From: Malachius bipustulatus
Taxonomy: Eukaryota > Arthropoda > Insecta > Coleoptera > Melyridae
Direction: 5' to 3'
Assembly: GCA_910589415.1 (NCBI GenBank)
Contig: OU342630.1
Coordinates: 78,674,186-78,738,185, forward strand
DNA: 64,000 nt
Within the stretch, counting starts at the first letter, position 1; each line of letters opens with the position of its first letter. The notes under the pieces are model-generated. The model searched no databases. It saw only the letters and a program-made list of their open reading frames with translations, and was not told the DNA's origin. A program made the translations under genes and the position numbers. Positions 1 to 64,000 of this stretch are shown in pieces.

Positions 1-36
1 CTTCTACTTCAATTGGATTAATTAGGACTGGAGAGC

Positions 37-363
37 ATGTGGTTCCAACAAGATGGAGCAACGCTGCATTTCTAGGTCGCATAAACTCTCATTTTAGCGA
101 TTTGCACTGGCCGGAAAGTTCGCCCGATTTAAACGTTCCAGATTTCTTTTTGTGGGGTTTATGGAAGTCATGAGTTTATGTTATCAAGCCTCAGACTCTT
201 GAAGGCCTCAAAGAGAATATCCCCGTCAAAAATGCGAAAACCCATCGCCGGAAGCTCTAGCAAGAGTGATGAAAATGCTATAAATCGAGTCCATAATATG
301 GTCATCAATTTGGCGGCGGCCACTTGGCCGGTATCATTTTCTCGACTCGATGAAAAAAATTGA
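37..363 (+). pseudogene. Tc1/mariner transposase, C-terminal remnant
   Basis: This is the 3' part of a DDE transposase gene cut by the window edge. Translated fragments include the WFQQDGAT block holding the second catalytic aspartate (from base 37) and the WPESSPDLNVPDFFLWG block near the third catalytic position (around 100-160), followed by VYVIKPQTLEGLKEN. These blocks are typical of the widespread insect Tc1/mariner family with a DUF4817-type N-terminus. The reading frame has in-frame stops after the first block and after LWKS, and a frameshift near 225, so it is dead. The N-terminal DNA-binding half lies outside the window. Confidence 0.8.
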
Positions 364-584
364 GACAATAAATAAACATAACCCAAAAACAGAACTAAAG
401 TTTTTCATTCATAAAAAAATTAGAGCCTTCCCTGCACATCTAAATATTTTTGGATCTTAGTTTCCACGAATAAAATTCCTGCACAGACTGCATCAGGATT
501 CCACCTCATTTGATTCCGAAGAGACCTGGGAACAAGGGGGGGACTGATTGCACTTTACACTCAATGTCCTGTCATAAAGATCCC

Positions 585-725
585 TAGCCATGAATCAAGA
601 CCTACACGCATGCTTCATAGACTACAATAAAACCAGAAGAATTAGAAATACAGAGAGGTGTTCGTCAAGGGTTTATACTGTCACCAATCCTCTTTAATCT
701 GTATTCGGAGTATGTACATAGTAAG
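585..725 (+). pseudogene. non-LTR retrotransposon RT fragment
   Basis: A short stretch translates in pieces to DLHACFIDYNKT and then to a GVRQG-like string followed by LSPILFNLYSEYV. These are the FxDxxKAFD region and the RQGC-xLSPxLFNLYSE region of a non-LTR reverse transcriptase, with the sequence between them deleted and the frame shifted. The wording resembles the larger LINE remnant at 4195-5700, so both probably belong to one family. Nothing here is functional. Confidence 0.65.
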
Positions 726-3700
726 TAGGGCACTTGATAATCAGGACATTAAAAGTACTTTCTTATATTTCCAAGTAGAATCGAAAAATAAAATCAAAAT
801 TTAGGCATTCTATTATTCGGTATAACCGGAAGTGCCAGAATTTTTTGGAATCAAATTCCAATACGTTTTCGGGATACGTCTAATGGGTACCCTTTCGTGA
901 ATGATCCTATAGGTAGTTTTACATATCTCACCCACCCCAAAACGCCAACGCAATAATGTATGGAAGGAAACACAATAATATAGGTAGTAGGTAGATACTA
1001 TGAGAAATCAAATGCCAGTTCCTCCTAGAGTATTCACGAACACAGTCACCTAACAACCCCATTATTTTCTAGGTATCGATTATATCGCCTGATAGTGTGA
1101 TAGATAATTAATTAAATCACTTTAATGACTAGCTTTTCAAATCAAAGCTAGCAGAAAGTGGTGTTCAGTTTTGATTAAAAGTGACGCTAATTGTTGTATG
1201 AATTATAGCGAATGATTTTAATTTGATGGCACTGTAGACAATATGATTTGCATCAATAAGATTACCGTGTCAAATATTTACCCTGTAATTCAATTATTAG
1301 AGAGGCAGCTGTTGTACCTACACCGATTTCTGCTTTGGTTAGTTTTCTAAAATAATTTATAACTGCGATACTTTACATATATCCAGATTTCTTTTCTTTT
1401 AAATATTTTCAAAAAATGCAGTTATTTTTAAATGATGAAATGGGAATATAAAAACCATACAGGAGTTGGGCAATGTTATATATCTGGAGTGCCACAAGGG
1501 ACAATTTCAGTGCCACTACGGTACCTATATGTAGCGGGTAAAAAGATGAGATTTGAAACCGAAAAAAATATTAAATTTTTGCAAATGATACGTAAGTTTT
1601 TGATCATTTAACTCGCGTTTGTTGGAATATTTTGTCTATCCGAAATAAATCACTCGGCCAAAAATCGTTCAGCCTGTAGATACCTAACTTGACTTCATAG
1701 CTTAATTTTGTGTTGCCCTATTATTCACACCTTGGTACTACATTACATAATAATCACATGACAAAATAGATCCTATAAAAATTACACATATGAAATTTTG
1801 TCAATTTGTTAGAAAAATATGATTTTACGCAATTTAGAGTGTGTAGACGATTTTTGAAAATTGCATATGAATAAATAAAGATAGTAACGTTTTTTGCACC
1901 TTCATTACAGTAAAAATTCCATAATCAATGTAAAATATCCTAATAATAATTATGGAAAATGTACCTACCGATTTAGGTACGTACTTACTTACATAAAAAA
2001 TAATAAAATAATGAACATAAGTGCATGAACAGTAAAAAACGGATTACATAAAACTTATTTTTAGTAAAGCAAAAAGAATTCTTTTAAATTAATGTTTATA
2101 TCAAAAGTTCTAGGGTACCTACTTACGTTATTAAACTGGAACTTCTATTCCACACCATCCATTAAGGACTATTTAATTTTTTAGGTGAACACTGTGAAGG
2201 ATGCATTCACGAAAAGAGACAAATAGAAATTTAATTACATAAATTTAGAAATTCAGTAATAACATATTTGTTAATAATATGTGTATTACAGTGATTATTT
2301 GATAAGATAAATTAGTCGATTATGATTATTTTTACAACATTTCATATTTCAGATAACTTTGAAAGCCTTTTGTAAATACTAGAACGTAATAACAACAGAT
2401 AAATAAAATTCTAATAATGGTATCGATCACGTACTTATACTTACAAGTTCGCTATAAATTTCTAAAAATTGGCGCAAGTTACGAGGGAGATTCATTATGT
2501 GATTAGGATTATGAGAGTAATCAGGAATGTGTGATTATTTTGTGATGCTACTTAAGTCAATTATTTTTGTCACCTGTATGCATTTTCACATATTATGAAC
2601 ATGCATCTGCTTAAGACTTTGCCCTTCGCCAAATAGCAAATAGCAGCTGTATGTTCATAACTGCGAGACAAGCGTATTGATTATGATTTAGGTGTGAAGG
2701 TATGTAAGATTACCATGACGTCATAAGTGACATCATCTTTCTGCCAACTTTATTTAATTTTTTCAATTTGTTTGACGATATCAGAGGAAGTTGAGATGCC
2801 TTGTTTGAGATGCAAAGTTCACTTTTTGAACAATGCCTTATAATTAACATTGGCTACTTCCTGAGTGCTAATTCATTTTTTTATCACATGGCAATGGTGG
2901 AGATTTTAGGGTAGCGTGGGGTGTCTTGCCTCTAAATTCTACAACACTGGAAAAAATAGTATTTGGAAAAAAATAGCAAAACTTAAGAAAAAAACAAAAC
3001 TAAACAACTAACTAATAGAAAACTAATAGAAGAAATAAATAGAAAACAACAAAATAATAAAAATTGTTGAAAATGGTCACCTCGAAAATTCCTCGAATGT
3101 TATTGCGAATCGTATTGCAGAATGCAATAATGCGATTCATCGGTGGTTCTGGCCTGTAGTGTAAGCTAAACTTTTGAAGTCACCCCTTAAAAAAATCTTT
3201 CAAAATATCTAGCAGAAAATCAAGAAAATGATGAAATGATTGACCATTTAGTCTTAACGCGGAATAATACGGCTCCATTAAATTATCTCCTGCAACACCC
3301 GACCAAAAATTAGCGGAAAATTTTGCCGATGATCACCTTCCATTATAGCATGATGATTTTCCCCCGCCCGTATATGATTATTATGGAAATTTCACGCGAA
3401 AAATTTGTTCGTCCGAAAATTTAACTTGTTCTAAGAATTGTGCAATTAACATTGAAACAAGTGACATCATTAACACAATCTTTAATTCTTTGTGGGAATC
3501 CCCTGATAAAACTTGATAAAGCTTTCTAATCCTCCGTCCATACAGTATACATAAAAGATCCATACAGTATCCTCTATACTGTAACGTGGCTAAGCAGGTT
3601 TGCAGTTGTTTTTCTAGTACCTACTTGTTGCTAAATCGTCTTCGATTTTTTAAAAAACAGCTTCTTCCATTTGCCGGAATCAGGTGACGTCGCTCATTTC

Positions 3701-4190
3701 CAGCAGCTTTTCTGTGACAACTTCCAGTTGATAGCATATTCGTGAATACGAATAAACAACTGTTTTTCATTTGGTAGCCAGCTGTCAGTTTGACAAACTT
3801 TGTTGATAAATTCGTCACGCTGCTGCCGTAGCCTCAAATATTTATGAAATATTTTTCTTGTCTGTATCTCAAGAACGGTGCGTTTGCGGATCTCTGTTGA
3901 TGCGAACTTTTTTTCTTAAAATTGAACCAGGAATCCTACCTTTCATTTTCCGACGCATGTTTTGAAGCATCCTGTATTGCACTGGTAGGTAAGGAAGATA
4001 CCCTACTGATAGAACCTTAAGGGCGGTTGCACAAACTTAATTCAAAATCTGACTGACAACTACCGATTTTAATATGCAAATATCCAATTCACCCTTTCAG
4101 AAATGAAGATGCATAATATAGACAACTCAATTCAGAAATAGATGAAAAAATCATATACGCTAAAGAAAGATGGATGCAATAAAGATGTCA
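726..4190. other. AT-rich intergenic sequence, no gene seen
   Basis: This stretch is AT-rich with no convincing coding region; its open frames are short (65 codons or fewer) with no recognisable motif. Around 740-930 there is a degraded piece resembling the left half of the foldback at 43578-44337 (a TATAACCGGAAGT string and neighbouring sequence). Nothing else in it is assigned. Confidence 0.5.
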
Positions 4191-4194
4191 GGAA

Positions 4195-5700
4195 GTGGAA
4201 GATTTTCAAGCGAAACATAAATTTAGAGCGCTACACAGAAAAGTCAAAGAAACCGCAGGGCTCTGGAAACCTAAACGCATATCCAATGTGATAAATGGAA
4301 ACGATGAATTAAACCAATATCCTGAAAAAACAATATGGGAGAATTACCTCATGGAACTCTTTGGAGATGATAATGGACCCCAAGAATATATCCTCCAATA
4401 AACATGAAGGATAAACCAGCGAAGAAACCATCAAAAAATTCACCAACTTCTTTAACATCGTACATGGTAACGGCATAATGCCACATGATTGGGTGACTTT
4501 GAAATTTATAGCTGTACCGAAGAAAAATAAACCAAAGGGATGCGCAAAACAAAGAAGAGTAGTTTTGATGAGCCATGCCCTAAAAATTTTTATGCGTATA
4601 ATATTTGACGGCATACATAGAAAATGTGAAGAATATCTCTGTCGCTCACAATACGGATTCAGAAAGGGCACTGGCACTCATGAAGCTATTATTCTGGGAC
4701 TGTCATTAATATAGTAGAAATATACTTAAAAGTTCAGAGAACGCTGAACGTCTGTTTCGTTGACTACAATAAGGTCTTCGATCACATCAACCTTGACAAA
4801 TTGATCGAAATCTTAAAACAGATTGGATGAGATAACCATGACATAGCAATAATTCGCAATGTGTACTGAAACCATCAAGGCTGTGTCAGAACAGAACACG
4901 GTAACACCAACTACGTAGACATTGAAAGAGACACCATCAGGGATGATTCCTATCTCCACTGCTCTTTATTAACGTCAGATCATCCTTAAACAAACGCCAT
5001 GAAGGCGCCAAGATAAATGGTATCGTAATCAACAACATAAGATACGCGGACGACACGGTCATAATCATAATGCAGAATGTGAAGAACACTTGCAACTCTT
5101 AATGAACATACTAACAGAAGAAAGTCATCTGATGAGTCTGCAAATAAATGGGAATAAAACTTTTATAAAAAACATCATATAAAATGGAGCGTACCCTGAA
5201 AAACGTATAAAGCTATATTTATTTAGGTAGGGAGATAAACAGTCACTAGACCACTAAAGAAATTCGAAGAAAAAATCGAAATAGCTCGAGCGGGATTTAT
5301 GAATATGCGTAAAATTCTATGGCATATGAAACTATCAATGACAATTGTTTAACTAAAAGTACTACATTTGGTCGCTGTTACTTTACGGATGCAAGATGAC
5401 GTCAAAAAACTGAATGCATTCGCGCGATGTGGTTGTAGAGACGAATGCTACGGATAAAGTGACCCCTTATCTGGGCCATATGATGCGCCATAAAGAATTT
5501 GAACAGCTGCAATTAATACTGGAAGGAAAAATCGACGGGAGGGGAGGGGGAATCGGAAGAAAAAAGAAGTCATGGCTCCATAATATCAGAGACTGGACCC
5601 ACACGAATGGAAAAACATTATTGCATAGAACAGAGTTGGATTTGCCGAAATAGTCGCCAATCTCGATCGAGACGACACTTAGGAGGAGGAGAGTCTAACT
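4195..5700 (+). pseudogene. LINE ORF2 remnant (RT and C-terminal region)
   Basis: This is a degraded non-LTR retrotransposon ORF. In order it shows a linker before the RT (4195-4401, an open 68-codon piece with an IWENYLMELFGDD string), RT fingers (4478-4714, with CRRSQYGFRKGTGT-like wording, read as CRSQYGFRKGTGTHEA), a FVDYNKVFDHI string (about 4755-4790) and the catalytic YADD box at 5043-5054. The last part is a C-terminal region (5414-5653) with YLGHMMRHKEFEQLQLILEGK and a basic GRKKKSWLHNIRDW segment. The closing GRxxxSWLxNxRDW motif is characteristic of a LINE family common in insect genomes. Many frameshifts and stops separate these blocks. It ends in a short GGAGGAGGAGAG run near 5690 without a clear poly(A) tail. 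Confidence 0.85.
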
Positions 5701-5800
5701 TTAACTAAGTAAAGGCTTGTATTATTCATTACTATTGCCCCCGCCCCCCAGACTATTGAATAATAATGACAGGTCGATTGACCAATGACCTCATTATTTA

Positions 5801-6044
5801 ATCGTTAATGTCAATTATCTATCTTTACCATCCTATTATGTCATATGTATGTAAGATTGAAACTACTGCCTGCTGACAATAATGTTCAGCTTGCGTTATT
5901 GTAGAGTCCTTAAACATTTATTCAATCGTTAATGTCAATTCTTTATCTTTACACCGTCCTATTCTGTCATATGTATGTCAGATTCAAACTACTGCCTGCT
6001 GACAATAATAATGTTCAGCTTGCGTTATTGTAGAGTCCTTAAAC
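5801..6044. repeat. tandem duplication, 134-bp period
   Basis: Two adjacent copies begin with ATCGTTAATGTCAATT at 5801 and 5935. Both continue through TGTCATATGTATGT, ACTACTGCCTGCTGACAATAA and GTTCAGCTTGCGTTATTGTAG to GTCCTTAAAC. The copies differ by a few substitutions and a 3-base ATA insertion in the second. No coding potential is seen. Confidence 0.9.
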
Positions 6045-7520
6045 GTCAATTTTATGTTTAATAAAATGTTACAAAAATATGAAAGTAACAGACATCTTAG
6101 GAGGTTTTTTTATTTTTCAACTAGTGGCAGGGGCAGCTACTAACCATTACTAAAATGTACATGTTTTAGTATCCATGCGTAGCTATATAAAGCACTGGTC
6201 AACCGTTGGTGTGAAAGCTGATGTTTTGGAATGCTGCCAAGTAGTGCTACAAGCTACAATATTCTAATAATCAAAATATTTATCTAAGGATCTACTTAAA
6301 GAGAACAATAATTTTTAATAAATAAAACTTCACTAATTTAATTCTATAGCAAGTAAATTGATTTTTATTCAAAAATTGTCGTAGATAAAGTACAGTATTC
6401 CACTCGCACATAATGGCTATTATCTACTAAGATGTTATAGCACTTGCCAGAGTCTGGTGCTGCAATTTTCATCTTCGTAGATAATGGTCATCATTATATT
6501 ATGCGCTTGTTTAATAATATACTTTTATAATTTAAAAAGAAACTTTATTACACCTCACGCTAGCTAGGAGACATTTAAGTATAAAAGCCTATTCATTTAG
6601 TCAGAAAATAACTTTTAGGTAGGTATACTCACACTTTTGGAGCAGTGGTAAATTCTTAGCAAAACAATAGATACAGGTACACACAGATACTTAGTGTGGC
6701 ACTTCTTGGGGAGTTTCTTGACTCTGACGTGGTGAATCATAATGTGCTATTTTGAAATCGAACAAGTTATCGATTACCGACATGCAAGCCCGTGGTTATT
6801 CTTAACAATGCGCGAATACTTTCGATGTAATATCTGGGAAATTATCCTCTAATGTGTATTATAATTACTTTTCTCTTACGTGAATTAATGCGAAATAAAA
6901 GTGCATTGTTTCATTGCGCAATAATTCTGAAAGTGAACGGTTGATAAGCACCAACATTATATTACATGAAATATTTAATCACCCGGTTGTTTTTAGTTCA
7001 ATTACCCGGAAAGTGCAAGTCTGAAGACTGCAAAGAATTCTAAACCAATAACAATTTCTTAAAAATCTAATAATTATGAATTAAAGCATTGCTAATTAAA
7101 TTTCCCGGCAACAACGCAACTGGGTTGATTACTGGAATTTGTTTATTATCCTGATTGATAATTTTTATTAATTTTATTTTTTTGCTATCCTTTGGCCTTG
7201 CTTAATTGACACTTCTGATCCGAAAAACTGTATTTTCTCTGGTCGTGGCTCTGCTGAGTGCAAATATTTATTCAATCGATAGGTCAATAGTACTGAGATT
7301 AGGAAGCATTTTAAATTAAGGTCATGTATTTAGAGACTTTATATGACATAATAGGAGAATAATTAGATGTGGACTGTATTTAATGAAAATATGCGTCAAC
7401 TATTAAAAATCTGAACATGTTAATAATGTGCAGCTTAATACAAAAATGCAGACTATCAAAATGAACTAAAAAATTAATCTAACATTTGCTCTATGATGCC
7501 TTAGTTATAAAATAATATTC
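6045..7520. other. AT-rich intergenic sequence, no gene seen
   Basis: No open frame longer than 60 codons and no recognisable element was seen in this stretch. Confidence 0.5.
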
Positions 7521-7530
7521 ACTTTCTTAT

Positions 7531-7683
7531 TCATAATAATAATAATAATAATGGCTTTAATATCCTTCGGAAAAACGGGATAAGATGAATTTTATCCCCG
7601 TCTACCGAACCAAACCCAGATTCCGCTCTCGAAGGATCGGTAAATACTTTCCAACTTCTTGAGAAAGTGCAAGTTTAACTCGA
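7531..7683 (-). repeat. LINE 3' tail with (TTA)n end
   Basis: On the minus strand a short segment reads from a CTTCGAGAGCGG string through CCGAAGGATATTAAAGCC into a run of TTA triplets at about 7531-7551. A 3' untranslated segment ending in a simple triplet repeat is the usual 3' end of jockey/I-like LINEs. It lies directly downstream of the larger antisense LINE at 7684-9890 and looks like a separate, strongly 5'-truncated copy. Confidence 0.5.
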
Positions 7684-9890
7684 ATAATAATAATACCTTT
7701 ATCCACCATTTTGGATACATAATGGAAATGTAACTTATTGTTACAAAATAGGGGATAGTAGCATAATAAGATTACTAATAATATCTATAAGTATACGGGT
7801 ATGTAAAACACTAAATAGGGGTAACAGTATAAGAAAGTATATAGACATTGCAGCATAAGAAAATTTTTCAAAGCTGGCCTAAAGCGGCAGATACTCCTCG
7901 CCTCTTTCAATTCTGAGGGTAGTTTATTAAATATTCCAACTCTTAACTCTTACGATGCTAATCAGCATACATAGTGAAAATTGTATTCATACATAGTGAA
8001 AACTGTATTGTCAAGCCATACCTTAAATTATTCACATATAAAATAAAGAGAATTGGTACCAGAACGGATCCTTAGGTCACTCCCATATTTAAAGTTCTAA
8101 CAGACGACCGATACTCTCGCTTCGACTATCATCCAATACGGCCACATATAGCCTTTTTGCTATTAAAAATGATAAAATCCAATCCACGGCAACACTCCTA
8201 ACACCGCAATAATATAAAATAGACGACAGTACAATAGCCTCTTGAGATCGCAAAAAAATCCCAACGAGACAGTCGCCCTCCCTAATTAATCTCACCGTCT
8301 TCCTGCAAAACTCACTTAGAGCAGTGGATGTTGAATATCCAGGGCGAAAACCGTGCTGCATAAGAATACTCTGTTTAGTAAGAAAACCCAGAAGGCGATT
8401 CATGATGAGATACTCAAACAACAACTTTACTGAAGGAAAAAGAAACAGTAATCGGTCTGTAATCCTTAAACGCACATGAACCACCCTTTTTCTTGCAAAG
8501 TGGCACAACTTTTTCAGTTGTGTCACTTTTTAGTATTTCGGGATATAGGCACCGTAGAAAAAGATAAATTGACCAGATAACTCAAAAGCGGAATGAATGA
8601 ATCAGCCCCAGCAATACAAACAAAGGAACACCGTCCAGTCCCGAAGATTTTTAGTTCTTCAGCTTACGAGATAGTAGATCATATAGCTCATTTTCCGTAA
8701 TGGGACCAAAAATATACTAAATGGTAAGATCATCCCATTCCCCCTCTCCCATTATACGGTCACCCCGAGGTATGACAGTCTTAATATCAACTGGAGTACG
8801 CACAGAGGAATCATTAAGTAGCTCAGCAACTGTCTGAGGATCACCAACCCTCACACCACCATACTTTAACGGAGCACATTTACGCCTCTCACCAGAACCG
8901 CTGTCAGCTTAGAAATGAGGTTCCATGCTTTGCTTGTCCGAATTAATAATTTTGGATTGACGCAAACAGATTCTTCAAACGTACATTGGATCGACGCACA
9001 TAATCAGAGAGATAAGCCGTCCACTTGCACACAACCGTGGAGGTAAATGACTATCAAAATAATCTAAAGATTTCCTATGAAAAATATCAAAAACTTCATT
9101 CATATCCTGAGAAAGATAAACATCATGCCAGTCCCCCTCCCTCAAGGCAGTCTGGAAACCAATAATAAGACTCCTCATAATGTCTCCTTTAGTATCCCTT
9201 ACCTTTGATATTCGAAGCTTGCCCGATTCTGACGAAGACAGCCCTGTGGTCAGCACCTAAACACGCTTTTCCAATTGACAGTCGCCAGTATTACTAGAAC
9301 GAAATTAAACTGCGTATCTTTGAACGCATCCAGATTAATATCACCACATAGAATAAACTTTGTGCTGATTTTGCATCACAAACTGAATAAATAAAAAACA
9401 CATTCACATCTCCAGAGGAAGATCGATAACAATTCAACAAAACTGTAGGTACTTAACTACTTTTCAGGTTTCAAATTTCACTCCACAAACTTCCGAAATT
9501 TAGATTGGATAGGTCTAAAGCTCGATAGGTCTATATCCTCCGTGCTAATTCCATTCTCAGCCCATTTCCCACCTCGTCGTAGATTGGGCAGACAGTACGA
9601 GGCAACCAAATTATACACATCAATGACGCAGGAAGAGATCACATCAGCCTTCCTTCGAACCCCAACCTCAGTGAGGCATATAAAGTTCAAGGTCATATTG
9701 AGTACTTATAAAAAGTTCATTAATTTTACAAGGCTGCGTAAGGTGTCAACATTCAAACAAAGCAAATTTGCTCAACAAAGATTATGTCGGTTTTATAAAT
9801 ATATTCTTGGAGGGGAAAAATGGCTTATGCAAGTTCCAAGCGGCCATATAAGTGAATCTGTTGCAGCCTTAAAATTAGAACTATAAATAG
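7684..9890 (-). pseudogene. jockey-like LINE remnant, antisense
   Basis: Read on the minus strand, this is a degraded non-LTR retrotransposon. It shows an endonuclease start (about 9800-9478, with the NFICLTEVGV string typical of the EN domain), an EN-RT linker (9256-8975) and RT fingers and palm (8526-8089, with NRLLGFLTKQSILMQHGFRPG and STSTALSEF). A G-S-V-L-V-P-I-L-F-I-L block follows (about 8075-8040), matching the conserved QGSVLGPILF region, then a frayed C-terminus near 7920-7880. It ends in a GGATAAAGGTATTATTATTATT tail at about 7684. The catalytic FADD region is missing: the 8040 to 7980 interval jumps from RT motif 4 toward the 3' end. Many stops and frameshifts make it non-functional. 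Confidence 0.8.
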
Positions 9891-9909
9891 TTACCTTAAA
9901 TGAGCTATA

Positions 9910-10412
9910 CAGGGTGAGGATTTTAAAGTGTTACAATGCGATATTTCGAAAACCGTTTCAAATATTTTCATGAAATTTGGAAGCCGTAGTAAGTCCAGGA
10001 GAGGGCATATTTTACGATATTTTTGACATTTTTTCCTTCACTCCCTTTTGAGAGGCGGGCGTGACTTTAGGATTTAAACTAGGAACGCTTATTTTTATTG
10101 CAGATTAGGATTTCATGGCTGAAAATATGTAGGAAATTGCTCTCCCCTCCCCACTCGAAAAATGGAGGGGGGCGTGGGATGAATTAAAAATTTACTGAGG
10201 TACCCATATTTTTTATTGCAGATTCGGATTGTACAACTAAAAAAATAGAATTTGTCTGTTAAACAAAGGAAAAAATTGTCACAAAGGAAAAAATGTCAAA
10301 AATATCGTGAAATATTCCCCCTTCTGGACTTACTACGCCTTAATAATTTCATGAAAATATTTGAAACCGTTTTCGAAATATCGCATTGTAACACATTAAA
10401 ATCCTCACTCTC
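9910..10412. mobile_element. foldback MITE, 503 bp
   Basis: The two ends are inverted copies. The left end starts CAGGGTGAGGATTTTAAAGTG after TA (9908-9909); the right end ends CTCACTCTC before TA (10413-10414) and reads GAGAGTGAGGATTTTAATGTG on the minus strand. The arms match for roughly 150 bp, including GTTACAATGCGATATTTCG. Flanking TA and a CAGGGTG end fit non-autonomous Tc1/mariner elements. It interrupts the coding-like strip described at 10420-10800. Confidence 0.85.
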
Positions 10413-10419
10413 TATAGCT

Positions 10420-10800
10420 GTGGATGTTTCGCAAGCTACCTCAGGAAAGTGTTGCTTTAACATTTTGGCAACATCCTCAGCCGTCGTCTTGGGATTTGGC
10501 GACGCTGTATTTTGCTTAAAGACCTTATCAGCTGACTTCATATTTTTTGAAATAGGTACCTACCAGTCCTACCACAATATTTACCTTTTTCATCGCCAAC
10601 CTTCAAATCGTCAATGTCTGGTGTTTTGCAGGTTTCATATCATTAAAACAGCATATCGATTTAACGTTACGTTCTCCTAAAAATGGAATTTTCAATGGGT
10701 TTGAGGGTCTGCCATTATCAAAACGAACAGATTCATTTTCAAGCATTGTGATCAAATCTTTTTGATTTCGAGTTCTTGATTCCAACTGCTCACATAGTCT
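10420..10800 (-). pseudogene. coding-like remnant, unrecognised
   Basis: Two minus-strand open pieces, 10785-10603 and 10541 leftward, have amino-acid wording unlike random AT-rich DNA. Examples are FDNGRPSNPLKIPFLGE, then DIDDLKVGDEKGKY across a frame change, then ADKVFKQNTASPNPK and AEDVAKMLKQHFPEV. The second piece runs straight into the foldback at 9910-10412, which supplies its apparent C-terminus. I do not recognise the family; it may be an old transposon ORF or a host gene fragment. Confidence 0.3.
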
Positions 10801-11410
10801 ATTTTATGTTATTGAGAGTTCTTTCTTATAACTTACAGAATAATTGTGTCACTTTCAACAATATCACTTACACTAGGTTCGTCAGATTTTTTTTTCACAT
10901 AATAATATTATTATGTTTATAATTTAAGTAAGTCTGATTCCTTCAATTTCCGAGATAGCGCGTCCAGGTTTTGTTGGCTGACATCGTGAAACACGCATAT
11001 TTTGGCTTAGGTAAACGAGTTTTGTAAAGAAATTCATGTTAGTATGTTTGTACTTTACTAGCACTAGCACGTTAACAATAATACCTCTGCTGTGTTCATG
11101 TGATCCTAATACATTCCCAATATATTCGTCTGGAGATCTCGCTCGTCATAGATAAGAAACTTCCAGATTCCGAGGTTTCTAGAAGTTATTACTGCAGCGA
11201 ATGTTCCGGAACTGGAAAGCGAAAAGTCAATAACATCAACATTCCAGAAATAATAATGGTTACGTATAAGTAATATTAGTAGGCGGTCTTATAGGAAAAT
11301 ACGAATAAGATAAGCGATCTAGGTAGATTGCGATTATAATAAGCAATTATAATAGTCTTGTAATTATATTCATTTGGTGCTCACCAGGTAGGTAGGTATT
11401 ATAATTATTA

Positions 11411-12691
11411 ATGGGTGGGCCATCTAGCGGTTGCATTTTGAACCGCTAGTTATTTGAAGTATATGAATGTTAAATGTCATTACGACTTGACAGATTGTTA
11501 GTTGAAAGTCTGAAGCTTACGAAATGGTGCTCTATACGCTTGAAGAAAACTGGGGTATATTGAAAACTTACTTTCAAAGTGGTGAGTCTTCTACCCAAAC
11601 TGTGAGAAATTTACAAAAAAAATGAGCAAAATTCGAGTGCCTCCACATCAAGTTGTGGACAATTTCTTGAAACGAGCTCGTGCAACTGGTTCGTGGGTTG
11701 CCAAAACAACTCGTTCCCGCTCTTGTTCAACACCCGAAAATATTTCTGGTGTTGCAGAGAATGTGGCCGAACATCCATCAACATCAACTCGTCATCGTTC
11801 ACAAGAAATGAACATTTCTCGAACTTGTCTGTGGCGAATTTTGCATAAGGACCTCGGTATGCACGCTTACAAGGTTCAATTAGTCTAACAACTGAAGCCT
11901 CATGAGTCATGACCATCTGATGCGTTTTCGGTTCGCGCAATGGGCTGAAAATCAATTGGCCGAAGATGGGCATTTTTACCGAAAAATCGTCTTGTCAGAT
12001 GAGGCTCATTTCCACCTCGAAGGCTATGTCAATAAACAAAATTGTCGCATCTGGGGTTCGGAAAATCCATACGTCACCATTGAAAAAAAGCCAATGCACC
12101 CACAACGAGTCACAGTTTGGTGCGGATTTTGAATTTCGAAAACGATGAAGGAGCATCCGTTACGGTCAATGGCGAGCGTTACCGTGCCATGCTCAATGAA
12201 TTTTTGTTTCCAAGAGTTGAAGAGAATGACATGGACGATATTTGGTTTCAACAGGATGGCGCAGCTTGCCACACAGCCAACGCATCAATCGAACTTTGGG
12301 GACCGTTTTCGAAAACCGAATAATCAGCCGAACTTCTGATGTCAATTGGCCACCTCGGAGTAGCGATTTGAGTCCGTTGGACTATTTTTTGTGGGGAGCC
12401 GTTAAGGACAAATGTTACGCAAATCATCCAGAGACGATTGAGGCTTTGAAACATTAAATCGAAGTTGCCATTCACGAGATTGAAGCCCAAACAATCGAAA
12501 ATGTATTGAAAAATTGGATTGATCGGATGGGGTACTGTCGGGCCAGCCGTGGCAGCCATTAAAATGAAATTGTGTTTCATTCATAAATTTCAATGTCCAA
12601 TCTTTCTAATAAAACCAGAAATTTGAAAAAATATTCACTAGTTTCGTTTTTATTGAATTTTCAAAATGCAACTTTTATATGGCTCACCCTG
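11411..12691 (+). mobile_element. Tc1/mariner element, full length, inactivated
   Basis: A complete 1281-bp element is flanked by TA (11409-11410 and 12692-12693). Its terminal inverted repeats are about 32 bp: the left begins ATGGGTGGGCCAT and continues to GTTGCATTTTGAA, while the right read inward is CAGGGTGAGCCAT through GTTGCATTTTGAA. The right terminus has the CAGGGTGAG end shared by many foldbacks in this window; the left has mutated. It encloses one transposase gene (separate entry). The structure is whole but the gene is broken, so the copy can move only if helped in trans. Confidence 0.9.
11524..12561 (+). pseudogene. Tc1/mariner transposase, multiply disrupted
   Basis: The gene would have encoded a cut-and-paste DDE transposase acting on its own TIRs. 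The N-terminus (ATG at 11524, MVLYTLEENWGILKTYF) is a DUF4817-like helix-turn-helix region. It is followed by the PPHQVVDNFLKRARATGS block, the HRSQEMNISRTCLWRILHKD second helix-turn-helix, the first catalytic block LSDEAHFHLEGYVNKQNCRIW (about 11990-12055), the second block IWFQQDGAACH (about 12240-12270) and a third block SSDLSPLDYFLWG (about 12362-12400). Damage seen: a frameshift near 11620, a TAA at 11886, a 7-bp duplication near 11900, a deletion with stop near 12130, a frameshift near 12300 and a TAA at 12455. The gene ends with RASRGSH and a stop. Confidence 0.9.
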
Positions 12692-13058
12692 TATTATTAT
12701 ATTATTCGCAAGTAAATAATTTGTTGATGGTTTTATAATGTCTACTAAACTGAATTTTATAGTCTACTTCTGGACAGATGCAGTGCGGTTTCATTATTTT
12801 ATGTTACAGTTCAGTACCTATTTAAAAGTGTATAAAAGACTGCTAGTTTCAATCAGAATGTACTTACTTAATGCATGGTAACATGAAAATTCCATAAGGT
12901 AGGTATATGAGATCTCATTATGTTTATTACAAAATACATGATGATTTAGGTGCCATGCTGCTTCCGACGAAAGACTCTTCGCCTAACAGGTCTTTTTATG
13001 CAGCAAATGTCGGTAATTTTGTTAATGGGAAAATTAAAAAAAATCGTATGTTAGCCGC

Positions 13059-13610
13059 CAGTGGCGGCTCGTGGATTGCAAAGTTAGTGAAATGTAGACT
13101 CTACACAAGACAAAGTCCAGTCAGTTCGAAAATTCGACTTTTACAAAGCCCGGTCAGCTCCCAAATTCGATTTTGCAAAGTCCGGTCAGCTCAAACAGTT
13201 TATTTTTGCAAAGCCCTGTCAGTTCCCAAATTCGATTTTTGCAAAGTCGTGTTAGATTTATTTTTTTTTGCAAAATCCGATTGTAACAGCCCAAAAAATA
13301 TAATTTTCGAGTTGACTGAGCTTTTTTTAAACGGATGAGCTGACCCGACTTTACAAAAAAAATCGAAGTGACAGGATCTTGTCAAACGAGATCTCGCAAA
13401 AAAACTAAAACAAAAAACAGACTTGGCGCTTTATATTTACTTATACCTATTTATAGAAAAAGAAATATTTAAAAATTTCAAATAAAACAAAATGAAAAGA
13501 AGAAGAAAATTACAACAAGATTTTTACAATAATTTAAAAATACATTATTTATTCAGAAGTTGCTGAAGTGACACACTTCATTCATTTCATCAGCTATAAA
13601 GCCGCCACTG
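13059..13610. mobile_element. hAT-type MITE with internal minisatellite
   Basis: A 552-bp element has 11-bp terminal inverted repeats: CAGTGGCGGCT on the left and AGCCGCCACTG on the right. It is flanked by 8-bp direct repeats differing at one position (TTAGCCGC at 13051-13058 and GTAGCCGC at 13611-13618). An 8-bp duplication and a CAGTGGCGGCT end are typical of hAT transposons. There is no transposase, so it is non-autonomous. Its left half carries the 33-bp tandem repeat listed separately. Confidence 0.75.
13111..13270. repeat. 33-bp minisatellite, about 4.5 units
   Basis: Units beginning CAAAG(T/C)CC(A/G)GTCAG start at 13111, 13144, 13176, 13209 and 13242, so the spacing is 32-33 bp. Typical unit content is CAAAGCCCGGTCAG then TCCCAAATTCGATTTT. 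An inverted, diverged unit lies near 13339-13375. Because 33 is a multiple of three, a weak frame (12907-13338) stays open across the repeat, but there is no sign that it is a gene. Confidence 0.8.
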
Positions 13611-13619
13611 GTAGCCGCT

Positions 13620-14840
13620 TGCAATTTTTCCAGTGATGTGTCAAAAAGAAAGCTGCGGTTCTATTATAAGAAAAATCCATTGTACTCAGTCTTGGGTACT
13701 TTTACGTTGATGTGACTGACCGCGTATATTTAGCATGTGCTAAATATCAATTCTTGTGAAGCTATTATAATAAATTTCAATTTTTAAAATAACTAAAGAA
13801 TACAATTTGAATTTGAAATAAACCCCAAACAATTATTTTTGCTATGTTTTACGACAGCAAGCAATTTAATATGACCACGATATTTAGCCCATATTCCTAA
13901 AACTTTACACCCCGGCCATTACTCAAAAATAATAAAATAAGAGGGATGCATAATATCATACAGTTTATATGGTGTTAACTTATTGAGATGGAGATTACGC
14001 AATTACATTGAAACAAATCGTTTGGGAATAGGGGTATAAGTCTTTTCATTAAAATGGGTGAAACCTGAGGTGAAAGCGGAGTTGATCCAAAAATTATATA
14101 CAAAAAAAAAAAACTGCAGTTAAATAAATATTGAGTCTCCTTTAACCCTGTTATATTTTCAGTGTTCCTACCTATCTCGTGTTGCCCCCATCAGCCTTTT
14201 TATATATTCTGATAACTTGAATTTGATAATCTCGGCATAAACTGATGCTACTATAGATCAGCTCTAATTAAATATAATATAATAGGTATATCAAGTCCAT
14301 TTTTTGGGAGCTCTATAACCCCTTAAAGATAAAGTTACAAGATTTGTATCACCCTGTATGTGAGCGAATTGACATCATAATACCAATATACTAGGAAATA
14401 AAACTAAGACCTTGTAATGATAAATTGTATAATAATTTTCATTACTAAAGGAGACACTATATTTTTTAGATAGGTAACATACTTTTAGACATCTTTGATA
14501 AGGTTATCAGATTATATCCTTTTGATACCAATGATTTCTACAAAAACCTTATTATTATGATAATAATAATAGGTGTCTAAAATTTATAAGTAAGTTTTTG
14601 ATTATGTTACTATTGTTCTCATCGATTAGAATTTTAATTAATATCACTTGTTAAAATTAATCATTGATAATAAGCCGGTAATAATTTACTCGTATGTAAT
14701 TACATAAATTTACAATGTCATGCATAGACTAACGATAATCCATCTTTTGTAGGAAAATAAAGATAATAATAATTATATTTAAGCTTTTGCCAGTTTGTCA
14801 GTGTTCTCTTGAGATGCTGTTCAAAATACTCGTTAATATA
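13620..14840. other. AT-rich sequence with a stray element end
   Basis: No gene is seen. A segment near 14280-14360 ends TATCACCCTGTATG and is probably the orphan right end of a foldback or Tc1/mariner-type element. A TAATAATAAT simple repeat occurs near 14557-14572. Confidence 0.4.
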
Positions 14841-15779
14841 CAGGGTGGTCCAACTTAAAACGTCAGGACTTTACCAAACGATAGATAACGTTAAAATAAT
14901 GCCAGTTTCTCTAATACACTTATAGCCGGGAAAGCATCCTTTTCAAGATTCGCGTTGAAGTTTTGGAAAAAAAATAATGTTATGAGAATATTGTCAAAAC
15001 GGCTGCTTTTAAAAAATTGAAATTTGGCACACAGCATGAGCCAAATTCTTCATTTATCTTTCATTCTATCTTTCATGATTTACGGCTTATAGTGATAAAT
15101 TGCGAAAACCAGCGGCGGAGATATGGGTGTGACATCGCCCCTTTTCAAAAAAAAAAAAAAAAATTGACGCCACTGACTCTATGGCAAATTTAATAATACT
15201 ATTCAATGCCCCATGCTTTTTAGAACAAAAAAGTACTCTTTAATTTTTTTCACAAGGCACCGTTTTCGAGATAATTCAGGTTTTCTTAGGTAATATCCGT
15301 AGCCATTTTAAGAATAACAGACAAATTTTAATTAAATAAATTTTACTTAAATAATTAAATAACTTAAATAAAAATAATAAATAAAAATAATAAATAAATA
15401 ACTTAAATAATAAATAAACAACACCTAACTAATGTATAACAATTGCCAGTAGCCATAGAGTCAGTGGCGTCAATTTTTTTATTTTTTTTTTTTGAAAAGG
15501 GGCGATGGCACACCCATATCTCCGCCGCTGGTTTTCGCAATTTATCACCATAAGCCGTAAATCATGAAAGATACTTGGCTCATGCTGTGTGCCAAATTTC
15601 AATTTTTTAAAAGCAGCCGTTTTGACAATATTCTCAAAACATTATTTTTTTCCCAAAACTTCAACGCTGTATCTTGAAAAGGATGCTTTCCCGGCTATAA
15701 GTGTATTAGAGAAATTGTCATTATTTTAACGTTATCTATCGTTTGGTAAAGTCCTGAAGTTTTAAGTTGGACCACCCTG
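14841..15779. mobile_element. foldback MITE, 939 bp, near-identical arms
   Basis: The left arm starts CAGGGTGGTCCAACTTAAAA after TA (14839-14840). The right arm ends TTTTAAGTTGGACCACCCTG at 15779, followed by CA where TA is expected. The arms are about 355 bp and match almost throughout, including the AAATTTGGCACACAGCATGAG and CCAGCGGCGGAGATATGGGTG strings. The left arm has an extra TCTTTCATTC-type duplication near 15055-15075. The 230-bp centre is AAATAA-rich. A transcript would fold into a very long hairpin. Confidence 0.92.
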
Positions 15780-16139
15780 CACAAACAAAACGAGTTAATT
15801 TAAATGATATCTGTTACAAACAGGGTAATTTTTCCAAGATGACATGGGGATCGTAGAAAATTAGGAAAATTAGAAGACGTGATGATTTATTTTAATAATT
15901 TTTTTCAGTTCCGGCTTAATCAGAAATATTCCCACATAGCAGTTTCAAAAGTGTGTAATGACGACAATCTCGATGACAATCATACATTTTCTAGAGAAGA
16001 ATTAAAAATCGTATTAAGACGACGAAAGGGTCAAAAGTTGTCAAAAAGTCAATAAAAAATAGCAATGTAATATTTTTTGACAAAATCAAGTTAGGTGACG
16101 TACAAATTGGGGAGCTATAGCAACGCCAAAATCCAAGTC

Positions 16140-17300
16140 ATATAAATAGTGTATTAATGCGTTTTATGAGTTAATTAATTAATGAGTTGATTCAATTATG
16201 AATATTTACGCCACTTTGAAAATAGAGTTGTTGAAATTTTTTAAGATCATATCATATTGGTAGGTTATAGTTCTCTTTTGTGAAAAATTCAGTTCAATCC
16301 CTTTGAAAATGTGTCCTAGAAATAATATTGAAGTTAAACAATTTTGACCTACTTTCTACCTACGCCACTGGTAAACTAACGACTAAAACGCATTTTTTGG
16401 CACAAGTGTAACTTGGGATACGTTCTTATTATTCTGTTAACTTGGTTGAAAAATTATGGTTAGTTTTGGATATACAGGTGTTCTAAAAAGGTGTTTTACA
16501 AAAGTTCAGGTTGCCGCTGTTTTGAAATGACTTGACTGATATTGCTCAAATTCAATACCACACCACTCCCTCCAGACATCTAACTATTACAAAAATTTCA
16601 GTTCCCTAGATAAAAACTAGTACCTGGAATCGAGTGACAAGAATTTTTGTGAAATTTGAAGGGACACCCTGTACAAACAACGTTTTTTTTTAGAAACCTT
16701 TTTCCAATAAAAATCCACAGTCCTCCCTAGGTTCAACAAGGGTTTCAAATTTTGTGCCTACAGTTTGAAAGGTACAGGGGCCTTGTGTAAATCGAAAATT
16801 TGAAATTTTTAGAGTAATAACCCTCATATAAAAATGTTTTATTTCCCCGCTATTTTAATTATTTGCTAGCTGAAATTTTTCCTGGTTAAAGGTTATTAGT
16901 ATAGTTGCCTACTGTAGAAAATTCAGTTCAATTCCGTTAAAAATATGCTCGCATAAATAGTTATAGAAATTTGGCAATTATTACCCTTTTCCAATACCCA
17001 CGCCACTGGCTTATTAAAAGAAAAATTTTACTTTTTTTACACTATCGTAAAGTTCGAGAAACGTTCTTCTCATCCTGTTGATTTAATTTTAAAATTTTTT
17101 ATTCGATATTGCATATAACAGGGGTTCAAAAAGATAGCAATTTTTTTTTCAAACGGGTGCCATTTTGAAACGGTTCGACCGATTTTGCTCTAATGCAATA
17201 CCAGACCATAAAAATTTCAGTCCCCGAGATTGAAAAGGGCGACTTTGGTCATGTGAAAAAATGGATTTTTCGAAATTTGAATGGGACACCGTGTAAGCTA
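16140..17300 (+). repeat. composite interspersed repeat, two units
   Basis: Two diverged tandem units of one family are present (about 16190-16670 and 16860-17300). Each reads in order: a TTCAGTTCAATxCC string, a 'tacgccactggtaaacta' or 'cacgccactggcttatta' box, a TACAGGxGTTC box, a GCCGCxxTTTTGAAA box, a CAATACCAGACCA box, an AAAATTTCAGTxCCxxAGAT box and a closing GAATGGGACACC(C/G)TGTA box. The same unit recurs at 25322-25690, 27340-27760, 42080-43430, 46640-47430 (inverted) and 58480-58780. No protein is encoded. Confidence 0.75.
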
Positions 17301-17510
17301 TTGTGTACGTCACTTTAGAATCTCTTTAGATTCTTTTTCTAGTAACAAAAAGCTAAAAAAAACAAATGCTCTATGTCATCTGTATGTCATTTTCATAACC
17401 TTTACGTTATGCCAAATTTAAATAAATAGTATGACACTACAAAATGCAAACTTCCTTGATGTACACATTTCTTTTGTTGACTATTTCTGAGCAGCTACCT
17501 ACTGTATATA

Positions 17511-18257
17511 CAGGTTGTTCCTAGATTTCTTTCTTAAGGGATATCCGCGTTATTATCTCAAAAGAGAAAATTAGTTATGTCAAAATATGAAATTTCAAAT
17601 ATAAGCCCCAAGACTTTGCGGCTGTAACCTCAATACACATTTACGCCTTTCAACCCCAAAATGATCGTCCCATACTTGTCTTTTTTTTAACTACACTCTT
17701 TTTTTGCGAAGCAGGATTACTGACTTTCTTCTAAATACAATGACATGCTTTTTGAAAATCTAAGCACTACATTTTGACAAACTACTGTCAAATTATACCG
17801 CGACTATTTTTTCAACTCGAAACGTGGCATGTCGACTTGGCTATTGTTGTCATTCGTTATCAAAGTTTCTCAAATGTGTTGATGAAATGTTTCTCAAATC
17901 AAAAAGGCCTAAAATTTGTCTTTTTTACTCCTTGTCAACGCTGTTTTTTTAATATAGTTTATTGTTTTTGGTAAGCTAAGTGCCCATGCTTAAATTTTAA
18001 AAAATCTAATGTCATTGCATTCAAAACAAAGTCAGTAAACCAGGCAAGCAAAAAGAAAAACTAGGGATGTAATTTGAAAAAAAAAATAGGAGATGGTTGC
18101 TTGGGGTTAAAAGGCGTAAAATTCGAGGTAAAATTGTATTCAGGGTGCAGCCGCAAAGCCTTAGAGGTGTATATTTGAAATTTCACAAATTTCATTTGCT
18201 TCTCGTTTGAAATAACATGGAAATCCCTTGATAGAGAAATCTTGATGGGACACCCTG
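17511..18257. mobile_element. foldback MITE, 747 bp
   Basis: The left end is CAGGTTGTTCC after TA (17509-17510); the right end is GGGACACCCTG followed by CA. The arms pair through the left GGGATATCCGCGTTATT and AAGACTTTGCGGCTG strings and the right counterparts CAGCCGCAAAGCCTT and AATAACATGGAAATCCC. The arms are more diverged than in other foldbacks here. Its right half resembles the right half of the chimeric element at 43578-44337. Confidence 0.75.
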
Positions 18258-18323
18258 CATAATAATGGAAAATCAAAGCAGAATCTTGTCTAATACAAGA
18301 TTTTCCATTAATCAGTACATATA

Positions 18324-19245
18324 CAGGTGAGCCAGTTTTTTTGTAGCATGATTTCACCAGTTTATAGAAGACCTGTTTAATTAAGGTTCGGAATGTTCGG
18401 AAAAGCTTGGAAAAACCGGTTTTCGCCTCATAACTAGGGCATTTCTCAATATTTTAATTTTATACAAAGAGGTTGTTTATTATAATTAAGTACACGCAAG
18501 ACGAAGAAAAACCCGGGTGAAAAAATTGATCAGTGGCTTAGATAGAGAGTATACATATTACCCCTTTTTTGCTCAACAACTTCTACGTCCATGGACTTGC
18601 GAGACCCTAAATATCAGCGTTCGATTCCCTGGTGATTTCTTACCAAAAAAGGTATGTACTTATAAATATTTATATTTATAATTATAAATTCGCCATAGTT
18701 TTTGAGTAAATTGAGTGTAAGCCTTTTTTTAAAATTGAATCATACCGCAAGAGTAAGCTCATTTTTTCGATATTTATTGTAATTTTTGGATGTAAAATAA
18801 TAATTTAGAAAATCTAATTTTGTATAGATAATAGACTCAATTTACTAAAAAAACTATAGGGAATTTCGTATATAAGTATACCTACCTTTTTTTGTAAGAA
18901 ATCTCAAGGGACTGATAAGTAAGGTCTTGTCAGTACATGGGCGTAGAAGTTGTTGAGCGGAAAAGGGATCATATACCCTGGATCTAGGCCAGTGATGAAT
19001 TCCCCCCCCCCGTGTTTTTCTTCATTTTGTGTGCTATAAGTTATAATAAATAACCTCTTGGTATAATATTAAAATATTGAGAAATGCCCAAGTTATGCGG
19101 AGAAAACTGTAAAAAAAATTGTTTACCACCCTGTATCTTTTTTTCTAAGCTTTTTCGGACATAATGTTTATGGGAACTTTTATTCCTCAAAAACAGACCT
19201 TCTATAAACTGGTGAAGTTCTGCTACAAAAAACTGACTCATCCTG
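18324..19245. mobile_element. foldback MITE, 922 bp
   Basis: The left end is CAGGTGAGCCAGTTTTTTTG after TA (18322-18323); the right end is CAAAAAACTGACTCATCCTG before TA (19246-19247). The arms pair over about 330 bp, for example ATAGAAGACCTG with the complement near 19195 and GCTCAACAACTTCTACG with the complement near 18945. A C-run (about 19003-19013) breaks the right arm. The loop is AT-rich. Confidence 0.85.
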
Positions 19246-19249
19246 TATA

Positions 19250-22200
19250 GCTACTCACAGAAAATTCTAGTGAATATGCACTGCCACAATTTCAAGCCTT
19301 TACCTTATTCAAAGTTTAGAATAAGATAAAAATCTCTAATTTGTCTATTTTTGTCTGAAACGACTATTAAATCTAAGAAAGAAACTTTGGCAATCAAAAA
19401 TTAAAACCACAAAAGCCTCATATCATAATTTTATTCACCTTCTTCCCTGCAAAGGGACGGAACCCGAGACGAACCATATCAACGCTTATTAATGTTTTTT
19501 GACAAAAACTTTTTTCTTAATAAATGTTTTCAGTTTGCGCACAATTATTTTCTTTGGTATTTAACATTTTTTTTAGGTACCTACTACCTAATATTCAAAA
19601 TAAAAAAAGTAAGGAGGCAAACGGACTTCAGGTCCTCAACCTATATGTCTAGGTAATAAGAATTATGGTATACCCACCTAACTAAAAAAATTTAAAAATA
19701 AAAGTTTTACGTTTTAGGTAAGCAGGTAGCGAGGCAGGTAGGTACCTTCAATAGGAGATACATAATAATTAAAAGATAAGAGCTTTTAACTTTTGAAAAC
19801 ATGAAACAATATCGTTAATATTTTTCCTACTTACGAGTGTTTCTTCCTGGATCTCTGCTTCTTCTTCTTCTCCATTAGTTTCAAAATCTTTACCCCCAAA
19901 TACAATATTTTCACTGGAAAACTTTACTAAGCCCACAACGTCGGTACCTAATTTAAAATCACCTTCGACTAAAATGACTGAATATCACTCAGAATGTCAC
20001 AACAACGATATGCGGGTCGTAGCCCAGTAGGCCCGAGGGGGTGTTCGATTCTTTCTATTGTTTCACGGCAGGGCAAGCACGTGTAGCTTTAAATGTCAGT
20101 GTGCAATCTCGTTAGGTCGCGTTGTCTTCTTGTGCCGGTTTCGCGGCTACCTTGATCGGAGTATTGAATGCATCACGGCATAATATCAGAGAATCGAGTT
20201 GCCCCTACCAGTGACAGCAGGAAAGCCAGCTGAAGTTGATTCACCATCACCAGTGACGTGCAAGGTTTGAAGAGGTGATTCCTCATAAAGATGATAAGCA
20301 GGAAAAGTGGTGACAATTTTTAAATATTATGATTGTAATGACCGATTCTTTATCTTTTGCAATTATTTTGCAGCATGTAAATAATAATTATTGTGCACAT
20401 TAAATACACGGAAAGTCTTCATCTAAAAGATTGACGCAACAATCCCTTTAGCATATAGGTAGGTAGGTACTCTATCTCACTTAACAATATTACTCGAGAA
20501 GATGAGATAAATTATTAGGTAGTAGGTTAATAGGTATTCATCAACAAGTGAATAATTATGGCTATTACTCACGAGTCAACGAATGCAACGATTTTACTTG
20601 AATAACGCGTCAATATTTATTTTTGAATATTTGAATAATACTCTGAAAAATGTGTTTTTGATTGACGCCTCTGTATCCTGATGAGGGTGTCATTTTGGAT
20701 GTTTCGATCCACTAGACATAGGAATCTGTGGTAGAGAGCTGGTGGTACCTTTCGGGGAAACCCTGCACAATTGGTTTATAATCATTTTTATGGGATTGAA
20801 AATTTTAAACGCTGAAATGCACAGCAACCGCATTCACCTATCTAGAATTAAAGGAATAAAAATTCATATTCCTGAATGCGGTTTAAAAATTAAGCAATTA
20901 TTCAGTTACGGAATTAAATTATTCAAATAATAATTCAGAATTTATTCCATGCATGATTTCAACCAAAACAATTTAGACGGAAGAAAACGAAATAAACACA
21001 ATGCGTGATTAGATTAGTCATTAGAAATTCATTTGAAAACAGCGAAGAATCTTTTTAAGCGGTCATTAACATTATTTACTATCAAACTGAAAGAAATGTT
21101 CAACCATCATAATTTACCACAAAAATTAGAAAACATGTGTAATGTTGTGTATTTTAAAATTTTATAAAGAAATTTCAGAAGATTTGATTGAAACATTGGT
21201 ATTTGTCCAATTTTTCCTGCAAAGTACAATGCTGTCCTCATGTGTTATGCTATTTTAAGAGATCTTCTTTTTCGCATTCCGGTCGGCTTAATTTCCGCAT
21301 GCACAGCAGCTCGACCCCGCCTTCTCAATCTCAATCAAGCCCTATTGAGCTGATACAAAATATGATGGAAAATTAAATTATGGTCTATTACCTACGACTT
21401 CAGATTTCGATTTTTCTGCTTTCAGGCCCGAATTATACCCCAGTCGCACGACACCTTCTCTGTTCATCGTTAACATCTAGTTGCCTTGACTTTGATTTAT
21501 CCTATCGCTCCTCCAGTGGCATAACTTCAAAATTTTCCACCGGGGGTAGGAATTTGTTAATTTACCCTTTTAAATAATGTACTATAATACTTATGTAGAT
21601 GTAAATTAAGCTGTGATCGAACCCGCTGACTTGAGAAAAAATTATTAAAGTACTTATGATTTAAGTCACCTGGGGGAATGTACTGGGTAATAGAGCAACG
21701 ACGTAATATGTTTTTGAATTCTCCATTTTCATAATGTGAGTTAAAAGAAACCAACCCGATAAATAGATACAATTAATGCTCGTTTATACCCTCGGGCGCC
21801 ATCTTTGGTTTCTCCCTTTAGGAAGACGAGGTCGATCCCCGCAACTACATTGATCTTTTTTTACGTATTTGCCAACGTGGGTAACATGATAGCAGGATTT
21901 AATTGTTTCCAGGCTAATCACTGGAGAAACTCATGTTTAATAAATGCTGGTGGCAGATAATATGGAGGTTGATGGAAACGGTAAAACACGACTTTGAGGA
22001 ATCATTAGGTAGGTATATAACGTTTATTTTATCAAACGTATTTACAGTCATGCAGTTTATGCTTTCATGCAGTTTATTATGCACTTGCACATTATTCTTA
22101 TCCTAATGAGTGCGTTAACTATTTATTTTATGGGATTACACATTAATGAATTTTACTACTGGGTTGTTATATAAAATGAACGATATGACAAGGATGCCAT

Positions 22201-22849
22201 GCAGCAGGTGGAAATCAAATTGCCAAACAAGTTGTAAGTATTTCTCGATCTAAATGTACTTTTTCTCCTCGGCACGGTTTGGTGTCAGAAATCTAGAATC
22301 TCTGAAGTGACACTAAGTTAATACAGGGGTCCTTAGTACAGGAGTCCTTCATACAGAAGTACAACCTAGCCATGTATATATGCACTTTGACTAAGCAGCA
22401 AACATCCTGAAAAAATAGGTACCTATACATTTTTATGTCTATTACTGTAAGAATAGTCTTAATATCTTAGGAATCAAAAGAGGAAGTTCGCCCCCATGTC
22501 CCCATGGAAATCTTGCTTTGGAGACAAGGCAGATTAATATAATTCTATATATCATATTAACTATAAAATCAATATCCTTTTTTAACACTGTTTATAATAT
22601 TTTTTTCAAGGTTTTCAGGATTCATATCAAGCAAATTGTTGACTGTGTCAGTGTGTAGTAACATTATATTTGCCTTAGTATATGATACGATATTATTAAA
22701 ACAAATACTCGTGAAGAGCCCACCTGATGTATAATAATACCCGTATTCATTAGTGTAGAGGATATGATACATGTACACAATTTTCATCTTTAAATATTAG
22801 AAATTAATAAACTTAATTAACGAATATTTTGTATCCAATTGATTTCTAA
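19250..22849. other. intergenic sequence, no gene assigned
   Basis: Open frames here are 72 codons or shorter, without recognisable motifs. A relatively GC-rich island (about 19990-20270) contains a tRNA-like A-box/B-box pair discussed among the findings. Short direct repeats such as ATACAGGxGTCCTT occur near 22325-22365. Nothing else could be assigned. Confidence 0.4.
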
Positions 22850-24150
22850 TAACCGTCAGCTGTGTCATATGCTTATAAAGGTGCCCCGGTTTTTGCCTCG
22901 AAAAATTAATAATTATGCAACATTTTCTTCTGGTAGAGAAAATTTTTCTATAAACTTGATATTTTTCAACTCCTTAACATGTTACAGTCATTTAATCTGA
23001 AAAAATATCAAAATTTAAAAAAATCAGTGGCGTACCTATATTTTTAATTGCAACAAAATGGGAGGGGTGCCCCTCCTGGACGCCCCCAGTGAAGACTGGA
23101 CTCAATAAATTTATTCTACTTGGGGCTAAAGGAGCTTATTATTACTACAAATAACACTATCAAATTTCGGCAATGTCGGCAAAAGAATGTATGAGAAATT
23201 ATTTTTTTTAAACAGATAAAAAAACAACTTTACCCTGTATTTTGAAAACCAGACACTTTAGACCATGTTTATTTAGTATGTACATACTAGGTAGGTATTA
23301 AGTAAACCCTGTATATCGTTTTAAAGTTTTACTTACTATTAAAGAATAGCTGTAACATATATTAAGGAAAAATATAAATAACCGTCAGCTGTGCTGTTTA
23401 TACAGCTGTTTATAGAGGGTGTCCCGATTTTTTCCTCGCAAAATTTATAATTATACAGTAAATTTTCTTCTGAGTAAAAAGTTTTCTATAAACTTGATAT
23501 TTTTTCAACTCCATGTTACAGTCATTTAATCTGAAAAAAATCAAAATTTACAAAAATCAGTGGCGTACATTTTTAATTGCAATAAAATGGGAGGGGTGCC
23601 CTTCTCTGAACGCCCCCAGTGGCGACTGGGTTTAATAAATTTAATCTACTTGGAGCTAAAGGAGCTTATTACAACAAATAACACTACCAAATTTCAGCAA
23701 TATTCGAAAAAGAATATTTGAATATTATTTAATAAAAAAACATATTAAAAAAAAAAAACCGTTAACATCCTGTATCTTGAAAACTAGACACTTTGTGACG
23801 TGACACACGTTAAATGAACTTTTCTACTTGAAATTGACCCAGGAATGGACCCTAAATTTAGTATTCTTGTATTGGTTTTTAGGTTCTCTCAGGCTTACTT
23901 TTGTAATTATTAATAAATAGTTTATTAATTATTAAACTATTTATTAATAATTACAAAAGTAAGCCTGAGAGAACCTAAAAACCAATACAAGAATAATAAT
24001 ATAATTCATCTATACGGCATAATTGGTTCAATATTTACAATTTTCTAACTAAATTTAGTAGGTACATACTTTTTTTTAATTTTTTTATTACATACGTTTT
24101 AAAGTTTTACTTACTATTTAAGAACAGCTGCGACATGTTAAGGAGTTGAA
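22850..24150. repeat. 529-bp tandem repeat, second copy interrupted
   Basis: Copy A starts TAACCGTCAGCTGTG at 22850 and copy B starts with the same string at 23379. Both carry, in order, TTTTTxCCTCG, TAAACTTGATATTTTT, CAGTCATTTAATCTGAAAAA, AAAATCAGTGGCGTAC, AAAATGGGAGGGGTGCCC, CGCCCCCAGTG and GGAGCTTATTA. Copy A ends with GTTTTAAAGTTTTACTTACT (about 23310) just before copy B. The matching end of copy B is displaced to about 24096-24115 by an insertion holding the palindrome at 23862-23995. Confidence 0.85.
23862..23995. repeat. 134-bp near-perfect palindrome without spacer
   Basis: The sequence reads the same on both strands from 23862 to 23995 around a centre at 23928/23929, with one mismatched pair (23925/23932). 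Each arm contains ATTCTTGTATTGG, TTTTTAGGTTCTCTCAGGC and TTACTTTTGTAATTATT or their complement. It lies inside an insertion bounded by two CTAAATTTAGTA strings (23852-23863 and 24049-24060). Confidence 0.95.
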
Positions 24151-24200
24151 AAAATACAAAGTATCATCATTTTGGGATCTCGTAAACGGTAAGAGATATA

Positions 24201-24852
24201 CAGGGTCGATTAAATAATTAGAGAAAAGTTGTAGGTACAATTTTATGGTTAATAAGAATCTGAAACTAAATTTATGGAAGCTTCAGGCGTTGCTGAAATA
24301 TCTTGAAAAAAGCTTATAAATCGAGAATTATATTTTCAGTAATCTCTTTTATTATTGAAAATAAATTATTAATTTTTTGGAGCTTTACAACATAAGTCGT
24401 CAACAACTAATTATTTGACATTTTAAAAATTTTCAAAGCCGGTCCAGATCTCAAAGTTTTCATAGTCGGCTTTTGTTTTTCTTATAGTCGCCATATTGTA
24501 TTTTCCAGTCATTCGATATTAAAAAAAATCAAGGAAAACAAAAACCTATCACATTCAAAATAAAATTTCTTCAAAATTTTATTCTCCCTTTTTCGAAAAA
24601 AATAACTATGAAAACACTGGGATCTGAAGGGTGTTGAAAATTTTTGCAATGTCAGATGTTTACAACTTATGCAAACCTACGAAAAATAATTTATTTATTT
24701 TCAATAATAAGAAATAATATGACTGAAAAAGTGAAATCTCGATTTTCAGTTTTTTCAGGATATTTCAGCAGCGCCTGAAGTTTTCATAAATTTTGTTTCA
24801 GATTCTTAGTCACCATAAAATTATGTAGCTTTCTCTAATTTTATCGACCCTG
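24201..24852. mobile_element. foldback MITE, 652 bp
   Basis: The left end is CAGGGTCGATTAAAT after TA (24199-24200); the right end is AATTTTATCGACCCTG before TA (24853-24854). The arms pair for about 250 bp, including AAGAATCTGAAAC, CTTCAGGCG and GCTGAAATATC. The middle is AT-rich, with a weaker inverted pairing around GTCGCCATATTG. Confidence 0.85.
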
Positions 24853-24917
24853 TATTTCCTACCGCTTACGATATTCCAATGATTGCTAGTTCAAAAATTT
24901 CCCACCCTGTATATCTA

Positions 24918-25279
24918 CAGTGTAACATAAGTAGTGACTTTAATTTTAAGGGGTGATTTTTTGTAATTTTTTAAAGAAAAATGTTCATATAATCATGTGT
25001 AGACACTTGCATAATTTTCGAAATACAGGGGCTATCAAATTATTATTAAAAAATTGTTTTTTTTTATTAATTATTGAAAAATCAAAAGCAGCCTCTTATT
25101 AATGCTTAAGATTATTAAGATTTTTGAATTTGGGCATAAAAAAGGAATGTTCTAACACTAAATATCTGGAAAATTATGCAAGTTTAACAAGGTTAACATA
25201 TGTTTATATCAACAATTTTCCCTAAAAAATGACAAGGAATTCCCCTTAAAATTAAAATCACCACTTATGATATACCCTG
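24918..25279. mobile_element. foldback MITE, 362 bp
   Basis: The left end is CAGTGTAACATAAGTAGTGA after TA (24916-24917); the right end is TCACCACTTATGATATACCCTG before TA (25280-25281). The arms pair through TTAATTTTAAGGGG and TTGCATAATTTTCG. It lies only 65 bp from the previous foldback. Confidence 0.8.
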
Positions 25280-25321
25280 TATAAATAAAATTATCCATTA
25301 ACTTTTCGAAAACATATTTGC

Positions 25322-25690
25322 GCATCAGTCGCATGCGTATTTTTATGGGTTGATTCAATTATTAAGAATAAGTATTTTCGCCGTTTCTCAAATTAGCTTT
25401 TTGAAATTTTTGTTATTGTTTTGTAGTTGCGTATTACTGTGAAAATTTGAGTCCAAACCCTTTGAAAACATCCCCTACACTGGATATTTAAATTCAGCAA
25501 TTTTGACCTATTATCTATGTCTAATAATAAAAACGCCAATTTTTTGGCACAAGAGAATAGTTTGGGATATTATGTTATTTTCATTTTATATTTCACCTCC
25601 ATAGAATCAAAACTGCGACTCTAATCGTGGGAAAAGAATGGTTCCATGCGAATTTTGAAAGGTAAACCAGTCACATGACGTATGATTATA
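25322..25690 (+). repeat. composite repeat family unit
   Basis: It begins near TTGCGCATCAGTCGCATGCG, the same start type as 42065, and continues with the boxes of the 16140-17300 family, ending near GAATTTTGAAAGGTAAACC at about 25665. Non-coding. Confidence 0.6.
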
Positions 25691-27210
25691 AAATTCTTCG
25701 TTTTGGATGGAATTTATCCTAAGTTGACAAAAGTTTACGTGGGCTCTGCTCCTTCCATGTCTACCATCTTAAAAAGTGGGCAAAATTTAATGTATCTAAA
25801 CATGGCGGCAGGTCTCTTGAGACAGCGATGGTCCACGAGAAGGACGGCCAAAAATCGCCACCACACGGGAAAATATCGAAAAAGTGCATGATGCTATTTT
25901 AGACGATAGGCGAATGAAAGGTGAGTGATATAGCTGAGGCTATATGGGGATATCGGAATAACGGGTGCGAAACATCTTGCACAAAGAATTGGGGATGCGA
26001 AAGCTTTGCTAGATGATAGGTGCCGCATTTGCTGAATGCAGATCAAAAGCAAGACAGCGCACCTGCACACAAGAGAAAAAGTTACTTCCGTTCCCTATAT
26101 TCTCCTGATCTGGCACCCTCAAATATATTATATCTTTTCTTCTACAGTGTGACCCATTTGTTCTTGAAACACCCTGTAGAATCTTAATTTATGGTGCGAT
26201 TTTAAAGAAATTTCTTTTAAATCATATTTTGCTTGATAAACTATATTTTGGGAGCAAAAAGCGTCTCTCATTCCTACAAAATCCAGGGCCTACTAGATTC
26301 TAGATCAGTGTTTACTTGTAAAATCTCAAAAATTCATATTAGCGATTTTTTTAGAAAAAAACCGTGCACGCTACTGGATTCACCAGCTCTCAAAACGGTA
26401 CTGTACTAAATTTTATTGGAAATGTCAGAGTAATAAGGATCTTGCAGTTATTTTAGAAATTCATAATAGAACTCCGAATTTTCATTAATTTATTCGAAAA
26501 GGTCAAGAGAGACAAAATAGAAATTGTACGTCTAGTTGGTGATAATGTAGGTAGGTACTTTAATTTTTTAATTTTAATTTTTTATTTATTTATTTTTTTT
26601 TTTTATTTTTTTTTATTTTTTTTTTACTTTTTTTTACTTTTTTTAATTTTAATTTTTACTTATGATAGCTTTTGACCTTTTTCAAATAAATTTATGAAAA
26701 TTCAGAGTATTATTATGAATTTCTAAAATACCTACAAGATCATTTTTACTCTCGACATTTTCAATAAAATTTAGAACAGTACCGTTTTGAAGGCCGGTGA
26801 ATCCCGTGGCGTGCCCAGTTTTTTTCTAAAAAAATCGCTAATATGAATTTTTGAGATTTTACAAGTAAACACTGATCTAGTAGGCCCTGGATTTTGTAGG
26901 AATGAGACGCTTTTTGCTCCCAAAATATAGTTTATCAAGCAAAATATGATTTAAAAGAAATTTCTTTAAAATCGCACCATAAATTAAGATTCTACAGGGT
27001 GTTTCAAGAACAAATGGGTCACACTGTATATTATATCTGTTCTCAAACTTTGAGAAATTTTTCTGGGAAGCGCTTCGCGTCCAATGAAGAAGTTGAAAGG
27101 GCCATTGATGAATACTTTTACATCTTTCCAGACTCTCACTTCCAGGAAGGGATACTGATGGTGGAAAAACGCTGGACCGAGTGTGTTGAAGTCAAGGGGA
27201 TCATGTAGAA
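25690..27210 (+). pseudogene. mariner transposase remnant split by a foldback
   Basis: The left part shows N-terminal mariner wording in changing frames: LTKVYVGSAPSMSTI near 25730, ENIEKVHDAILDDRRMK near 25870, a diverged AEA region near 25935, HKELGMRKL near 25980 and HLLNADQKQD near 26025. The catalytic core with the first two aspartates is deleted; YSPDLAPSN with the third follows near 26095. The element is then interrupted by the foldback at 26145-27026. The C-terminus resumes after 27045 with SGKRFASNEEVERAIDEYF and VEKRWTECVEVKG. The family resembles the SETMAR/Mos-type mariners. It is inactive. Confidence 0.85.
26145..27026. mobile_element. foldback MITE, 882 bp, nested in a mariner
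   Basis: Identical ends CAGTGTGACCCATTTGTTCT and the reverse complement are flanked by TA (26143-26144 and 27027-27028). The arms are about 380 bp and nearly identical, sharing for example GAAACACCCTGTAGAATC, TTTTGGGAGCAAAAAGCG and AAATCCAGGGCCTACTAG. The centre (about 26560-26660) is a T-rich tract. The left arm has small insertions relative to the right (an extra CT near 26259 and TTCTAGA near 26298). Confidence 0.95.
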
Positions 27211-27339
27211 AAATAAAATCATTATTTAACTGAAAATCGTGGTCTTTTATTGTCAGGACGAGAACTTTTCACCTTACCCTCTTATAATGATCGTTTTCGT
27301 CATTTTGGAAACTGTCTCTCTGAAATTTTCCATGGTCAT

Positions 27340-27760
27340 ATCATATTAGTTCCTTTCCTTTGAAAACAATTCAATTCCATTGAAAACTTATCCTAAAATG
27401 GGTAGGTATATAAATTTAGCAATTTTGACTCTTTTCCTATACTCGCCACTGACTAACTAATTAACAAAAGCAACTTCTTTAAAATCTATACATTGAAATT
27501 TGAAAAAAGTTCTCCCCATCCTGTTAAACTTGTTTCAAATCCTTTTTCCCGTTTTTCCCATGCAGGGTTTTACAAAAAGGTAATTTTTACAAAAATTCAA
27601 AAGGCCGCCATTTTGAATTGGCTCTGTCGATTTGGCTCAAATGCAGTATCAGACCATTCCTTATGGATATCTTACTTCCACATAAATTTCAATCCCCTAT
27701 ATTGAAAACTGCGACCTGAAATGGAGGGTCACAAGAACGATTTTCGAATTTTAATTCACG
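27340..27760 (+). repeat. composite repeat family unit
   Basis: It carries the family boxes AATTCAATTCCxTTGAAAA, a 'cgccactgac' box, a GGTTTTACAAAAAGG box, GGCCGCCATTTTGAA, CAGTATCAGACCATTCC and TTTCAATCCCCTATATTGAAAACTGCGACC. Its terminal part gave the uninterrupted comparison used to define the solo LTR insertion at 45404. Non-coding. Confidence 0.65.
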
Positions 27761-28336
27761 CGAATTTAGAAAAGTTTTTAACGAACGTCCAAAGATCTCC
27801 ATGATTTTTCTCAATTGTCACTTGGGAAAGTAAATTTACGTAGCGGTCACGTGGAATTAAGTAAGCCAGCGATCACGAGTCTGTTAGTACACGCAGAGGT
27901 CACCACATTGTAAAGGATCGAATAGATAATCCAATTTCTATAATTATTTAATATTTAAGAATTTTATAAAGTTAATAAAACTCTTTCAAGATGATGTAAT
28001 CCAATTTATGGAACGTCCGAATTTAGATTTCATTACATAAGCAGAAGGGAAATATAATATAAGCGGGCATTGAAGCAATAATTCTGGTAAGGTCAGCACC
28101 AGGGAAACCAAATACGCCTGTAGTCCGACGGCGGCACAGGAAGGTAAAGTCATTAATAAAGACCCAACTCGAAATTAAAACTCAAGAGAACAGATTAGAA
28201 TTATTTTCCCAGATTAAAAACTGCTCAAAAATCATGTAGAGCCTTTTAGTAGGATGCTAATTATCAAAACCAGATGGTCAGCGGCGTGAGTACAGAGAGA
28301 CATTGTTGAATTAATAGCCGCCAGACTAAACTATTG

Positions 28337-28344
28337 TATAAAAG
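28337..28344 (+). promoter_or_regulatory. LTR TATA box
   Basis: TATAAAAG lies about 430 bp into the LTR in a GTATAAAAGATTAAG context, a plausible position for the U3 core promoter. The copy in the 3' LTR is at 39310-39317. Confidence 0.55.
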
Positions 28345-29078
28345 ATTAAGTTTCGGACGTGATCAAAACTGGGTTTTCGAAAAACCGCTGAGTGAGGTCA
28401 ATTGCAGTTGTGGGAACGAAAACCATTCAACTGAAAAAGGCGGAGTTAGTGAGAGGGCGGTTCCAAATTATTTAATGAGAGAAAAAGAGGAAAATATTCG
28501 GACATCGGCATCAGAACTCTGATTGGGAAATTAAGTAGCTTGGGGGTAAAACGTCTAAGCCAGGGAGTTAAGAAGTAGGCGGTCAAACCGACTAACTCGA
28601 AAAAGTGGGAATTAAAAATTTCAGAGAGGAAAAAAGGAGTCTCCTTTCAGCTGTCGTCGTAACAGTTTGGGGAACGCGAAAAGTCTCTGGTAGTTAACCA
28701 GAACAATTAATCTAATTGGCGTCGCGACGGTTATCCGCGAAATTAGTCTTGTTATTTAAAACAAAGTGTTTGTTAGCTAAGTAAAAATTAGTTACGCGAA
28801 GTAGAACCGCGAACTTTCTTGAAGTTGATTAAGAAAATTATTCTTCAATAATTTTTAGTTAAAGTATTCGCAGTTATTTGTGAGTGAATAATCAGTTATC
28901 CCGAATAGGAATAATAATTATTACACGGTCGTAATACGGGTAATGTCTCAGTGAAGTGCCCAATAATTGGATTCTTTGGATACATTCGGATTTTCCTTAA
29001 AAGGAGAAAGGTCAGAGATTTCTGTATACTAATACTTATGTACTTTGGTATATTTTGGAACCTTAAGGGTTACCGTTC

Positions 29079-29084
29079 AATAAA
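29079..29084 (+). promoter_or_regulatory. LTR polyadenylation signal candidate
   Basis: AATAAA within TTCAATAAAGTCAG, about 740 bp downstream of the LTR TATA box. Another AATAAA occurs near 29299, so the signal actually used is uncertain. Confidence 0.4.
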
Positions 29085-29989
29085 GTCAGACAATTTAATA
29101 GACAGTTGTGGATGAATAACCCACAGGTTGCTAAATAAAATACACCTTGAGTGTGTCGTGTCAAAAAGGCACTAAGATTTTTTTTTTGATGTTGTTATAT
29201 ACCAAGGTAAATAATTTTGTAATTATTTACTACTTGTAAGGTATGGTTACTGTAATAAAGGATAAAGTACCAACTATTAATCAAAGATTGATTTTACCAA
29301 TAAAGGGGTAAATAAACTTAATTACTAGGTATTATTATTATTAAAGGTAATAGTTTATATTATATCTCTCACAATTTCGATGCATCCGTGAGGGAAAATT
29401 AAGTGAAATCTATTGTAGATATTAGGGGTATATTATAGCTATCAAATTATATAGTGTTTTGTACGTTTATATTATTATTTTATAAATAAAATTTATTAAA
29501 TTAAATTCATGAATTTAATTTTGCTCACCCAGACATATTAAAATTAAACAAAACGAATGGTCTGTTAAGTGATATAAATAACATAGAGAAAATTTCATTA
29601 AATTATTTTTTTCTATTTAATTTTCTTAATTTCAATCAGACCAACTAAACAAAAGAAAAAGCTAAGTTAGGAGTGTAATTAACTCTCCTAAGACATAATA
29701 TAAAAAACAGGAACACTAATAGTTCCGAATCAGAAGAGAGGCCTGGGCAGAGTCATTGAAAATTATTTTTTTTTTTAAGGTACGTATAGATTTTTTTTTC
29801 TATTGTTTCTCTTTAGTGAATTTGACACTCGAGATCGCCACGGTGTATGCCAGTGGTCAGATCCGGCTCCACGACTTCCTTTCAAAAACTTTAGTTCCGC
29901 TCGGCTAAAAAATCAAAAGGTTGACTATCAACAGGGGACCTCGTAACCGGTTGTCTTGCATAAACAGGCAGGAGGCCCGCGTTGCTACA

Positions 29990-31026
29990 TTGGGTCAGGA
30001 GCGGGGTCTAAGAGTGTCAAAGAACGCTGAGAAAAACAAGTAGGAAAGGTTTTGAGTGTCAAAAAGACCGGCATAAGAAATAGGAAAATGTCAAAATTCC
30101 CCTAGGATTTTTTTTATAAGAAAATTTTTAAGTACAGGTACCTTCCTACCTACCTAGTCGGGTTAAATTATACCCATAAATTAAGGTAAATAAAATTACC
30201 AAGTTAGGTCCCTAATTAATTTAGAAGGGCAGAAATTGATTGAAAGGAAAAATTTGTTAATTTTTTTATATCAATAATTATTAAGATTAAAAGATTGATA
30301 AATAGATCTGCAAATTATAAGTAGATAAATACTACGTTTCAGAGAGAACCGCTAAAATGAGCAGTACGTGCTGAAACCGTAATTACTGAAGTAGGTATTT
30401 GTTTATGATATACGGCGCCGGAATTCAGGCGCGAGCAAATATTAAAGCTAAAGCGGCGTTCAGACTAAGAGGAAAAATCAAAAGTTGAGTGAATACCTAA
30501 TTACAGTGCCATAAATTGTACAAGTGGCTATTTATTTTTAGTTGGCTTATTAACCCTTATATGCAAGGTATATTTTTTTAATAACTATTTTGATAATCTG
30601 GATAAATATTGGTCTATGGTTATATTGTTATTTTTGTGTACTGCGTTAGGCTTAAGCCTTATTTTGTTTTGCACTGTATTGGCAATTGTGTGTCGTTACA
30701 GAAAAGGAAAAATGACTTGTGGTTGCATTGTTTGAACAGCTGTTATTTTATTGATGTTTTGACCTATTAGGTCATTTTTATTTTATTTTTGTCGTAATTT
30801 AAACAATTACACAAATGGATTTGTTTTATTCTGTCAAAGTAAATAACCATGTTCCGTCTGAATTTTTCGGGGCTGTTAAGGTTAATTGTTTCTATTTGGA
30901 TTTGTTTAGAATGGTTTAGTATTGATAGGGGAATTCGATTGCTAAAAATTAGAATCGATAATGGCATCAATAATTTTTGTGATTAGCAAACTGTTCTCTA
31001 CCGGTTAAAAAATTAAAGGGAGCAAA
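29990..31026 (+). other. retroelement leader with primer-binding-like site
   Basis: The leader runs from the LTR end to the gag start codon. TGGGTCAGGAGCGGGGTC begins at 29991, one base after the LTR, in the right place for a tRNA primer site. It is closest, from memory of tRNA 3' ends, to tRNA-Leu but lacks one base after TGG. The rest has no open frame of note (a short antisense frame at 30767-30970 is not convincing). It may hold packaging signals. Confidence 0.6.
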
Positions 31027-34000
31027 ATGCCGGAAGGAGACCCAGGGCCTCCTCAGGCAAGGCCGCACCGAATCGAGGTTACGGCAGTTCAGAAGGTTAG
31101 CTTGGGGGTTTTAGCCTCCACCTTCGATAGTTTTAATGGACAAGGCTCAGTAGTTGAATACTTTAATCAACTGGAAGCTAGAGCACGACTTGACAACTTA
31201 AGTCAAGTTGACACTTTGAAACTTTTCAAATTCAAACTAACGGGAGAAGCAGAACAATTCTTCAAGGCAGATGGAGAATTGGATAAGTTGTCATATAATG
31301 ACCTTAAGGCAAAATTCGTACGAAAATTTTCTCAGATACGGATACCAGGAGAGGCCCTATTGAGATTATTACGATGTTTTCAGCGAACGGATGAGAACGT
31401 GACATCGTTCTGTATCAGATTAAAATCTTTGGGGGCCTGCGCTTTGACAGATGCCCTGATTGATGTGGAACATGCCACACAGGAGCAAAAAGTCGGAGTG
31501 AAGATGCATCATGGACAGCTGGTGCTGAATCAGTTCAAACAAGGATTAAGAAAAGACTTGATGGAAAAGGTCGGCATGACATTATTTGCCGAACAAAATT
31601 TAACTCTCGATCGAGCGGAAGAAATAGTCAAATTGCAAGAATTGACTTATCTCATGACGAGACAGAACTTCCAAGGAGAAGTTGTAAAGTTGTGCAGTTA
31701 TTGCTCCAGGAAAGGACATACCTCAAGTGAGTGCCAAATAAATAAAGAGAAAGAATTCGAGAAGCCAGAAAGCCATAGTTTTACAGGGGGAACACATGCC
31801 AAAGTATACGGGAATATTCCACTGATGGAAGAATTTACGACAGATGCCGTCCCGTATTTGGTAATTTTAAATGTAAACGGCACACCCAGGAAATGTTTAT
31901 TAGATTCAGGAGCCTCTGTCTCTCTTATTAAGGAGAGCATTGTACCACGAAGGGCGGAAATTTTTTCTATGAAAAATCGATTGAAAATTTTAGGAGTGAC
32001 AGGCCACTCCCTACCCTTGAAAGGAATGACAAATTTAATTGTGGATGCAAGACCAAGGTCACACGTTCAAGTCACAACTCCCTTTGTTATTGTAGACGAT
32101 GGAATGTTCGAAGATTCGGATGTTCTGCTAGGAAGAGATTTCCTGAAACGAAACAATTGTAGCATGCAGTATTACAAGACAGGGACATCACAGATTCGCT
32201 TGTGGGGAGCATCCCTCGCCTTATTAAATAGCGAACAAGCGGAATATCGAATGCAAGAGGCTGGAATATATTTTGTGACAAGCAAAAAATCAGGGAAACG
32301 TTCAGTTAGTCAAGGACAAAATTCCCGAAAATATAGCGACGTTGTAGCAGGCCGTAGTAGTTGTCAAGAATACCCTAGGTCTACGCCCCAGGAAAAGGAG
32401 TACATAAGAAAACCAGCGAGAAAACCGATCCAGAATGAATGGATAAATTCTAGAATAATTCAAAGGTCCAAGAAGGTAAGACAACCTCGACGCGAGACTT
32501 CGCCAAGGACACAGAAGTTCGAACAAACTCCGGAAAAACCAGAAGAAGGTTTGGATCAAGGGACAGCAACTCCGAAAAATGTAATATCAAGACCAAAAAG
32601 GAAGAAGAATTCCTCGAAAAATGGTTACGCGACAAACCGGAAAGTGGGAAAAAATTCTCACAACTTCGAAAATTTGGAAAAGAAGAAAAACAAGTTTTCT
32701 TCAGGAAAAACTACTCAATCAGAATGGGAGGAATGGTTAGAATTTATTAGAGAATTCGTCTCCAACTATGAATTTGAAGAAAGATTCAGGAAACTAAGAG
32801 GTAGCGAAAGGAAAATTTTGGAATGTTCTAAACCAGAGATAAATTCCGAGAAAAATACCGATGAGGAAAAAATGCGAAAAGAGCAACAAGAAATGCTTAA
32901 ATTTATGGTAAATTTGGAAAAGGATGCCTTGGAAGCTATGATCAAAGAAGAAGAGCAGGAAGCAAACAGCAAGCATCAATTGACAAACCAGGAAGGAGAA
33001 TTACCTTCAGAGACACTCGTAAACATTTATGACTATGAAGACACTGCAATGGAAGAAGCAAGGGATAATTTGCTACGAACAAATTTAGATTTGGAACCTA
33101 CATGGGATAAAGAAATTATTAAGAAGTTACAGGAGCAAGATGAATACTGTAGTGGAATACTACAGCAGTATCAGGCTGAGGAACCTGATATCCTTGAAAA
33201 ATATCATGTGGACAAGGAAGGAGTTTTATATTTCTCCCGTAATCAAGATCACGATGATGTTCTAGTAATACCTAAGAAAATGATAGCCAAAGTTCTTTCA
33301 GAATTTCATGATCCACCTTTAATTGGACATCCAGGTCAGGAAAAAACACTTGGAATTATCAGCACCAGATTTTATTGGCCATCTATGAGGAAGGACATCA
33401 TAGAATATTGCCAAAGCTGTGATCAATGTCAAAGGAGAAAAACTTCTCCGCATTTGGGAAAAGCGCCCATGAAACTTTTTAATAATCCTTCAGGACCTTT
33501 CGAGATGATCTCTATGGACATTGTGGGACCCTTAGTAAGAACACACCGGGGAAATCGATATTTATTGACGGTACAGGATCTGTTTACTAAATATCCAGAA
33601 GCCATTCCTCTTGCTGATCATAAAGCAGAAACTGTAGCAAGAGCTTTAGTGGAACATGTGTTCACGAGACATGGGACACCAAGAAAGTTACTTAGTGACT
33701 TAGGGGCAGAATTTACTTCAACTCTGATGAAAGAAGTGTGTAAGTTAATGGGAATAAAACAAGTACACACTGCTAGTTATTCCCCAAATGAAAATGGCAG
33801 CATTGAAAGAATGCACAGGGATCTGAAAATAATGCTTTCGCATTACGTATCAAAAAATCAACAAGATTGGGACGAATATGTTCCTTATGTGTTGATGGCA
33901 ATAAGAGGAAGAGTGCATTCCTCCACAGGGCATAGTCCATTCTATCTCGTACATGGACGAGAGCAAAGGTTACCAGTAGATGATTTTGTAACATCTACCA

Positions 34001-34806
34001 GGAGGAGATACGACTATGATGAAGACTACTCCTCAGAACTTTCAGAACGTCTAAGGAATGTGTATCGAGCGGTGAATGAAAACCTGGAAAAAGCGGGACT
34101 CCAGAGAAAAGCTCAATACGACAAAAACACGAAAAGGAAAAGTTTCCAGGAAGGAGACTTAGTCTATGTGAAAGATATGGCAGCCAAATTAGGACTGTCG
34201 AGAAAATTAAGTTCAACATGGGTTGGCCCCATGACAATTGTCGAAGTATTAGGAGAGAAGACATTTGTGGTTAAACAACAAGGGAAAAATAAAGAATATA
34301 CCGTCATGATAGACAGGATGAAACCTTATGTCAAAAGGAGCGAGCTGTATGAGACTACAGAGCAAAAAGAAGCTAAGGGCAAACCTAGGAAGGGCAACAG
34401 GCCTACACAAACCTCAAATAGGGAATCTGACAGTGAAACGGATGAAGAAATCGACACTGAGGAAGAAGAAGAAGAAGACCCAGAAGAGTCCTACGGACAA
34501 GAAAATAAATCAGGATCAAGGTCAAAACGCCGACAGCGTAGAACAAGGGAAGACTCATTTAATGAGGAAAGTGAAGAACTCTCGGACGAGGAAGAGGATC
34601 CGGAAGTACGACGAGCCAGGAAGGAGGCACAGAGAAACGCGCAGATGTATTTGCCGTTCTGTCCACAGATAATGTACTATCCAACGCCCGCCATGATGGC
34701 GCCACCTCAGCCAATAGCTAGATTACCGGCTCCAATTCCCCCAGAAAGACCACTTCCGCGGAGATCTTCCAGACTACGACGACCGCCGGTTCGGTTGGAT
34801 TTGTAG
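31027..34806 (+). CDS. gag-pol: Gag-protease-integrase polyprotein lacking RT/RNase H
   Basis: A single 1259-residue ORF starts at an AAAATG-context codon. Residues about 20-215 are a Gag capsid-like region (FNQLEARARLDNLS; KFVRKFSQI). A CCHC zinc knuckle follows at C223, C226, H231, C236. An aspartic protease shows LLDSGAS with catalytic D293 and LLGRDF at 367-372. Residues about 390-690 are a basic then acidic spacer, rich in Lys, Glu, Ser and Asn, with no RT or RNase H motif (no YxDD, no LPQG). Integrase follows: zinc-binding H761, H768, C798, C801; catalytic D831, D891, E927, with 35 residues between D891 and E927; and a GPY/F-type module with WVGP at 1065-1068. The tail has a Glu/Asp-rich stretch and a Pro/Arg-rich end. 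A normal Gypsy Pol would carry RT and RNase H between protease and integrase. Gag and Pol share one frame with no frameshift. All integrase and protease catalytic residues are present. Confidence 0.93.
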   Translation: MPEGDPGPPQARPHRIEVTAVQKVSLGVLASTFDSFNGQGSVVEYFNQLEARARLDNLSQVDTLKLFKFKLTGEAEQFFKADGELDKLSYNDLKAKFVRKFSQIRIPGEALLRLLRCFQRTDENVTSFCIRLKSLGACALTDALIDVEHATQEQKVGVKMHHGQLVLNQFKQGLRKDLMEKVGMTLFAEQNLTLDRAEEIVKLQELTYLMTRQNFQGEVVKLCSYCSRKGHTSSECQINKEKEFEKPESHSFTGGTHAKVYGNIPLMEEFTTDAVPYLVILNVNGTPRKCLLDSGASVSLIKESIVPRRAEIFSMKNRLKILGVTGHSLPLKGMTNLIVDARPRSHVQVTTPFVIVDDGMFEDSDVLLGRDFLKRNNCSMQYYKTGTSQIRLWGASLALLNSEQAEYRMQEAGIYFVTSKKSGKRSVSQGQNSRKYSDVVAGRSSCQEYPRSTPQEKEYIRKPARKPIQNEWINSRIIQRSKKVRQPRRETSPRTQKFEQTPEKPEEGLDQGTATPKNVISRPKRKKNSSKNGYATNRKVGKNSHNFENLEKKKNKFSSGKTTQSEWEEWLEFIREFVSNYEFEERFRKLRGSERKILECSKPEINSEKNTDEEKMRKEQQEMLKFMVNLEKDALEAMIKEEEQEANSKHQLTNQEGELPSETLVNIYDYEDTAMEEARDNLLRTNLDLEPTWDKEIIKKLQEQDEYCSGILQQYQAEEPDILEKYHVDKEGVLYFSRNQDHDDVLVIPKKMIAKVLSEFHDPPLIGHPGQEKTLGIISTRFYWPSMRKDIIEYCQSCDQCQRRKTSPHLGKAPMKLFNNPSGPFEMISMDIVGPLVRTHRGNRYLLTVQDLFTKYPEAIPLADHKAETVARALVEHVFTRHGTPRKLLSDLGAEFTSTLMKEVCKLMGIKQVHTASYSPNENGSIERMHRDLKIMLSHYVSKNQQDWDEYVPYVLMAIRGRVHSSTGHSPFYLVHGREQRLPVDDFVTSTRRRYDYDEDYSSELSERLRNVYRAVNENLEKAGLQRKAQYDKNTKRKSFQEGDLVYVKDMAAKLGLSRKLSSTWVGPMTIVEVLGEKTFVVKQQGKNKEYTVMIDRMKPYVKRSELYETTEQKEAKGKPRKGNRPTQTSNRESDSETDEEIDTEEEEEEDPEESYGQENKSGSRSKRRQRRTREDSFNEESEELSDEEEDPEVRRARKEAQRNAQMYLPFCPQIMYYPTPAMMAPPQPIARLPAPIPPERPLPRRSSRLRRPPVRLDL

Positions 34807-36625
34807 AAGACGCGTTAATTGCCCGTGTCTGGCCCGGGTTAAGAATAGGCAGACCGCCATGCAGCGTGTCGTAAGAGGCGGCAGAAGCATCAAAATTTCT
34901 ATTCTTTAAGAATAGGCAGTCCGCCATGCAGCGTGTCGTAAGAGACGACAGAAAGCATTGTATCGAGCACGGAAGGCTCGAAGGTCAAGAAACGGATTAC
35001 TGTTATTTCCAGTTGCTTTATGAGGAAGCACAAGTCAGAATGTCTGGATGACATTACAATTTTACTCGTGTCCATCCCAGATGACACAAAGAGTTTGAAG
35101 ACAGGCAGTCTGCTGAGCTAGCATGTCATATTAGGAAGAATAGCTCCATTTTCTTCTTAAGACAGTGAGTCTGTTTTTTCGTATAAAGCGTATAAGTGCC
35201 AAAAGCGATTCAAAAGACTTCAAAGGTTCAGAAGGTTTGAAGCGAATCAAAAGGGCATAACGGATGTAAAGGAAGGTGAACTTTCCGATTAACGAAATGT
35301 TGTCCGACGAGTTGAAGTAAACTGTCGAAAGATTATTAAATTGCGCTACAAGTGCGCCAATTCTGTAAATAATTCGCAGAAGCATTATTAGAGTTGATGA
35401 GTTATATATGGAGTAGGTATCCATAGAAAATCCTTATCAGTATAGGAGGGTCGAATCAGTTGACCCGAATTCTAACAAATGGTGTCAAAAATAGACAGAC
35501 ATAAGTTTGATATAGGCAAAGTTTATTAGAGTAGTTCAAGGAATAGGTTGAGAATAGTATACAGGGCGAAATTTTGGGCTTCCGAATCGTGGCATTGGAG
35601 GGTCTGAGGTAGGTGTCACCCTGTTATCCGCTCAGTTCTCCGTGTGACGATGACGGAGGACCAAGATTCGACCTGGAAGATTACTTATCGAAATTAAAGG
35701 AATATTTAATGGAAATTCGAAATATAAATCAGCATAGGTTAGATAATTATCTAGGTATGTTATTATGCACATATAATCGCCTATAATTAATAATTAGTCA
35801 TAGGAAGGCTAGAATTAATCAATAAGGTGAAGTTAAGGTGAAAGATAGAAGCAGACACCTGAATGATGAACAACAAAAGGTAAGGGTTATGATGAACTCT
35901 GTTCAGGTGATGCAACTAGAAACCAGTTTCCTTGTGACCTCAAAATATCTGACGTGCATAAATCGTCAGGAAATCATAGATAAATGGGAGGTAAGGGATA
36001 AAGAATTTCCTCCAGGGGATGAAATTAATTCATTAAATAAGGTCAGGTTCAGACCAGGGAATTAACAAGTTAAGTATTCCAGGAACAAACCAATAATGGA
36101 TAATAAAGATCCAAGGTCAATGACACACAATCAATGGATCAAAAATATTATTCACGGAATTTTTCAAAGTTAGAAACTTTTGACTTAAGGAGGAAAATTC
36201 AATTTAAATTTTCAAACGTCATAATAGACGAGAAAATACGGCCCAGTAAATGAATGAAGCTGGAAAAGGCAGGATGGTTACTCCCATTGAGTAAGCATCT
36301 GGTCTGTTCGACAGAGATCGAACAATTATCATTGTTATTGTAAATTTTGATATGTATTTTGTATTAAAACTAACAGTAAGGTTAGATTGTAGACTAACAG
36401 CAAGGTGCTGTAGAGAAAATAGAAATGTACTGTATTGTAGAAATAAAATTAGGAGTGAATGCATAAGGTATAGGGTGAAAATTAAATAAAATGACGGACT
36501 GAATTAATAAAATGTGATTTTCAAAAGGTGACAACACGAACTGCAAGTGTGAGGACATTAGTGAATTTCAATTAAAATACAGAAACGTCATAAACAATTT
36601 CGTGAATTCATCCGCGATCGGTACC
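34807..36625 (+). other. gag-pol to env spacer of the retroelement
   Basis: This 1.8-kb interval has no open frame above 100 codons and no RT motif. It begins with the tandem hairpin repeat at 34841-34958. Diverged echoes of the repeat appear near 35097-35140 (GACAGGCAGTCTGCTGAG) and 35158-35180. It probably holds the splice acceptor for env, but no single candidate stands out; CAG near 36583 is one possibility. Confidence 0.6.
34841..34958 (+). repeat. two-copy 67-bp-period hairpin repeat
   Basis: Copies at 34841-34890 and 34908-34958 share AAGAATAGGCAG(A/T)CCGCC followed by ATGCAGCGTGTCGTAAGAG. Each folds into a 5-bp stem with an AAGAG loop: GTCGT/GCGGC at 34868-34882 and GTCGT/ACGAC at 34935-34949. 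The two substitutions between copies keep pairing in RNA as U-G versus U-A. The position just after the gag-pol stop suggests an RNA-level role. Confidence 0.7.
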
Positions 36626-38614
36626 ATGCATATCCTAACGTCAATAAGTTTTCTACTAGGGCTAGTTCAGTGTTGGAGCTTGATAGCCTACGACTGTGAA
36701 GATGTGCGAACAAACATATCAACAGTTTCAATCAAGGATGTAGCAGAATGTCCAGAACCAGAATCAGAATACGTTGTGGAAAAGGTAGACGTCAGCGTCA
36801 TCCAGCGAAACCAGGTGAAACTCCAGAAGGTGATGACTTGTTTAGTAGAAGTCATCCAAACCAAATTCTATTGTGGTCACTTATCACACAGTTCTGTGGT
36901 CAGTGGAAGTATGTCAAGCTATGTATATCAGCTGGGAGCACAACAATGCCAAGAAGTACACAGATACAAAACCTTGCGCCTATTCAATCAAGTAATAGGA
37001 CAAATAGTTATGAATGGAAGTACACAAGCTTCCTTGACAATACATGGAACCTTGCACGCAAATGGGTACTGCGAAGGAATCAGCTACCAAGAAGCAGGGA
37101 ACTTCTGGGAAAATATTGTAATTGTAGCAGCTATAACGATCAAGACGAGAGACTATTTTGCTAGCGTCAAAATCGAAGAAAATGAAATCAGTTTATTGAG
37201 TGGAATCACGTGTCCATATTTGGCTGAATATTGTTTTGATACAGTGTACGGAGAAACCGTATGGGAAGAAGAAAGAGAATCCGGGTGTTTAAACTACTTT
37301 ACCTTGCTCTATACAGGTAAAGCAAGACAAGTCACCAGTCGAACCACGAAGGAGAAATTTATGATCGTGGAAAGCAATGATAAAATCTTCGCCCTCACTA
37401 TGGTGAAGAAAATTTCATTGTGCGGCGACGAAGTGTGGCAGACTGAACACCCTAGGCTGGTGTTGACAATAAATAACACAGCCTTGACGCAAACTTCAGG
37501 TATGAAACTGATACCTCAGAATACTGACCTACTCATGTACATGAACAGTAAATTTCTGTACATAGAGCAGGCTTACAAAGGAGAATTGGAAAGATTATAT
37601 CTAGATGTCCTACATAGAAGATGTCTACTACAGCGAGAAATCCTGAGGAACCGGTTACTAATGGCTCCATTTTCACCAAACGCTGTCAGCCAGCTGTTGA
37701 AAAATGAACCAGGATACGTAGGAAGAGTTTTGGGAGAAGTCCTTTATATCATGAAATGCACTCCCAAGGTAGTGATAATCAGGCGTACCTCAGAGTGTTA
37801 TAATGAGTTACCCATCACTCTAGATGAAAAACCTTATTTCATGTCTCCAATCACTCATGTAATACAGGTTTATGCTGAACAGATAGAGTGCAACGGTGTC
37901 GCGCCTCCTCTATATGAAATAGATACTGAATGGGTAGGACTAACGCCGTATCCGACTGGGAAGAGAGATCCAGAGAAGTTGCCAGTGGAAGCCAAGCCGA
38001 AACTGACGTTCAAACCGATATTGCCATTAGGACAAGCAGGACTCTACACCCAGGAAGAAGTCAACAAGGTGCAGCGACTATTGACGTTTGGGATCGAACG
38101 TAAAGCCGTCGAAAACATTATCACGCGTCGTGTCGCGGGAATGCCCACAAGTGGACAAGGGTATTCCACTCTCGGAATCTTCAACCCGGAAGAGTTGAAG
38201 GAACTAACGCGATCTACACTCAAACAAACTTGGGGTTGGTTTGTAGATCTAGGAACTTTTATCAGTGGAGTTATCGGATTCTATGTGGTCTTTAGAATCT
38301 GTAAATACGTAATTGGAGTAGTGTTAAATGGACTACACTTGTATCAAACTCTAGGTTACGGGTGGAAACTCCTCGCGTGCATCTGGAATTCGCTCACGGT
38401 AATGTTAGTGCAAAAACATTTGTGGAAACAAACGCGAGAAAGTGCAGACGAGAAGGAACTTGAGACAATAAACGTGACTGAATCACACGTAAACGAAGTG
38501 CGTACCGAACGGGAAGCTGAAGGACAAGGTCAGGTGGTGCACGTACTATATCCTACGTTGCCTCATAATGCAAACCCAACTCACTGGACAGACAAGGTCA
38601 GTGCCACGACCTAG
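36626..38614 (+). CDS. env: env-like membrane glycoprotein
   Basis: A 662-residue intact ORF, third in the retroelement. I chose the ATG at 36626 because the open frame upstream starts only with GTG and because this ATG places a hydrophobic signal peptide (about residues 2-17) at the N-terminus. The ectodomain has many cysteines, including a YCGHLSHSSVV string near residues 81-91, and NxT/S sites. A long hydrophobic segment near residues 545-570 (ISGVIGFYVVFRI to VIGVVLNG) is the likely membrane anchor, and a second hydrophobic stretch and a charged cytoplasmic tail follow. From memory, the cysteine layout and the YCG(M/H)xSH-type motif resemble glycoproteins of chuvirus-like negative-strand viruses and related captured insect retroelement envelopes, rather than baculovirus-F-type errantivirus Env. 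That assignment is an inference. Expression would need splicing or a separate promoter. Confidence 0.8.
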   Translation: MHILTSISFLLGLVQCWSLIAYDCEDVRTNISTVSIKDVAECPEPESEYVVEKVDVSVIQRNQVKLQKVMTCLVEVIQTKFYCGHLSHSSVVSGSMSSYVYQLGAQQCQEVHRYKTLRLFNQVIGQIVMNGSTQASLTIHGTLHANGYCEGISYQEAGNFWENIVIVAAITIKTRDYFASVKIEENEISLLSGITCPYLAEYCFDTVYGETVWEEERESGCLNYFTLLYTGKARQVTSRTTKEKFMIVESNDKIFALTMVKKISLCGDEVWQTEHPRLVLTINNTALTQTSGMKLIPQNTDLLMYMNSKFLYIEQAYKGELERLYLDVLHRRCLLQREILRNRLLMAPFSPNAVSQLLKNEPGYVGRVLGEVLYIMKCTPKVVIIRRTSECYNELPITLDEKPYFMSPITHVIQVYAEQIECNGVAPPLYEIDTEWVGLTPYPTGKRDPEKLPVEAKPKLTFKPILPLGQAGLYTQEEVNKVQRLLTFGIERKAVENIITRRVAGMPTSGQGYSTLGIFNPEELKELTRSTLKQTWGWFVDLGTFISGVIGFYVVFRICKYVIGVVLNGLHLYQTLGYGWKLLACIWNSLTVMLVQKHLWKQTRESADEKELETINVTESHVNEVRTEREAEGQGQVVHVLYPTLPHNANPTHWTDKVSATT

Positions 38615-38867
38615 GAAGTCATTAGCAAGTGCGGTTAATTACTATCGTACGTGACTTCATACGTAAGTGTCTTCGTCAACTATACCTTAGACTATATACA
38701 TAAATGGGAGGAGGTGTTATCCTCAGATCATGTATAGGTATAAGCATGTATTATTAGCATAACTTAGACTTAAGTTATTGATAGGCTATCTCCTACTACT
38801 AAGGGTAGATTATAGGGGTAGGGGGTTAACAAATCGACAAGTTTTGTAAAACAAGAATCGATTTGAC
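38615..38867 (+). other. 3' untranslated region of the retroelement
   Basis: The short interval from the env stop to the polypurine tract has no open frame or motif of note. Confidence 0.6.
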
Positions 38868-38878
38868 AAAAAAGGGAG
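38868..38878 (+). promoter_or_regulatory. polypurine tract
   Basis: AAAAAAGGGAG, followed by TTA and then the 3' LTR at 38882, is the expected plus-strand primer site for reverse transcription. Confidence 0.85.
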
Positions 38879-38881
38879 TTA

Positions 38882-40962
38882 TGTAAAGGATCGAATAGAT
38901 AATCCAATTTCTATAATTATTTAATATTTAAGAATTTTATAAAGTTAATAAAACTCTTTCAAGATGATGTAATCCAATTTATGGAACGTCCGAATTTAGA
39001 TTTCATTACATAAGCAGAAGGGAAATATAATATAAGCGGGCATTGAAGCAATAATTCTGGTAAGGTCAGCACCAGGGAAACCAAATACGCCTGTAGTCCG
39101 ACGGCGGCACAGGAAGGTAAAGTCATTAATAAAGACCCAACTCGAAATTAAAACTCAAGAGAACAGATTAGAATTATTTTCCCAGATTAAAAACTGCTCA
39201 AAAATCATGTAGAGCCTTTTAGTAGGATGCTAATTATCAAAACCAGATGGTCAGCGGCGTGAGTACAGAGAGACATTGTTGAATTAATAGCCGCCAGACT
39301 AAACTATTGTATAAAAGATTAAGTTTCGGACGTGATCAAAACTGCGTTTTCGAAAAACCGCTGAGTGAGGTCAATTGCAGTTGTGGGAACGAAAACCATT
39401 CAACTGAAAAAGGCGGAGTTAGTGAGAGGGCGGTTCCAAATTATTTAATGAGAGAAAAAGAGGAAAATATTCGGACATCGGCATCAGAACTCTGATTGGG
39501 AAATTAAGTAGCTTGGGGGTAAAACGTCTAAGCCAGGGAGTTAAGAAGTAGGCGGTCAAACCGACTAACTCGAAAAAGTGGGAATTAAAAATTTCAGAGA
39601 GGAAAAAAGGAGTCTCCTTTCAGCTGTCGTCGTAACAGTTTGGGGAACGCGAAAAGTCTCTGGTAGTTAACCAGAACAATTAATCTAATTGGCGTCGCGA
39701 CGGTTATCCGCGAAATTAGTCTTGTTATTTAAAACAAAGTGTTTGTTAGCTAAGTAAAAATTAGTTACGCGAAGTAGAACCGCGAACTTTCTTGAAGTTG
39801 ATTAAGAAAATTATTCTTCAATAATTTTTAGTTAAAGTATTCGCAGTTATTTGTGAGTGAATAATCAGTTATCCCGAATAGGAATAATAATTATTACACG
39901 GTCGTAATACGGGTAATGTCTCAGTGAAGTGCCCAATAATTGGATTCTTTGGATACATTCGGATTTTCCTTAAAAGGAGAAAGGTCAGAGATTTCTGTAT
40001 ACTAATACTTATGTACTTTGGTATATTTTGGAACCTTAAGGGTTACCGTTCAATAAAGTCAGACAATTTAATAGACAGTTGTGGATGAATAACCCACAGG
40101 TTGCTAAATAAAATACACCTTGAGTGTGTCGTGTCAAAAAGGCACTAAGATTTTTTTTTTGATGTTGTTATATACCAAGGTAAATAATTTTGTAATTATT
40201 TACTACTTGTAAGGTATGGTTACTGTAATAAAGGATAAAGTACCAACTATTAATCAAAGATTGATTTTACCAATAAAGGGGTAAATAAACTTAATTACTA
40301 GGTATTATTATTATTAAAGGTAATAGTTTATATTATATCTCTCACAATTTCGATGCATCCGTGAGGGAAAATTAAGTGAAATCTATTGTAGATATTAGGG
40401 GTATATTATAGCTATCAAATTATATAGTGTTTTGTACGTTTATATTATTATTTTATAAATAAAATTTATTAAATTAAATTCATGAATTTAATTTTGCTCA
40501 CCCAGACATATTAAAATTAAACAAAACGAATGGTCTGTTAAGTGATATAAATAACATAGAGAAAATTTCATTAAATTATTTTTTTCTATTTAATTTTCTT
40601 AATTTCAATCAGACCAACTAAACAAAAGAAAAAGCTAAGTTAGGAGTGTAATTAACTCTCCTAAGACATAATATAAAAAACAGGAACACTAATAGTTCCG
40701 AATCAGAAGAGAGGCCTGGGCAGAGTCATTGAAAATTATTTTTTTTTTTAAGGTACGTATAGATTTTTTTTTCTATTGTTTCTCTTTAGTGAATTTGACA
40801 CTCGAGATCGCCACGGTGTATGCCAGTGGTCAGATCCGGCTCCACGACTTCCTTTCAAAAACTTTAGTTCCGCTCGGCTAAAAAATCAAAAGGTTGACTA
40901 TCAACAGGGGACCTCGTAACCGGTTGTCTTGCATAAACAGGCAGGAGGCCCGCGTTGCTACA
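38882..40962 (+). repeat. 3' long terminal repeat, 2081 bp
   Basis: Same length and same sequence as the 5' LTR apart from C at 39345 (G at 28372). It ends TACA directly before the ACAT target duplication. Confidence 0.95.
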
Positions 40963-40966
40963 ACAT

Positions 40967-42059
40967 TACCTCAGTACAAAACTTAATAATTTCTTCACTA
41001 TATTGGTCCTACTTGATAACTGCACTGCATAACCTCTACTCTTTTAAACAATAATAAGTCCTGGTCGCGTTCGATTGGCCGCCTATGGATTTTGGGTGAA
41101 CATGCCATTGCGATCCACCCATTCTCTTTAAAATATTGCTAAATTTTCAGCACGAGTGTTTTTCTGTTTCTGAATTTTCTGGTTCTCTTTGATATTGACC
41201 TTGAAAAGTAATATCCGAAAGAATGCGACTTCTCGACCTATTTCATAATACTATTGATTGATTATGCTTCATATAAAAATATTGATGTTGAAGTATTTAC
41301 ATTACTGCGAAAGGTATCAGTAGGTCATAATATAGCCAGCGATATCATCTACCTACTTCTTTGTCAGGGGCACAAAAGTGCTCATTTGGCAACAATATTG
41401 ATGAAAATATAAAAAGGAAATAGAGCGTCAATTTCTTTTCTGTAAGTGTTATTGGTTTCTCATTTCCCATTCAAATAATATTGATTTGTACTTCGATAAA
41501 GAGGAGGTGTCTGGTGAAAAATCGTGTTCCATTTGAGTTATAACTTGGCAAGTGGCGTGTAATTAATCACTTTTGGCAGTTCTTGAATGAACAAAAAGAA
41601 TATTTTCGCGTAACAGTAGTCTTTTGTCTTGAAAATGAAATGAATACGCTTCTTTTGTTTATCACGATAGGTACATTATATTATATTGTTGAAGTGGAAT
41701 TAAAAACCATTATTGAAAAACTATACCTACCTTGCAACTTACATAAAAGTTTGTTGAACTATTATTATGAAGTGTACAATGGCTTTTCTAGCAAGCCAAC
41801 TTTTAGAGCTAGAAAGCTTTTCAAATACCTAGCCGTTCATTGTCATCTTGTTAGTGATAGATGTAGTTGTTCAAATAATATTTATCTACTTACTTATTAT
41901 CATAATTTTTCATTAAAAATATAGATTTTCAAGGAAAAAAAAATAGTTGAAACAACGTTGTCTGATTAGATAGCATTTATATTATAAAAAATTAGAAAGG
42001 TTCAAATTCATTTCACTTTAAGCGAATTCGTTTTAAAGTATGTATATCTATACCTAAAC
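40967..42059. other. intergenic sequence, no gene assigned
   Basis: A 113-codon open frame at 41583-41924 is AT-rich, has no recognised motif and uses low-complexity residues (L, Y, N), so I do not call it a gene. Nothing else was seen. Confidence 0.4.
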
Positions 42060-43577
42060 CTTCTTGCGCATCAATCACATAAATAATGGATTTTTATGCG
42101 CTTCAATTATGAATATTTTAACCACTTTTTACATTGGCTTTCTGAAATTGCTAATGGTATTTACTATCATATTTGAGCTTTCATTGGATTATTGGGATTT
42201 TTTGGTGTATTATTATGGTCGCCTACACTATGAAAATTTCACTTCGATCCCTTTTACTTTTGACCCTTTTCCTATACACGCCACTGCCTAAACATTAAAG
42301 TAATTTACACGACCTTGAAAATCTAAAGAAGTTAGTCTCATGTTGTTGATTTAGTTTCGAAGTTTTTTTTCATCTTGCAAATACAGGGGTTGAAAAATAC
42401 CCATTTTTACAAAAACTCAAATGGTCGCCATTTTTAAACGCCTCAACCGATTTTACTCAAATGTAATATCCTCGGTAATATCAGCAGGGCACTACTCACT
42501 CCCCCAAAAATTTCAGACCCCTAGGTTGAAAAGTGCGACCTAAAATGGAGGGAGAAGAACGGATTTTTTCGTAATTTGAATGGACACCCTGTAGTAGTAA
42601 CACTATGTTAGGCAATTTTTTTAAACGAAAATCTAAAGTCCTCTAAAAGTTGTACAAAACTGCAAAATTTCGTTCACTAATCTTGGAAGATGAAGCTACA
42701 GGGGCGTTTTCAATTCTAAAATTTGAATTTTCGAGAAATTAAACCAATGTATTTTTTTAATATCTCCGCTATTTTTATCATTGGCGTCTTGAAATTTTAC
42801 TAAATTCAAATTTATTAGTATAGCTGTCCACTCTGAAAATTTCAGTTCAATTCTTTCAAAAATGTGCTCATAAATTCATAGTTACCTACAGAAATTTATA
42901 CATTTTTACCCTTTCCCTACCCACGCCACTGGCTTATTAATAGAAATACATAGTTCAAAATTTATTGCATTACCTTAAATTTCAAATAATTGTCTTCCAA
43001 TATTGGTAATTTGGGTGAAAAGTTTTTTCTATCTTGCTTATTCAAGGGTTCAAAAAATAGCCCTTTTCCCTAAAATTCAAAAGGCCGCCATTTTGAAACG
43101 GCTTAACCGATTTTGCTCAAATGCAATTTTTTCAATACTAACGTCAAGTTCGAAAAATTTACTTCCAACCCTGTTAATTTGGTTTCAAAGTTTTTTCCAT
43201 CTTGCTTATACAGGGGCTCACAAAATAGCCGTTTTCCCTAGAATTCAAATGGCACCATTTTGAAACGGCTTGGTCGATTTTGCTCAGATACAATACCAGA
43301 CCACTCCTTATGGATATTTTACTCCCACAAAAATTTCAGTCCTCTATATTGAAAACTGCGACCAGAAACCGTGCCTCATGGACGGTTACTTTCGAAATTT
43401 GAAGGGACACCTGTAAGTAGAAGTAACGCGACTTTGAGAATTTTTTTAACGTAAATCCAAGATAATCCAAAAGTTTTTGAAACTGTAAAATTTCGTTCAC
43501 TAATCTTGAAAGATTAAGCTACAGGGACGTTTTGAAAATCGATAAATTGATTTTGGAGAAATATATACAATCATATA

Positions 43578-44337
43578 CAGGGTGAGGCGGGAGAACCTTA
43601 GGGCATTTTTATGTGAAAAAGTCTTGGGAATAGAAGTCTAGAAATTTGTATATGTATGATTTCAATTTTGACGAGTTGACCCCACCCCACTTCCGGTTAT
43701 ACCGGAAGTTGCTATCAACTTTCTTATTTTAAATAGGACATATTATTACCTTTTGATTGCTTGAAAAAATGTAATAAAAATGATGTTTTTATTTCAAATG
43801 TGTAACAAGTGAGTTATGAGTTATAAACAAATAAATCGCAATTTCCCACTTTCAAAGCAGCTTAGATCGAAACTGGGCCAAGATATCGGAAAACGGCTTA
43901 CATGTCTCCATCTCATCTTTTAATGTACTTTGTGGTACAGAAATATTTAAAAAAAAATCTGCGTTTTTTTTTTCTTTTGAAAATCGCCAATTTGAAAAGT
44001 TGAAAGCATACTCGCAGTATATTTTGACAGTAGTTTGTCGAAATTAATCCAACTTAGTGCCTTGAATGCGCTTGGATTTTCAAAAATCGCATTTAGTTAA
44101 TTGTACTTTTATTCAAAACACAGTAAGTGATCCTGCTGAGAAAAAAAACTAGGGGTGTAATTTGAAAAAAAGAAAAACAAATAGAGGATGGTTACTTGGA
44201 TGGGTTGAACCGCGTGAAGTTGTGTTGAGCGTAAAAGCCGTAAAGCCTTTAGGGGTTTATTTGACATTTCCCAAATTTGTTTCTGTTTCGAAATAACGCG
44301 GATATCCCTTGATAAAGAAAAAAATTGGGGTTCCCTG
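43578..44337. mobile_element. chimeric foldback-type element, 760 bp
   Basis: The ends are CAGGGTGAGGCGGGAGAACC after TA (43576-43577) and TTGGGGTTCCCTG before TA (44338-44339), but the halves are not complementary. The left half has GAGTTATGAGTTATAAACAAATAAATCGC, CGGAAAACGGCTTACATG and nearby strings, which resemble the inner arms of the foldback at 53960-55420. The right half matches the right half of the foldback at 17511-18257 (GTAATTTGAAAAAAA, GGATGGTTACTTGG, GCCGTAAAGCCTTTAGG). It looks like two foldback families joined near 43960. Confidence 0.7.
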
Positions 44338-44876
44338 TATAGATTACTATTTAGCAGTTTGATAGCAAAATGGAAACAAGCTTCTTATCGGAATTACCTA
44401 TAATAATATTTGATACCAGCAAAATCCTAGTTAAATAAATACATGTTAGTGTTAGTGTTAATGAAAATCGCTGGAAATATCATGCATATTCTAAGGAAAT
44501 GAAATTTGCATTATTACTTCCTACCTATAAATTATAAGAAATAAGATTTTCGCCTTTTCACTTTCCATTTGAGATTTGGAATATGCTAACACGAACTAGG
44601 ATCTTATGTAAATTTTTGAGATAAGCCAGCCATTGAAAGTTACTCAGAAGTCTGATAACATCGAAATAGGCAAAGTAGTGGGAAATAGCTATTACGTAAA
44701 ATTTCTAATAATGATTCTAATAATTGCAATAATCATTAAAATAATATACAAAAATTATGATTGAAATGAAATGAAATTTTAATCTTCAAGAGGAAAATTT
44801 ATACAAAAAATGATGAAAACTTTTAATAGTTTTTCCCCATCCTCCGAAACACCTTTTGTTTATTTTCTGTATATAT

Positions 44877-44911
44877 AATAGTGTATTTTTTTTATAAAAA
44901 AATACACTATT
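44877..44911. repeat. 35-bp AT-rich palindrome
   Basis: AATAGTGTA and TACACTATT flank a T-run/A-run centre, forming an almost perfect hairpin. Confidence 0.8.
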
Positions 44912-45028
44912 GAGGACGACATCACTTTTCGAAAATCACCCAAACTCATCATCAAATGTCCACCGATCCTGACCCCCAGATAACGAAAAAGTGATTTTTC
45001 AAAATTCACCTGCCCACGATATATATAA

Positions 45029-45181
45029 TATATTGATGGAAAATTGTTAAGGGCTATAGGCAAAAGTCTTTTTTTAAAGTGTGGTCTTTATTATAATATC
45101 AACGTTTCGACCGAACAATTTGGGTCATCTTCGGGATTTAATTTAATTTCTAGCCCTTAACAATTTTCCATTAATATATTT
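45029..45181 (-). repeat. short inverted-repeat element with hairpin motif
   Basis: Arms of about 29 bp (TTGATGGAAAATTGTTAAGGG at about 45032-45052, complement CCCTTAACAATTTTCCATTAA at about 45155-45175) enclose about 100 bp. On the minus strand the centre reads CCGAAGATGACCCAAATTGT then TCGGTCGAAACGTT, where GACC can pair with GGTC just before GAAAC. This layout recalls the conserved hairpin seen next to Penelope-like elements and some hammerhead-type ribozymes; assignment is uncertain. Confidence 0.6.
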
Positions 45182-45403
45182 ATTTGGCAATTACTTCTAT
45201 TATAATAATATAATATATTGTATATATATTATTTATTTCTCCAAAATCACGAAATTTCGATTTTAAAAACGCTCCTGTAGCTTTATCTTTCAAGATTAGT
45301 GAACGAAATTTTGCACTCTTATTTAACTTTAGGAATAATTTCGATTTTCATTAAAAAAATTTCCCTTCAAAATTCGGAAAATCCGGTTTCTGTCACCTCA
45401 TTT

Positions 45404-46636
45404 TGTGGCAGAGCCAGGATAGTCGCGGTATTTTTTGGCATAGTTACTTAGTTTTAAAAAGAAAATAAATTATAATTAAATTACATATTTTACTTAATCA
45501 GGAGTCAATGAAATTGCACAATTTCGAAATACTGCATATTTAATTTTTAAGCAATATTAAGCGTCGTGAACGAAAAGCAAAAACAATTTAACTAGGCCAT
45601 GGAACAACCACCGCGGCAAAATTTTAATGACGCTAGCTGAATTTTTTAATGTAACGCTGACTGCAGAACGCATGGTAAACTGGAACAACTCGCATGGTTG
45701 TCATTTCCCTGTCAGAATGCACCTTGCTTTTGTTTACCTACGTCAAGTAACTGGACGACCGGTAAATAAAAATCAAAGTGGCAACACTCCAGTGGAAATT
45801 ACATTTCGAAACCCGAAAAAGAGTAACTGATTTGGAAAGGGGTTTAGAAACCAAAAAGTTAGTGGTGTTTCGAGGAGCGAAGAGGACGGTCAGGGCGTTC
45901 GCGCGAGAATCTAAAGTAAACGCGAGTGAGTGAGTTTGTTCCTTTGACGGGGAGATACCCAGCAGAGCTGCAGTCAGAGCTACAGAAGGGGCAAATCCAA
46001 GGGCTACGTCTAAGTAGTAAGTCGATGAGACTAACACTAGAACTTTACTGTTTTTCCGTTCGAAAGATTTTTATTGAATTTTATTTTTTTTTTATTTTTA
46101 TTTAAAGAAATTTTATTTTTGATTTTTTTTATTAACGTCACCTGTGAAACTAAATTAAATTAATCAGATCAGGTACCGCCACAGCACTATTCCCACAAAT
46201 AAAATGGTAGTGGATTAGAGTCAGATTGTACGTAAGATAGTTTTTTTTTCTTTCCTAAAGGTTGTTTTTTGTTCTTTTTTTAAATTAATTTTTTTTCTGT
46301 TAAACTTTGCATATCAGTTTTATAATCGAAATTTAGTATAGTAGATAATGAAATAATTAAGTGATATCTCAGTAGTGTAATTTTTATTTTATTTTTAGTA
46401 AATAATTTTAATCATAACTTTGGTGCTCATATTCATCACCCTTGACCACCCTAACGCTGAATTTCACATAAAGAGGGCTCTACTCTTAGCAGCCCCCGAA
46501 TCTGCGTGCCTCACACCTCTCTGACCACTATCATTGGCAAACCGCTCGGCCCACTTGATAGCGGTCCAACCCCTTGACAGCCAGAAGGAAGGTGAGTCTA
46601 CAAAAACTGGTGTCAAGAGGGTAGGCACCCGTCTCA
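45404..46636 (+). mobile_element. solo LTR, 1233 bp, second LTR family
   Basis: An insertion begins TGTGGCAGAGCC and ends CCCGTCTCA, flanked by ATTT (45400-45403 and 46637-46640). Removing it with one ATTT restores a continuous host repeat, GTCACCTC-ATTT-CAGGTCGCAG. This matches the uninterrupted family copy near 27715-27735 (ACCCTCCATTTCAGGTCGCAG read on the minus strand). TG...CA ends and a 4-bp duplication indicate a Gypsy-type LTR left by LTR-LTR recombination. It contains a relatively GC-rich block at 45860-45990 and long T-rich tracts. It is not similar to the LTR at 27909. Confidence 0.7.
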
Positions 46637-47440
46637 ATTTCAGGTCGCAGTTTTCAATCTAGGAGACTGAAATTTTTGTGGAAGTAAGATATCCACAAGG
46701 AGTGGTCTGGTATTGCACTTGAGCAAAATCAGCTGAGCCGTTTCAAAATGGCGGCCATTTAAATTTTTGGAAAAAGGACTATTTTTTGAACCCCTGTATA
46801 AGCTAGACAGAAAAAGAGTTTTATATCAAATTCACAATATTGGAAGTAAATGACTTGAAATTTAATTTAATGCAATAAAATTTGCATTTTTTTCTATTAA
46901 TAAGCCAGTGGCGTGGGTAGGAAAAGGGTAAAAATGGCTAAATTTCTCCAACAATTTATGAGCACATTTTTGAAGTAATTAAACTGAAATTTTCACAGTA
47001 GACAACTACACTAATAGACTTCAACCCTTGAGAATTTCAAAAAGTAAATAAGAAAAATGGCGGAGATATTAGATTTTTTTTACATGATGTTTATTCCTCT
47101 AAAATTTCAAACTTTCGGTTTTCAAAACTCTCCTTTCAGTTTTTTCCGAATTTATTAAAGATAGTGTAAAAAATAGTATTTTTCAAGTAAAGTTAGCCAG
47201 TGGCGGGCATAGGAAAAGGGACAAAAATGTTAAATTTTGCCAATTTTTTTGATTTTTTAATTTAAAAATCCATTCTAAGGCACGTGTTCAAACGAAATGA
47301 AATGAAATTATCACAGAAAATTTTTCACAGTATTCAGAAAGCCAATAATTTAAAAAGCGGTGAAAATATTCATAATTTAATCGCATAAAAATACACTATT
47401 TACGCGATTGATGCGCAAGAAGGTTTTTTAAATTTAAAAT

Positions 47441-48575
47441 TCTTATTGTGAGAATCAGAAAATATAGTCGGAGAGTTAGCAACAAAAATAAGGGTAAGAG
47501 TTATGGAAACTCACAATTTCAGATAGGACTATATTTGGGTCATAAAAAACAACTGAACAGTGAGCATCCTTGGTGTTTTTTCAAAGTTTTTCAAAGTTTG
47601 TATACTTCAAACAAAGTTTCTTCAGGATGATACGTAAAACTGCAAAATTTCTGAAAGTCCGGCATGCTTCCATTTTACCAGCTTTTTTTTCTGGATTTCA
47701 ATACGTAGAGCGAAAACATAGAGCGTATATATGGACCTGCATACAACGTTTTTTGGACTGTTTTGCTTATTTTCTTTATTGAATTTGAGTGATCTCAAAA
47801 AATCAATTTCTTGATCTTGCCAGATTACTTTTTTACCAGTAAATCAATTTTCAAATTTTCAATCTATAATACTAGCTCATGTTAAAGCTAAAACTCCAGA
47901 TGCAGAAGACGCAGGAATGATGATCGACTCAATACCTCCAAAAAGTCAAAATTTAGGGTTATATTAAGACAACCAGAATCTGAATAATACCGGATTTCGG
48001 GAGCCGTTCTGGTTTAGGTTACATTTCGCCAAATTTGAGGAAAAAGCGACTGTGAATTGGTTAATAAGAAATTCCTCGATAATGGTATGTAAGGTTAAGT
48101 CTAGTTTTCATACTACCTTCTAAATAATTCAAAGTCACTTGATGATATCAAAACTCACTGATAAGATTACGATTCATACAAGGAAAATTTACATACCTAA
48201 TTTTTCTAGTGACCTTGAACAAACTGGAAAAATAGGTCTAGGATTTTTCAACGTTTTCCGGATTTTTTATCATCTCTAGCATGAAGGTGAAATTAGATTA
48301 TCAATCAGGATACGAGCTTTACTGTTCGATTTTCAGTCGAGCAAAAATTTAGAAAATTAAATTCAATTTTTTATTTTTATATTACATTTTTGTGTAGTAA
48401 GTATGTGATCCGAAGTTACAATCATTATATGTGAAAACCTTCGATTTTCTATTCGAGACTATTCGATTATAGCACCCCATTCAGTTTCAGTTTTCGGAGG
48501 AGATTTATGAGTTTCGATGGTTCTAAAGATGGTACTTAAGTCTTTTTCCGCTGGTTGGTAAAGATCAAGATACCG
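47441..48575. other. intergenic sequence, no gene seen
   Basis: Open frames are 70 codons or shorter and without motifs. Some AT-rich segments near 47880-48350 resemble old transposon sequence, but nothing could be assigned. Confidence 0.4.
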
Positions 48576-48579
48576 GAGT

Positions 48580-50130
48580 CTTTGTTTTACTGTAAAAACC
48601 GGTTTTTAGCCTTCTCAAACCATTTTCGTTGCGTTTGATACGCAGGCTTCAAATCTTTTTTTATTCTATTTCCCAAGCAATAATTAGGCATGTCATAATC
48701 CTGGAAGATTTTCCCTTTGAGTTTCCTTTTCTTTCTCTTTTTATTTTTGTCGTTGAGAACATTTTTTCCTATTCCGCAAAAAGGTTCCAACCCTAAGAGC
48801 GGTGTTCTTGCTCCTCGCTTAGCTGGGTTGTCAGCTTCTTCATTGCCTTCTACATCTATGTGTCCTGGCACCCAAAGGAGATCTACTTTGTATCCTTTGC
48901 CTAATTTATTTACCTTCATTAGGCATTTTTACACCATTTTTGAACTGTTGATAGGTAGGAACTCAGTACTTTAATGGCAGCTTGTCTATCCACTAAGATA
49001 GCGATTGCTTTGCTTTTTATAATTCCTGTCTTTATTAAATTGAGCGCATCTTTCAATTGCGCGGATTTCCGCTTGAAATATGCTGCTGTACTTTCCCATA
49101 AGCTCAAAATATTTTGTTCCAGATCCAAAGGACTTCGATGGTTTTTGATCCGTCTGTGTACCATTTTATGGTATGCTGTTTGAGATTGTACTTATTGGAC
49201 TAAATTTGCCCATTCCTTTTTGTTACTGAACTGTACTGAAAAGTTCTTCTCAAATCTGTTTTTCTTACACGATTGAGTTCCTCGGAACGCTAGTAATGTG
49301 TTTCTCATGAGGTAAGTAGTAGTGCTTTTCCCTTCTTCCAATGGGAAATCAATCCTGTTTCCTCTCTAACCATTCTATGATAAGCCCTTTTTGCGGCAAT
49401 TGGCACCGCTAAATGTATTGATATGAGGTTTAGAATTACCTCAATTTCTGCTGTGGGGCATGTTCTCATGACTCTGTTATGCATACACATGAAAGTCTCT
49501 GCATTTTTACAAGGGTATTCCTCGCAGGCTTCTTCATAGTTTGGTCTGCCCAATCCACAGCTCGTAAGTAAGTGATAATGTAAGATCTCACTATCATGGT
49601 GTACATTCATTGCAGTGTGCCCGCGTTATATAGCCCCAAGGCTTTCCCGCAATCTTCCTGCACGCCATGAGGGCTCGAAGTAGCTCTGTTGACCATGTCT
49701 TCCATATGCTGCTTTTACAGGAGCTCGCTGACTAGTATAACTCGTAGATATTTAACCTCTGGCTTCCATTCAATGCTTACCGCATCTAGGCTGATTGTTT
49801 CCAGTTGAAGATTTCTTTGCCTGGTAACCGCTATGAAAGTGGTCTTGCTGGATTGATCCCCATGTTCATCCCCACTGACAAGCATCATATTCTTACGATG
49901 TTTAGTCCTCTTTGTATTATGTCACAGAGAGTTGTCTCTAACTTTCCTCTGGCTATTATGACTATGTCGTCGACATAGCTTTGGAAATCGATGTCTTGAC
50001 TCGATAGCTTGCTAAAAAGTTCATCTACCACTAGGCTCCACAAAGAGGTGATCGTACTCTTCCTTGTGAGCGCCTTGATCAAATGGTTTGTCTTTGTCAT
50101 ACTTCTGATTCAGCTGTACTTGTTGCTTGG
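48580..50130 (-). pseudogene. LINE remnant with RT and RNase H, antisense
   Basis: On the minus strand it shows, in order: the RT palm, with SLWSLVVDELFSKL and the catalytic block SYVDDIVIIARGK (about 50060-49940); the thumb and connection (49610-49305, RVMRTCPTAEIEVILNL); and RNase H (49164-48587), with ILVDRQAAIKVLSS and VDLLWVPGHIDVEGNEEAD. The GCPQGG-type approach is lost at the 5' end. SLWSLVVDELL wording with a C-terminal RNase H fits the I/R1/LOA-type LINEs. Frameshifts divide it into four pieces, and one RNase H catalytic position reads VDRQ instead of the usual SDSQ. Inactive. Confidence 0.8.
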
Positions 50131-50514
50131 TTGGAACACCGGCTGGTTTCTCCGATGAGGTCATTGATGCATGCGTCACATGATGAATCATTCAGGTCTG
50201 CGCAGTTGAAATAATTTGGATGTTTATAATTTCAATTATTGTTTCACAATGTGAACGGGTGTAATAGTGGACAGAATTTTTGTCTTTTCGTCGCATATGG
50301 CGTGGTCATTCTGAAGCACGGCATACTCCTCGATATCTCACTTGTTTGGCCCAGGCGACAGTTTCTGTTGTTTTCGGTAACGCGGGTATTGACGCTTGAC
50401 GCTGCGTTTGGTGATTCCGATGTATACAGAGCCACAGGAGCATGGTATTCTTAAATGGTAGTGGAAGGGGTATGACGTTACCAGACCATCATCCTATAAA
50501 TTGGATCTATCTTC

Positions 50515-51060
50515 TGGCCGTCCAGCGTACGACATCGAAAAGGGAAAAGGCTTTCGACAAGGTTTGACATCAAGTCTTGGGTTACAAAATGAAATAACTC
50601 GGCATCAACGAAAACCTGATATCCCTGATCAAAGATTACCTGAGAGAGAGAGAGAGAGAGAAACTACTACACCAAAATGGAAGACATCAAATCCACGACA
50701 AGAAGAATAGAAGTCGGAGTTCCCCAAGGTTCGGTAATCGGCCCAACCCTCTACAACATCTACACGGCCGATCATCCCAAACCTAAGCGATGTGAAATAG
50801 CCCAATTCGCAGACAACATATGGCGATCTACTTCTTCAACGGAAAAACCAGAATCATAATAAAAGCCCCTCCAAATCAACTTAGACCAATTTGCGAAACT
50901 CTTAAAAAAAGACAAATTAAAGTCAACGTAACCAAAACCACAGTAGTCTATTTCGAAACGGAGGTCGAAGAGCAGAGAGACATAATCGCGAGGCAGACCC
51001 TCAGGTTCGGGAAGACAATGGAGAGACACGAGAACACAACAGTTGGACAAGCTACACAGG
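50515..51060 (+). pseudogene. jockey-like RT fragment
   Basis: Plus-strand fragments in shifting frames read EKAFDKV near 50537, INENLISLIKDYL near 50600, VGVPQGSVIGPTLYNIYTAD at about 50716-50775 and EIAQFADN near 50793. The second catalytic residue of the FADD box is changed to N. These are RT motifs of a jockey-clade LINE. A (GA)n run at 50642-50661 interrupts it. No endonuclease or 3' end was identified. Confidence 0.75.
50642..50661. repeat. (GA)n microsatellite
   Basis: Ten GA units inside the LINE fragment. Confidence 0.95.
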
Positions 51061-51793
51061 AAACGAATCACGTAAACATACACACGACATCTTCAGCGAA
51101 ACCCCGAAGTGACATCCAGTCAATTATCAGTTAACACGAGGAGTGGAAGTATCGCTTGCTCACAAGTAACCTCTGGATGTCTCATTGTCTACCGCAGATG
51201 TAGACGAAACGTTGGGAGTAAATCTTCATGGACCATGGCAAAGCAGCCGGAAATCAATTACGATATCATTTCAAGCCAGCCGTGAGAGCTTACACACATC
51301 GAACATTTTTCGTTTGTTAAAATCGCATACCTACCTATTACATATACCTACAACCAAAACCTTCGTGACGAAGCGTTTTCGACTCTTATTATTTAACCAA
51401 GTATGCGGCATAGTATTATGTATTTTGCCTACTCCGCATGATTGCCTGGATCATTAGTGCGCTAGAAATTTTCCATAAAATGATTTATAATACATACTTA
51501 CCTTTACCTAAGAGAATTAATTGTTCTCAAAATGACTACAATAACATTATCGATTTTTCCATTCTCTAAAAAATTGCCGCAGAATGACGTTAAGCACAAT
51601 CAGTCATTCACTTTATTTCTCTGAGTACCGCTTTCAGTTCTCAGAACTAATAAAGGTGTTCATACATGTAAACCATGAGACAGCTCAAGCCCGTATGGCT
51701 GACCCTGGCGGTTTGTATTAATTGGCCGACGCATAGCGACGCCGGACGTCTTCCAATGTCACGTTCATGCTTAGCGGATCTTCAGTCAGTGTT

Positions 51794-51826
51794 TATATAC
51801 ACACCCCGTCGCGGCGCCCACAAGCA
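51794..51826 (+). promoter_or_regulatory. candidate RNA polymerase II core promoter
   Basis: TATATA at 51794-51799 and an Inr-like GCAGTC with its A at 51826 are 32 bp apart, the spacing used by insect TATA promoters. They lie in a locally GC-rich patch (about 51680-51850) that stands out from the surrounding AT-rich DNA. I see no good DPE match at +28. Confidence 0.4.
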
Positions 51827-51943
51827 GTCGACTCGCCCCTTGGTACCTATACGAAGTTTGTTTGAGTTGTGATACTGCTTCAGATAATACAGTAATTAAT
51901 GCTCGAAGTTAGTGTTTATTGAGTTTCAATTACTTAGAGCAAG
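51826..51943 (+). other. candidate non-coding first exon
   Basis: If transcription starts at 51826, the first strong splice donor is AAG|GTAGGT at 51943/51944. This would give a 118-nt exon with only a short upstream frame (ATG near 51899, stop after seven codons). It could be the 5' leader of the gene whose coding exon lies at 58897-59172, 7 kb downstream on the same strand. That link is inference. Confidence 0.3.
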
Positions 51944-52357
51944 GTAGGTTTCTTTGATTTTAGGAATGGATTAATATTATTTATTCATTTGCTAGTCAAA
52001 GAGAAGTAATCGCGTTAATTAGTAAACATACTTCATACTTCCTACTTTGCGTATAGTACAGGGTGATTTCACGAGAATGTCCAGTTCATTATCTGCTTTA
52101 TTTTTTAAGTTATGGAGACAATCTAATTTTTCCTATTAGGTATAATGACATTAAATAGTTTCAACACGTATTTTAAAATTTTATAATTAATTTTCATTCC
52201 ATAGGTAGTCAGTAAAAAAGGTCGAAACAAAAAAGAAATAAAAAAAAATCATCTTTTCTGTATTTTTTTTAATTACAGCCTCCTTTTTTATAATTATTAT
52301 CAAATTAGACGGACTATGTTATAATAATTTTCCAAAGAATATAGGTATACCTCATGC

Positions 52358-53072
52358 GGTGCTCATTTTACCTGAAAACATTGAAATATATAAAAAAACT
52401 ACGAAAAAAGTGGTTGATGAGAGTTTCTCATTTGCAAGGAGGACATCCAATGATACCAAACTCGACTCCCCATCCCTCCTCCATTGTGTGGGGGTTAACT
52501 TTTTAAATTTTAAATGAAAACCCCTTTTTTATTAAAACTCGAATTTTACGGCTGAAAATACGTAGTAAATTGCTGTCCTCCTTCCCTCCATATAGGTGAT
52601 GAGGGATGAATTTTTTCTCTGAGATTTTTTACTAGATTCGTGGATTTTCTTCGCTCAATCTCAGTTATAAAAACATATCAAAAAATAGGCGTTTCGTCGA
52701 TTACAGCACTGTCTATCATGAATTGAAAAAATGTTAGCGGAAAATCCTACGTATTTTTGATTGCAAAACCCGAATCTGCAATAAAAAATGTCTCTAAATA
52801 AAGTTTCAGATTCATCTCATCACGTCTTCTTGGAGGGGGAAGGGGAGAGCAATTTCCCACGTATTTTCAGCCGTAAAATCCGAGTCTGCATTTTTTTTTA
52901 AGAACTATTCAAGGGTTCACAGTTGCCCCTTTACATTTAAGGAGTAGGCGTTAGGGATGGCAATTAGTTGCCCCCGTCCAGACGAACACCTTTCTTATCC
53001 ACTTTTCTTGATCCGTTGAGTAGTTTTTTTTTTTATATAATATTTCAATGTCTTCAGATAAAATGAGCACCC
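52358..53072. mobile_element. foldback element, about 715 bp
   Basis: The left arm GGTGCTCATTTTACCTGAAAAC near 52358 pairs with the right GTCTTCAGATAAAATGAGCACC near 53052. Inner arms pair through TTTTACGGCTGAAAATACGT near 52545 and ACGTATTTTCAGCCGTAAAA near 52859. The ends are imperfect and no clean TA duplication is visible, so the borders are approximate. Its inner sequence resembles the centre of the foldback at 9910-10412 (GCTGAAAATA, AAATTGCTCTCC). Confidence 0.7.
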
Positions 53073-53959
53073 TAAATAAGTATCATTGTATTAAAATACG
53101 TCTTATATGGGAAAAATTTATATTTAAAGTATAAACAATGGAATTTTTATGAACATTTATGAACATTTATAAACGAAACACTGAGGTGAGGTAATGTTAA
53201 ATTAAAGTTACTTTGTGTTTTTATAGTTAATTTTAATATTAAATTACTTAGGTATATTATTTTTCAATTTATTTCTTTATATTTTCAATCTTCAACAGAT
53301 CCGCAAAGTTTTGGGACAGGCTGCTGGTTGGAATTTTGAGCATTTAATTTATTATTGAGTGGTTTTCTGTTTTTTATTTATTTATTTCTTTATTGTTCAT
53401 TGTTTCATTTATTCAAAGTTTTGTTTATTCAAAGCTTACTTTAATTTCTAAGAAAACATTTAATTTGTACAAAATTTTCCTATGTGTACCTTAAATATGA
53501 TGACGTCATCTTTTATGATGTCATAAATATGACGTAATAAATAATAATATCGAGGAATGATTTTAACTTACAGGAGATTTTGTTTTTATTTGATTGGTTA
53601 TCTTGATTTATGTAGTAAATTTCAGCATCGCTCGTTGTGGTCAACCATTTTTAGAATATGTACCTACCTCTAGTGGAAAATCCTGAAATGACGCTCTTTT
53701 CTATGATGTATTAATTTTAATAGAAATTTGGAGTTCTCACGGCTTTTTTAAAAACACAACCGCGTGTTTTTTTTAAAGCTGTTTTCGACTAATGGTATAA
53801 GTAACATCTGTATCTGAAAAGTAAAATGGAATGCAAAGTAATGCTGATTTCTATGACTCTGTCCATAAAAAAATGTCAAATTTAATATTTTCGGTGGCCA
53901 AAATTAATTTTGGGTGATTTTAAAACTTTATACAACAGTACCGAAATTGCAGTAAAAGG

Positions 53960-55420
53960 AATATAAAAACGGGGGAAACGGTTTTTGTCCCTAGATTAGC
54001 AGTAGTGAGTCGTCGGTAAAAAAAAATCGTTTAAAAAACTGAGATCTCCCTAGAAAGCACAATCTGTTATGGCGCAATAATGAATCCGTCCATTACTCAC
54101 AGAGACATCGCTGTTTTAGTTATTTTTTTCGCCGAAGTGGGAGTCACCGGGAGTAACCAACGAAGTTGGAGGCATAATTTAGGGGGAAGCAATCAGTTTG
54201 GGAAGCAATCAGTTTACAAGGACAAAAAATTCACACCTGTAAATCCTTGTTTCCCAAAGATTTCTGCCAATTTTTGTGCGGATTGGTGTATTATGGGCGA
54301 AGAGAGGAGGGGAAACCTAAAACACACGGAATCGGACATAACTCCCACAGTTTTGGTCCAATATAGCGCAGCAAAAAACATAATTTTGTTGTATTTGATG
54401 CCTATCGATTGGTATTTTTTTACAAAATTAAACAAATGGCTGCCAAAACTAAAAATGGAATAATTTTTTCATTTATTTTTTATCACGAAGGTGAGAGGAT
54501 GTAAATCGAATAAGAATGGTTTTTACAGTTGCTGTTTAAATTGAGTACTTTATGAATAATTATAAACAAGTGAAAATCGCAATTTTCCATTTTCAAAACA
54601 GTGTACATAGGAAACGGCTCTAGGTATCGCAAAACGGCTTTAATGTCCCTATCTTAACTTTTCATGTTATGCCCTACTATGTGGCTTACATTTTAATACA
54701 TGGTGATGGAAATTATCAGATATAAATCACCCTGTATAAAAATTTCAAGTACACTGTAAAGTTAGACATGAAAAGTTAAATTAGGAACCAGTAAGCCGCT
54801 TTCTGATATTTGAGCCGTTTCCGATGTACACTTCTTTCAAAATGAAAAATGTCGATTTTCACCTGCTTATAACTCATAGGTACCTAACCTACTCAATTTA
54901 AACTTCAACTGTAAAAACTATTCTTATTAGATTTTCCCACCCTCTCTCTTTATGATAAAAAATAAAAAGATTTTTTTCCATTTTTAGTTCGCTAGGCCGT
55001 CAATCTAATAAAATTATGTTTTTTGCTGCGCGATATAGGATAAAAACTGTGGGAGTTAAGTCCGATTCCACGTGTTTTATCCCTCTGTATCCCCTAATAT
55101 ACCTATATATCCGCACAAAAATTGGCCGAAACCCTTGGGAAACATGAATTTACAGGATTGAATTTTTTCGCCCCTGTAAACTCATTGTCTCCCGCTGAAT
55201 TATGCCTCCAACTCCGTCCGTTATCCCGGTGACTACCTTTTTGGCAAAAAAAACGGCGATAACACGATGAGCATAATGTACGGATTCGCGATTGCGCCAC
55301 ACCAGATTGTGAACTCTCGCAAGGTCTCAATTTCTACCCGAATTTTTTCTTGTCCGACGACTCACAGCTAACATAGGGGCAAAAAAACGTTTCCTCCCGT
55401 TTCTATACCTGGTTTTCTCC
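53960..55420. mobile_element. large foldback element, about 1.46 kb
   Basis: The arms are about 730 bp each. The left, from ACGGGGGAAACGGTTTTTG near 53968, pairs with the right ending AAACGTTTCCTCCCGTTT near 55402. Shared arm strings include GAGTCGTCGG, GTTGGAGGCATAATT, GCCAATTTTTGTGCGGAT, CGGAATCGGACATAACTCCC, GCAAAAAACATAATTTT and TGAAAATCGCAATTTTCCATTTT. The centre near 54700-54735 holds TACATGGTGAT and ATCACCCTGTA. Each arm keeps an open frame with similar wording (RSWRHN, then PCFPKISANFCAD on the left and SCFPRVSANFCAD on the right). This may be chance or the trace of an old gene. Confidence 0.8.
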
Positions 55421-55689
55421 CACATCTCCATCTTCGAGACTTGCGCCAAATCGTCTACATATAGGTAACAGAGTGGTCCACTAATAAAATGACAGAAACA
55501 AAAAAAAAAATTTAAAAAACAGTGTTGTTTTGAAATTTAGATCTACCCCACTATAAAGGGTTTTCCATTAATGACGCTCGAACTTCAAATTTAAATAAAA
55601 CAAGTTGCGGATGAGGTATTTTTCTTATTATTATTTTATTTAAAAGGATATCCGATTACATTATGTAGGTATGGGATATAATATGGACC

Positions 55690-55990
55690 AAATGCCCGTT
55701 GAAACTCCGCTGAAGAGCTCGGATATTGGCCTATATATATCCACCCAAAAATGGGGTTAGTCGCTGAAGATTATTTTCCGTCGCAAATCGGAGTTCATGG
55801 GTCCACTTTCAAACTGCTCCAGAGTCTACTCAGCGAATGCTTGACGTTGCCTATGAACGCTTCCATGGGTCAATTGAATTTTGTACGGGTCCAGGCCCAA
55901 GTCCCGATGCAAAATACGCCAAGTTGAGGTCTGCGGTCGGCCAAGTTTTTGGGAGTGACGGTTAATTGATTTCCTCGGGTTATCTTGCAC
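55690..55990 (-). pseudogene. mariner-type transposase fragment
   Basis: The minus strand reads NPRKSINRHSQKLGRPQTST and WRILHRDLGLDPYKIQLTHGS, then RQRQAFAEWTLEQF and RRKIIFSD. This is the second helix-turn-helix and first catalytic block of a DUF4817-type Tc1/mariner transposase. It is truncated at both ends and has a stop just after the first catalytic aspartate. It abuts the LINE at 56009. Confidence 0.75.
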
Positions 55991-56008
55991 ATTCTTGCTT
56001 CCTGCAGG

Positions 56009-57530
56009 AATGTTTCCTTGGAATGCCCCGAACATCACTTTCAATGGTGAGCCCCTGCAAGTGACTGATCACCACAAGATACTGGGAGTAACTTTCGACA
56101 GCAGATTGACATGGAGAAAACATATCCAGAACGTCAAAGGTAACTGCCTTTGCCGACTTAATATCCTAAAGGCCCTAGCAAGCCATCAATGGGGAGCAGA
56201 AGAGAACATCCTTCTCAGAATATACAGAGCCCTAATACGCTCTCAGCTAAACTACGCAAGTCCTATATATTCTTCTGCTAGCAAAACCACTCTTAGCAGC
56301 CTAGACACAGTACATAACACCGCACTTCGCATATATCTAGGAGCCTTCAAATCTAGCCCCACTATATCCCTTTACTGTGAATCACACGAACTGCCTCTCC
56401 ATTTACGCCGTGACAAACTACTTCTATCATACTCCGCCAGAGTGTCAGCAAACCCAAACAACCCAGTCTATCATATTCTCACCACTGCACAAGAACCACC
56501 CGCCAATCCATCCACAACACTACGCTCAATCCCTAATAGGCTAAAACTCTTACTAAACGACACCAACCTAACAAAAACTCTTCCTCATCCCGTAACCACC
56601 ATCCCTCCATGGACGAAAATTCTACCAGCCGTGAATACCACACTCAGTAAATACAGAAAACAGGACAATCCTAACACACTCCTACGACAAACTTTCCTGG
56701 AATTGATCAACTCGAAAAAATTTGGGAAAATCTTGTACACCGACGCCTCAAAATCAGAAACTGGTGTCAGCTGCTCAGTCACCACCTCTACATCCATCAT
56801 CTCCAGGCATCGGCTCAACAAACAATGCAGCATACACACAGGAGAGTTATACGGAATACTCTGTGCAATAAAAACGATAACACACGCCGACAAGTCAGTC
56901 GCCGTTTGCACAGACTCACTGTCATCTATCCTGACAATAGAAAACATCTACACCCAAAATGCCCTGGCCCAATCCATATATGAAGCCTGCCACCTGCTTG
57001 CCACACAAGGTGTCCACATCTCCATCATCTGGGTACCCTCACATGTAGGCATCGCAGGAAACGAGAAAGCAGACTCTGCAGCAAAAAGTGCCATACAATC
57101 CGACCTACCTATAATAGACCTACAACTTCACACAGATCTTAAGAACCACCTCAGGCAAGGCGTTTTCACGATCTGGCAAAATATATGGAGCCAATCAAAC
57201 ACCAAGCTAAGCATCATTCATCCACAGATAACCACAGACACGCTACCACCCATGAAAAGAAGGCACAAATCATTATTCACAGACTGAGAATCGGACACAC
57301 AAAAGTGACTCATGGCTTCCTAATGGCATCAACTAACCCACCACTCTGCGATCAGTGCAACACTAACAGCCGCCTTACAGTCCAGAATATTCTTGCAGAA
57401 TGCAAACAGTTCTCCCAAGCTCGCCAACAATATAAGATAACGGGAGACATCCACCAAGACCTCAGATTATCCAACAGCTTCGACAATTTGATAAATTACT
57501 TAAAGGACATCGGAGTATACAACAGCATCT
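56009..57530 (+). pseudogene. LINE ORF2 C-terminus: RT thumb, RNase H, CCHC
   Basis: The frame is open from the truncation point to 57287. It begins with the thumb motif HHKILGVTFDSRLTWRKHI and the LNYASPIYSSAS region. RNase H follows, with its full catalytic set visible: D in LYTDASKSETG (about 56738), E in HTGELYGIL (about 56842), D in CTDSLSSIL (about 56918), and the H/D end in WVPSHVGIAGNEKADSAA (about 57029-57080). A frame change near 57280 moves the end to another frame (to 57530), which carries a zinc-finger-like CDQCNTN, then TVQNILAEC, in which the usual histidine is asparagine. The RT catalytic core is missing, so it cannot act alone. Jockey/I-type. Confidence 0.85.
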
Positions 57531-57703
57531 AATCAGGACCCATACATCACAAATCAAAACCAGATTTACTGTGCCACTAACGTAACTTAATATTAAAGTT
57601 TAAAAATTTATTCAAAATTAAAGTAAGGCTGATTATGTTAAACACTGTATATTGTGCCAATGACCTCCAGTTGTCGAGGCACGTTAAGCGAAATAAAAAA
57701 AAA
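56009..57703 (+). mobile_element. 5'-truncated LINE with poly(A) tail
   Basis: The non-LTR copy starts abruptly in the RT C-terminal part and ends with a 3' UTR (GTTGTCGAGGCACGTTAAGCG) and an A-rich tail at about 57695-57703. Its coding sequence is described separately. No target duplication was identified. Intact reading frames over 400 codons suggest a fairly young insertion. It lies directly against a mariner fragment of opposite strand. Confidence 0.8.
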
Positions 57704-57729
57704 TATATAAAATTTTTTTTTTTGTTGGG

Positions 57730-58479
57730 CATCCCAATCACGTTTGACAATTTCTGATCGGGCGAATCTGGTTGTTAAGGGCAAATATGGCAGAATTATT
57801 TTTCAATATTTATTTATTTATTTAGTTAGTTAGAAACAGGTCGAGGTGAAACTTCCAAGTGAACTTGATATGAATGTCTGATAAAAATTGAGGTAACTTT
57901 ACAAAGCTCTCAATAAATTTATATAAAATTTTTCGAATGCATTACTTAGCGAACCAAATCAGATTGCTTAGGGATTTTTTAAACTGACCGCATTAACGAG
58001 AAAGTAATACATGAACTTACTTTTTTTAATAACCCCTTATACCCATTCGCATGTGATATTCCCTAATGTTGGCATATCTATTAACTGATATGAATGTAGT
58101 TAAGTACTCGTCGTTTTCTAACTGTTTTCGAATAATCCTTTACCAGCAATGCAGCAATGTGACACACGCACTCGTGCAATTACAGAAAAAAGTGTGCCAT
58201 TATATTATAATGAAGAAACCTTAACACATATCATGATTATTATTCATTTATGTATGTATTATGTGTTGTAAAAATTCGACAACAGTGGTCGTTGAAAACA
58301 GAACAAAACATACACAATCATCGGTGTCCATATAGAGAGCGAACGACCTAATTTTTTTATTTTTATAAGACGTGTCATTTAATCGATAAGCGATTATATT
58401 AAGTACCTAATATAATTTATGTCAGGATAAAGTTTACTTATTTTGTTATTGCTTGAGAAAATGGAATAACAAAAAAAAG
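57730..58479. other. intergenic sequence, no gene seen
   Basis: AT-rich sequence with short frames only. Confidence 0.4.
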
Positions 58480-58780
58480 GTTTTCTGATCATATCAGTAT
58501 AATAGTTAGTAGTCGAAGATGAAAATTTCAGTTTAATTCCCTTGAAAACATACCCTAAAATTAATATAGACAATGAGAAATTCTGCTCTATTTTCTATCT
58601 ACGCCACTGGTAAACTAATGAAAAAAAGCAAATTTTTTGAAATGCAGTACCAGACTACTTCCTTCAGACATCTAACTCTAACTGCCACAAAAATTTCACC
58701 TCTCTAGGTTCAAACTGCGAACTGAATCGTTGTGACAAGAACGGGTTTTAATTTTAGAAGATCACCCTGTAATATCATCA
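58480..58780 (+). repeat. composite repeat family unit
   Basis: A shortened copy of the 16140-17300 family, with TTTCAGTTTAATTCCCTTGAAAA, 'tctacgccactggtaaacta', CAGTACCAGACTAC, CAAAAATTTCAC and GATCACCCTGTA boxes. It lies just 5' of the coding exon at 58897. Confidence 0.7.
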
Positions 58781-58896
58781 AATACGCGACTTTGGGGAAT
58801 TTTTTAACGAAAAACAAAATCCAAGAGATCAAACTTAAATCAAACGCATCTTTGAGTAATTAATCACTGAAATGTTACAAATTAATTTCTCTCTAG

Positions 58897-59172
58897 CGAT
58901 GCGCCCTCGATGGTGACCCGTCCCACGATTCCCGCCAAGACACCGCCAGTGTCCCGGGGCGCTAGTCCGGCCCGTGCGGCCAGCAAGAGCACGAGAAGCA
59001 CTCCAGGCGCCTCGCCTAACAGGACACGACGCAGTCCCGCTAAGGGCGCTCCAAAACAAAATCCTCCCAGCAGAAGAACTACTCCTGATCGACTGGTTCG
59101 ATCCAGAGGAGCCAGCCCTATTGGTAAAGTCGCCAAATACGAGACCAGGCCGTCAAGATCCAGAGGCAGCGA
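58897..59172 (+). CDS. internal coding exon of a host gene
   Basis: This GC-rich 276-nt exon stands out sharply from its AT-rich surroundings. It is bounded by a pyrimidine-rich acceptor (TTAATTTCTCTCTAG) and a strong donor (GA|GTAAGTAC). It opens with one base of a split codon and ends with two, so its length is a multiple of three and skipping it would keep the frame. It encodes about 92 residues rich in Ser, Arg, Pro, Ala and Thr (for example PPVSRGASPARAASKSTRS and RLVRSRGASPIGKVAKYE), strongly basic and probably disordered, with many possible phosphorylation sites. Such segments occur in cytoskeleton-associated and nuclear scaffold proteins, but I do not recognise the gene. An in-frame ATG lies at 58910. 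Other exons are outside the window or not recognised. Confidence 0.75.
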
Positions 59173-60043
59173 GTAAGTACTTATTAAAGACGTCGCATTA
59201 TTACTAATCTAACCAGAACTTGTAGAATTTTAAGGCAGTGATTCGATAACTGAAAGCTAAGGTATTCAATCGACAGGGTAGTGAAGAAAATAAAAATGTC
59301 GATTTCTCTAACAATCACTCTCACCGATGTATTATTTCATCCAGTGGAGGAGATATGAGCACATTGTTAACCTTTACTTGTATTAATTTCTACTGACTGA
59401 TTTTTTTTCTTAATGTCGGTCAAAAAAGGTATTTTAAACTTTTTTGCTAATTGTATGTATTTGGGTTTTTCCTTTCTCCGGACCATAACGTAGAAGCCTT
59501 AATTATGAGTTAATACATCCTGTAAACTTCATAAATTTCTAATTACCAGTAAACTAAGGGGGGAGGGGTTAAGTTATCATGCTCCTTCTTTCTGGTTAGG
59601 TTGAGAGGAAATCTGAAAAGCAACCCGACTGGAATGAGAGAAACAGTAACCCCCTTCTTTCTTTACTCGGAACAATTAGAGGGTAGCAAATGGTGCCGTG
59701 ACCAGGATTTTATATCTCCACTAATAAAATTCATCAGAAATCATAATACTTTTAGTGCGGAAGAACTTTCTTGGCAAACGACAAGATGGGAAATGAAAGA
59801 ATCTTTATGAATCTCTTCACGACCTGAACTAGGTCTGTCATGTATTTATCCGATGTGACATACCTACCTAATCACTTGTCTCTTGGAGACAAAACTTTGA
59901 ACTCCCAAATTCACTCCAGTAATAAAGAAAAATTGGCTTCCAAACAACCGCTCAATATTATTGAATAAAATAATACAAAAATTAAAAGTATACCTCAATA
60001 ATTATTAATGCAATAAATATTTATATTACATTATTTAGCTATA
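59173..60043. other. intronic or intergenic sequence
   Basis: It follows the splice donor at 59172. A 69-codon open frame at 59601-59810 has slightly higher GC but no recognisable motif or clear splice signals. Nothing else is assigned. Confidence 0.4.
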
Positions 60044-61009
60044 CAGGGTGTCAGAAGTTAGTAGATCAAGATCTTGGTCACAGATTATTTGGCCAAAAAT
60101 AATGGGAGTTTTCTCATGCCATTTTTCACATATGCGTCCCTCTTTCAAGATAAAAGGCGTGAAAGTTAAATTTTAAAAGAAGTTTTTTATTAAAATCTCC
60201 ATTACTCTTCAAGATATTCAGTTGAAATTTTGCACAAATTTCTTTCTCATGACGACGCACTTTTTGCTAGTTATTTTTTTCACAGAGAATCGAAGCATGA
60301 GCGGAAGGAACGAGGGTTGTAGAACACCTATTAACTTTTTCCTGCATACACCTCTGGTTATAAGGTATTGTTTTTTAAATCAAGCATTTATTTCTAATAT
60401 TATTTATTTCACCCTTGTAAAATTTTTATACAGGGTGTGGTTTAGGAGATATTGCAACTTATTTGACTAAAATTCGCTCTTTTAGGCTTTGTAATAGAAG
60501 TTATAGAACTTGGCACTATAAAAATAAATTATTTGAAAATTATAAGTTTGAGTGAGTTACGAGGTAATAAAATGTATGTTCAACCAAACTATAGTCAATT
60601 ATAGTCAATTATTATTATTTAGAATTTTTTTTCCAAAATTACAAATTTATCAATAAAACATTGTCAAATAAGCTGCAATATCTCTTAAACCAAGCCCTGT
60701 ATCAAAAGTTGATAGGGGTGAAAAAATAACAGAAATGAATGCTTGATCTAAAAAACTTCTCATCAGAGGCGTACTCAGGAAAAAGCTGAGGGGGGGGGGG
60801 GTCAATGTGTTCTTCAGCTCCCATTCGATTTTCTGTGAACAAAATCTAACAAAAAGTGCGTCGTCATGAAAAAGAGACAGTAAAATTTAACTTTGACCCC
60901 CTGTATCTCGGAAGAGGGACGCATATGTGAAAAATGGCATGAGAAAAGTCCCATTATTTCTGGCCAAATAATCTGTGACCGAGAGCACGTACTAATTTCT
61001 TGCACCCTC
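60044..61009. mobile_element. foldback MITE, 966 bp
   Basis: The left end is CAGGGTGTCAGAAGTTAGTA after TA (60042-60043); the right end is TACTAATTTCTTGCACCCTC before TA (61010-61011). Arms of about 430 bp pair through GTCACAGATTATTTGGCC, ATGGCATGAG-type strings, ACATATGCGTCCCTCTT and CATGACGACGCACTTTTTG. The right arm has a 12-base G run (60790-60801). The centre contains the direct repeat CTATAGTCAATTATAGTCAA. Confidence 0.88.
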
Positions 61010-61694
61010 TATAAATTACAAAATTTTAACCTCTATCTAAGGAAAATGATAAAAGGAAAACTTGCTTTCAATTGTTATTTCTCACTTTTAATCACTAGTT
61101 AGCAAAAGAACATGTCGAGTACCGCATTTTACACGAGTGAGATATTGCTTTTGTGCACGTGTTTCACACTATACTTTTCCTACGAACATAACAATACAAT
61201 TTTTATTCAATTAAATGGTGGTGTCTACATAAGAATCGGAATGACTCCCAGTCTCAATAGTATCCATCACTCCAAGTAACTGCAATCATTCACTGTACTG
61301 TAAGGTTCAACTCCGCCAATAATATTTCATTCACTTACGAACTTTACATAAGTAGGTATGTACTTATTTAAAATTATTAACAATATTAATTGTTATCATA
61401 ATCATTATAGTTATTACCTATAATCCTATAAACAATAAACATACCATGATCGACAAATCGAGTACCTATTACAGTGACTGGTCCATCCGATTGCGAGTGC
61501 GTGAAAATTGACAGACACGTGTCATATAATATAATAGAGTTGCGCGAGATATATTACCGATACCGTTTTATCTGTTCGTTTTTTTATCAATGAACGATTG
61601 AACAGATTTTAGTATTTGAAAATATCTAGTCAAAACAAAAAACAAAAATTCAGTTAAACATGTCTTGAGTGTACTAGTAAATAAATTACTTATA
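61010..61694. other. intergenic or intronic, no gene seen
   Basis: AT-rich, without open frames or repeats of note. Confidence 0.4.
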
Positions 61695-62329
61695 CAGGGT
61701 GTCCCGTATCGTTATGTTCAAATTTTGTGAGCATATAGTAGGCTTATTTCTAAGCCTAAAAAAACCAAAAGTGGCAGGTCTATCTGCATTCGTTACGAAG
61801 TTAGAGGCCTAATAAAATAATGTCTAGTAAATACCAGATTTAACTTTGAAAACCACATAAAACTTATTTTATTGACCAAATCTTTAGTTTATCATGTGTT
61901 AAAAATGTCCTATTCCTTGCTGAATACAAGTTTGTGCTCGGAGGTTTATTGTAAAAGTAACAGTTTTCTCGTCTTTTTTCGCGTGCCTAATATCTCTTAC
62001 CAGCTTGCTGAATACGATCAAATAATAATTTCTCTCTGGTATTTAGTTACAAACACCAATTCCGAAATTTGCTGGTGCCGCATCTATTTGAATCTAATGC
62101 CATTTCGTATGAGCAGGGTCTACTAATGTTTATTTCGGTGACGTTTACTCATGTGTGGCAATTTTTGTGGCTTACAAAGTTGAATCTTGTTATTTACTAG
62201 TCATAATTTTCTTAGGCCTGTAACTTCGTAACGAATAAAGATAGACCTGTCACTTTTGGGTTTTTTGGGCTCAAAATTAAGCCTACTATATGCTCAAGAA
62301 TTTTGAACATAACGATACGGGACACCCTG
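61695..62329. mobile_element. foldback MITE, 635 bp
   Basis: The ends are CAGGGTGTCCCGTATCGTTA and TAACGATACGGGACACCCTG, exact inverted copies, flanked by TA (61693-61694 and 62330-62331). The arms continue through ATATAGTAGGCTTA, CGTTACGAAGTTA and CTAGTAAATA for about 270 bp. The loop is about 100 bp. Confidence 0.92.
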
Positions 62330-62331
62330 TA

Positions 62332-64000
62332 TATATATATACTTATACATAAATCAGCATAATAATGTACTGTAATGATAATACTGTTTCAAAAGCGGAC
62401 TATTTTACCCATCACTATTATTGTTGTCATCGAATGTTGTCTATTTTATAAATCTTACATAGTGCTTACTCTGTGGTTTGGACTACTGATCGCTACTTTT
62501 TACGTCACTTATGTCACTGTCGTAACTGCAAAACTGTACGGTAATGAACTTTGGATATGCCTTATGTCATTTTCCTGCACATTTTTATAAACGTGAGAAA
62601 TCTTATAGTGGTCGTAGGAAAACTAATTAAGAACAAAAAAAATATTTGCATTTTTTTATGAATAGATTTTAAATGTTATTCAAAATCCACCTATTAAATT
62701 AAAAGTGAAAATTTATAAAGCAAATTAGCATTAATTAAAAACAGTCAAATTCACAAAAATCAGTCAAGGTTTATAATAATGTTTGCTAGTGATGTGTGAA
62801 TGATCGAATCGAAGACTGATTCGATCATGTTATAATTAATTGCAGAATATGCTATAAAATTTCAGAAAAAAATCTCAATTATTAGACATATACCTTTTTT
62901 CGGTAAAATCTAAAATTCTAACCGATGAGGCAGCCTATATAATATTATATAGTTCCCTCGGATTGAAGAACATGCATTAAAACTGGATTGCTGGGCGTCA
63001 GGACCGAAGGACATATTTGATGATCTTTATAAACGGTGATTTATGAAGTTGTGGGTTTCTTGGTTGAAAAAAAAAACACTAATAAATTTGCCCTACAAGC
63101 ATTTTAGGAGAAAATAGAATAATAATCGTTCAGCCACAAAAAAATTCCAACTATCATTATGAGTGATATCTTGGCCTATCTCGTACATAATCAATTTCTG
63201 TAGGTAATGCACATAATTGCTCAAACGTAACCCATATCAACATCATTAATTTTTCATGATCAATAAACTCACTATACCTGCAATTTTATGATAAGCTGAA
63301 GAACATAATAGGTCAATCGGATATTTTTGTGCGTGTCGATAAAATAATTGATCCAAAGCTGAAATATTTCATCACCTGAATTTATTACTACATCGGAGCT
63401 AATTTTCTATAATGTCATGAAACATATTATGTAGAATAAAAATAAATTGAGGAAAAATTACAGCAAACATAAATGTTTATTACAGCAAACATTTCTCTTC
63501 TGGAAAGTGTCTATTCTGTATAGGTAGAGGTAAAATTGTTAAAAAAGTTGCAGTTCTAAACTAAGTCGAGTATTACAGGAGGCCACAATAGGGGGTGGGC
63601 AATATATGTCATAAAGAACAAGAATAATAGCAAAATATTATTTTTCATAATTTTTTTCTTCTCACAAATGTTGTAAAATTATCGCGTGCTTAAATTATCA
63701 GTACCCGCAATACCTAACAGTAAATTATTTTCACTGAAATAGTTTTTTCTGACAATATTTAATATCAAAAAACTCATAGAGATACGATAATTATTTCGGT
63801 CCAGAAAATATCGAAAATTTCAACTCACAATAAATTTCTCAAAAATTGATTATACCAGCGAAATGAGTGATTGTTTCATTCTAGAATATGTGGATAAAAT
63901 TTCATAAAGAATTGTGTCAAATTTCACAGAATTCATCGTCAAGTTTGTCTTAAAACGTTACATGATTTTGATGATGATGAACTTTCTACGCTTTGATGAT
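62332..64000. other. AT-rich sequence, no gene seen
   Basis: A 71-codon hydrophobic frame (62375-62590) has no motif and is not called. A short duplication, TTACAGCAAACAT, occurs near 63460-63495. Nothing else is assigned. Confidence 0.4.

What the first reader, a model, noticed from the sequence alone, without database searches (positions are those of the whole stretch)
27909..40962. A recent LTR retroelement with gag, protease, integrase and env but no reverse transcriptase
Seen: 2081-bp LTRs with one difference noticed, exact ACAT duplication, polypurine tract, a 1259-codon ORF with intact protease D293 and integrase D831/D891/E927, and an intact 662-codon env-like ORF. Not seen: any RT or RNase H motif between protease (ends about residue 380) and integrase (starts about 690), or in the 1.8-kb spacer or leader. 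Known: Gypsy Pol order is protease-RT-RNase H-integrase, and non-autonomous LTR elements usually lose all or most ORFs. Inference: a trans-mobilised element that keeps its own capsid, protease, integrase and envelope while borrowing RT would be a distinct kind of partial autonomy.
Basis: partly seen in the sequence, partly recalled or inferred. Interest (0 to 1): 0.88.

Follow-up and report, generated by a model that had tools for sequence, protein, structure and literature searches.

The report
Beetle proviruses that borrow reverse transcriptase
This beetle genome carries recently inserted retrovirus-like elements that have cleanly lost the copying enzyme (reverse transcriptase) but keep their shell, cutting, inserting and envelope proteins, and were evidently copied by enzyme from complete relatives; a similar loss is seen in a second, related family.

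Summary
In detail: LTRs differ at 1 of 2081 sites, with a 4-bp ACAT duplication, an intact Gag-protease-integrase ORF and an intact chuvirus-type Env; no reverse transcriptase (RT) or RNase H was found. Searching the same assembly explains it. Complete siblings carry an RT-RNase H-macro block (2217 bp, 739 codons in the copy measured) where this copy has a seamless in-frame junction. Four copies on three contigs share that junction, each at its own insertion site with a 4-bp duplication and paired LTRs differing by at most one substitution. A 0.5-kb core is unique to the RT-less copies; outside it they are mostly mosaics of RT-bearing siblings, as co-packaging and copying by a sibling's enzyme would give. 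A sister family (66-67% identical integrase) has its own RT-less form in five copies with different breakpoints; all five keep integrase and env, and gag and protease were read in one. RT loss thus most simply happened twice, and each form multiplied. Semi-autonomous derivatives are known (mouse IAP 1-delta-1; wheat Sabrina, Quinta). What looks new is the set Gag+protease+integrase+Env without RT, in a Gypsy element with a chuvirus-class Env, and its recurrence. There are no expression or functional data; a single-ORF hypothesis failed.

The parts
27905..27908 (.). 5' target-site duplication ACAT
27909..29989 (+). 5' LTR, TGT..ACA
   Evidence: 2080/2081 identical to 3' LTR
29990..30007 (+). 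primer-binding site region (TTGGGTCAGGAGCGGGG); same in RT+ copies L013 and L016
   Evidence: tRNA identity (leucine-like) recalled, not tested
31027..34806 (+). ORF1: Gag-protease-linker-integrase, 1259 aa, no RT or RNase H found
31690..31737 (+). CCHC knuckle of Gag (CSYCSRKGHTSSEC)
   Evidence: sequence; present in 4 of 4 RT-less family-1 copies
31861..32163 (+). aspartic protease (RVP), motif LLDSGA
32179..33018 (+). charged linker between protease and deletion junction; no relative at E<=1e-3 in the protein search (RT+ siblings in this genome share it)
32743..33251 (+). core tract identical in the four RT-less copies; holds 27 of the 28 fixed differences from RT+ copies found in gag, protease-linker, integrase and env (32796 to 33234; the other is in env)
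33018..33020 (+). deletion junction: RT+ siblings carry about 2217 bp (RT, RNase H, macro-like; 739 codons in L011) here
33094..34344 (+). integrase: H2C2 zinc finger, D831/D891/E927
34807..36625 (+). spacer between pol and env, longest frame on the + strand 79 codons, variable among copies
36626..38614 (+). env: chuvirus-class (Monjiviricetes) fusion glycoprotein, 662 aa from ATG
38868..38878 (+). polypurine tract AAAAAAGGGAG, same in 6 of 6 copies compared
38882..40962 (+). 3' LTR
40963..40966 (.). 3' target-site duplication ACAT

Best explanation
The element is a semi-autonomous deletion derivative of an env-carrying Ty3/Gypsy family in a beetle. An in-frame loss of the RT-RNase H-macro block joined protease-linker to integrase. 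The shortened genome keeps LTR, primer site, leader and polypurine tract, so (inferred) its RNA is packaged together with RNA of complete siblings into particles holding their RT. RT supplied in trans copies it, template switching reshuffles its flanks, and integrase inserts it with a 4-bp duplication. Shown: the block's presence in siblings, one junction in four copies, separate insertion sites, near-identical paired LTRs, mosaic flanks, open ORFs in 4 of 4, and a second case in a sister family. Inferred: co-packaging, the use of siblings' RT, and any role of the RT-less copies' own proteins.
For: Siblings carry the block at the junction; in L011 it is 2217 bp with RVT_1 E=6.8e-32 and RNase H E=6.5e-36. 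Of 20 fetched copies, 15 carry the block, 3 share the window's junction and 2 have other deletions. Of 39 genome matches to a 281-bp junction probe, 4 span it; 17 match the left side only and 18 the right side only. LTR pairs of the four: 1/2081, 0/2121, 1/2074, 0/2094 plus one 1-nt indel; duplications ACAT, AAAC, TGAT, ACAT. RT block stop-free with YLDD in 14 of 15. Sites varying among RT-less copies whose states all occur in RT+ copies: gag 13 of 14 and integrase part 19 of 27, protease-linker 36 of 43 substitution sites. Second family: 5 junction-spanning copies against 19 that match from the junction rightwards only.
Against: No transcript, particle or protein evidence. One assembly only; genome searches score the best candidates, so copy counts are lower bounds. 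Recombination with RT+ copies could by itself keep the RT-less ORFs intact, so intact ORFs do not prove that their products are used. The junction core differs from the RT+ copies compared by 27 sites in about 0.5 kb (11 of the 14 on its right side change amino acids), more than a fresh deletion would, so its source is not identified.
Confidence: 0.86

Rival explanations
1. Two-component cooperation: RT-less copies are kept because their Gag, protease, integrase and Env products help the whole family, with RT needed only in small amount from complete copies.
For: Two in-frame RT losses with different breakpoints, each multiplied (4 and 5 copies). ORF1 and env frames open in all four family-1 RT-less copies. 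Private integrase changes 6 silent to 2 amino-acid changing, P about 0.0016. Two other RT deletions, L027 and L029, have broken frames and no second copy among the 20 fetched. Wheat Sabrina and Quinta are read this way by their authors (PMC9744471, PMC11302176; passages).
Against: Recent insertion plus recombination explains intact ORFs without benefit. Fixed differences at the junction are not silent-biased (11 changing to 3 silent right of it). Two of five family-2 RT-less env frames have a stop. The specific idea that only single-ORF Gag-Pol elements lose RT failed: the family-2 copy read has gag and pol in separate frames.
Confidence: 0.25
2. Plain parasite: RT-less copies are passengers; their proteins do not matter and they spread only because their RNA carries the signals for packaging and copying.
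For: Same LTR ends and polypurine tract as helpers, shared primer-site types; mosaicism.
Against: In both families the multiplied deletion is in frame and keeps the integrase; integrase differences within the RT-less group are silent-biased (rate ratio about 0.08 over 6 non-independent pairs), though much of that variation was imported.
Confidence: 0.4
3. Ectopic gene conversion pasted the RT-less junction tract into RT+ copies after insertion, so the RT-less form never moved as such.
For: The shared core is short, about 0.5 kb, with mosaic flanks.
Against: Four copies on three contigs with near-identical LTR pairs leave little time, and it would have to happen again in family 2. Retroviral template switching gives the same pattern without extra assumptions. 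L015 and L022 are also each other's nearest neighbours in two steps outside the core.
Confidence: 0.1
4. Assembly collapse or a single somatic or late deletion.
For: Repeats are prone to misassembly.
Against: Same junction in four copies with different flanks; 5 further copies in another family.
Confidence: 0.01
5. RT-free movement as DNA by integrase, as in Ginger-type transposons (recalled).
For: Integrase and LTR ends are kept.
Against: Each of the four copies is a full LTR-to-LTR provirus; the two LTRs of L015, L021 and L022 match each other far better than they match the window's LTR, the mark of reverse transcription; the ends are long direct repeats, not terminal inverted repeats.
Confidence: 0.02

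Closest known systems
Mouse IAP 1-delta-1 elements (PMC7411935, passages read; primary paper Saito 2008 not held)
   Same: Internal gag-pol deletion giving a fused product; still needs full-length relatives' GAG and POL in trans; [quoted passage not shown]
   Different: There a gag-pol segment is lost and the product is a Gag-Pol fusion; here the RT-RNase H-macro block is lost, Gag, protease, integrase and an Env remain, and two families show it
Wheat semi-autonomous RLG_Sabrina_SA and RLG_Quinta (PMC9744471, PMC11302176; passages read)
   Same: Lack RT yet keep an ORF (Gag-protease, or Gag plus an unknown domain); proposed to be mobilised by an autonomous partner; for Quinta the same PBS and LTR ends, and recombination, are described
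   Different: They also lack integrase; no env (recalled, not in the passages)
Insect Gypsy endogenous retroviruses with F-type Env (PMC12992720, passages)
   Same: LTR element with Env; RT+ siblings here have the canonical PR-RT-RH-IN order
   Different: Env here is of chuvirus class, not baculovirus F type
Anakin, a mosquito BEL/Pao element with a chuvirus glycoprotein (PMC10084718, PMC12440569; passages)
   Same: LTR element carrying a chuvirus-type glycoprotein
   Different: BEL/Pao, not Gypsy. PMC10084718 reports glycoproteins within complete transposon boundaries in two cases only, Anakin and an unclassified element of Bemisia tabaci, and no clear evidence of capture by Gypsy; here Env sits inside an intact LTR-bound Gypsy provirus

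Membership tests
Ty3/Gypsy (Metaviridae) LTR element | LTRs with TG..CA ends and short target duplication | tested here: met
Ty3/Gypsy (Metaviridae) LTR element | Pol order protease-RT-RNase H-integrase | tested here: not met
   Not in this copy; met in RT+ siblings of the same family
Ty3/Gypsy (Metaviridae) LTR element | Integrase and protease homologous to Gypsy | tested here: met
Semi-autonomous LTR element | No RT, but intact other ORFs | tested here: met
   Four family-1 copies:
Semi-autonomous LTR element | Autonomous partner with the same LTR ends, PBS and PPT, active at the same time | tested here: met
   Six copies compared: LTR ends and PPT alike; the PBS type varies, and the window, L015 and L022 each share theirs with an RT+ copy while L021's first site matched none exactly; LTR pairs near-identical in RT+ L013 and L016 too
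Semi-autonomous LTR element | Actual mobilisation by the partner's enzyme | not testable with these tools
   Inferred from insertions and mosaicism only
IAP 1-delta-1-like deletion derivative | One shared in-frame internal deletion in several recent copies | tested here: met
Chuvirus-class Env element | Env matches Monjiviricetes fusion glycoprotein family | tested here: met
   PF24664 over residues 12-655, E=2e-175
Spliced-RNA-derived copy | Excised block bounded by GT..AG | tested here: not met
   Best fit TG..AG; a GT..AG cut would remove 2218 bp and break the frame (read)

The most novel reading that the evidence does not exclude
Env-carrying Gypsy proviruses in this beetle run as two-component populations: complete genomes that supply RT, and repeatedly evolved RT-less companion genomes that still supply capsid, protease, integrase and Env. 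RT would be the one module free to be shared, so its loss is recurrent and tolerated or favoured, while integrase must stay in frame with protease. The diverged 0.5-kb core hints that the companion allele is old and has been passed among RT+ backgrounds by template switching.
Probability: 0.25. Interest if true: 0.85.

Novelty: new variant of a known kind. Interest (0 to 1): 0.62.

Why it matters
It helps to separate which retroviral functions can be shared between co-packaged genomes and which are kept. Two sister families lost the RT-RNase H-macro block in frame and kept integrase and env (and, where read, gag and protease), close to a natural replicate of one experiment. It also shows an intact Gypsy provirus family with a chuvirus-class envelope, for which the 2023 survey that I read in passages (PMC10084718) found no clear evidence, and it gives recent copies for testing cooperation against parasitism among proviruses.

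Tried and rejected
Single deletion or assembly collapse: rejected. RT hidden in leader, spacer, LTR or other frames: not found. Splicing origin of the deletion: not GT..AG. Linker 385-686 as a degenerate RT or an outside domain: no relative at E<=1e-3 among 1975 candidates; weak resemblance to PR-RT linkers of P0001 and P0019 (z about 2.7 and 3.3; 5 and 2 of 200 shuffles as high). Hypothesis that RT loss occurs only where Gag-Pol is one ORF: family 1 fits without significance (p=0.085, counting copies as independent), the family-2 copy read contradicts it. Env profile against solved structures: no relative. Scans of viral contigs and genome contigs and tblastn of the integrase part in phages gave no relative; tRNA and Rfam scans of the window found nothing. 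A genome search with the Gag-protease protein did not complete.
Full report
What is there. The window lies at 78.67-78.74 Mb of contig 1 of a 544-Mb, 52-contig assembly. Of 42 Env homologs all those that carry a species name are from beetles (Molorchus, Leptinotarsa, Harmonia, Psylliodes, Photinus, Gonioctena, Onthophagus, Carabus; the beetle status of these genera is recalled), so the host is taken to be a beetle; it was not identified further. The element runs from 27909 to 40962 with 2081-bp LTRs that differ at one site, TGT..ACA ends and an ACAT duplication. ORF1 (31027-34806, 1259 aa) holds a CCHC knuckle, an aspartic protease and an integrase with D831/D891/E927. ORF2 is an Env of the Monjiviricetes fusion glycoprotein family (PF24664, E=2e-175), 45-53% identical to 15 and 29-40% identical to 3 of the 18 homologs aligned (18 of 42 found).

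No RT. Pfam gives no RT or RNase H hit at E<1 for ORF1, ORF2 or six small element ORFs. A local profile of 87 Gypsy RT-RNase H segments gives no credible match to any of 2119 six-frame pieces of the window (best E 0.62 outside the element, 8.3 inside), nor does tblastn with those segments (best 0.05 outside, 0.24 inside), while tblastn with relatives finds protease, integrase and Env. Between protease and integrase lies a charged 302-codon linker without stops; chance of that at its composition is about 4e-10. The linker region found no relative at E<=1e-3. The best outside relatives of ORF1 are Gypsy proteins that do contain RT and RNase H (P0001, P0002).

Siblings with RT in the same genome. 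An integrase query found 85 matches, some of them two pieces of one copy; the count is a lower bound. I fetched upstream stretches for 20 of the 84 others: the 19 best-ranked (96-100% identical) and one further partial match (97%). Fifteen of 20 carry extra DNA at window position 33019. In L011 it is 2217 bp, 739 codons, in frame (2004 = 1265 + 739), coding RVT_1 (E=6.8e-32), RNase H (E=6.5e-36) and a weak Macro match (E=0.007, below its cut-off). In 14 of the 15 the block, read in the fixed frame, has no stop and a YLDD motif; L026, which is frameshifted, shows 24 stops and no motif. Three of 20 (L015, L021, L022) have the window's junction; two (L027, L029) have other, larger deletions and broken frames.

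One junction, several insertions. A 281-bp junction probe gave 39 matches genome-wide: 4 span it at 100%, 17 match only the left side, 18 only the right side. The four lie on contigs 1, 7 (two) and 16, with target duplications ACAT, AAAC, TGAT, ACAT and LTR differences of 1/2081, 0/2121, 1/2074 and 0/2094 plus one 1-nt indel (window, L015, L021, L022). ORF1 is open in all four (1265, 1265, 1270, 1274 codons stop to stop) and so is the Env frame (698, 698, 699, 698). Two RT-bearing copies whose LTR pairs were compared in full (L013 1/2076, L016 0/2133 plus one indel) are as young.

Mosaic structure. RT-less copies form one clade in the integrase tree (support 0.999), but that piece includes the right half of the core described next; in the gag and env trees they mix with RT+ copies. 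In gag, protease-linker and integrase, 27 fixed differences separate RT-less from RT+ copies, all at 32796-33234: 13 left of the junction (12 RT+ copies compared) and 14 right of it (11 amino-acid changing, 3 silent; 13 RT+ compared). Env adds one silent fixed difference (3 RT+ compared). LTR and leader were not tested for fixed differences. Outside the core, sites that vary among RT-less copies mostly show the same states in RT+ copies: 13 of 14 in gag, 36 of 43 substitution sites in protease-linker (counted by eye; a 15-nt indel, also shared, left out), 19 of 27 in the integrase part. In 250-bp steps over leader, gag, protease-linker and integrase (72 step-by-copy outcomes, counted by eye), the nearest neighbour is RT-less alone in 13, of which 8 are the two core steps; RT+ alone in 18; both alike in 41. 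This is what template switching between co-packaged genomes gives. It also weakens any claim of long independent evolution: much of the silent-biased variation inside the RT-less group (67 silent to 21 changing over six overlapping pairs, rate ratio 0.08) was imported. The private changes alone are 6 silent to 2 changing in integrase (P about 0.0016 against neutral), with few sites; in env 19 to 3, with only 3 RT+ env sequences compared. The fixed changes right of the junction go the other way (11 changing, 3 silent), so the new linker was relaxed, adapted, or came from a diverged source.

A second family has it too. RT matches (61) were set by eye against integrase matches. In a sister family (integrase 66-67%, RT 73-74% identical) 17 of 22 integrase matches have an adjacent RT match and five have none. 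Two further matches at 64% (C4:6.95M, C16:16.68M) and various more diverged or partial ones also lack one and were not looked at. The junction read in one of the five joins ...GIQEQGLENK to ATVNVVQPD..., while an RT+ copy reads ...GLENKEEKDVL at the left edge and ...ANRATVNVVQPD at the right edge; family 1 breaks at other places (SETLV / NIYDY), so the deletions are most simply independent. A 241-bp probe spans the junction in five copies, the same five, and 19 others match only from the junction rightwards (40 of 56 candidates scored, most of its 484 matches being repeat units and not all listed). Open frames of the five (1153, 1263, 1318, 1384, 1516) differ by multiples of 11 codons, which fits the repeat seen in the linker. 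All five have env beside them, three open and two with one stop. One copy was read further: its Gag frame (at least 338 codons, two CCHC-type motifs) is open, with protease-integrase in another frame; gag was not read in the other four. For the first 1371 bp of its LTR both ends of that copy match 100%; pairs in three more have equal or nearly equal scores; for the fifth only one LTR was listed (40 of 64 candidates scored). Family-2 duplications were not seen.

How it most likely works. Identical paired LTRs with a fresh duplication are made by reverse transcription and integration. The element has no RT that I could find, siblings with intact RT and the same LTR ends and polypurine tract are present and equally young, and RT-less genomes exchange sequence with them. 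The simplest reading is packaging with a complete sibling's RNA and copying by its RT. Whether the RT-less copies' own Gag, protease, integrase and Env are used is open. That both multiplied deletions keep the frame, while the two other RT deletions seen (L027, L029) have broken frames and no second copy among the 20 fetched, hints that they are, as reported for IAP 1-delta-1, whose fusion protein facilitates retrotransposition in cis while GAG and POL are still needed in trans (PMC7411935, passages). The frames of L027 and L029 may also have broken later. A stoichiometry version (only one-ORF Gag-Pol elements lose RT) was tested and failed on family 2.

Compared with what is known. Semi-autonomous LTR elements that lack RT and integrase but encode Gag or Gag-protease are described in wheat (PMC9744471, PMC11302176; passages). 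I saw no report of an LTR element that keeps Gag, protease, integrase and Env without RT; searches for that: (two returned no paper), in an open-licence library only. Chuvirus-type Env in an intact Gypsy provirus: searches; PMC10084718 (passages) reports enrichment of Gypsy sequence beside such glycoproteins in Hymenoptera and Coleoptera, two cases within complete transposon boundaries (Anakin and an unclassified Bemisia element), and no clear capture by Gypsy. New variant of a known kind.

Noticed in passing
L036:993-2225 (RT+ copy L013) and L033:4385-5617 minus strand (RT-less copy L022): A 411-codon open frame lies between pol and env in these two of the six copies read there, and not in the window copy; no Pfam match at E<1. 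An accessory frame of unknown origin found in both an RT+ and an RT-less copy.
   Followed up: partly
L012, L013, L017-L020, L023 (upstream stretches), 3448-4560: Eight of the 15 RT+ copies carry a second Gag type, about 70% identical in DNA; in seven of them a 371-codon gag frame overlaps pol in another frame, while 5 of the 7 window-type RT+ copies have one continuous Gag-Pol frame. Gag is swapped as a module on alike LTRs.
   Followed up: partly
P0002 residues 646-743; L011:5841-8057: A Macro domain match between RNase H and integrase in RT+ relatives (E=0.0004 and 0.007, both below the curated cut-off); the region is lost with RT in the RT-less form.
   Followed up: no
Family-2 linker, L041: The protease-to-RT linker is a tandem repeat of 11-residue units (GLQEQGSRNNK type); frame lengths of 17 of 18 RT+ family-2 copies and all five RT-less ones differ in steps of 11 codons.
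   Followed up: partly
L011 2690-2830; L021 4961-5040: Primer-site-like segments repeated near the LTR end, with different primer-site types between otherwise alike copies.
   Followed up: no
P0002 (Leptinotarsa tropomodulin isoform X2): An annotated host gene product fused to a Gypsy RT-integrase of this group; probably a gene-model artefact.
   Followed up: no
window 26143-27028: A foldback just upstream of the element: three nested inverted-repeat pairs of 125, 127 and 74 nt, 88-100% complementary.
   Followed up: no
window 30493-30732: An 80-codon hydrophobic open frame in the leader before gag, no convincing family match.
   Followed up: no
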